Assembly: GCA_030427935.1 (NCBI GenBank)
Contig: JAUICI010000018.1
Span: forward strand, 1-33,404
Direction of reading: 5' to 3'
Source: Bacteroidia bacterium
GTDB taxonomy: Bacteria > Bacteroidota > Bacteroidia > Flavobacteriales_D > Crocinitomicaceae
DNA length: 33,404 nt
This document shows, in pieces, positions 1 through 33,404 of the stretch. The translations under genes were made by a program, and so were the position numbers. A model generated the notes under the pieces. That model ran no database searches. It was given only the letters and a program-made list of their open reading frames with translations, and was not told the DNA's origin. Every line of letters begins with the position of its first letter. Positions within the stretch are counted from its first letter, which is position 1.

Positions 1-1
1 T

Positions 2-271
2 GTAATTGGTGCCGCTAATTTTGCTTCAGCCATATTAATTGAAGCAGGTCTTTCTTATTTAGATCTAGGAACTCAAGCTCCACAGGCATCCTGGGGTAAA
101 ATGATCTCCGATTATAAAAGTTTCATTGATAATCCCGATTTAGCTTATTTGCCAATTCTTCCTGGGATTTGTATCGTTATCATGGTACTTGCGTTCATGT
201 TAGTTGGGAATGGAATTCGAGATGCCATTGATACGAAATCAGGAGAAAACATAACTCCTCCAGCTAGTTAA
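2..271 (+). CDS. Opp/Dpp-type ABC transporter permease, C-terminal part
   Basis: The window opens inside this gene; 89 residues and the stop remain. The conserved cytoplasmic loop of OppC/DppC-family permeases is visible near the beginning (ILIEAGLSYLDLG, then a PxxSWGKM-like stretch QASWGKMISD), followed by a last hydrophobic segment (LPILPGICIVIMVLAFMLVG) and the typical ending NGIRDAID. In this family the loop contacts the ABC ATPase, and the protein forms the inner-membrane channel for peptides or similar solutes. The N-terminal part and the rest of the transporter lie upstream, outside the window. The stop overlaps the stop of the convergent atoE-like gene in a TTAA shared by both strands. 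The family call is firm; the substrate cannot be told. Confidence 0.85.
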   Translation, partial: VIGAANFASAILIEAGLSYLDLGTQAPQASWGKMISDYKSFIDNPDLAYLPILPGICIVIMVLAFMLVGNGIRDAIDTKSGENITPPAS

Positions 272-1662
272 AAGATCAGTAGATTGATCAAAAATATCAA
301 CCCTCCAATTAGAAATAGTAGTAAAGTATAAGGCATGATTTGCTTTGCTTTCAATCGGGTAATTCCTAATAAAGGTAGAGCCCAAAATGGTTGAAGCATA
401 TTGGTTAACTGATCACCATACGACAAGGCCATTATCGATTTTTCCAGAGAAATATTGAGAGTCTGACAAGTTTCAATCAAAATAGGTCCTTGCACAGCCC
501 ATTGTCCTCCTCCGCTAGGAACAAAAATATTGATCAATCCAGCGCTGAAGAAAGTGAAAATAGGAAAACTATCTCCTGAAGAAATTTCAGCAAAATATTC
601 CGAAGTCATAGCCACCAGACCTGAACTTTTCATGATTCCCATGATTCCAAAATAAAGGGGGAATTGAATTAGAATTCCGGTTGTATCCTTTATAGCTTCC
701 TCGCAAGCATGCAAGAATCTTTTGAAATTTCCATGTAGGATTAAGGCTAAGCCAAATAAGATTAAATTGATGTAATTTGGATTGATCACCTTTAAACTAG
801 GATGATCGGGAATGTAAAAGGCTTTTAAAAGAGCATAGATAATCAAGATAGAGCCAAAACCGATGCTAAAAATAAAAGAGGCATCAATTTTTTCTGCACC
901 AACGGCTTTGTCTTCTTCCCACATTTTGTGTGGTTTCAATTCCATTTCCATTGGTTTTGCTTTCACTTTCTTTCCTATGAAATAAAATGCCAATGGGATG
1001 ATAATAAGTAAGCAAAGCATAACCGACACATTCATTGCAGAAAATACGGTTTGCTCGAAACCGATGGCATCTGGTATTAAGTCGAGATTGGCACTTGAGC
1101 TTTCAGAGATCATGGATTTTAAATTACCCGATTCACTTGCTTTTAAAGGAGCGGACCCTGAAATACCCCCATGCCAAACCATCAGTCCAACATAGGCTGC
1201 AGCTCCAATCATGGGGTAGTTTATAGACTGACCATTAGCTGAAAATTTTTCTCCAATTTTTCGTGCTAGAATTGCTCCAAAGATTAAACCAAGACCCCAA
1301 TTAAACAAGCTTACGATAATCGTTGCAAAGGTGACTACAAAGGCACTGTTAGAAGTATTGGTGCAATAATAAGTTAACCGATCTATCAGAAAAGAAAAAG
1401 GTTTGGAGAGGGCTAGTACATGTCCAAGAACCAATAAGAACATCATTTGAAAGGCAAAATACAAGCCACCTGGACCTGTATCCCAAAGCCCGGCTTCCCA
1501 GAAACTCAGAAGATCTAAAGAATAATCGAAATGAGATGTTTCAGCAGGGATTGTCGCGAATAGAGCAAAAATAAAGGTCAAGATGGTCAGGATTACTGCA
1601 ATCGCAAAAGGCGATGGCAATAACATCTGGAAATATTTTGCAAATCTTGAACTAAAGCTCAT
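268..1662 (-). CDS. atoE: AtoE-family short-chain fatty acid transporter
   Basis: About 464 residues, very hydrophobic, with a dozen or so membrane segments, which is full length for the AtoE (short-chain fatty acid transporter) family. The N-terminus (SSRFAKYFQMLLPSPFAIAVILT) lines up with the family start. Family-like stretches include FNWGLGLIFGAILAR, GAAAYVGLMVWHGGISGSAPL and, near the end, FVPSGGGQWAVQGPI. It would import acetoacetate, butyrate or similar acids across the inner membrane. I chose the ATG at 1662 because the longer frame begins only with a TTG two codons upstream. There is no ato CoA-transferase neighbour here. A hairpin with a T-tract sits immediately before the start codon, so expression may depend on read-through or attenuation. 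Confidence 0.85.
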   Translation of the reverse strand: MSFSSRFAKYFQMLLPSPFAIAVILTILTFIFALFATIPAETSHFDYSLDLLSFWEAGLWDTGPGGLYFAFQMMFLLVLGHVLALSKPFSFLIDRLTYYCTNTSNSAFVVTFATIIVSLFNWGLGLIFGAILARKIGEKFSANGQSINYPMIGAAAYVGLMVWHGGISGSAPLKASESGNLKSMISESSSANLDLIPDAIGFEQTVFSAMNVSVMLCLLIIIPLAFYFIGKKVKAKPMEMELKPHKMWEEDKAVGAEKIDASFIFSIGFGSILIIYALLKAFYIPDHPSLKVINPNYINLILFGLALILHGNFKRFLHACEEAIKDTTGILIQFPLYFGIMGIMKSSGLVAMTSEYFAEISSGDSFPIFTFFSAGLINIFVPSGGGQWAVQGPILIETCQTLNISLEKSIMALSYGDQLTNMLQPFWALPLLGITRLKAKQIMPYTLLLFLIGGLIFLINLLIF

Positions 1663-1663
1663 A

Positions 1664-1700
1664 AACAAAAAAGCACCAATTTAATAAAAATGGTGCTTTT
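1664..1700 (-). terminator. Rho-independent terminator after the DUF3127 gene
   Basis: The 10-bp arms AAAAGCACCA (1669-1678) and TGGTGCTTTT (1691-1700) enclose a 12-nt loop. Read on the minus strand, the hairpin is followed by a T-rich tract that ends two bases before the ATG of the AtoE-like gene. It terminates the DUF3127 transcript and doubles as the 5' leader of the next gene. Confidence 0.8.
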
Positions 1701-1723
1701 CAATATTTCGGTTTGAAATCTCC

Positions 1724-2095
1724 TTAGAACGGAAGGTCGTCGTCTCCTTCTTCCAATTGAGTTTCTGGAGAAGCACTTGGCGCAGATGGCTGACTTGGAG
1801 CAGCTCCTGCAGCAGCATCAGCTTTTACAATATTCCATGCATCTAAGCTATTAAAATACTTCACCTCACCTTGAGGACTAGTCCACTCTCTTCCTCTCAA
1901 GTTGAAGCTTACTGTAATGGTGTCGCCAACTTGAATGTCGTTTAATTTGTCTGTATTTGCTTGAACAGCTTGAAACAGAATATCTTGAGGGTATTGAGAG
2001 CTGTTGTCCGTTACTACAAATTCTCTCTTCTTAAATGAGTCAGTAATTTGCTGAGTATCATTTAAGACTTTTACACTTCCTGTTAATTGGTACAT
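1724..2095 (-). CDS. DUF3127 family protein with SSB-like acidic tail
   Basis: 123 residues. The first ~90 match the DUF3127 pattern of Bacteroidota: LTGSVKVLNDTQQI, KKREFVVTD, QYPQDILFQ, VGDTITVSFNLRGREW and the closing YFNSLDAWNI. The predicted fold is a small OB-like beta barrel. Next comes an Ala/Pro/Ser-rich flexible linker (about 95-113), then an acidic tip ending DDDLPF. That layout (OB domain, disordered linker, DD(D)xPF tip) is the layout of bacterial single-stranded DNA-binding protein, where the tip recruits repair and replication proteins. I see the resemblance directly; a DNA-related role is inference, and the domain itself is uncharacterised to my knowledge. It lies 14 bp downstream of the flavin reductase gene, probably cotranscribed, and is closed by the terminator at 1664-1700. 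Confidence 0.85.
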   Translation of the reverse strand: MYQLTGSVKVLNDTQQITDSFKKREFVVTDNSSQYPQDILFQAVQANTDKLNDIQVGDTITVSFNLRGREWTSPQGEVKYFNSLDAWNIVKADAAAGAAPSQPSAPSASPETQLEEGDDDLPF

Positions 2096-2109
2096 AATCG
2101 AGTTAAATT

Positions 2110-3003
2110 TTAATCGTTAAAAGAAAGAAGCGTCATCCAAGCTTCTTCCAGTTTATTATCAGTTAATAGTTCTTTTGCTTTTTGATGCAGCTTAGTTTCT
2201 AATGTGGCTTTATCATCTTCATATTCCACAAAAAGCTCGCTTAGTTCTGTCAATTTATAATCATTGACATCCGTTTCGTTTGGTAAAGCTTCGATTCCTC
2301 CAAGTTTACCTAGATCATTTCCAGTTAATACTGAAGAATTTAAAATATCAGCAGGCATGTTGTCGATGCCAATTCCTACTGTTGTAATTGGCTTAACAAT
2401 TTCAAACATGGAATTTTCATCTGCTCTGCAATACCAGTTTCCACCCATTCTGGAAACGAGATCGATTTTTTTCTGATCTATTTTCCCTTTTTCATCCAGA
2501 ACGGACTCATTGATGTGAATCTTTACAACTTCACAGATAACTAAATTTCCTGCACCACCTTGGTCTCCCAGTTCTTTTACTTCAATGACTTTACATTCAA
2601 ACTGTACAGGTGATTCCTTAACTCTAAATGGTTTCACCAAGTCCGAAGCAACAGGTGTTAATCCCGATTTCACAAATTCGTCGACATCAGATGCAAATGG
2701 GGAAGAAGCCAATGACATTTTCTCCACGATATCATGATTTACTACATTGATGACAACCTCTGGAACCTTTTTTACATTGTTGTAGGTGTCTTTCGTCGTA
2801 TTGGTTCGTCCAGAACGTGCTGGAGAAAAAACCATGATTGGAGGATTAGCACTGAAAACATTAAAGAAGCTGAAAGGAGCCAAATTTGCATTTCCTTCAT
2901 CATCCATGGTACTGGCAAATGCAATAGGTCGTGGACCTACCGCACCTAAAAGATATCCATGCAAAACAGGGATTTCCAGTTCTTTAGGGTCAATTGTTTT
3001 CAT
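2110..3003 (-). CDS. Flavin reductase-like (FMN-binding split barrel) protein
   Basis: About 297 residues. The core is the flavin reductase-like domain: GYLLGAVGPRPIAFASTMDDEGNANLAPFSFF, then NPPIMVFSPAR and NTTKDTYNNV, with VINVV and SPFASDVDEF following. These are the FMN-binding split-barrel signatures of the DIM6/NtaB group. Such proteins bind FMN and often reduce free flavin with NAD(P)H; the physiological partner is unknown. The last ~100 residues are an extra C-terminal segment common in flavobacterial members. The open frame extends to 3066, but I prefer the ATG at 3003 (MKTIDPKE): family members start there, and a TAnnTTTG promoter element (3022-3029) lies inside the upstream extension. 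It is probably in an operon with the DUF3127 gene. Confidence 0.82.
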   Translation of the reverse strand: MKTIDPKELEIPVLHGYLLGAVGPRPIAFASTMDDEGNANLAPFSFFNVFSANPPIMVFSPARSGRTNTTKDTYNNVKKVPEVVINVVNHDIVEKMSLASSPFASDVDEFVKSGLTPVASDLVKPFRVKESPVQFECKVIEVKELGDQGGAGNLVICEVVKIHINESVLDEKGKIDQKKIDLVSRMGGNWYCRADENSMFEIVKPITTVGIGIDNMPADILNSSVLTGNDLGKLGGIEALPNETDVNDYKLTELSELFVEYEDDKATLETKLHQKAKELLTDNKLEEAWMTLLSFND

Positions 3004-3021
3004 TGAATCTGTCATGACCCG

Positions 3022-3029
3022 CAAAGTTA
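3022..3029 (-). promoter_or_regulatory. Putative -7 box (TAACTTTG) for the flavin reductase gene
   Basis: TAACTTTG on the minus strand fits the Bacteroidota -7 consensus TAnnTTTG and lies 18 bp before the preferred start codon. I see no clear TTG at the -33 spacing, so support is partial. Confidence 0.4.
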
Positions 3030-3118
3030 ATGCTTTTATCGAGTCTGATGGTGGGTGAAAAGTCATTTTACTTGAACAATTTCAGGGATTTTTCAACAAA
3101 AAATAAAATCCGAAAATT

Positions 3119-3148
3119 TTTGAAAAAATAAATAATGGATTATCTTTG
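3119..3148 (+). promoter_or_regulatory. Bacteroidota-type promoter of tRNA-Leu
   Basis: TTTG (3119-3122), an 18-bp spacer and TATCTTTG (3141-3148) match the Bacteroidota housekeeping promoter (TTTG ... TAnnTTTG). Transcription would begin near 3155, about 28 bp before the tRNA. It may also feed tig-clpP-clpX by read-through. Confidence 0.7.
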
Positions 3149-3182
3149 CGCCCACGTTTTGGTCAAGAGAGACCTTTTTTAT

Positions 3183-3264
3183 GCGGATGTGGTGAAATTG
3201 GTAGACACGCTAGACTTAGGATCTAGTGCTTCACGGCGTGTGGGTTCGACTCCCTCCATCCGCA
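3183..3264 (+). tRNA. tRNA-Leu (anticodon UAG)
   Basis: An 82-nt cloverleaf with a long class II variable arm. Acceptor arms are GCGGATG (3183-3189) and CATCCGC (3257-3263), with discriminator A at 3264. The anticodon stem CTAGA/TCTAG encloses loop CTTAGGA, placing TAG at 3217-3219 (reads CUA leucine codons). The T loop is TTCGACT. The T stem (GTGGG/CCCTC) has one U-U mismatch. CCA is not encoded and must be added after transcription. Confidence 0.95.
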
Positions 3265-3270
3265 CTATTG

Positions 3271-3306
3271 AATGGTATAGGGTTTCTTATACCATTTTTT
3301 GTTTTT
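3271..3306 (+). terminator. Terminator between tRNA-Leu and tig
   Basis: Arms AATGGTATA (3271-3279) and TATACCATT (3288-3296) with an 8-nt loop are followed by a T-rich run to 3306. The hairpin starts 6 bp after the tRNA and ends 22 bp before the tig start codon. Confidence 0.8.
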
Positions 3307-3328
3307 AAGAATTAAATGATCTTTTAAG

Positions 3329-4690
3329 ATGGATATTGTAAGAGAAGACATCGATGCTTTAAATGCAGTTTTGAGAATTAAGGTTGGTCCTGAGGATTAT
3401 AAGGACAAAGTAGAAAAAACCTTGACAGATTACAGAAAGAAGGCAAACATTCCGGGGTTCAGAAAAGGGAAAATCCCAATGGGTGTAATTAAAAAACAAT
3501 ATGGTAGACCCGTATTGGCTGAAGAATTGAATAAAGTAATCAATGATTCTCTTTATGATTTCATCAACAAGAACGAATTGAATATTTTGGGGAATCCGCT
3601 TCCGAAAGAAGACGAAGAAGTGAAAGGAGATTGGGACAACCCAAGTGATTTTGAGTTTACCTATGAAATCGGATTGTCTCCAGACTTTAATTTGAGTTTA
3701 AATGCTAAAAGTAAATACAACTATTACAAAGTTAAGGTTGATAAGAAGTTGGTAGACCAGCAGATCGATGATATTCGAAAAAGATACGGTAAACTAATTC
3801 CAGAGGAGAAAGTTGGTGAGACAGACATGATATTAGGTCAGTTTGTTGAACTAGACGAATCAGGTGCAATCAAAGAAGGTGGAATCATGAATTCCTCTAC
3901 GATTTCAATGGAGTTTGTCGAAGACAAAAAAGTTCAGAAAGAGCTACTTGGAAAGAAAGTTGGAGATGTTGTGGTCTTGGATCCTGCCAATGTTTCTAAA
4001 GGGGAGTCAGACATGGCGGCAATGTTGGGAGTAAAAACCGAAGATCTTGCTGGAATTTCAAATAAATTCAACTTCACGATTAATGAAGTGAAGAGCATGG
4101 AGCCTGCGGAATTGAACGAGGAATTTTTTCAGAAAATCTATCCAGAAGGAGATGTGAAAACTGAGGCTGAAATGAGAGCTAAGGTTGAAGAAGATCTTGG
4201 AAAAATGTTTGCTCAGGACTCAGAGAGAATTCTTTCGAGAGATGTTTCGGAAGATTTAATTGAGAAGACTAAAATGGAATTTCCAGATGCATTCTTGAAA
4301 AGATGGATTCTAGCATCCTCAAATGAAGATGTAACCATGGAAATGATTGAAGGAGACTACGATAATTATACAACGGGATTGAAATGGCAGTTGATTCAAA
4401 ACAAAATCTTCAAGGATAATGAGATTAAAATTGAATCAGAAGAAATTATCCAGTTTACAAAAGGATTATTGGTTAACCAATACGCACAATATGGATTACC
4501 AGCCCCTGAAGAGGCTGAGTTAACCGCAAGTGCTCAAAAAGTATTGGAAAATCGAGACGAAGCAAATAGAATTTACGAAATGATGTCTGGAGATAAACTT
4601 TTAAAGTTTTTCAAGGAGACTGTTAAGTTGAACGAGAAAGAGATTTCTTATGATGAATTCGTAAAAATTGCTTCAGGAGAGAAGAAATAA
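3329..4690 (+). CDS. tig: Trigger factor, ribosome-associated chaperone
   Basis: 453 residues, close to the usual length. Trigger factor docks at the ribosome exit tunnel and shields nascent chains. The N-terminal ribosome-binding domain carries the signature loop GFRKGK at residues 43-48, followed by the expected helix (PMGVIKKQYG). The middle part (about 150-245: QFVELDESG ... GKKVGDVVVLDP) corresponds to the FKBP-like domain but is divergent, as usual in Bacteroidota. The C-terminal helical arms follow (EMRAKVEEDLGKMF and onward). The gene is followed by its own terminator and then by clpP and clpX, the classic tig-clpP-clpX order. Transcription could come from the tRNA promoter through the 3271 terminator or from an unrecognised promoter. 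Confidence 0.97.
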   Translation: MDIVREDIDALNAVLRIKVGPEDYKDKVEKTLTDYRKKANIPGFRKGKIPMGVIKKQYGRPVLAEELNKVINDSLYDFINKNELNILGNPLPKEDEEVKGDWDNPSDFEFTYEIGLSPDFNLSLNAKSKYNYYKVKVDKKLVDQQIDDIRKRYGKLIPEEKVGETDMILGQFVELDESGAIKEGGIMNSSTISMEFVEDKKVQKELLGKKVGDVVVLDPANVSKGESDMAAMLGVKTEDLAGISNKFNFTINEVKSMEPAELNEEFFQKIYPEGDVKTEAEMRAKVEEDLGKMFAQDSERILSRDVSEDLIEKTKMEFPDAFLKRWILASSNEDVTMEMIEGDYDNYTTGLKWQLIQNKIFKDNEIKIESEEIIQFTKGLLVNQYAQYGLPAPEEAELTASAQKVLENRDEANRIYEMMSGDKLLKFFKETVKLNEKEISYDEFVKIASGEKK

Positions 4691-4715
4691 TTATACGCGA
4701 AAAACAAATACAGAG

Positions 4716-4745
4716 AATCCCGGTTTTGCCGGGATTTTCTTTTTT
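4716..4745 (+). terminator. Rho-independent terminator after tig
   Basis: AATCCCGG (4716-4723), 5-nt loop, CCGGGATT (4729-4736), then a T-rich tail to 4745. It starts 25 bp after the tig stop and separates tig from clpPX. Confidence 0.9.
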
Positions 4746-4802
4746 AGGCAAATTATCGTAATTTTTCAGAATCAAATTCAGACGAATACTTAAATACTTT
4801 AC

Positions 4803-4810
4803 TATTTTTG
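4803..4810 (+). promoter_or_regulatory. Putative -7 box (TATTTTTG) for clpP-clpX
   Basis: TATTTTTG matches TAnnTTTG and lies 22 bp before the clpP start codon, downstream of the tig terminator, where a clpPX promoter is needed. No convincing -33 TTG is seen at the right spacing. Confidence 0.45.
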
Positions 4811-4832
4811 AGAATTACGCAAATTAGAAGAA

Positions 4833-5492
4833 ATGGACGGAAAAGAATTTAGAAAATACGCTATAAAACACCACGGAATCAACAGTATGTATGTAGATGG
4901 ATATATCGAATCCTCTTTAACACCATACATTATTGAAGAAAGACAGTTAAATGTGGCACAAATGGATGTGTTCTCAAGATTGATGATGGATAGAATCATC
5001 TTTTTGGGAACAGGAATTAATGACCAGATTGCCAACATTATTACTGCACAGTTATTGTTTCTGGAGTCGGTGGATGCAAAAAAAGATATTCAAATCTATT
5101 TGAACTCTCCAGGTGGATCGGTTTATGCTGGATTGGGGATTTATGATACGATGCAATACATCGCTCCTGATGTGGCAACTATTTGCACAGGTATGGCAGC
5201 TTCAATGGGGGCAGTATTACTTTGTGCAGGAGCTGAAGGAAAAAGATCAGCTTTAAAACATTCAAGAGTCATGATTCACCAACCATTAGGAGGTGCTCAA
5301 GGTCAGGCTTCAGATATCGAAATCACGGCTAGAGAGATTCAAAAATTGAAAAAAGAATTGTACGAAATCATTGCAAATCATTCCAAGCAACCCTACGATA
5401 AAGTGTGGGAAGATTCAGACAGAGATTACTGGATGATCGCTGAAGAAGCGAAAGAATATGGAATGGTTGATGAAGTTCTTGTAAAAGGATAA
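4833..5492 (+). CDS. clpP: ATP-dependent Clp protease proteolytic subunit
   Basis: 219 residues. ClpP forms the double heptameric serine-protease chamber used by ClpX. The catalytic triad can be placed: Ser124 in [11 protein letters not shown], His149 in [10 protein letters not shown], and Asp198 in DSDRDYWM. The NSPGGSV oxyanion-region motif is at 91-97. The N-terminal ~30 residues (before the conserved [11 protein letters not shown]) are longer than in E. coli, as in other Bacteroidota. The stop is followed after 8 bp by clpX, so the two are almost certainly cotranscribed. Confidence 0.97.
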
Positions 5493-5500
5493 TTAAACAA

Positions 5501-6736
5501 ATGGCAAAAGACGACACTACTTGCTCCTTTTGTGGACGACCACGTTCACAAGTAAATATGCTGATTGCTGGAATTTCAGGTCATATCTGTGATTCTTGTA
5601 TTGGTCAGGCACAATCTATCGTTAAAGAAGAGCTTTCGGAGAAATCCAAACTGAATATTGAGCATTCTTTAGCATTATTGAAACCAACGGAAATCAAAAC
5701 CAAATTGGATGAATTCGTTATTGGTCAGGATGATGCCAAAAAAGTACTGTCGGTTGCTGTTTACAATCATTACAAAAGACTGGTTTACCAGAAGGACGAG
5801 ATCAAGGATGATATTGATATAGAAAAGTCGAATGTCATCCTTGTTGGTCGTACCGGTACGGGTAAAACCTTACTGGCAAAAACCATTGCGAAATTATTGA
5901 ACGTTCCATTCTGTATCGCAGATGCAACAGTTTTAACCGAAGCAGGTTACGTTGGAGAGGACGTAGAAAGTATCTTATCTAGATTACTTCAAGCAGCAGA
6001 TTACGATGTGGAATTTGCGGAAAGAGGAATCGTTTTTATTGATGAGATTGATAAAATTGCGCGTAAAAGCGACAATCCTTCTATCACGAGGGATGTATCT
6101 GGAGAAGGCGTTCAGCAGGCTTTATTGAAATTATTGGAGGGTGCTGAAGTGAATGTGCCGCCTCAAGGAGGAAGAAAGCATCCAGAACAGAAAATGATTC
6201 AAATCAAAACGAAGAATATTTTATTCGTATGTGGTGGAGCATTTGATGGAGTTGAAAAGATTATCGGAAGAAGAATCAATAGACAAGCGATTGGTTTTTC
6301 AACTACTGAAGAAGAAAGAATCGACGATGAAAATCTGTTGAAATATATTATTCCAACCGATTTGAAAGATTTTGGCTTAATTCCCGAATTAATTGGTCGA
6401 TTCCCAGTATTGACTTATCTGAATCCTTTGGATGAAAAGTCCTTGAGAAGAATCTTAACCGAACCAAAAAACTCATTGATTAAGCAATATGTGAAGTTAT
6501 TTGAGCTCGATGATATTGAATTGACTTTCGATGGAAAAGTGCTTGATTTCATTGTGGAAAAAGCCATGGAATTTAAATTGGGGGCAAGAGGTTTGCGATC
6601 TATCTGTGAAGCCATTTTGAATGATGCCATGTTCAATGTTCCATCACAAGAAGATGTGAAGAAGTTCAAAGTAACCTTAGCATACGCGAAAGAGCAATTC
6701 TCAAAATCTAAGATTGCAAATCTAAAAGTGGCTTAA
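5501..6736 (+). CDS. clpX: ClpX unfoldase, ATPase subunit of ClpXP
   Basis: 411 residues, full length. The N-terminal zinc-binding domain has Cys8, Cys11, Cys30 and Cys33. The AAA+ module shows Walker A GRTGTGKT at 116-123, the pore loop GYVG at 149-152, Walker B VFIDEIDK at 178-185, and the [11 protein letters not shown] and [13 protein letters not shown] blocks. It unfolds tagged substrates and feeds them into ClpP. Walker A reads GRTGTGKT where many ClpX have GPTGSGKT; catalytic residues are intact. Its last 29 bp overlap the 3' end of the convergent folC gene, and no terminator is visible between them. Confidence 0.97.
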
Positions 6737-7904
6737 GGTCGGATAGCAAGTAAAAGCTTCCACAAACCAAGAACGTTTCATCATTTTTCAAATTTCCCTT
6801 GATGGATTCATAGGCCTCAATTGGATTTTCGAAATACTTATAATTTTTGATAACCGTTTGATTTTCAAAATCAGTTTTTTGAAGCGAGCGCTTGTTTTCA
6901 AAGGAGGTAAACACAACTATAGCATTTACGGGAAATGAAAGGAGGATTTCTTCTAAGTTTTTCTCTTGTGTTCCTCCAAAAAGTATGGTTAAGCTCTTCG
7001 CTTCCATGAGTTCCTTTTGTGCAAATAAGGTTTGAAAACCTTCACTATTATGGGCAACATCAATCAAAATGGTTGGGTTCTCCTGAATCTTCTGAAATCT
7101 CCCAGGAATTTGCAAATCTGCAACTTTCAAATTGAGATTTATAGCCGACCAACCCTTTAACTTTAGTTTTTCCAAAATTGTTTTCGCTAGGTTTAAATTT
7201 TCTTGTTGATAGCCTAAAAGTTCTTCCTGATAGGTGTTTAAAGGAACAATTTCAGCATGTTGAGATCGCGCAATTTCAGTAAGAATATCTTCGGCCTCCT
7301 GCTTCATTTCACCAAAAACAACAGGGGTATTTTGCTTAATGATTCCGCCTTTTTCGACAGCTATTTTTTCAATGGAATTCCCTAAAAAATCTGTGTGTTC
7401 TAGACCTATATTTGTGATACCACAAATGTCAGGTGAAATACAGTTTGTAGCATCCAGCCTACCACCCAAACCGGTTTCAATAACACAAATATCCGTTCCC
7501 ATTTCCTTGTAGTAGGCTAAAGCCAAAGCAAATGTCAATTCAAAAAAACTAGGTTGCTGTTGGTCAAAAATCGCTTTGTATTCATCAAAAAAGTTAATGA
7601 TAAAAGCTTTCTCAATCATTTGGTCATTGACCTGTATGCGTTCTCTGAAATCAAAAAGATGGGGAGAAGTAAATAAACCCGTTTTATAGCCAGATCGAAT
7701 CAAGAATTCATTTAGGTATTTGCAAGTTGAGCCTTTACCATTGGTTCCTGCAATATGAATAAAACGAAGTTCCTTTTCTGGATTACCAATCGCGTCTAAT
7801 AAATCCGTAATTTTTTCCAATCCAGGTTTGAAATCAGGTGCCCCGTACTTGTGATAATTCGGAATGGCATTGTATAAATAACTGATAATCTCTTCGTAAT
7901 TCAT
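6708..7904 (-). CDS. folC: Folylpolyglutamate synthase / dihydrofolate synthase
   Basis: 398 residues, slightly shorter than the ~420 typical of FolC. The Mur-ligase-like ATP-binding loop is [11 protein letters not shown] at 50-60, followed by [16 protein letters not shown]. Further family blocks are [39 protein letters not shown] and, in the C-terminal domain, PGRFQ and [11 protein letters not shown]. The enzyme adds glutamate to dihydropteroate and folates in the cytoplasm. The lower similarity and short C-terminal domain do not suggest loss of function. It is divergently arranged with the AsmA-like unit (72 bp between) and overlaps clpX tail to tail. A possible -7 box lies just before the start. 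Confidence 0.93.
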
Positions 7905-7909
7905 AAAGA

Positions 7910-7917
7910 CAAAGATA
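7910..7917 (-). promoter_or_regulatory. Putative -7 box (TATCTTTG) for folC
   Basis: A minus-strand TATCTTTG sits only 5 bp before the folC ATG. If used, the transcript would be leaderless or nearly so. No clear -33 element was found, so this may be chance. Confidence 0.3.
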
Positions 7918-7976
7918 AAGTTGAAATCAATGATATTTGAATGAGAATCCTTATTTTTTGAGTCTATTTACGCAGA

Positions 7977-9740
7977 ATGAAGCTCTTAAATAAAAAAAGA
8001 CGAAAGATATTATGGATCTCATTGGGTTCTATTTTCGGTGTATTGATCATCGGAATATCTTTGGTTTTAATCTTTTTAGAGGATATTGTTTCTGCTCGTT
8101 TGGACCAACTGCTTCAAGATAAATTTGGCACTTATTATCAGATGAAGTTTGAATCCATTGATAAGGATATTAATTTATCCAATGCTTCTATTACCATCAA
8201 TCAAGTTGAATTTACCACGGATACGACTGACCAGAAAGGACTTCAGGTCTATCCGGTCATATTTTTTGAAGCAAAGAGATTTGAAATCAAGAATATTAGT
8301 ACCTGGGACATTCTTTGGGGGAATGCTTTGGACATTGAAGAGATTAAATTGGTTAAACCGGCATTCTCCTATTACGAGAGAGATTTGAGTATGCAAGTAG
8401 AGGTTTCTGGTGAAAACTTTTCCAAGACAGCTTTATCTGAGGTTCGAATTGATAAATTGTCACTTGAAGACGGCCGATTGGCTTATATTGATTTTGAAAC
8501 AGGCCACCAATTGTTTCATAATGATTCCATTAGATTCTTCGTTAAAGATTTTGAATTAGATCTCAATAGCATTGTGGATTACCAAAATGCTTTTAAATGG
8601 GAAGAGCTTGCTGTAGAAGCTTACAAAGCTAGTTTCATACCGCTGGATGGGATTTATGATTTTTTCATGGATTCCTTGCGTATCAGTTATGCGAATGGAG
8701 AGTTGGAATTAAAGGATTTTAAGGTTTGGACAAAAGAATCCATACTTGATGCCAGTATGAATACGGTGAATCAGGGGGAGGTTATCAATTTTGATCTTGA
8801 AAGAGTGAAGATTACGGGGATTGATTTTGATCGATTGATTCAGGAAAATGAACTTCATATTGAAAAAGTAAAGGCGAATACAATCGAAGTAGATGTGTTC
8901 AAGAATAAATTGAAAGGCTATGAAAGTGGTTTTACTAAAAACATTATGAACAAAGATATTCGAGATGTGCCCTTTCCGATTTTGGTGGATTCAGTTGTTT
9001 TTGAAAATACGCGAATAGCCTTTGAGATTTGGAATGAAAAGGTGGTCAAGCCGGCCAAAATGAGTCTGACAAAAATGGCGGGTCATATTACAAATTTCAC
9101 CACATTCAAAGAAGGAGATGATACCATGAGAATTCATATGAATGGGAAGATCATGGATCAAGGAAACCTAGTATGGAACTTGGATTTCGCCTTGCAGGAC
9201 TCGGTCAGTAATTACTCTAGATTTTCAGGATATGTGCAGGATTTGCCTTTTGCGACGATGAACCCAATGATTCGAAATTTCTTGAATATCAAAGTCACGA
9301 AAGGACATCTAGAACGATTGGATTTTGTTGGAAGAACGGATACTTGGAATTCTTATGGACATGTGGCCTTTAGGTATCGAGACATGGATTTTGATATTTA
9401 TAGTTTGAAAGACTTGAGTGTTACTAAAAGAAATACCGCGCTTTCTGATTTGGCAAAAATTGCCCTTTACAAGCAAAACCCCTTACCAAATGGCCAGTTT
9501 AGATTGGCTGATTTCCGGTTTAGGAGAATGCCACATGAAAGTTCGATCATGCTCTGGGTGGGAGGAATTTTGATTGGTGCAGTGAAGACTTGCGTGAAAG
9601 ACTTTGTCTTTGATATTGTTGAAGACATGACTCAGAAAAAGATTGATGAAGTTCTGAAAAAGAAGGGTTTAAGTCCAAGGAAATCCAAGATTGAACTAAA
9701 TCAGAAAAAGAAGAAAAAGAAAAAGAAGCAGAAGAAATAG
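7977..9740 (+). CDS. Membrane-anchored AsmA-like protein, paralogue 1
   Basis: 587 residues, not assigned with certainty. Residues ~10-34 form one membrane anchor preceded by Lys/Arg, so the bulk should face the periplasm. The remainder is beta-rich with alternating hydrophobic residues and phrases such as IEEIKLVKPAFSYY and LDFVGRTDTW, which resemble AsmA/DUF748-type lipid-bridge proteins. It aligns along its whole length with the next gene (shared FFE, NISTWDILWG / NVSTWDILWG, VAFRY, NPLPxG and SSIMLWVGGILIG / GSVMLWLGGTLVG). The ending is a run of lysines encoded by an AAA/AAG tract (about 9707-9740). The gene lies 15 bp before its paralogue. A role in outer-membrane lipid transport or biogenesis is inference from the resemblance only. 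Confidence 0.75.
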   Translation: MKLLNKKRRKILWISLGSIFGVLIIGISLVLIFLEDIVSARLDQLLQDKFGTYYQMKFESIDKDINLSNASITINQVEFTTDTTDQKGLQVYPVIFFEAKRFEIKNISTWDILWGNALDIEEIKLVKPAFSYYERDLSMQVEVSGENFSKTALSEVRIDKLSLEDGRLAYIDFETGHQLFHNDSIRFFVKDFELDLNSIVDYQNAFKWEELAVEAYKASFIPLDGIYDFFMDSLRISYANGELELKDFKVWTKESILDASMNTVNQGEVINFDLERVKITGIDFDRLIQENELHIEKVKANTIEVDVFKNKLKGYESGFTKNIMNKDIRDVPFPILVDSVVFENTRIAFEIWNEKVVKPAKMSLTKMAGHITNFTTFKEGDDTMRIHMNGKIMDQGNLVWNLDFALQDSVSNYSRFSGYVQDLPFATMNPMIRNFLNIKVTKGHLERLDFVGRTDTWNSYGHVAFRYRDMDFDIYSLKDLSVTKRNTALSDLAKIALYKQNPLPNGQFRLADFRFRRMPHESSIMLWVGGILIGAVKTCVKDFVFDIVEDMTQKKIDEVLKKKGLSPRKSKIELNQKKKKKKKKQKK

Positions 9741-9755
9741 TTTACATTTGTTTGA

Positions 9756-11534
9756 ATGGCCATCAAGAAGAAAAAAATACGCAAAATCCTCGTCATTTCC
9801 CTATTGTCTCTATTGGGATTAATCCTTACGGGAGTGATTCTGCTTTTTGTCTTTTTAGAGGATATCATTGATGCGCGAATCAAAGATTTACTGCACAAAA
9901 GGTTTGACGGGTATTACACTTTGGAGTTTGACGGAATAGAAAAAGATATTGGTTGGTCTGAAATGACTTTTATAGTTAAAGGAGCGCGATTTGCCTCTGA
10001 TACAACCAATGAAAAAGGAGTCGAAAATTATCCAATCATCTTTTTTGAAACAAGAGAATTAAGAATCCAAAATGTGTCAACCTGGGATATTCTTTGGGGA
10101 AAGAAAATTGATTTGGATTTAATCGAGTTGGTAGAACCTGATTTCAGCCTGTATACCAAAAAGAGAATCAAGAAGGAAAAAGAGAAAGAGAAAAAGAAAA
10201 GGCAGCTTTCACAAATTGACTTGGAACAATTTAGTTTGGTAAACGGCAGCTTGAAAGTTTATGATTTTGTAAGTGGAAGACGTTTGTTAATCAATGATTC
10301 TATTAGTATTCGAGTAGACGATATAGAATTGGAATTGAATAAAATGCAGCATTTTGCAGATGCTTTTAGTTGCTCTGATTTTTTTGTTGATTCCTATCGT
10401 TCTGAACTGACTCCCTTAAAAGGATTTTACGAATTCGGTTTGGATAGTCTGCGCCTCTATGGAAAAGATCAAAAATTTGACTTTAAGAATATTGATATTC
10501 GAACGAGAATCAGTTTAAAAGAGATTAGCGAACAGAAAATCAATCATTCTGAAGTGATTGCCGCCTTTGTGGAGGAAGTCATGGTCGAAGGTGTAGATTA
10601 TGAAAAGCTTTTTTATGAAGATCAATTGATCATCGATAAAGTTACGGTAACAGGAGCGAAAATAGACATGTTCAAGAATAAGTTGACTTTCATGGAGTCA
10701 ACTTTTAGTAAGAAAGTTTTGAATAAGATCTTTAGAGGAATCAAATTTCCATTGCGAGTAGATACAATTGCGATTCAAAATTTAGACTTGACCTTTGAAT
10801 TGATGGCAAGCTCTCAAAAGAATCCGGCGCATATAACATTAGATAGTGTAAGCGGATATTGCGCTAATTTTAATACCATTCCTGGTGAGGATGACACGGT
10901 TCGAGTCAATATTGATGCTTTATTGTTTAAGAAAGGAGACTTACATTTAGAGGTGGATATTGCGATTCAAGATTCAGTAAAGAATTATCAGCATTTCAAA
11001 GGATCTTTAGCTTCGATGCCATTTTCAGCATTAAATCAGACGATACAGAATTTTGTCAATATTAAAATTATCAAGGGCTGGGTGGATCGACTCGATTTTG
11101 CCGGATATACCAATGATCAACAGTCCTGGGGAACAGTGGCTTTCAGGTATCACGATTTAAACATGGATATCTACAGTTTTAAAGACAAGTCGGAGAAAAG
11201 GAAAAATAAATTCCTAACAGGTGTTGCCAAAATGGCGATTCATAAAACCAATCCATTGCCTGATGGAGGGATGCGAACAGCTTCTTTTAAATACAAAAGG
11301 GAAAGATGGGAAGGTTCGGTTATGCTGTGGCTCGGAGGTACTTTAGTTGGAGTTTTGAAAACAACTTTGAAGGATTTCGTTTTAGACATACTCAAAGATC
11401 AAAGCGAGAAAAAAGTGAAAAAAGCACTTTATGAAAAGAATAAGAAGATCAAGGCTTTGGAAAAGGAAGTGTTAAAAGAAGAGAAGCGAAGAAAGAAAGA
11501 AGAACAAAAAAAGAAGAATGGGAAGAAGAAGTAA
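9756..11534 (+). CDS. Membrane-anchored AsmA-like protein, paralogue 2
   Basis: 592 residues, a clear paralogue of the preceding gene over its full length. A single N-terminal anchor spans ~9-33. It differs by a lysine/glutamate insertion at residues ~135-150, absent from paralogue 1, at the point where the conserved PxFSLY block ends. The C-terminus (last ~45 residues) is almost entirely Lys and Glu and probably helical or disordered. The conserved near-C-terminal block is VMLWLGGTLVGVLKTTLKDFVLDIL. Its last 17 bp overlap the start of the lipoprotein gene, indicating one transcript for all three. AsmA/DUF748-like identity is tentative; function is unknown. Confidence 0.75.
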   Translation: MAIKKKKIRKILVISLLSLLGLILTGVILLFVFLEDIIDARIKDLLHKRFDGYYTLEFDGIEKDIGWSEMTFIVKGARFASDTTNEKGVENYPIIFFETRELRIQNVSTWDILWGKKIDLDLIELVEPDFSLYTKKRIKKEKEKEKKKRQLSQIDLEQFSLVNGSLKVYDFVSGRRLLINDSISIRVDDIELELNKMQHFADAFSCSDFFVDSYRSELTPLKGFYEFGLDSLRLYGKDQKFDFKNIDIRTRISLKEISEQKINHSEVIAAFVEEVMVEGVDYEKLFYEDQLIIDKVTVTGAKIDMFKNKLTFMESTFSKKVLNKIFRGIKFPLRVDTIAIQNLDLTFELMASSQKNPAHITLDSVSGYCANFNTIPGEDDTVRVNIDALLFKKGDLHLEVDIAIQDSVKNYQHFKGSLASMPFSALNQTIQNFVNIKIIKGWVDRLDFAGYTNDQQSWGTVAFRYHDLNMDIYSFKDKSEKRKNKFLTGVAKMAIHKTNPLPDGGMRTASFKYKRERWEGSVMLWLGGTLVGVLKTTLKDFVLDILKDQSEKKVKKALYEKNKKIKALEKEVLKEEKRRKKEEQKKKNGKKK

Positions 11535-12342
11535 GCTATTGTGGGGATTTGTTTTGATTATTGGACTAGTTTCATGTGGAGAGGAAAAAGGGAATACTGA
11601 GAGTCAGAATGCAGAAGACCCAAAGAAGCAAGAGGAGCTAAAGACTGCTGAAAATGTGTTTGAAGATCTTTCAGAAGAGGGTATTAAAAAGAAAATCATT
11701 GGTTTTATTTCGAAGAACGAAGATCATTTTTTGAGTGATTCTTCTTTTCAGTTTTTCAGGGGGAAGATGAATCATGATGATGTAGATGATTGGGTGGTTG
11801 CAGTGAATGAATTGGAATATGCCAAGAAGAAATTAAACGAGTCTGGAAACATGACCGCCATTGATTATGGCTATCTGGGGAATTACAATCATTTATTTGT
11901 GATCGATGGTGCTACAGGCAAGTGGAATGGTCGACCTATAGGTTCTTCAGCCTTAAGGCCTCTGGAGATTGAAATTGATTTTATCAACTCGGATCAATAC
12001 CAACTAGCAAAAATATTTTACCGTGTAGGCACGTCAAAATTTGTAGCCATTTTCAATTCAAGTATTCCGAGTTTCCAAGAGATATTTAAATGGGAGATCT
12101 ATAATTTATCGGATACTAAGAATAATGGTCAGCCTACTGCCAAAGTCATCGAATTTGAAGGAATGCCCAATCAGAAAAAGAAGATATTGGTTTACGAAGG
12201 TGCGTTTGCCAACTTCAGCGACGAAGCCCTTGTGGAGGATTTATTTGGTTATGAACCCGAGATCAAAAAAGCTTCATTAGACCCCTTACATACTTTCGAA
12301 TACCAATTGACGGAAGGAAAATACGGGGAAATTCAGAAATAA
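11518..12342 (+). CDS. Hypothetical lipoprotein in the AsmA-like operon
   Basis: 274 residues. The first 20 form a lipoprotein signal (MGRRSKLLWG then hydrophobic, ending GLVSC), so Cys20 should be lipidated and the protein placed in the inner or outer membrane facing the periplasm or surface. A Glu/Lys-rich linker follows, then a mixed alpha/beta domain from ~60 on that I do not recognise. It starts within the polypurine tail of the second AsmA-like gene, in a different frame, which implies translational coupling. The context suggests it works with those two membrane proteins. No terminator is obvious after it. Confidence 0.8.
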   Translation: MGRRSKLLWGFVLIIGLVSCGEEKGNTESQNAEDPKKQEELKTAENVFEDLSEEGIKKKIIGFISKNEDHFLSDSSFQFFRGKMNHDDVDDWVVAVNELEYAKKKLNESGNMTAIDYGYLGNYNHLFVIDGATGKWNGRPIGSSALRPLEIEIDFINSDQYQLAKIFYRVGTSKFVAIFNSSIPSFQEIFKWEIYNLSDTKNNGQPTAKVIEFEGMPNQKKKILVYEGAFANFSDEALVEDLFGYEPEIKKASLDPLHTFEYQLTEGKYGEIQK

Positions 12343-12439
12343 TACCATTCACTCATTGATAAGTTGACTTTAAAGGATTTATAATTTCTACAACGTTTTT
12401 ATATCTATCTTAGAATTATAACTTAAAATCTACTTTAAT

Positions 12440-14263
12440 ATGAAACGACATTTACTTGCCTTTGTTGGCCTATTACCTTTTGCGCTTTTTTCGCAGCAAT
12501 TTAGTTCGAACTGCGTAGATCAAATAAAGTTTAATAAAATTTCTATACCGATCAGCCCTTTTGCAACCTGGTATGATATTGAACCGATAACATTTTCTTG
12601 CAACCATAACATGTATCATATGGAAATCGAGGGAGATAGTGCATATCCTGTATATTCATCATTTTCTTATATCTACGGAAAGCCATCTGTCACCCAGAAT
12701 CCAATAGGGAACTTAAACACATATACTCCTGATCTCGCTGAAGACTCTTTGGGGAATATCTATCACGATATGGGAGCTCCTACATTTCGAATGGGTCCGT
12801 ATAGTCCAAACGCCTTGATAGAGGAATCGAACTGGCAGAAATACTGGGTAATCACCAGATACGACATTGATCAGCATTTAATGAATTTTACAAACCCTAG
12901 TTATACTGTTCCAAATGCCTTTGCAACATGGCCAGCACACGGAGATACCACTTTAGGAGAAAGTTTTAATTTGGCACCATTTCATGATTACAATACCAAT
13001 GGAGTTTATGATCCGGAAAATGGGGACTATCCGTTAATTAAAGGTTATAAATGTGTTTATGCTATCATGAATGATATTTGGCAAGGGACAAATTCCACAC
13101 AATTACCTTATCAATTAAACCTAGAGATCCATAAAATGTGGTATTCATTTGATTGCCATCAAGATTCTGCTTTGACAAATACTGTTTTCGTAGAACATAA
13201 AATAATTAATAAAGGAAGTCAGCCAATTGATGAATTAACTTACGGTAATTGGATTGATTTTGATATTGGAGGTGCAAACGATGATTACATAGCTTCAGAT
13301 GTTGAAAGAGGAATTGCCTATGCATATAACGGAGATATGTTTGATGAAGATGCAAATGGACAGTATGGATATGGAGATTATATTCCTGCTCAAGCATTTG
13401 GAGTTTTACATGGAATGAAACGTCCTGATAATGGGGTCGACGATGGTGTGCATCACTCGATTGAGTCCTCTTATAATGGATATGGATATGCAGACGGCAT
13501 AATAGACAATGAATATTTTGGTTTGACAAGTGCAATTTCAAATACACGAGGAGGATTTAGTTGGAGTTCTGACCCAAATAATTATAATAGATTTTGGAAT
13601 TATTTATCTGGAAGATGGTTTGATAATACGCCGATGTATTATGGTGGAATAGGTCATATATCGAATTCGACAACAAATTATGAAACTAAATTTATTTACC
13701 CAGGAGATTCCGATCCAAATCATTATGGTACCTCCGGAATTGATCCAGGATTTGATTGGTCGGAAGACCTTAATTTGAACCAGTCAGGTGATAGAAGAAT
13801 ATTCGCAGCGACTCAAGGAACCACTTTGAACCCTGGAGAAACAACTAGCATATTAACTTATTATACTTATGGTAGAGATCGACAATCCCCCGGAAGATTT
13901 CCTTCTGTAGCAAAAATGAAAAGTTTCGTAGATGACATCCGATCGTATTATCACGCCAACCAAACACCATGCGGAACGGATTTCGATTATTATCAGGCCC
14001 ATCAGTTTTTGGGTATTCAGGAAGGAAATATAGAAGGAAAAGTTTCAGTTTACCCAAACCCATCCAACAAACAAATCACCATTTCTGGAATTGAAATGGA
14101 TCAGGCCTTAGTTCAAATTTATGATTCAAGAGGAGCTTTGGTCATGAATGTTCAGAATCCAGAGAGTTCAACTTTCACCATTTCACATCTAGAAAAGGGT
14201 GTTTATATTTTGAATATTGTGGTGGAAGACGGTGTGGTGTCGAAGAAGATAATCAAGGAATAA
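12440..14263 (+). CDS. T9SS type A sorting-domain secreted protein, tandem copy 1
   Basis: 607 residues. There is a signal peptide at ~1-19 (ending FALFSQ) and a type A T9SS C-terminal sorting domain at ~533-607 (VSVYPNPSN ... LEKGVYILNIVVEDG ... KKIIKE). The protein should cross the outer membrane through the type IX system, lose the sorting domain and be surface-anchored or released. The body is unrecognised but has calcium-loop-like Asp/Asn runs (HDYNTNGVYDPENGDYP at about 178-194) and the block GDSDPNHYGTSGIDPGFDW. It is followed 24 bp later by a close paralogue with the same architecture. Both share a TTAAAATCTA leader motif. No enzymatic motif was found. Confidence 0.88.
   Translation: MKRHLLAFVGLLPFALFSQQFSSNCVDQIKFNKISIPISPFATWYDIEPITFSCNHNMYHMEIEGDSAYPVYSSFSYIYGKPSVTQNPIGNLNTYTPDLAEDSLGNIYHDMGAPTFRMGPYSPNALIEESNWQKYWVITRYDIDQHLMNFTNPSYTVPNAFATWPAHGDTTLGESFNLAPFHDYNTNGVYDPENGDYPLIKGYKCVYAIMNDIWQGTNSTQLPYQLNLEIHKMWYSFDCHQDSALTNTVFVEHKIINKGSQPIDELTYGNWIDFDIGGANDDYIASDVERGIAYAYNGDMFDEDANGQYGYGDYIPAQAFGVLHGMKRPDNGVDDGVHHSIESSYNGYGYADGIIDNEYFGLTSAISNTRGGFSWSSDPNNYNRFWNYLSGRWFDNTPMYYGGIGHISNSTTNYETKFIYPGDSDPNHYGTSGIDPGFDWSEDLNLNQSGDRRIFAATQGTTLNPGETTSILTYYTYGRDRQSPGRFPSVAKMKSFVDDIRSYYHANQTPCGTDFDYYQAHQFLGIQEGNIEGKVSVYPNPSNKQITISGIEMDQALVQIYDSRGALVMNVQNPESSTFTISHLEKGVYILNIVVEDGVVSKKIIKE
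13911..13968 (+). repeat. 58-bp exact direct repeat, copy 1
   Basis: The 58 bp here are identical to 15753-15810 in the tandem paralogue. They code for KMKSFVDDIRSYYHANQT and flanking residues just before the sorting domain. Most of the upstream coding DNA of the two genes differs at many synonymous sites. Confidence 0.85.
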
Positions 14264-14287
14264 TTTAAAATCTAAAAACTATCAAAT

Positions 14288-16105
14288 ATGAAAAGACTTT
14301 TACTAGCCTTTGTTGGCCTATTACCTTTTGCCCTTTTTTCTCAGAATCAATTAAATTGTTACCATGTAGAGTTTAATAACTTAACAATTCCTGTTACCGG
14401 ATATCAAGCAAATATTGATATTCAATGGCCAGAGTGTGATGCTCCTAATTATAGCGGTTATATGGTTAAGGGTGATTCCGCTACTTCGATTTATTATGCT
14501 GCTCCTTGGATTTTCGGGAAACAATACCAAACCGGACAACCTTTGGGCACACAACAATTGTTTACTCATAATGCGTTTTCAGTTGATTCAAATGGACAAG
14601 TTATTCATACAATGACAAGTCCTACACTTAGAATGGGACCCTATAGTCCGAATGCATTATCCCAGGAGCAGAATTGGCAGCGAACTTGGATTGTAACTCG
14701 ATATGATATTGACCAACATTTACAAAACTTTTCAAGTCCGGGTTATGTAGTACCGAATGCTTTTGCAACTTGGCCTGCTCATGGAGATACTACTTTAGGA
14801 GAAAGTTTTGATTTGGCACCGTTTCATGATTATAATAATAATGGTTACTATGACCCTCAAAACGGAGATTATCCATTGATTAAAGGTTATAAGTGTATGT
14901 ATTCGATCATGAATGACATTATACATGGAACTAGTCCAACAGAGTTAACAGAGCAATTGAATATAGAAGTTCATAAAATGATGTATTCGTTTGATTGTCA
15001 TCAAGATTCTGCATTAATGAATACGTTGTTTGTGGATCAAAGAATAGTGAATAAGGGATTCAATCCAATTGAAGAATTATCATTAGGTGTCTTTATAGAT
15101 TTTGATATTGGTGGAGCTTTCGACGATTACATTTCAAGCGATGTAGAAAGAGGAATCATATATGCTTATAACGGTGATGCTTTTGATGAAAATATGGTTG
15201 GTTCAACGGGATATGGGGATCATATAGCGAGTCAATCTGCTGGAATATTAAAAGGAATGAAACTGGTCGATGATGGCTCGGATAACGGTGTCACGCATCA
15301 AACAAGTAGTTCTTACAATGGTTTTGGCTTTAACGATGGAATTATAGATAACGAATATTTTGGAATGACAAGTTCAATGTCGTTTACAAACTCGGGTGCC
15401 ATTTATCAAAATGACCCAGACAGTCCCGAACGTTTTTGGAACTATTTAAATGGCAAATGGTATGACGGGCAAGATATGGTATATGGTGGATCTGGACATC
15501 CTAGTAACGCACCAACATCCTATGTTACCAAGTATATTTACCCGGGAGATTCTGATCCCAATCATTACGGGACTTCGGGTATAGACCCCGGATTTGATTG
15601 GTCGGAACATTTGTCTTTGAATCCACCAAATGACAGAAGAGGACTGGCTACTTCAAAGGGAGGCACTTTGAATGCTGGAGATGAAACCACATTTACCTAC
15701 TATTACACCTATGCCAACGATCGTCAGACTCCGGGTCAGTATGCATCTGTAACAAAAATGAAAAGTTTCGTAGATGACATCCGATCGTATTATCACGCCA
15801 ACCAAACACCTTGTGGAACGGATTTCGATTATTATCAGGCGCATCAGTTTTTGGGGATTGAAGATGGGAATTTAGACGGAAAAGTGTCTGTTTATCCCAA
15901 CCCATCGAATAATCAAATTACCATTTCTGGAGTTGAATTGGACCAAGCCTTAGTTCAGATCTATGATTCAAGAGGAGCTTTGGTCATGAATATTCAGAAT
16001 CCAGAAAGCTCTACTTTCGATATTTCACATCTTGAAAAAGGCGTGTATATTTTGAATATTGTGGTGGAAGATGGTGTGGTGTCGAAGAAGATAATCAAGG
16101 AATAA
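14288..16105 (+). CDS. T9SS type A sorting-domain secreted protein, tandem copy 2
   Basis: 605 residues, with the same layout as the preceding gene: a signal peptide ending FALFSQ, an unrecognised body, and a type A sorting domain at ~531-605 (VSVYPNPSN ... KKIIKE). Protein similarity with copy 1 runs end to end, including HDYNNNGYYDPQNGDYP and GDSDPNHYGTSGIDPGFDW. The N-terminal ~60 mature residues and some surface stretches differ most. The DNA of the signal peptide and of the last ~350 bp is far more alike than the middle, pointing to recombination or gene conversion between copies. No promoter of its own is apparent in the 24-bp gap, so it is probably cotranscribed with copy 1. Confidence 0.88.
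   Translation: MKRLLLAFVGLLPFALFSQNQLNCYHVEFNNLTIPVTGYQANIDIQWPECDAPNYSGYMVKGDSATSIYYAAPWIFGKQYQTGQPLGTQQLFTHNAFSVDSNGQVIHTMTSPTLRMGPYSPNALSQEQNWQRTWIVTRYDIDQHLQNFSSPGYVVPNAFATWPAHGDTTLGESFDLAPFHDYNNNGYYDPQNGDYPLIKGYKCMYSIMNDIIHGTSPTELTEQLNIEVHKMMYSFDCHQDSALMNTLFVDQRIVNKGFNPIEELSLGVFIDFDIGGAFDDYISSDVERGIIYAYNGDAFDENMVGSTGYGDHIASQSAGILKGMKLVDDGSDNGVTHQTSSSYNGFGFNDGIIDNEYFGMTSSMSFTNSGAIYQNDPDSPERFWNYLNGKWYDGQDMVYGGSGHPSNAPTSYVTKYIYPGDSDPNHYGTSGIDPGFDWSEHLSLNPPNDRRGLATSKGGTLNAGDETTFTYYYTYANDRQTPGQYASVTKMKSFVDDIRSYYHANQTPCGTDFDYYQAHQFLGIEDGNLDGKVSVYPNPSNNQITISGVELDQALVQIYDSRGALVMNIQNPESSTFDISHLEKGVYILNIVVEDGVVSKKIIKE
15753..15810 (+). repeat. 58-bp exact direct repeat, copy 2
   Basis: Identical to 13911-13968, 1842 bp apart, in the same reading frame of the tandem paralogue. 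It could serve as a substrate for homologous recombination that would fuse the two genes. Confidence 0.85.
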
Positions 16106-16232
16106 TACCGTTTAATCAATCAGCATTTCAGATGAGGGTTTTTCTACTTTTTGTATGCTGAAAATGACTATCTTAAAGTATGAATTTTAATCCTATCTAA
16201 AAGTTCTTAACCTACCGATGATTGCGAAAAAT

Positions 16233-16259
16233 AGCGGCCCTACTCGGACCGCTTTTTTT
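16233..16259. terminator. Bidirectional terminator between convergent genes
   Basis: Arms AGCGG (16233-16237) and CCGCT (16249-16253), partly extended inward, are flanked by an A-run on the left and seven T on the right. It serves the tandem T9SS genes on the plus strand and the SGNH gene on the minus strand, whose stop codon (16258-16260) lies inside the T-run. Confidence 0.75.
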
Positions 16260-17487
16260 ATTTCATAATTCGTATCGTATAAGTTTGGACTCCATCTTTT
16301 AGTCGAAGGAGATAAAGACCTTTTTCCAATTGATCAATCGCGATTGAATTTCCTGATTGAACTCCATTTTGAACCAACACACCATTCATTGCATAGATCT
16401 CAAAAGATTCAATATGTTTATCAGTAAAAATTCTGATTTCATTTTCATCATTCCAAGTTCGGATTTCAGTATTTAATTCTTCGATGTTTAAGGTGTTCAA
16501 ATCTACATTTTGGTAAATTGTGTCTACGGTACAACCATTATCCACCGCAAGCATCACATTGTAAGTACCCATGGAAGCATAAGTATGACTTGGATCTGAA
16601 GAAGTACTCGAGTTTAGATCTCCGAAATCCCAATAAAAGTCTGTTGAATTTATAGAGTTATTCGTGAAATTCACATTCATTCCGGATCCAGAATACGTGA
16701 AATCGGCCATGGCGTCATAAGCTCCGATATTCCATTCATTTAAGCTATCCAAAACAGTCATGGAAGCAACATCCTGAATGATTTGAGCCTGACCAGCAGG
16801 TAATCCCGGATCAAAAGTAGAACCTGAAATAGATTCTCTAAAAATCGACACATAGAATACACATGCCGCCAAGTAAGACCCTTCTAGACTTGGGTGGGAT
16901 TCATCTGGTGAATACAAATCAATTGCTGGATAATTGTTTCGAATATACCTCCATGCTTCTCCAACAGGGGCAACAGAGCCGTCATTCTGATTTGCCATGG
17001 TGGTGTATGACAATCTCAGTCTGGATTGCATGCCATCGTAAGTACAAAATGGAGGGTAAAATGCACAATTGGATTGATCCCCATTCTCTCTTCCCCAAGT
17101 CATGAAAAACATGGATTCAGAGCATGCATTATTTGATTTTACCGAGTCGTTTAGAATTGTCGCATAGGGATAAACTTCCTGAGCCAATTGTCCGTCCGGA
17201 AAAGCTCCTTCTTGGGATTGGCATTGCATCACAACATAATCCCAATCATTTGAAGCAATTTTGGATAAAGAAGTCGCATTTGTCGCATGCTGTAAAAGTC
17301 TTTGTCCGCCAGGTGTATTCGCATCGTGAATCAAAGTGTTTCCTTTTGAAGTGGCTAGATTTTCTACCATTAATGGCATCTGATTGTAATAGGTATAAGA
17401 ATTACCCAGAAATAAGACCTTTTTGGTTACTTGTCCAAAAACAGTCAAAGAGCCAAAGGCTAAAGCAATTGTAAGTAGTTTTTTCAT
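16258..17487 (-). CDS. Secreted SGNH-hydrolase with PKD domain and T9SS type A tail
   Basis: 409 residues. Signal peptide ~1-19 ends VFGQ. The SGNH/GDSL-like esterase domain (~22-250) has the nucleophile block FLGNSYTYY (Ser30), a Gly in TPGG (60-61), and the C-terminal DxxH pair Asp195/His198 in SPDESHPS. The block III Asn is replaced by Gln-rich VMQCQSQEG, as in some subfamilies. A PKD domain (~258-330) contains FYWDFGD (284-290) and DPSHTYASMGTYNV. The end (~335-409) is a T9SS type A-like sorting domain. The enzyme would be exported to the surface; the ester substrate, possibly a polysaccharide acyl group, is inference. It is transcribed against the neighbouring T9SS genes. Confidence 0.88.
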   Translation of the reverse strand: MKKLLTIALAFGSLTVFGQVTKKVLFLGNSYTYYNQMPLMVENLATSKGNTLIHDANTPGGQRLLQHATNATSLSKIASNDWDYVVMQCQSQEGAFPDGQLAQEVYPYATILNDSVKSNNACSESMFFMTWGRENGDQSNCAFYPPFCTYDGMQSRLRLSYTTMANQNDGSVAPVGEAWRYIRNNYPAIDLYSPDESHPSLEGSYLAACVFYVSIFRESISGSTFDPGLPAGQAQIIQDVASMTVLDSLNEWNIGAYDAMADFTYSGSGMNVNFTNNSINSTDFYWDFGDLNSSTSSDPSHTYASMGTYNVMLAVDNGCTVDTIYQNVDLNTLNIEELNTEIRTWNDENEIRIFTDKHIESFEIYAMNGVLVQNGVQSGNSIAIDQLEKGLYLLRLKDGVQTYTIRIMK

Positions 17488-17669
17488 TTGTTTTCATTTT
17501 TCATAACTGCTACAAAGACTTTGAATTTTTCATAACGTTGCCAAAGTAAGTTAAATTAGTTCGAGCTTAAATTGGATTCCTACCTGTGATGGCTAGAAAA
17601 AACAAAGATTTTTGCGTAAATTAACAACTGTTTAAGCACTTCAAACGTTTAGTATATAAAGGTCATCGA

Positions 17670-19943
17670 ATGAAATACATATCTATTACCATACTTTTAT
17701 TCCTTACATCATTTACCTATGGACAGTTTGCCTTCAAAAGGTCTGATTTCATAGACGTTAACAAAAACTCTGTTTTACAAGATTTGGCTTGGTCTGGAGG
17801 TTTGAATTTTGCACAGTTTTCCAATATTGATTTGGATTATGATGGCAATATGGATTTATTCATTTTTGATCGATCTTCGAATAAGTGTCTAACATTTAAA
17901 CATAGTGGAAATGCGGGGACGGAGGAGTTTACTTATGCTCCAGATTATGAGGCGGCCTTTCCGGATTTAACTTCATGGGTGCTTTTAAGAGATTACAATT
18001 GTGATGGTAAAATGGATATTTTTGCCCACACTTCAGCTGGGATCAAATTGTACAAGAATATTGGAAACGCGACAAGCGGATTGGAATTTGAATTAGTTGA
18101 TCCTTTGATTTTCACCTTGTTTTATGGAACTCCGGTGAATCTTTATGTATCTGCTGGAGATGTTCCTGGAATTGCCGATATCGATGGAGATGGAGATATG
18201 GATATCCTGACTTTTGGGGTGTCTGGATCGAGTGTCGAATACCATAAAAATTATTCCATTGAGATGTATGGAGTTTGTGATTCCATTGTATACGAAATGC
18301 GAAACGAATGTTGGGGGAGATTTACCGAATCTTCGGTTTCCAATGCAGTTAATTTATGGGATACACTAACATGGCCTTGCGATGGTTCCACTGTTACCAA
18401 TCCAGAAATAGTCGATTTCAATTTTGATCCAAGAGATGTATTAATCAATTCTGGAGAGAGCAGAAATCGCCATGTAGGTTCCACGCTTTTACCTTTTGAT
18501 AATGATGGAAATGGAGTCATGGATTTACTGATTGGAGATGTTTCCTATCCGAACATGGTCTATACAGAAAACTATGGTACGGTCCCAAATACCAATTCAG
18601 GAATGGGTTATCAGGAATCGAATTTTCCATCGAATACAACTCCTATTGATGTGGACATTTTTCCAGCTGGTTTTTATGTAGATATCGACATGGATGGAAA
18701 GAGGGAGTTGGTGGTTTCTCCAAATTCAACTTCGAATTCGGTTGATATGGAGTCGGTTTGGCATTATTTAAATACAGGAACTGATGCGAATCCTACTTTT
18801 AGCTTTTCCAGCACAGATCTTTTGCAACATCGAATGATCGATAATGGAGTAGGTGCGTATCCCGTTTTGTTTGACCACGACGGAGATGGTTTAAAAGATT
18901 TGATTGTGGCCAATTCCTACTATTACAATTCAACAGATCAGGCGATCTATTCCCGACTGGCTTATTACAAGAATACAGGAACTGCATCTGTTCCGGAATT
19001 TACTTTCGTGACGAATGATTATGCCAATCTGGAAAATACGGGATTGCAAATCAATATATATCCAGCATTTGGGGATACGGATGGAGATGGAGATGAAGAC
19101 ATGTATATCGGTGACTTGAATGGTGGAATTCACTATTATGAAAATACTGCGGGTGCTGGGAATCCAGCTGTTTTTACGACTCCGGTTTTGGATATTACGG
19201 ATGCGGTTGGTACTCCAATTAATGTAGGTCAGTATTCGACTCCGGTGATTATTGACATGGATCGGGATGGACTCAAAGATTTGGTCATTGGCTGCAGAAC
19301 AGGAAGCTTATATTATTACAAGAACACAGGTACGGCGAATAATCCAAAGTTTACTTATCAAACAGATGACTTTGGTGGGGTTGATACCAAAGACTATTCT
19401 TCGCCTTATGGTCATTCGGTGCCTTCTTTTGTGGATCACAATGGAGAGTATGAATTGTTCCTTGGTTCATTTTCGGGTTATTTGTTTTACTATACAGACA
19501 TTGATGCGAATCTAACTGGCACATTTACAGAGGTGGATACCTTGTATTTAGGTATTGATGATGGCAAGCAAAGCGGGGTAGCAGTTTCAGATTTGGATGG
19601 AGATGGACATTATGAATTGTTTTATGGAACGAAAAGAGGAGGGATGACTTTGTACGAATCCGATTCTACTTTGAGTATTCAGGATTTTTCAATCATTGAA
19701 GAGGAACTATTGATTTATCCGAATCCAACTTCAGGCCTATTTACAGTAGATCTTTCGAATGCACAAAACCCTTATTTGGGTGAGTATATTGAAGTGTACA
19801 ATTCAGTTGGACAATTATTAATTCGAGAAAGAATCAATACGAATCAGATTCAAGTAAACTTGAGTTCTTTTTCAGAAGGCGTTTATATTTTATCTTTGAA
19901 TGCAGAAGGTGTTCGAGTGAATAAGAAAATCATCAAACAATAA
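17670..19943 (+). CDS. FG-GAP/VCBS-like repeat protein with T9SS type A tail
   Basis: 757 residues. The signal peptide is ~1-18 (ends FTYGQ). At least nine DxDxDG-type calcium-loop motifs are spread over the body, for example DLDYDGNMDLF, DIDGDGDMDIL, DHDGDGLKDLI, DTDGDGDEDMY, DMDRDGLKDLV and DLDGDGHYELF. Between them YYKNTG and similar blocks recur, the pattern of FG-GAP/VCBS beta-propeller repeats. The last ~78 residues (LLIYPNPTSG ... VNKKIIKQ) form a type A sorting domain. It is probably a surface-exposed, Ca-binding adhesive or binding protein. The stop overlaps the start of the next lipoprotein gene by one base (TAATG), so the two are coupled. The partner or ligand cannot be told. Confidence 0.9.
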   Translation: MKYISITILLFLTSFTYGQFAFKRSDFIDVNKNSVLQDLAWSGGLNFAQFSNIDLDYDGNMDLFIFDRSSNKCLTFKHSGNAGTEEFTYAPDYEAAFPDLTSWVLLRDYNCDGKMDIFAHTSAGIKLYKNIGNATSGLEFELVDPLIFTLFYGTPVNLYVSAGDVPGIADIDGDGDMDILTFGVSGSSVEYHKNYSIEMYGVCDSIVYEMRNECWGRFTESSVSNAVNLWDTLTWPCDGSTVTNPEIVDFNFDPRDVLINSGESRNRHVGSTLLPFDNDGNGVMDLLIGDVSYPNMVYTENYGTVPNTNSGMGYQESNFPSNTTPIDVDIFPAGFYVDIDMDGKRELVVSPNSTSNSVDMESVWHYLNTGTDANPTFSFSSTDLLQHRMIDNGVGAYPVLFDHDGDGLKDLIVANSYYYNSTDQAIYSRLAYYKNTGTASVPEFTFVTNDYANLENTGLQINIYPAFGDTDGDGDEDMYIGDLNGGIHYYENTAGAGNPAVFTTPVLDITDAVGTPINVGQYSTPVIIDMDRDGLKDLVIGCRTGSLYYYKNTGTANNPKFTYQTDDFGGVDTKDYSSPYGHSVPSFVDHNGEYELFLGSFSGYLFYYTDIDANLTGTFTEVDTLYLGIDDGKQSGVAVSDLDGDGHYELFYGTKRGGMTLYESDSTLSIQDFSIIEEELLIYPNPTSGLFTVDLSNAQNPYLGEYIEVYNSVGQLLIRERINTNQIQVNLSSFSEGVYILSLNAEGVRVNKKIIKQ

Positions 19944-20329
19944 TGAGACAGATACTACTACTCTTAGGATTATTTATACTTACGATTGCTTGCGAAAAAG
20001 CTGGTGAGGGAGGAAAGGCTACTGTAATTGTGCACGGAATTTATGAGAATACAGGAACTCCTGGTGCGATTGTCTATTGTAAATTCAACGAGGAGACCTA
20101 TAATCCGGCTTGGGTTGGCGGAGACATTCAAGATACCATCAATAATTATTCTGAAATCGAATTTGGTCCTTTAAAAAGAGGGCATTATTATTTTTATTCG
20201 ATTTATCACTTTGTAAATGATTCTGGTCAGATGGATTCCGTCATGGCGGGTAAACACATTTACTTGGAAAACAAACCAAGCGCACATCACCTAACAATTG
20301 ATTTCTCAGCCAACAATCCTTTTGAGTAG
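19943..20329 (+). CDS. Small hypothetical lipoprotein
   Basis: 128 residues with lipoprotein signal MRQILLLLGLFILTIAC (Cys17). The mature part is short and beta-rich (ATVIVHGIYENTGTPGAIVYCKF ... GPLKRGHYYFYSIYHF), perhaps one immunoglobulin-like sandwich of the kind that describes a carried value or peptide; I do not recognise the family. The start overlaps the upstream T9SS gene by 1 bp and the stop overlaps the GTG start of the next lipoprotein by 1 bp, so three genes are coupled. The function is probably tied to the large FG-GAP protein. Confidence 0.78.
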   Translation: MRQILLLLGLFILTIACEKAGEGGKATVIVHGIYENTGTPGAIVYCKFNEETYNPAWVGGDIQDTINNYSEIEFGPLKRGHYYFYSIYHFVNDSGQMDSVMAGKHIYLENKPSAHHLTIDFSANNPFE

Positions 20330-21162
20330 TGAGAAGTCTGATCCTGTTTTGTGTTTTAATACTTTTCCTTTTCTCTTGTTCCGAACCAGTTCAAGATGAT
20401 TCAACTAAAACAAAGCCAAAACCTGAAATTACGACTAAGCAAGATTCTGTTGAAGTCGATCAGGAGGAGGCTCCAATTGCATCTACTAAGCCAATTCTTT
20501 TTAATAAAGATTCTTTGGTTAAAGCATGCGAACAGCATGTAATCGACAACTACCAAAAGAATATTGGAGAGGAGACATTCGGAAAAGACATTCAAATCAA
20601 CGGAAGCATTGGGTTTGAAAATGAAGACTTTTTGGTGATTAATATCGAGGAGATCATTGAGTATGGTTCATGGAATTATACCGAATCTTCCATGATTTTC
20701 AATAAATCCAGAGGTCGGCTTGAGCTTGTAAAAGTCGATTCAAAAAAAGATGAGAATTGGGAGATAACAGAAAACTTGTTTTACGAAGGTCGCATCAATG
20801 GATTGGTTGAGAAGTCTCTTATGTTGAATGGAAATGATCGACCGGATTTCATCGTTTACGCCAGCCAAACGCGGCGAACGCAGAAAACAATCTGGGGGAA
20901 TATTTATGAATTGGATTTGACCAAAAATCATTTAAAGCTATTTGATCTTTCTTCAAATAGTCAGATTACCATGGGGGAATGTGAAGGAGAGTTTGGTCAC
21001 CTGGAAAAATTCATTGTCAGCGATACAAAAAGTGATTTACCCATTGTTGAAATTCAGATATCGGAAAGCGAGTGTATAGATTTCAAGGTTGTGTCAAATG
21101 AGTTGCCAAATCAGCAGTATCAGTGGGATCCGAGTTCTGAAAAATTTCTTAAAATAAAGTGA
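20329..21162 (+). CDS. Hypothetical lipoprotein (GTG start)
   Basis: 277 residues starting at GTG, which overlaps the preceding TAG. The signal is MRSLILFCVLILFLFSC (Cys17), followed by a Thr/Lys/Pro/Glu-rich linker to ~60, then a domain with repeated beta segments (LMLNGNDRPDFIVYASQTRRTQKTIWGNIYELDLTKNHLKLFD). Possibly a periplasmic or surface lipoprotein; family not recognised. It is the last gene of the coupled set 17670-21162. Confidence 0.78.
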   Translation: MRSLILFCVLILFLFSCSEPVQDDSTKTKPKPEITTKQDSVEVDQEEAPIASTKPILFNKDSLVKACEQHVIDNYQKNIGEETFGKDIQINGSIGFENEDFLVINIEEIIEYGSWNYTESSMIFNKSRGRLELVKVDSKKDENWEITENLFYEGRINGLVEKSLMLNGNDRPDFIVYASQTRRTQKTIWGNIYELDLTKNHLKLFDLSSNSQITMGECEGEFGHLEKFIVSDTKSDLPIVEIQISESECIDFKVVSNELPNQQYQWDPSSEKFLKIK

Positions 21163-21300
21163 TGCGATTTTTAAAGAAGACGATCACTTTTTTGGGTATG
21201 ATTTTTCCTTTTATCAAAGACCCCTCATGACCTTCCAATTATGCATGAATGCGATTTTAACTTTGAAGAGGAGACGACTTTAGAATGTAACTTTCTATAG
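21162..21300 (+). pseudogene. Possible frameshifted remnant of a small secreted-protein gene
   Basis: An ATG overlapping the previous stop opens a 22-residue frame that looks like a signal peptide (MRFLKKTITFLGMIFPF) and stops at 21228-21230. The next frame continues from there with HECDFNFEEETTLECNFL and stops at 21300. One indel would join signal and tail into a peptide of about 45 residues. It could equally be non-coding leader of the next gene. Low confidence. Confidence 0.25.
21258..21265 (+). promoter_or_regulatory. Putative -7 box (TAACTTTG) for the barrel gene
   Basis: TAACTTTG fits TAnnTTTG and lies 53 bp before the ATG at 21319. A -33 TTG at proper spacing is not evident. Confidence 0.35.
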
Positions 21301-21318
21301 GGAGTGTATTCCAAAAGT

Positions 21319-21987
21319 ATGCGTGTTCTACTTTTTATTTTTCTTTTCGCTCAATCGATTTCCTTTGGTCAGCACAAAATTGGCGCTTCAAATGCCTTTA
21401 CCTGGTCGAATTTTGTGGATCAAGAAAAGAATATTGAGAATAAGTTTTTGTTCGGATATTCTGGTAAGGTCTATTATGAATATGGACTGGATCTGGGTTT
21501 GGCATTTAATATTGGTTTATGTTATCAACAAAGAGGGTATAAGTTTGATTCTTTTTACTTGATTAATGGAACTCAACTTGATTTCACAGTTAAATATCGA
21601 ACTCAACAGATTACCATTCCAATAGGAGTTAGATATTATTTTCTAAAAAGTAATTTCATGTTTTTCGGAGTAGATTTTCAGCCAGGATTTCGATTTAAAG
21701 ATAAAAGAACTGGACCTGAAGTGGGTTGGGGAGGTTATCATCCAAGTGCACAAAGTCAATATGAACCAAATCAAAAATTTGATTTTTCCATACAACTGGA
21801 ATTTGCTCCAGCTAGTTTTCATATGCATATTGGGAGTACAGCAACATTGAATGCTTATTTGGCGGTCTATTTCCAGTATAGTCTTACAAAAATGAACCCA
21901 CATCAAGAATTAAATAATAGGGACTTGAATCTTTATACCATCGGACTCAATTTGATAGCGAATGTCAATTTTGCTAGAAGAAAATAG
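21319..21987 (+). CDS. Outer-membrane beta-barrel protein
   Basis: About 222 residues from the ATG at 21319; the longer frame starts with a GTG at 21304 that would put YSKS before a perfect signal peptide, so I prefer the shorter form. Signal MRVLLFIFLFAQSISFGQ. The mature part has alternating beta strands typical of small porin-like barrels: FLFGYSGKVYYEYGLDLGLAFNIGLCYQQRGYKF, TVKYRTQQITIPIGVRYYF, FFGVDFQPGFRF, ending LNLYTIGLNLIANVNFARR. This is the style of the PorT/outer-membrane-protein beta-barrel group in Bacteroidota. Function unknown. Confidence 0.82.
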   Translation: MRVLLFIFLFAQSISFGQHKIGASNAFTWSNFVDQEKNIENKFLFGYSGKVYYEYGLDLGLAFNIGLCYQQRGYKFDSFYLINGTQLDFTVKYRTQQITIPIGVRYYFLKSNFMFFGVDFQPGFRFKDKRTGPEVGWGGYHPSAQSQYEPNQKFDFSIQLEFAPASFHMHIGSTATLNAYLAVYFQYSLTKMNPHQELNNRDLNLYTIGLNLIANVNFARRK

Positions 21988-22095
21988 GGTTTCTATTGGC
22001 CTACATAATCAAATTACCTTTTCCTTTCTTACCAAGTTTCTCGCGAATAATAAATTGACCTTTATTTCTGAAATGGAAATCAGTAGTTTTGATTC

Positions 22096-23145
22096 ATGGT
22101 CAGAGTCATCTTCATCTTGTCACTTTATTTTCTGTTTTCTTGTTCAGGCAAGATTGAAGTTGTGGAAGTTCCCAAAGAAGTCGACCTGATCCAATTCGAA
22201 GATTCTGTTTTTCACTTTGAGCAAGTCAGCCGGTATTTTGATAAAATTCAAAGTCTGCGAATAGAAGAAGACGATTTTGCGGAATTTGCGAAAAACAGAA
22301 AACTATATTCCGGTTTAGAATACATCCGATTGGAAGAGGGACATTATCGATTCTTACCCAAAACATTATTTGACCTTCCCAATCTGAAACGAATTGGAGC
22401 ATGGGGGACATTGCTTCAGCCTGCCTATGTAGACTCCATGAAGGATGCGTATCCAACTATTGAAATCAATTATCACCCATACACCAAAATGGTGCACGTT
22501 TACGGTGATCAAAATTTAAATGAGATAAAAGAACATTCGGGTAATGATGGGATGCATGTCATGTTGGACTGTGATTGGGACATGAAAGAACAATTTGACT
22601 CCCTCGCTAAATATCCTGGAATCGTAACATTGGATTATACCATGTGTGAATCCATGACCATTCCGAAAAATATAGACCAATTCAAAGAGCTTTATAAACT
22701 GCATATTGGAGATTGCGATTTGTCTCTAAAACAGGTTCCAAAAACCGTCGGGAATTTGAAATCTTTGCGTGATATCTATGGGAATGGGAATTATTTTCCA
22801 GAATTACCTAAAGGTTTTTATGAATTGGATAGCTTGAATTCGGTGACGTTCTGGCGATGTGCAATTCGAAAAATTTCTCCTCGGATTGGCAATTGGAAAC
22901 GATTGGAATTGCTGTTTTTAGATTATAATCAGATCAAATCCTTGCCCCAAGAAATAGGAAAAATGGAAAAGCTACAATTGATCTCCATTATTGAAAATCC
23001 AATACGTTCTTTTCCTTCTGAAATCAAAAAGTGTAAAAGCTTGAAATGGATTTACATCGATGAAGAAAATTGGGATCCAGCGAATCTAGATAGTTTAAGG
23101 AAGTGGTTTCCAAATTCAAATTTGAACGAGTATAAAAAGAAGTAG
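22096..23145 (+). CDS. Leucine-rich repeat lipoprotein
   Basis: 349 residues. Lipoprotein signal MVRVIFILSLYFLFSC (Cys16). From about residue 195 to 335 the spacing of Leu/Ile matches leucine-rich repeats of ~23 residues, for example LKSLRDIYGNGNYFPELPKGFYELDSL, WKRLELLFLDYNQIKSLPQEIGKMEKL and LQLISIIENPIRSFPSEIKKC. The N-terminal ~190 residues have weaker repeats (LEYIRLEEGHYRFLPKTLFDLPNLKRI). LRR solenoids usually bind proteins; here exposed on a membrane by a lipid anchor. Ligand unknown. Closed by the hairpin at 23151-23186. Confidence 0.88.
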   Translation: MVRVIFILSLYFLFSCSGKIEVVEVPKEVDLIQFEDSVFHFEQVSRYFDKIQSLRIEEDDFAEFAKNRKLYSGLEYIRLEEGHYRFLPKTLFDLPNLKRIGAWGTLLQPAYVDSMKDAYPTIEINYHPYTKMVHVYGDQNLNEIKEHSGNDGMHVMLDCDWDMKEQFDSLAKYPGIVTLDYTMCESMTIPKNIDQFKELYKLHIGDCDLSLKQVPKTVGNLKSLRDIYGNGNYFPELPKGFYELDSLNSVTFWRCAIRKISPRIGNWKRLELLFLDYNQIKSLPQEIGKMEKLQLISIIENPIRSFPSEIKKCKSLKWIYIDEENWDPANLDSLRKWFPNSNLNEYKKK

Positions 23146-23150
23146 ATACT

Positions 23151-23186
23151 TCAAATAACCCGGGAATTCATTCCGGGGTTATTTGA
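23151..23186 (+). terminator. Terminator palindrome, copy 1
   Basis: TCAAATAACC (23151-23160) pairs with GGTTATTTGA (23177-23186). The centre CGGGAATTCATTCCGG is also palindromic, with one G-G mismatch. It starts 5 bp after the LRR gene stop and has no long T-run beyond the stem. It closely resembles 23746-23777. Confidence 0.7.
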
Positions 23187-23227
23187 AAGGGTAGCTCGAG
23201 CCTCATTAGGTTATATTTAAAAATAAA

Positions 23228-23734
23228 ATGAAAGTAATTGTTTATATACTGTTTAGCATTTTGCCTCTTAGCTTATTCTCACAAAAAGAGTACTTAGTTA
23301 TCGACACCATGATTATCGGTAATTATGATTCTATTCAGGGAAAAGACACCGCTTTCTTAATGGTTGCGAATAATGCATCTGAAATGTTCGGTTGTAAAAT
23401 TTGTGATGCCGAAATCCGATTCTCCAATCAAACCGAAGTCATACCTTTTATTAGTGATGTTGGAGGTCCATTCGAGAATTTAGGTGATTTGAATGGCGAT
23501 GGTATTGATGAAATTGCGCATACACGAACATGGTATATGGGCTGCCGAGGTGTATATCAGATTTTTCAAAATGTAAAAGGGGTATGGATTGAAATTGGGT
23601 ATATGTCCTATCATGCTTGTGGAGATAAAAGAGGAATTCGAGATCGGGTAAACTACAAAGGGAATGGGAAGCTCATATTGGAAGGTGGAACCCCGCATGG
23701 AGAGAAGATTTTTAAAACTGTTGAGATGAAATAG
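23228..23734 (+). CDS. Small secreted protein, DGDG/Cys paralogue 1
   Basis: 168 residues. Signal peptide ~1-19 (ends LSLFSQ). The mature protein has the motif GGPFENLGDLNGDGIDEIAHTRTW at 79-102, an FG-GAP-like Ca-loop (DLNGDGIDE) followed by a fixed HTRTW. Cys pairs flank it: CKIC at ~57-60, and later MGCRGVYQIF and YHACGDKRG. It is paralogous with the next gene, which keeps the same motif and Cys positions. Possibly a single blade of a beta-propeller-like fold stabilised by disulfides. No known function. Confidence 0.78.
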   Translation: MKVIVYILFSILPLSLFSQKEYLVIDTMIIGNYDSIQGKDTAFLMVANNASEMFGCKICDAEIRFSNQTEVIPFISDVGGPFENLGDLNGDGIDEIAHTRTWYMGCRGVYQIFQNVKGVWIEIGYMSYHACGDKRGIRDRVNYKGNGKLILEGGTPHGEKIFKTVEMK

Positions 23735-23745
23735 ATCAGAGTCAG

Positions 23746-23777
23746 AATAACCCGGGAATTCATTCCCGGGTTATTTT
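23746..23777 (+). terminator. Terminator palindrome, copy 2
   Basis: AATAACCCGGGAAT (23746-23759) and ATTCCCGGGTTATT (23762-23775) are perfect arms around TC, then TTTTGC. It starts 12 bp after the stop of DGDG/Cys paralogue 1. Nearly the same palindrome lies at 23151-23186. Confidence 0.8.
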
Positions 23778-23871
23778 GCTTTTATAAACTGACAAAAATC
23801 CCCTTCCATATTGCCGAATGACATAAATCTTTCCAAGCTATTCTTATAACTTCGTGGGATATGCTCACGAT

Positions 23872-24390
23872 ATGAAGTATCTGTTTTTAGTAGTATTTTA
23901 TTCTTTGTTTTCTCTAATCGGTTTCGGTCAGGAGGATTCTGTCAAACTAGTTTTGTCCAAAACGATTTATGGGAATTTTGATGCTAAAGAAGGCTTTGAT
24001 AAAGCTTATTTATACGTGCCAGATAAATCCATGAATGCCACAGATTGTCGTTGTTGTATTTCCGAAATTCGATTTGAGGGGCAAGAGTATGTGTTGAAGT
24101 TCATGTCGGACACAGGCGGACCATTTGAGAATGTAGGGGATTTGGACGGGGACGGTGTTGATGAAATTGGACATACCCGAACCTGGTTTGAAACCTGCTG
24201 GGGAACCTACGAGATTTATAAGAATATAGGTCATAAATGGGTTGGGATTGCAGTACAAGAATACCGAGTATGCAAGGATAAAAAAGGTATCAAAGCACGA
24301 ATTAAAGTCTTGGACAATGGTAATTTGCTTTTAGAGGGTCATGATATTTATGGTAAAGTTCAGTATGAAGAACACGTTATTTATTACTAA
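23872..24390 (+). CDS. Small secreted protein, DGDG/Cys paralogue 2
   Basis: 172 residues from the ATG at 23872 (a GTG six codons upstream gives a poorer signal peptide). Signal ~1-20 (FLVVFYSLFSLIGFGQ). The mature part repeats the neighbour's GGPFENVGDLDGDGVDEIGHTRTW motif and Cys positions (DCRCC, CWGTYEIY, YRVCKDKKG). The two differ elsewhere, so the motif and cysteines mark the constrained core. Separated from paralogue 1 by the copy 2 palindrome, so it likely has its own promoter, which I cannot define. Function unknown. Confidence 0.78.
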   Translation: MKYLFLVVFYSLFSLIGFGQEDSVKLVLSKTIYGNFDAKEGFDKAYLYVPDKSMNATDCRCCISEIRFEGQEYVLKFMSDTGGPFENVGDLDGDGVDEIGHTRTWFETCWGTYEIYKNIGHKWVGIAVQEYRVCKDKKGIKARIKVLDNGNLLLEGHDIYGKVQYEEHVIYY

Positions 24391-24488
24391 TTTGTCCAAA
24401 TAAAAACCTATTCCAACCGGATAATAAAAGCCACTTTCAGGCCACCATATCCCTTCCTATTTTAGAGAGGAAATTAAAAGAATAGGGG

Positions 24489-25262
24489 ATGGAAAAGATA
24501 TTGATTTTTGTTTTTGTGATTTTGGTTATCAGTTGTTCCGATTATGAAACCTCTTTGGTAAACGAAATTCCACTTGAAGCCGATTCCATCGACACGGATC
24601 TGGACTCGGTTTTGGTCGACGATAAAGATTTTGAACTCCGACAAATAGACTGGAATAGAGATTCGATTCCGGTGATTCGCTTTATTGATTCTACTTCGAT
24701 AGGTGTTCCTGGTAAGTACAAAATGGTCATTGAGAAAATCGTTGAAACTTTTCAATATGAATTTTGGCTCTACAAAAGAAAAGGAAATGGATGGAAGGAA
24801 ATTCAGCATGTAAAGGACAGAACCGAGGAGGCCCATATGTTCGATCCTATCGTAAAAGACTACAATGGCGATGGATTTAAAGATCTTTCTTTTCATCATA
24901 TGACGGCCGCTCGGGGAGGGAATGATTTGCGAATCATCTTTCTTTTCGATCCAAAGAAGAAGCAATTGGTTTGGCTTAAGAATAGTGAGAATTATCCCAA
25001 TCTATCTTACCAAAAAGAGCTTAAAATGCTTAATGGATGGGCTCTGCATGCGGGATCCACAACCCTATTTCTCGAAATCCAAGGAGACAGTGTAGTTAAA
25101 AAAGCCACTTGTGAATGGTATGATTCTACTATTTATATCAATATCTCAAAAAATGGAAAATGGATTGAGAAAGAAATTGATACTACTTACAAAGACCCCT
25201 ATATGCTGAGGTTTTCAAATTTTGATCCGATTACCGTAACTACGGATGATGTTTTTAAATGA
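24489..25262 (+). CDS. Hypothetical lipoprotein with DGDG motif
   Basis: 257 residues. Lipoprotein signal MEKILIFVFVILVISC (Cys16), then an Asp/Glu-rich stretch (~20-55). A motif KDYNGDGFKDLSFHHMT at about 127-143 resembles the Ca-loop of FG-GAP/VCBS proteins and of the two neighbouring paralogues. The following block (RIIFLFDPKKKQLVWLKNSENYPN) suggests a short beta-propeller segment. Transcription ends at the hairpin 25306-25335. Family not recognised. Confidence 0.78.
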   Translation: MEKILIFVFVILVISCSDYETSLVNEIPLEADSIDTDLDSVLVDDKDFELRQIDWNRDSIPVIRFIDSTSIGVPGKYKMVIEKIVETFQYEFWLYKRKGNGWKEIQHVKDRTEEAHMFDPIVKDYNGDGFKDLSFHHMTAARGGNDLRIIFLFDPKKKQLVWLKNSENYPNLSYQKELKMLNGWALHAGSTTLFLEIQGDSVVKKATCEWYDSTIYINISKNGKWIEKEIDTTYKDPYMLRFSNFDPITVTTDDVFK

Positions 25263-25305
25263 ACAAATCGTTCAATTTTGGATTTCATTAATATGGGGAG
25301 AAACA

Positions 25306-25335
25306 AAAAGCTGCTTCTAGGTGGAAACAGCTTTT
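25306..25335 (+). terminator. Terminator after the DGDG lipoprotein gene
   Basis: AAAAGCTG (25306-25313) pairs with CAGCTTTT (25328-25335); inside, TTC (25315-25317) can pair with GAA. The T-run is only four bases. It lies 43 bp after the stop. Confidence 0.7.
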
Positions 25336-25411
25336 AGGGTAGGTTGGAGTATCTTTCATACACCCGCTTTCATATATTATCAAATTTACGGATTTGCCCA
25401 CTGCTTCAATT

Positions 25412-25504
25412 ATGATTGAAGGTTCATGTAATAAAATGGTACTTATTTGTCATGAAACTTTCGATTTTTGTCATGAAACGGATTTTCATTTTAGGAAAAA
25501 TTGA
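25412..25504 (+). other. Possible 30-codon ORF in the convergent intergenic region
   Basis: The 356-bp gap between 25262 and 25619 holds two terminators and, between them, this short open frame. It encodes a Cys/His-rich peptide whose middle repeats CHETFDF / CHETDFH because of a 21-bp direct repeat. I found no promoter of good quality for it. It may be coincidence of the repeat. The rest of the gap shows an inverted repeat CTTCAAT/ATTGAAG at 25404-25421 that overlaps the ATG. Confidence 0.2.
25446..25479. repeat. 13-bp direct repeat with 21-bp period
   Basis: TTTGTCATGAAAC occurs at 25446-25458 and 25467-25479, starts 21 bp apart, two helical turns. The spacing is that of LytTR-type regulator binding half-sites, and a LytTR gene ends 140 bp away. 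It is not in front of any annotated gene. Confidence 0.6.
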
Positions 25505-25507
25505 GGC

Positions 25508-25538
25508 AAAAAAAAGAGGACCCCACCACAGAGTCCCC
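25508..25538 (-). terminator. Terminator of the kinase/LytTR operon
   Basis: On the minus strand the arms GGAC and GTCC (25518-25521 and 25533-25536) with additional G/C pairs are followed by a run of eight T (25508-25515). It lies about 80 bp after the LytTR stop codon. Confidence 0.65.
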
Positions 25539-25618
25539 TTCGGTTGATTGATTAGACCCTAAATATCGGGAAAATTTTTATATCAGCAAATTTATTGTTG
25601 ACCACAACGCAAATTAAA

Positions 25619-26344
25619 CTATTCGAGGAGCTTCAGCGTGCTTTTTCGGATTCCATCGGTTACTTCCAATTCCCCTCCAACAAAAAAGAGAAATGATTTT
25701 GCACCTCTTTTTTCAACACCTTTTAAACGGTCTCGATTAATAATCAAAGATTTATTGATTCTTTGAAAATCCGCACATTCCAAAGTCTCTTCAAGAGAAC
25801 CAAGATTTTGAGATGAGGTACATTCCTTTTCATTATCGTAATGAATCTGAGTATAGCGTCCATCCGCTTTAAGAAAATTAATTTCACAAAAGTCGATCAA
25901 GTAAACTCCTCCCGGGCTTTTGATTGTTAATTTTGCTTTTGCTTCTTCTTTTTCAGTTGATTCAGATTTCTCTTCATTTTCAACTGATTCCTCATCCAAT
26001 TTTTTGAAAAGGGCCATGAACTCTTTGTAGTCCAAAGGCTTTAAAATATAATCGTAAGCCCCATTCTTTAGCGCTTTAATGGCATATTGATCGTATCCTG
26101 TGCAAAAAATAACCTTGGTATTTTTACTATCCCAAATCTCCAGCAGGTCGAATCCCGATTCATTTTTCATTTCAATATCTAGAAACAGAAGATCGGGTTG
26201 ATGTTGATTCAATTGTGGTATTCCTTCTTCGATCGTTTGTGCGGTTCCCACCACTTCAGCGGGGAAATCAAATTGGTCAAATAAATTGATGATGGCATTA
26301 ATACCGTTCAAATCATCATCAATGATTATGGTCTTGTAGCTCAT
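25619..26344 (-). CDS. LytTR-family response regulator
   Basis: 241 residues. The receiver domain (1-~120) has the acidic pocket IIIDDD (Asp9-11), phospho-acceptor Asp56 in LLFLDIEM, and Lys102 in YILKPLDY. An acidic/Lys linker (~120-135) leads to a LytTR DNA-binding domain (~138-241: ADGRYTQIHY, LGSLEETL, FQRINKSLIINRDRL). It should be phosphorylated by the adjacent kinase and bind direct repeats. The start overlaps the kinase gene by 26 bp, so the pair is translationally coupled. Target genes are not evident from the sequence; the 21-bp-period repeat at 25446-25479 is a candidate site. Confidence 0.93.
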   Translation of the reverse strand: MSYKTIIIDDDLNGINAIINLFDQFDFPAEVVGTAQTIEEGIPQLNQHQPDLLFLDIEMKNESGFDLLEIWDSKNTKVIFCTGYDQYAIKALKNGAYDYILKPLDYKEFMALFKKLDEESVENEEKSESTEKEEAKAKLTIKSPGGVYLIDFCEINFLKADGRYTQIHYDNEKECTSSQNLGSLEETLECADFQRINKSLIINRDRLKGVEKRGAKSFLFFVGGELEVTDGIRKSTLKLLE

Positions 26345-29132
26345 TTAAGCGCTGTTTTGTTAAGTATACTTCTATTAGTGTTCCTTGTTTAGCGTTGTCG
26401 GTATTTTTTAGGTCTGTTAATTTAATATTTTTTGAAATATTAGGATTGCTCTCATTGAATATTTTTAATCTATTTTCTACAATTGAAACTCCTTTTGATT
26501 GATGAACTTTCTTTCTGTTTTTAGTATTATCTATACCGATTCCATTATCTTCAATTTGAATAATTAAGGTGTTTTCATCAAGTTCAGAAATTCGAATTTC
26601 AATTTTCGGTTCATCTATTTCTTTGGTAAAAGCATGCCACAAAGCATTTTCTACAAATGGTTGGAGGATCATGGAAGGGATGATGAAGTCGGCAAATTCT
26701 TCTTTTTCGTAGATGATTTGTAGGTCAACTTCGCGAAACTGTCTCACCGATTCCACTTCACAAAAGATTTGATTCAGTTCAATTTCTCTTTGGATAGGAA
26801 TATACAAGTCTGAGGAGTTGTTAAGCATCAACCTGAAAAATCGAGCAAGATCACTCACATACATAAAAACTTTTTTCTTGTCGCCCGACAGGAGTCCCTG
26901 AATCGTATTGAGTGCATTATAAAGAAAATGGGGATTCATTTGGGAAGTAAGCGCATTCATTCTCAAAGTCTCGATAAGTTTTTCAGTTTTTAATCTTTGT
27001 GTGGTAATCTTGTTTCTCCTTCTAATAATAAAGATCGCAACCAGAGCTATGAAAGCTACTATAGAAGCTGAAAACCACCATCGAGAGTAAAATGGGCTTG
27101 GGACTTCGAAAAACCGCTCCTCCAAATAGATCCACTTTTCATTTCCAAATTTTAATCGAACTCGAATGGCGTATTCTCCTGATTTTAGATTTGAAAGCGT
27201 TAATTTATTCGGGTTAAAATCGATGAATTCCCCTTTGTTTAGGCTGTATTGAGCATATACTTTTACTAAAGGATTTAATTGATTCACCTTTATGGCAACA
27301 AATATTTCCTCTCTATCCGGGGAGATTTGGAGTTTATCATTGTAATCAATGTGTTTGGTTTTCAGTTTCTCGCGAATCAATGAAATGGGAATAAAACTCA
27401 CGCCTGTTTCTGTTGCAAGAACAATGGTGTCCTTAAATTTTCGAATCTCTTCGATATTGGAGCTTTTTAGTCCATTTGAATTATTGAAAATGTAGCTTGA
27501 ATTATGTTCTAAATCAAAAACTTCCATATAGCTTTTGGTACCGATAAAGAGTAAATCATCATCTTTTAGAAAACATTTTAATGAGCTTTGATGGTTGGAA
27601 TAAATAGTGTCGTACTTTCCGCTTTTTAAATTGAATTTGAAGATGTTTTCAGTTGTAGCGAATGCGATGTGGTCTTGATCTAAAAATTGAGTTTCGATTA
27701 CTCGGTTTTTGGTTTGTATTAAGTTCGTGGAGTTCCAAAGGTTGTTTTTGATTTCGACATGATTCAATCCAAATTCACCATAAACAATATAATTCGCATC
27801 GTCTAATCGTAAAGTTCCAAGCAGACCTTTTAAATGCACAGTGTCACTCTTTTGATCTGTTCTGGAGTGAAAAGAAATAAATGCTCCATTTGCCTTTACA
27901 AATAGTTCTTTCGTTTCATAGACGAAAGTTTGCGGACTGCGATAAGCGATAGGATGACTAGAAATTAAACTTAAGCCTTTTATCACACCTAATTTATCTA
28001 ATCCAAAAGATTTAAATTTTTCCTTATAAAACTCTTTGAGAAAAAGAGGTAGTTTAAAGGTGTCTATTGGAATGATCTGATTGTTCGTTATGACATTTAT
28101 AGGGTCTTTATCTACATGATTTAATGAGGTGTAAAAGAGTCCATTCTTGTGCGGGTAAAGATGTCGAACCTTGTTTCTTGTTTTGAAGTTTTTGATTTTA
28201 TAATTTGGAAAAAAGTGGAGTCCGCCTTTTACCTCAGGCACCCAAAGACCCGACTTTCCTTTTGAAATGATACCGGCAAATTTACCCTTGAGTAGGACGA
28301 ATTGATGTTCAAGTTTTCCTTGTTTGATTTTGAAAACATTTACCCCTTTAGTTCTTGTAGATACGAATAATAATGAGTCAATTAATTGGACTGATACGAT
28401 TAGGCTTGAATGATATTTATTTCCTTTCAAAGGTGGTAAAGTGTGAGTTCGAATCTTGTTATCATGAATTAAATAAATGACATCTTTATTGAAGTATATG
28501 CTATCTGAATTGATGGCTTTTCCGTAGTGAGCGTCTATGCTTCCCATACTATTTACTTGAAACTTTTTACCAGCAAAATGCATTTGAAAAGTATCATTGA
28601 TAATAGGGACAAAGCGTTTCATGATCTTAGCTTCTAGATCAATAATCAGGTTATTGGTCTTTTTATTAAATTGATTAATTCGACCTTGATTGTCAACTGT
28701 AAAATATCCATCATCAATAAGAAGAAATAGGCTATCATCTGTAAATTCAAAATCATAAAGAATGGAATATTTTAATCGTCCAATTTCCTTATTGAATTCA
28801 TAAGGCAACAATTCATCATCTTCCAAATAATAGAGCCTCTTGTTTGAATATTTGAACCAGAGTTTGCCGTTGCTGATTTTCATTCCAAAACAACTTTCGC
28901 CTTCTTTCACTCCTTTAGGTGTAATCAGTTCAAAATTTCTTCCATCATAAACCGATAAGCCTAGATCATGGGCAATATAAAGTTTGCCATCCTCTGTTTC
29001 ATAGCAGGCATAAACCTCATTTGTTGGTAGCCCGTTGGTATTATTAAAATTGTAGGATTGCGGTTCTTGAGCGAATAATCCCTTGCTCAAGAATAAAAAA
29101 AGTAAGGTTGCTATTGTAAGGAAACTCCTCAT
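26319..29132 (-). CDS. LytS-like sensor histidine kinase with propeller sensor
   Basis: About 937 residues from the ATG at 29132 (a TTG four codons upstream is less likely). Signal peptide ~1-22 (ends GLFAQ). The periplasmic sensor begins with a regulator-propeller repeat (GLPTNEVYACYETEDGKLYIAHDLGLSVYDG) and contains more propeller-like blades; a Y_Y_Y-type domain (~600-670: YAQYSLNKGEFIDFNPNKLTLSNLKSGEYAIRVR) precedes the single transmembrane segment at ~685-703. The kinase core is the LytS/His_kinase type: QMNPHFLYNALNTIQGLLSG with His735, then LQPFVENALWHAF (N box) and EDNGIGI. No receiver domain is fused, so it is not a hybrid. The signal sensed is unknown; polysaccharide ligands are common for propeller sensors of Bacteroidota, but no polysaccharide genes lie nearby. 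Confidence 0.92.
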   Translation of the reverse strand: MRSFLTIATLLFLFLSKGLFAQEPQSYNFNNTNGLPTNEVYACYETEDGKLYIAHDLGLSVYDGRNFELITPKGVKEGESCFGMKISNGKLWFKYSNKRLYYLEDDELLPYEFNKEIGRLKYSILYDFEFTDDSLFLLIDDGYFTVDNQGRINQFNKKTNNLIIDLEAKIMKRFVPIINDTFQMHFAGKKFQVNSMGSIDAHYGKAINSDSIYFNKDVIYLIHDNKIRTHTLPPLKGNKYHSSLIVSVQLIDSLLFVSTRTKGVNVFKIKQGKLEHQFVLLKGKFAGIISKGKSGLWVPEVKGGLHFFPNYKIKNFKTRNKVRHLYPHKNGLFYTSLNHVDKDPINVITNNQIIPIDTFKLPLFLKEFYKEKFKSFGLDKLGVIKGLSLISSHPIAYRSPQTFVYETKELFVKANGAFISFHSRTDQKSDTVHLKGLLGTLRLDDANYIVYGEFGLNHVEIKNNLWNSTNLIQTKNRVIETQFLDQDHIAFATTENIFKFNLKSGKYDTIYSNHQSSLKCFLKDDDLLFIGTKSYMEVFDLEHNSSYIFNNSNGLKSSNIEEIRKFKDTIVLATETGVSFIPISLIREKLKTKHIDYNDKLQISPDREEIFVAIKVNQLNPLVKVYAQYSLNKGEFIDFNPNKLTLSNLKSGEYAIRVRLKFGNEKWIYLEERFFEVPSPFYSRWWFSASIVAFIALVAIFIIRRRNKITTQRLKTEKLIETLRMNALTSQMNPHFLYNALNTIQGLLSGDKKKVFMYVSDLARFFRLMLNNSSDLYIPIQREIELNQIFCEVESVRQFREVDLQIIYEKEEFADFIIPSMILQPFVENALWHAFTKEIDEPKIEIRISELDENTLIIQIEDNGIGIDNTKNRKKVHQSKGVSIVENRLKIFNESNPNISKNIKLTDLKNTDNAKQGTLIEVYLTKQRLNELQDHNH

Positions 29133-29154
29133 TAATGGAACCAAATATAAATGA

Positions 29155-29182
29155 AAAAGGCTCAGTATACACCGAGCCTTTT
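29155..29182 (-). terminator. Terminator of mdh
   Basis: AAAAGGCTC (29155-29163) and GAGCCTTTT (29174-29182) form a 9-bp stem with a 10-nt loop. On the minus strand a T-run follows. It lies between the mdh stop and the kinase start. Confidence 0.88.
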
Positions 29183-29202
29183 AAATATTTAGAGGAAGTG
29201 GA

Positions 29203-30141
29203 TTAAGCTACCACGTCCATATCGTCTAGAACTTTCATAACACCTCTAACTGCAACAGCAGATTCTTCAAGAAGTGCTTTTTCATCAGCATTTAAATCCA
29301 ATTCGATGATTTTTTCGATTCCGTTCTTTCCTAAGATTACTGGAACACCTAAGTAAATATCGTTCATTCCGTATTCACCAGTTAACCAAGAACAAACTGG
29401 GAAAACTCTTTTTTGGTCTTTTACAATAGCTTCAACCATTTGAGCAGCAGCTGCTCCTGGAGCGTACCATGCAGAAGTTCCTAAAAGCTTCACGATCTCA
29501 CCACCACCAAACTTGGTTCTTTCGATGATTGCATCTAGTTTATCTGCATCTATCAATTCAGTTACAGGAATACCTCCAACTGTTGTATATCTTGGTAAAG
29601 GAACCATCGTGTCTCCATGACCGCCCATCAATACTGCTTGGATGTCTTTTGGAGAAACGTTCAATTCTAGTGCAAGAAAAGATCTGTATCTAGCTGTGTC
29701 CAAAACACCAGCCATTCCAAAAACTTTAGAAGAATCAACTTTTGCAGTTAAGTATGCGCAATAAGTCATTACATCTAAAGGATTCGATACACAAATAATT
29801 TTCGCATCTGGAGAGTGTTTGATTACATTTTCTGTTACCGACTTCACGATATTTGCGTTTGTCGCGATTAAGTCATCTCTGGACATACCTGGTTTTCTAG
29901 GAAGACCAGAAGTAATTACCACTACCTCTGAACCAGCAGTTTTAGAATAATCATTTGTAGAACCTGTAATTCTTGAATCATATAGGTTTACTGGTGAAGT
30001 TTCCCACATATCCAATGCTTTTCCTTCAGCAAAACCTTCTTTAATGTCAAGTAAAACGATTTCATTGGCAACTTCGTTGTGTGCCAATACATTTGCACAA
30101 GTAGATCCAACATTACCTGCACCAACAACTGTAACTTTCAT
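29203..30141 (-). CDS. mdh: Malate dehydrogenase (NAD)
   Basis: 312 residues, full length for the LDH-like MDH group. The NAD-binding loop is GAGNVG at 7-12 with Asp32 (VLLDI) indicating NAD preference. Substrate Arg82 and Arg88 sit in GLPRKPGMSRDDL, the NAD-side motif is VSNPLDVMTY, and the catalytic pair is Asp148/His175 (MAGVLDTAR and MGGHGDTMV), with Arg151. It interconverts malate and oxaloacetate in the TCA cycle. A stand-alone gene with a terminator after it and a plausible TTG-N20-TATTTTCG promoter upstream. Nothing odd. Confidence 0.96.
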   Translation of the reverse strand: MKVTVVGAGNVGSTCANVLAHNEVANEIVLLDIKEGFAEGKALDMWETSPVNLYDSRITGSTNDYSKTAGSEVVVITSGLPRKPGMSRDDLIATNANIVKSVTENVIKHSPDAKIICVSNPLDVMTYCAYLTAKVDSSKVFGMAGVLDTARYRSFLALELNVSPKDIQAVLMGGHGDTMVPLPRYTTVGGIPVTELIDADKLDAIIERTKFGGGEIVKLLGTSAWYAPGAAAAQMVEAIVKDQKRVFPVCSWLTGEYGMNDIYLGVPVILGKNGIEKIIELDLNADEKALLEESAVAVRGVMKVLDDMDVVA

Positions 30142-30198
30142 GTCTATTAATTTGTTTTAATAATTATATCAGAAAAAAATAACCCTTTCGGGTGCCCA

Positions 30199-30229
30199 CG
30201 AAAATAGTGCAAACTTTAGGATTTTTCAA
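30199..30229 (-). promoter_or_regulatory. Putative mdh promoter
   Basis: On the minus strand, TTG (30227-30229), a 20-bp spacer and TATTTTCG (30199-30206, one mismatch to TAnnTTTG). The start of transcription would be near 30192, giving a leader of about 50 nt that contains a small ACCC-GAAA-GGGT hairpin followed by a T-rich stretch. Confidence 0.45.
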
Positions 30230-30284
30230 GGCTTATTAACAAAAATGTTTTGATTAAATTTCCGAAATCAATTTTTTTGTGGAA

Positions 30285-30292
30285 TAAATTTG
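30285..30292 (+). promoter_or_regulatory. Putative -7 box (TAAATTTG) for the ECF sigma gene
   Basis: TAAATTTG fits TAnnTTTG and lies 42 bp before the GTG start. No TTG at the -33 spacing is seen. An ECF-type autoregulatory promoter could not be recognised. Confidence 0.4.
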
Positions 30293-30334
30293 GCAACCCT
30301 CAAAAAAAAGTGTCGTCTTAATACAGAAAACTAA

Positions 30335-30901
30335 GTGGAAACAGACAAAAGTGAATTAGAACGTATTGTCAGAGGCTGTATCCAGAAAGACAGTAAATGT
30401 CAGGAGGAACTGTTTCGGATGTTGTACGGGAAAATGATGTCGGTTTGCATGAGGTACTCTAGAGATGAAGATACGGCTCAAGAAGTCCTCCAAGTTGGTT
30501 TTATTAAGGTCTTTGACAAATTGGAAAAGTATGATTTCAATGGTTCCTTTGAGGGATGGGTCAGAAGAATTGTAGTAAACACCGCAATTGATCATATCCG
30601 GAAAAGCAAACGAGATCCCTTTTCATCCTCTGAAGATTATTTATATGTAGAAGAAGATGAAATGGCAATTGAAGATGATGCCGAACAAAATGTAGAGTTG
30701 AAAGCCGCTGAGGCAATGAAGGCTTTGCAGATGTTGTCTCCTGCTTATCAGGCAGTGTTTAACCTTTATGTGATTGAAAATTACACGCACAAAGAGGTGG
30801 CAGAAATCTTGGGAATCAGTGAAGGTACTTCTAAATACAATTTGGCTAAGGCAAAGAAAAAACTGCAGGATATCTTGCAGGATAAGATTGTTGGAATATA
30901 A
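30335..30901 (+). CDS. ECF-type RNA polymerase sigma factor
   Basis: 188 residues from a GTG; an in-frame TAA lies directly upstream, so this is the earliest possible start. Region 2 is clear: MRYSRDEDTAQEVLQVGFIKVFDKLEKYDFNGSFEGWVRRIVVNTAIDHIRK. Region 4 is LQMLSPAYQAVFNLYVIENYTHKEVAEILGISEGTSKYNLAKAKKKL, a helix-turn-helix. Size and domain set are those of an extracytoplasmic-function sigma factor. It is followed after 8 bp by a membrane protein that sits where an anti-sigma factor is expected. The regulon is unknown. Confidence 0.94.
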   Translation: METDKSELERIVRGCIQKDSKCQEELFRMLYGKMMSVCMRYSRDEDTAQEVLQVGFIKVFDKLEKYDFNGSFEGWVRRIVVNTAIDHIRKSKRDPFSSSEDYLYVEEDEMAIEDDAEQNVELKAAEAMKALQMLSPAYQAVFNLYVIENYTHKEVAEILGISEGTSKYNLAKAKKKLQDILQDKIVGI

Positions 30902-30909
30902 ATGCTACT

Positions 30910-32235
30910 ATGAATAATTTAGAATCGAAATTCAAACAGGCGCTGGAAAACCATGAGGTGGATTACAATCCGCAGGCATGGGATGCCTTCAAGCAGAAGC
31001 TTGATGCACAGCCATCTGTTCCGAATGGAGGTTCGAAAACACTCGCCAAACTCGGAATTGCTGCTACCGTAGTGACGACTTTGTCCATCGGGGCTTATTT
31101 CTTATTTAATGGATCTGGTTCGGATGCTGGGTCTGCAAAGAATCAAAACGATCAGGTGAATGTGATCGAAAACCAATCGGAAAACAATCAAAAAGATCAG
31201 AAAGATTTAATGGTGAATAATGGAGGGGGAAATCCTGCGGTTATTAATCATAATCCTTCAGATAATCATAATGATGAGGTTATTGAAGAAATTAAAAATG
31301 AACCGTATAAGTCACCAGACTTGAATGAAGGTGATCAAAATACGAATATTGTTGATTTCAAATTTAATCCTGTTAATCCGGTTGTCAAGGATGAGAATAA
31401 TCTGGTTCCAGACCACAATCCCAATAAATCGGACGAACAGAAGTTAGTGCTGAATGCCAATTTCTCTGTTAACGTGATTTCAGGATGTGAAGGTTTAACT
31501 TGTCAGTTCTCTCCAAAACAAGACCAATCTTATAAAGGTGATTATGTATGGGATTTTGGGGATGGAACATTTTCAAAAGAAAGAAACCCAAGTCATACTT
31601 ATGATAAACCTGGAAACTTTGTGGTAAAACTGGCTCTTAGATCGGAAATCAATAATGAAGTTATTTCGGATCAGGCTCAGGAATATATTACGGTCTATCC
31701 AAAGCCAAAAGCAAGTTTTGAAATTGATGAGATGTCAAGCGGAACTGCGATTCCAGAATATGATTTCATCAATACAACAGATCGAGCTACAAGCTGGATA
31801 TGGACATTCGGAGACAATGCTTCAAGCACGAAAAAGGATCCATCTCACACTTACAGAAAGAAGGGGATGTACAAAGTAAAATTGACTGCTGAAAATTCGT
31901 TTGGATGTCAGTCAGTTTACACGAAAACAGTTGCTGTTGATAACGATTACAACTTATTAGCTCCAACTGGGTTTACTCCAAATGGGGACGGACTGAACGA
32001 TAATTTTATCCCAAAGGCACTTGAGATCATGAATGCGGAATTTACGATGAGTATTTTCCATAAGAATGGTCAGCTTTATTACGAGACAAATCAAGTCTCT
32101 AGACCTTGGGACGGAAGATATATGATGGACAATCAAAATGCGCCTGGAGGGGCATATGTATGGGTTGTTCAGTTAAAAAATAAGAATGGAGAAACTGAAG
32201 TTTATAAAGGTTCAGTGACACTATTAAGAGATTAA
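30910..32235 (+). CDS. Membrane protein with anti-sigma-like N-terminus, PKD domains and type B-like sorting domain
   Basis: 441 residues. There is no cleavable signal peptide. The N-terminal ~45 residues are soluble (MNNLESKFKQALENHEVDYNPQAWDAFKQKLD), a short helical segment of the type seen before the membrane helix of ECF anti-sigma factors. One transmembrane helix spans ~46-67. An Asn/Asp-rich linker (70-180) precedes two PKD domains (~182-263 with YVWDFGDGTF; ~265-343 with WIWTFGDNAS). The last ~90 residues (350-441) are a CHU_C/gliding-motility type domain: TGFTPNGDGLNDNFIP ... RPWDGR ... PGGAYVWVVQLKNKNG ... YKGSVTLLRD. The order N-in, membrane, C-out suggests it links the periplasm or T9SS with the sigma factor encoded 8 bp upstream. 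The anti-sigma role is inference; no ZAS/HxxxCxxC motif is visible. Confidence 0.88.
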   Translation: MNNLESKFKQALENHEVDYNPQAWDAFKQKLDAQPSVPNGGSKTLAKLGIAATVVTTLSIGAYFLFNGSGSDAGSAKNQNDQVNVIENQSENNQKDQKDLMVNNGGGNPAVINHNPSDNHNDEVIEEIKNEPYKSPDLNEGDQNTNIVDFKFNPVNPVVKDENNLVPDHNPNKSDEQKLVLNANFSVNVISGCEGLTCQFSPKQDQSYKGDYVWDFGDGTFSKERNPSHTYDKPGNFVVKLALRSEINNEVISDQAQEYITVYPKPKASFEIDEMSSGTAIPEYDFINTTDRATSWIWTFGDNASSTKKDPSHTYRKKGMYKVKLTAENSFGCQSVYTKTVAVDNDYNLLAPTGFTPNGDGLNDNFIPKALEIMNAEFTMSIFHKNGQLYYETNQVSRPWDGRYMMDNQNAPGGAYVWVVQLKNKNGETEVYKGSVTLLRD

Positions 32236-32280
32236 ACAAAGCTCAAAAGCAGGATATTTCTTGCTACTATTAACTTGACA

Positions 32281-32315
32281 AAAACCCGAAATCGTTCGAT
32301 TTTGGGTTTTGCTTT
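32281..32315 (+). terminator. Strong terminator after the sigma/membrane-protein operon
   Basis: A long stem: AAAACCC (32281-32287) with GGGTTTT (32304-32310), continued by G-U and AAATCG/CGATTT. A T-rich tail with interruptions follows. It lies 45 bp after the stop. Confidence 0.9.
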
Positions 32316-32467
32316 CTTTACCAACTTCCAGCTAAATCAGATTATAGAATTTCGATTTTTAACAAAGATTGAAATGATTGTTAAAAAAGGGGGTGAAATG
32401 TTGATACATAGTTTTGGAAAAAACGCAGCATTTCCTTACTTTATGAGATATTTGACGTTATTATGAC

Positions 32468-32498
32468 AAGGGCTTAGGAATTCATCGTCTAAGCCTTT
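32468..32498 (+). promoter_or_regulatory. Hairpin in the leader of the last gene
   Basis: GGCTTAG (32471-32477) and CTAAGCC (32489-32495), extended by three outer pairs (AAG with TTT, one G-U), enclose an 11-nt loop. There is no T-run beyond TTT. The 297 bp between 32235 and 32533 otherwise hold only the strong terminator and a TAnnTTTG-like TAGTTTTG at 32409-32416. The hairpin could be a 5' leader structure or a weak terminator. Confidence 0.5.
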
Positions 32499-32532
32499 AA
32501 GAATAAGAGGATTACTACAAATTTGTTATTTT

Positions 32533-33404
32533 ATGAGATTGCTACGCTATCTAGCCCTTTTCTTATCTGTTTTTTTCTATGTTGGCAAATCTGCTAACGC
32601 ATGTGACGGATTCCAAGTAAATACCATTTCAACCACATACATCGGTGGTGGTGTCTATGAAGTTACGATTGAGTATTGTGAAGAAGTTTCAAACGGAGCA
32701 GGCGCGTCTGTTCATGGAGTTCTGGCAATCATCAATGGTGCGAATATTATTTCCACTTCCACGCCAAGTATTACAAGTGCAGCAACTGGGGTAACCATGA
32801 ATTACAATCAATTGACTGCAAATACTGCTGAATGGGGAGATTGGGATAATGATGGTGCGCCTATATTCATGGATGATGGTGACCCACAAGAATGTTTTAC
32901 TTTGGTTTTACAAGTAGATGCACAACCGACATCGGTAACGTTTTCAGGTTCTTCCAATAGCACTGCGGTTGGATCAGGTTTTACTTTATTGAACGGAAGA
33001 TGGTCATGTAATGAGACGGTTAACTTTCCACCTCCTACGTGTTCTGCTAGTTGGACAGCTCCTGATGTTTGTAGAGGTGGTGGTCCAGTGGATTTAAACG
33101 CTACTACAACTGGGAATGGAACTTTTAGTGGTCCGGGGGTGAATTCAGCAACAGGTATGTTTGATCCAACTGGATTGACAGGAAATATTTCTGTGACTTT
33201 TACAGTGGGAGATGCATTATTTAATTGTACTGAAACTCAAGTTATCCAAATTATTGACCTTGATCCAGGTCTTGTTGATGCAACAATATGCGACGGGGAT
33301 TGTGTGCAATTTGACGCTACTGTTGTTGGTGCAGGAAATACAACTGATTGTATTTATACTTTATTACTTGAGGATTCCGGATCAGATGGCTGGGGAGCAG
33401 CAAA
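32533..33404 (+). CDS. Large secreted protein, N-terminal part (runs off the window)
   Basis: At least 290 codons are open from the ATG at 32533 to the window end. Signal peptide ~1-24 (LLRYLALFLSVFFYVGKSANA). The mature part is rich in Thr, Gly, Asn and Asp with few Lys, and reads as consecutive beta-sandwich modules: one ending near SCNETVNFPPP, a PKD/Ig-like block (CSASWTAPDVCRGGGPVDLNATTTGNGTFSGPGVNSATGMFDPTGLTG), and a third module starting DATICDGDC. The final residues ...CIYTLLLEDSGSDGWG match the DGWG-type modules frequent in flavobacterial secreted giants. A T9SS sorting domain is expected downstream but not visible. Probably a surface adhesin or gliding-associated protein; it sits next to the type B-domain membrane protein. 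Confidence 0.85.
   Translation, partial: MRLLRYLALFLSVFFYVGKSANACDGFQVNTISTTYIGGGVYEVTIEYCEEVSNGAGASVHGVLAIINGANIISTSTPSITSAATGVTMNYNQLTANTAEWGDWDNDGAPIFMDDGDPQECFTLVLQVDAQPTSVTFSGSSNSTAVGSGFTLLNGRWSCNETVNFPPPTCSASWTAPDVCRGGGPVDLNATTTGNGTFSGPGVNSATGMFDPTGLTGNISVTFTVGDALFNCTETQVIQIIDLDPGLVDATICDGDCVQFDATVVGAGNTTDCIYTLLLEDSGSDGWGAA

Follow-up and report, generated by a model that had tools for sequence, protein, structure and literature searches.

Why would an ECF sigma factor gene be paired with a gene for a membrane-anchored protein that ends in a relative of the type B C-terminal sorting domains (CTDs) of the type IX secretion system (T9SS)? The window, i.e., the whole stretch of 33,404 nucleotides analyzed here, corresponds to contig C38 in a draft genome of 3.9 Mb. 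The ECF sigma factor gene, the 8-bp gap behind it, the coordinates, the gene order and the domains given in the preliminary description were all recovered from open reading frames and from Pfam and NCBIfam matches. The features on which the argument rests are the following.

29203..30141, minus strand: malate dehydrogenase gene (mdh), a divergent neighbor that serves as a synteny marker outside the mechanism (upstream in 45/52 orthologous loci).
30292..30317, plus strand: ECF-type promoter GGCAACC-N15-CGTC, separated by 17 bp from the start codon of the sigma gene; putative autoregulatory element.
30335..30901, plus strand: ECF sigma factor gene (188 aa, GTG start), assigned by Pfam/NCBIfam and with orthologs across the order.
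30910..32235, plus strand: putative anti-sigma factor gene (441 aa), starting 8 bp after the sigma gene.
30913..31008, plus strand: predicted cytosolic anti-sigma domain (ASD), residues 2-33, with the invariant Trp24 and the family consensus NFEKLIKESLENYEAPYDPAAWEAIESKLD; assigned from conservation, HMM scores against decoys, tandem copies and a pLDDT of 93-96 in a sigma-ASD model.
31045..31107, plus strand: predicted single transmembrane helix, residues 46-66 (AlphaFold2 helix; hydropathy of relatives).
31108..31449, plus strand: predicted disordered Asn/Asp-rich tether, residues 67-180 (pLDDT mostly 35-52; median length of 117 aa in orthologs).
31453..31947, plus strand: two PKD domains, residues about 182-346 (Pfam; fold match to PKD structures with Z 10-13).
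31954..32232, plus strand: type B CTD-derived (CHU_C/TIGR04131) module, residues 349-441, with F366-x-P368 and lacking an NRWG-like motif.
32281..32310, plus strand: intrinsic terminator-like hairpin with a 13-bp stem, ending the two-gene operon.

The sigma protein contains Pfam r2 and r4_2 domains, and the nearest named relative found, a sigma factor from a Crocinitomicaceae MAG, is 87% identical to it. The preliminary description had proposed to survey related genomes for conserved linkage. We collected sigma orthologs from 52 genomes belonging to the same family or order; in all 51 loci that are readable downstream, a gene for a partner of the same architecture directly follows the sigma gene, and the pairing is therefore not due to chance. 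The two genes mostly overlap or are separated by few bases in the orthologous loci, and from their arrangement we consider those in the window a two-gene operon. No gene, and hence no TonB-dependent transducer gene as in FecR signaling, is conserved downstream of the pair across the 52 orthologous loci. Because of this and the terminator-like hairpin, the large secreted protein gene that begins at 32533 is regarded as a separate unit; it had been described as following directly but lies behind the terminator and outside the unit. On the other side, next to mdh, the minus strand of the window (25619-29144) encodes a histidine kinase with a two-component-propeller/Y_Y_Y-type sensor and a LytTR-like response regulator, which are likewise outside the unit. 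Crocinitomicaceae-like versions of the locus are also deposited under titles naming Glaciecola, Kuenenia, Chryseobacterium gleum or Chitinophaga pinensis (L152 (CP034120.1), L139, L150, L151 and L153), and these names look wrong.

The partner matches the Pfam models for two PKD domains (PF18911, E 4e-27) and for CHU_C (PF13585, E 8e-15, residues 352-438), and it matches TIGR04131 with 40.9 bits (cut-off 35). An AlphaFold2 model, built on 40 aligned sequences, predicts short N-terminal helices (residues 2-14 and 21-32), the transmembrane helix (46-66), disorder from 67 to 180 and three beta-sandwich domains with pLDDT >90 over most of residues 181-441. No cleavable signal peptide is evident, as had been noted before, and about 45 residues precede the sole hydrophobic helix.

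We are highly confident that the second gene encodes the anti-sigma factor for the adjacent ECF sigma factor. Trp24 is invariant in 50 orthologs of the partner. An HMM of the ASD also hits the N termini of further proteins that are encoded next to sigma genes and have very different distal parts, among them proteins of the beta-barrel type (L205, L192, L200 and L182) at 22-31 bits, with decoys reaching at most 7.1; outer-membrane barrel models are matched by L182 and L200, and L192 and L205 are barrel-like with no Pfam match. With the iterated HMM, which had taken in the sequences of the loci themselves and for which the decoys (maximum 7.6 bits) are the control, 69/75 named sigma-neighbor loci across the phylum score >12 bits. 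Ten proteins carry the ASD in two to four tandem copies; one of these (L173) has four, and the two or three copies in the other nine (L065, L067, L068, L074, L079, L082, L092, L142 and L146) possibly reflect a multi-sigma or stoichiometry effect. No model in Pfam or NCBIfam matches the ASD. The partner has no Pfam match to a class I ASD (RseA/RsiW/zf-HC2, four-helix), its N terminus being predicted to form two short helices, and it matches neither the FecR domain nor RsgI_N. Judged by these profile matches, the N-terminal domain belongs to a phylum-wide family that lacks a model and is also present in Dma-type ("dual membrane-spanning anti-sigma") beta-barrel proteins. In a coevolution study, only 6% of Bacteroidetes ECF sigma factors were found near a class I anti-sigma domain, and other classes were suggested to dominate (PMC7406223); an ASD of ∼30 residues located beside so many named ECF genes is a strong candidate for a missing anti-sigma class. 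The earlier proposal that the N terminus holds the sigma factor is very probably correct, given the conserved linkage, the tandem copies and the homology to the N termini of beta-barrel anti-sigma candidates. The partner had also been described as standing in place of an anti-sigma factor; it is better described as being, very probably, the anti-sigma factor itself. Paralogous ECF genes in the source genome (C46 (L102) and C1 (L103)) and in loci L104, L105 and L106 are followed by anti-sigma candidates with other distal parts, either short CHU_C proteins or outer-membrane barrels.

In one locus (L158), the sigma and anti-sigma genes are in frame, and we modeled both products as one chain by reading through the stop codons between them, purely as a modeling device and not as something that the organism is held to do. 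In this model, the ASD helices have a pLDDT of 93-96, and the linker is of low confidence. The modeled sigma factor superimposes on anti-sigma-bound ECF sigma factors at 5.1 Å over 155 residues (SigW/RsiW) and 6.0 Å over 150 residues (CnrH/CnrY), and poorly on RNAP-bound ones (about 26 Å). With regard to a CnrY-like class II arrangement, in which a short helical segment wraps the sigma factor, the resemblance to CnrH concerns the sigma part of the model. As a single read-through chain without interface confidence scores and with no sigma-alone model for comparison, the model weakly favors the shape of an anti-sigma-bound sigma factor.

Which genes, then, would this sigma factor control? An AAC-N14-18-CGT site is present in 53/57 upstream regions vs 12/57 on the reverse strand, and GCAAC(C)-N15-CGTY adjoins nearly all mdh-linked sigma orthologs. 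We infer that GGCAACC-N15-CGTY is the conserved autoregulatory promoter of the sigma operon, and it is from this autoregulation that we connect the sigma factor to the motif. In 14 discovery genomes, most of the strict non-self sites that were followed up precede operons for secreted proteins, typically with a gene for a protein of 115-150 aa followed by one for a giant protein that has a type B CTD at its end. For replication, 40 regions around non-self sites from 35 further genomes were picked regardless of content, a sample that is not exhaustive, and the association with such cargo genes was reproduced there. TIGR04131 has 32-60 matches per genome, which puts the base rate of type B CTDs at about 1-1.5% of genes; if this rate is taken as ∼1.5%, the binomial probability of at least 10 in 42 is near 5e-10. 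Sites of the reversed motif, used as a control and read in both directions, lie inside ORFs in 20/20 cases, none with type B CTD cargo (Fisher P = 7e-4 vs the true motif). Among the regulon C termini matched with NCBIfam, three are above the type B cut-off and a fourth (L300) is below it; further cargo candidates behind the motif are truncated at contig ends or fragmented (L282, L298/L299 and L293). NCBIfam also places type A CTD cargo behind five more motif sites, and a PorP/SprF gene follows the site in L267 and, judged by its sequence, in L258. The second strict site of the source genome (C60) is located between a PorP/SprF gene and a gene pair for a small secreted protein and a giant protein. 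Altogether, it is very likely that the sigma regulon consists of T9SS cargo genes, mostly those for giant proteins with a type B CTD.

The motif does not have the same surroundings everywhere. No type B cargo was seen behind it in genomes with the L086, L094 and L096 families. Of the genomes that lack the sigma ortholog, G051 has no motif, G009 has one, inside an ORF, and G042 keeps intergenic sites, its sigma gene possibly lying in an assembly gap. When one mismatch was allowed, the motif found 23 sites in the source genome compared to 35 for the reversed control, i.e., it performed no better. Small secreted proteins of 115-176 aa are regularly encoded ahead of the giant CTD protein (L248, L255, L256, L257, L258, L264, L272, L292 and C60 (L252) of the source genome), and neither of the two that were scanned matches a Pfam model. 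Elsewhere in the order, in other families (L284, L286, L290, L295 and L297), the motif precedes the gene for a lookalike small membrane protein, which contained DUF5684 in the one scanned. We rejected sprA as a regulon member: its upstream regions contained no motif in 30 genomes, and the switch therefore does not obviously control the core T9SS machine. Because sprA is present in 58/59 relatives, the presence or absence of a T9SS does not discriminate for the pair.

The distal module of the anti-sigma factor resembles the CTDs of this cargo and also departs from them. An aromatic residue at 366 and P368 (aromatic-x-Pro) are present in 50/50 anti-sigma CTDs. The same Pro is found in 16/19 regulon cargo CTDs compared to 8/50 other type B CTDs (Fisher 2e-7), namely 6/20 from the source genome and 2/30 top-scoring ones from five relatives; against the source genome alone, the Fisher value is 8e-4. 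These P values overstate independence, as the cargo CTDs are interrelated, and the 30 comparison CTDs, being the best TIGR04131 scorers, lean toward canonical ones. By contrast, an NRWG-like motif is present in 0/50 anti-sigma CTDs vs 61/69 cargo CTDs, and a PN-D--N loop in 20/50 vs 65/69; the CTD in the window keeps the loop and lacks NRWG. TIGR04131 recognizes 20/50 orthologous anti-sigma CTDs, and those of the L086, L094 and L096 families are barely recognizable. Profiles of the whole domain are equivocal: they place the anti-sigma CTDs weakly nearer to the regulon cargo class (30-43/50, depending on the subsample) and the CTD in the window slightly nearer to the nonregulon class. According to PMC12618676, mutating each of five conserved CTD motifs in Flavobacterium johnsoniae abolishes secretion of a SprB-CTD reporter, whether NRWG is among the five not being established. 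The reading of this domain as an ordinary type B export signal is not supported, given the missing NRWG-like motif and the TIGR04131 count. Instead of being a tag for export, the CTD of the anti-sigma factor is probably a derived, nonexported module for docking or sensing.

PorP/SprF proteins are known partners of type B CTDs (PMC9143113, PMC12618676), and in F. johnsoniae type B CTDs have cognate PorP/SprF shuttles (PMC12618676). The source genome has 16 PorP/SprF matches. In L173 (4054-5895), the sigma-adjacent protein consists of its four ASDs, a transmembrane helix and a PorP/SprF domain (77.6 bits). The source genome has a comparable arrangement in contig C189 (G000:C189:3089-8689; L359:3089-8689), where a second ECF gene (3089-3583) is followed by a gene for a 662-aa anti-sigma-like protein with a cytosolic segment, a transmembrane helix, a tether and a PorP/SprF barrel, then by a PorP/SprF gene and a GldK-like gene (FGE-sulfatase domain). 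Long PorP/SprF proteins resembling the 662-aa protein occur in about 19 relatives. Sigma partners that carry PorP/SprF make it more plausible that sigma systems of this group sense the T9SS state, short of proof for the pair in the window.

We suggest a model in which the ECF sigma factor is kept at the inner membrane by the N-terminal helices in the cytosol, while the tether carries the two PKD domains and the sorting-domain-derived module across the periplasm. The module would not itself be exported but would dock either with the type B branch of the T9SS, at PorP/SprF-like shuttles or at the translocon, or with cargo that is passing through. Depending on the occupancy of this partner, the anti-sigma factor would retain or release the sigma factor, by a conformational change or proteolysis; free sigma factor would transcribe its own operon and the T9SS cargo operons, thereby coupling cargo synthesis to the secretion state. 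As a whole, we consider this sigma/anti-sigma switch on balance a likely explanation. That the state of the T9SS or its cargo is the signal sensed is credible but somewhat short of likely. The preliminary description had secretion or surface status being reported to transcription, and of this the T9SS link is retained, through the predicted cargo regulon. More speculatively, and rather unlikely in this exact form, the unexported sorting-domain relative may compete with the cargo of its own regulon for PorP/SprF-like shuttles, in which case free secretion capacity would set the expression of giant surface proteins and the sister switches would use a PorP/SprF barrel as the sensor.

Other explanations share parts of this evidence. 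The PKD domains and CTD could be the rigid, Ig-like distal part, of T9SS ancestry, of an anti-sigma factor akin to Dma that responds to some unrelated signal from the periplasm or outer membrane, e.g., envelope damage or glycans, with the cargo as mere output. The CTD loops, degenerate in most orthologs, together with the loss of the NRWG-like motif from all 50, would fit such a protein, as would the very different distal modules of relatives, which include barrels and short tails, and the ties of Dma1 and Dma2 to vesiculation and PUL regulation (PMC13088901). However, the output is T9SS cargo from a CTD sub-class with the same aromatic-x-Pro signature, and PorP/SprF is itself the distal module in L173. 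We regard sensing of an unrelated signal as possible but unlikely.

A switch resembling FlgM, in which the CTD is a true export signal and a working T9SS pulls on the anti-sigma factor, thereby freeing the sigma factor for cargo expression, draws on the same regulated cargo genes and on the TIGR04131 match of the protein in the window. It is improbable in view of the anti-sigma CTDs, none of which has an NRWG-like motif, and of the dependence of the F. johnsoniae reporter on each of its five motifs, with the reservation on NRWG given above. Least of all do we expect the second protein to be ordinary type B cargo that retains its N terminus and lies beside the sigma gene by chance. PKD domains with a TIGR04131 match are typical of cargo, but the order-wide operon, an ASD with an invariant Trp24, tandem ASD copies and the lack of both a signal peptide and an NRWG-like motif make this very improbable.

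If the T9SS link is true, the proposed switch provides a route by which the secretion state could control how secreted surface proteins are made, and it may let the cell match surface-protein output to the state of the type IX secretion route. The conserved promoter makes such control directly testable.

Several known systems share elements of this design. In clostridial RsgI/SigI and in FecR cell-surface signaling, a single-pass anti-sigma factor carries a distal sensing module. The protein in the window has the same single-pass plan with a distal module; it differs by lacking RsgI_N and FecR and by a distal module that appears to derive from a T9SS CTD. FlgM couples sigma-28 activity to the secretion state, with cargo synthesis following; however, FlgM is soluble and exported, whereas the anti-sigma factor in the window is predicted to be membrane anchored and its export is unlikely. 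In the PorXY-SigP/PorA pathway of Porphyromonas gingivalis, an ECF sigma factor and a CTD protein likewise belong to a single pathway that controls T9SS genes, but PorA is surface exposed and acts through a two-component system, and SigP regulates T9SS components, whereas here it is cargo genes that carry the promoter; PMC7712824, the source on this pathway, names no downstream anti-sigma candidate for SigP. The SM6 promoters of Flavobacterium psychrophilum share the ECF-type CGT -10 box and have T9SS genes and an ECF/anti-sigma pair among their targets; by contrast, the targets listed include gldN and porU and not giant cargo (PMC9723704).

The closest counterpart is the Dma type, for which Pardue et al. 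2024 in PNAS is reportedly the reference. In Dma proteins of Bacteroides thetaiotaomicron, an anti-sigma domain is followed by a transmembrane helix, a disordered tether and a beta-barrel, and the gene adjoins that of an ECF21 sigma factor (PMC13088901). Compared by this described plan, not by the B. thetaiotaomicron sequences, the protein in the window is also encoded next to a sigma gene and is predicted to have an N-terminal ASD and one transmembrane helix, followed by a long disordered tether that leads to a distal domain within reach of the outer membrane; moreover, its ASD family also heads beta-barrel proteins. The two differ in that the distal module is PKD-PKD-CTD in the window and a C-terminal beta-barrel in Dma, and in that the regulon predicted here is T9SS cargo. 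In our literature search, we found no anti-sigma factor with a CHU_C or PKD domain. Thus, the general plan is already known as Dma, and what is new is the distal module and the regulon; the coupling of this Dma-type architecture to the T9SS is plausible and, in the literature searched, undescribed.
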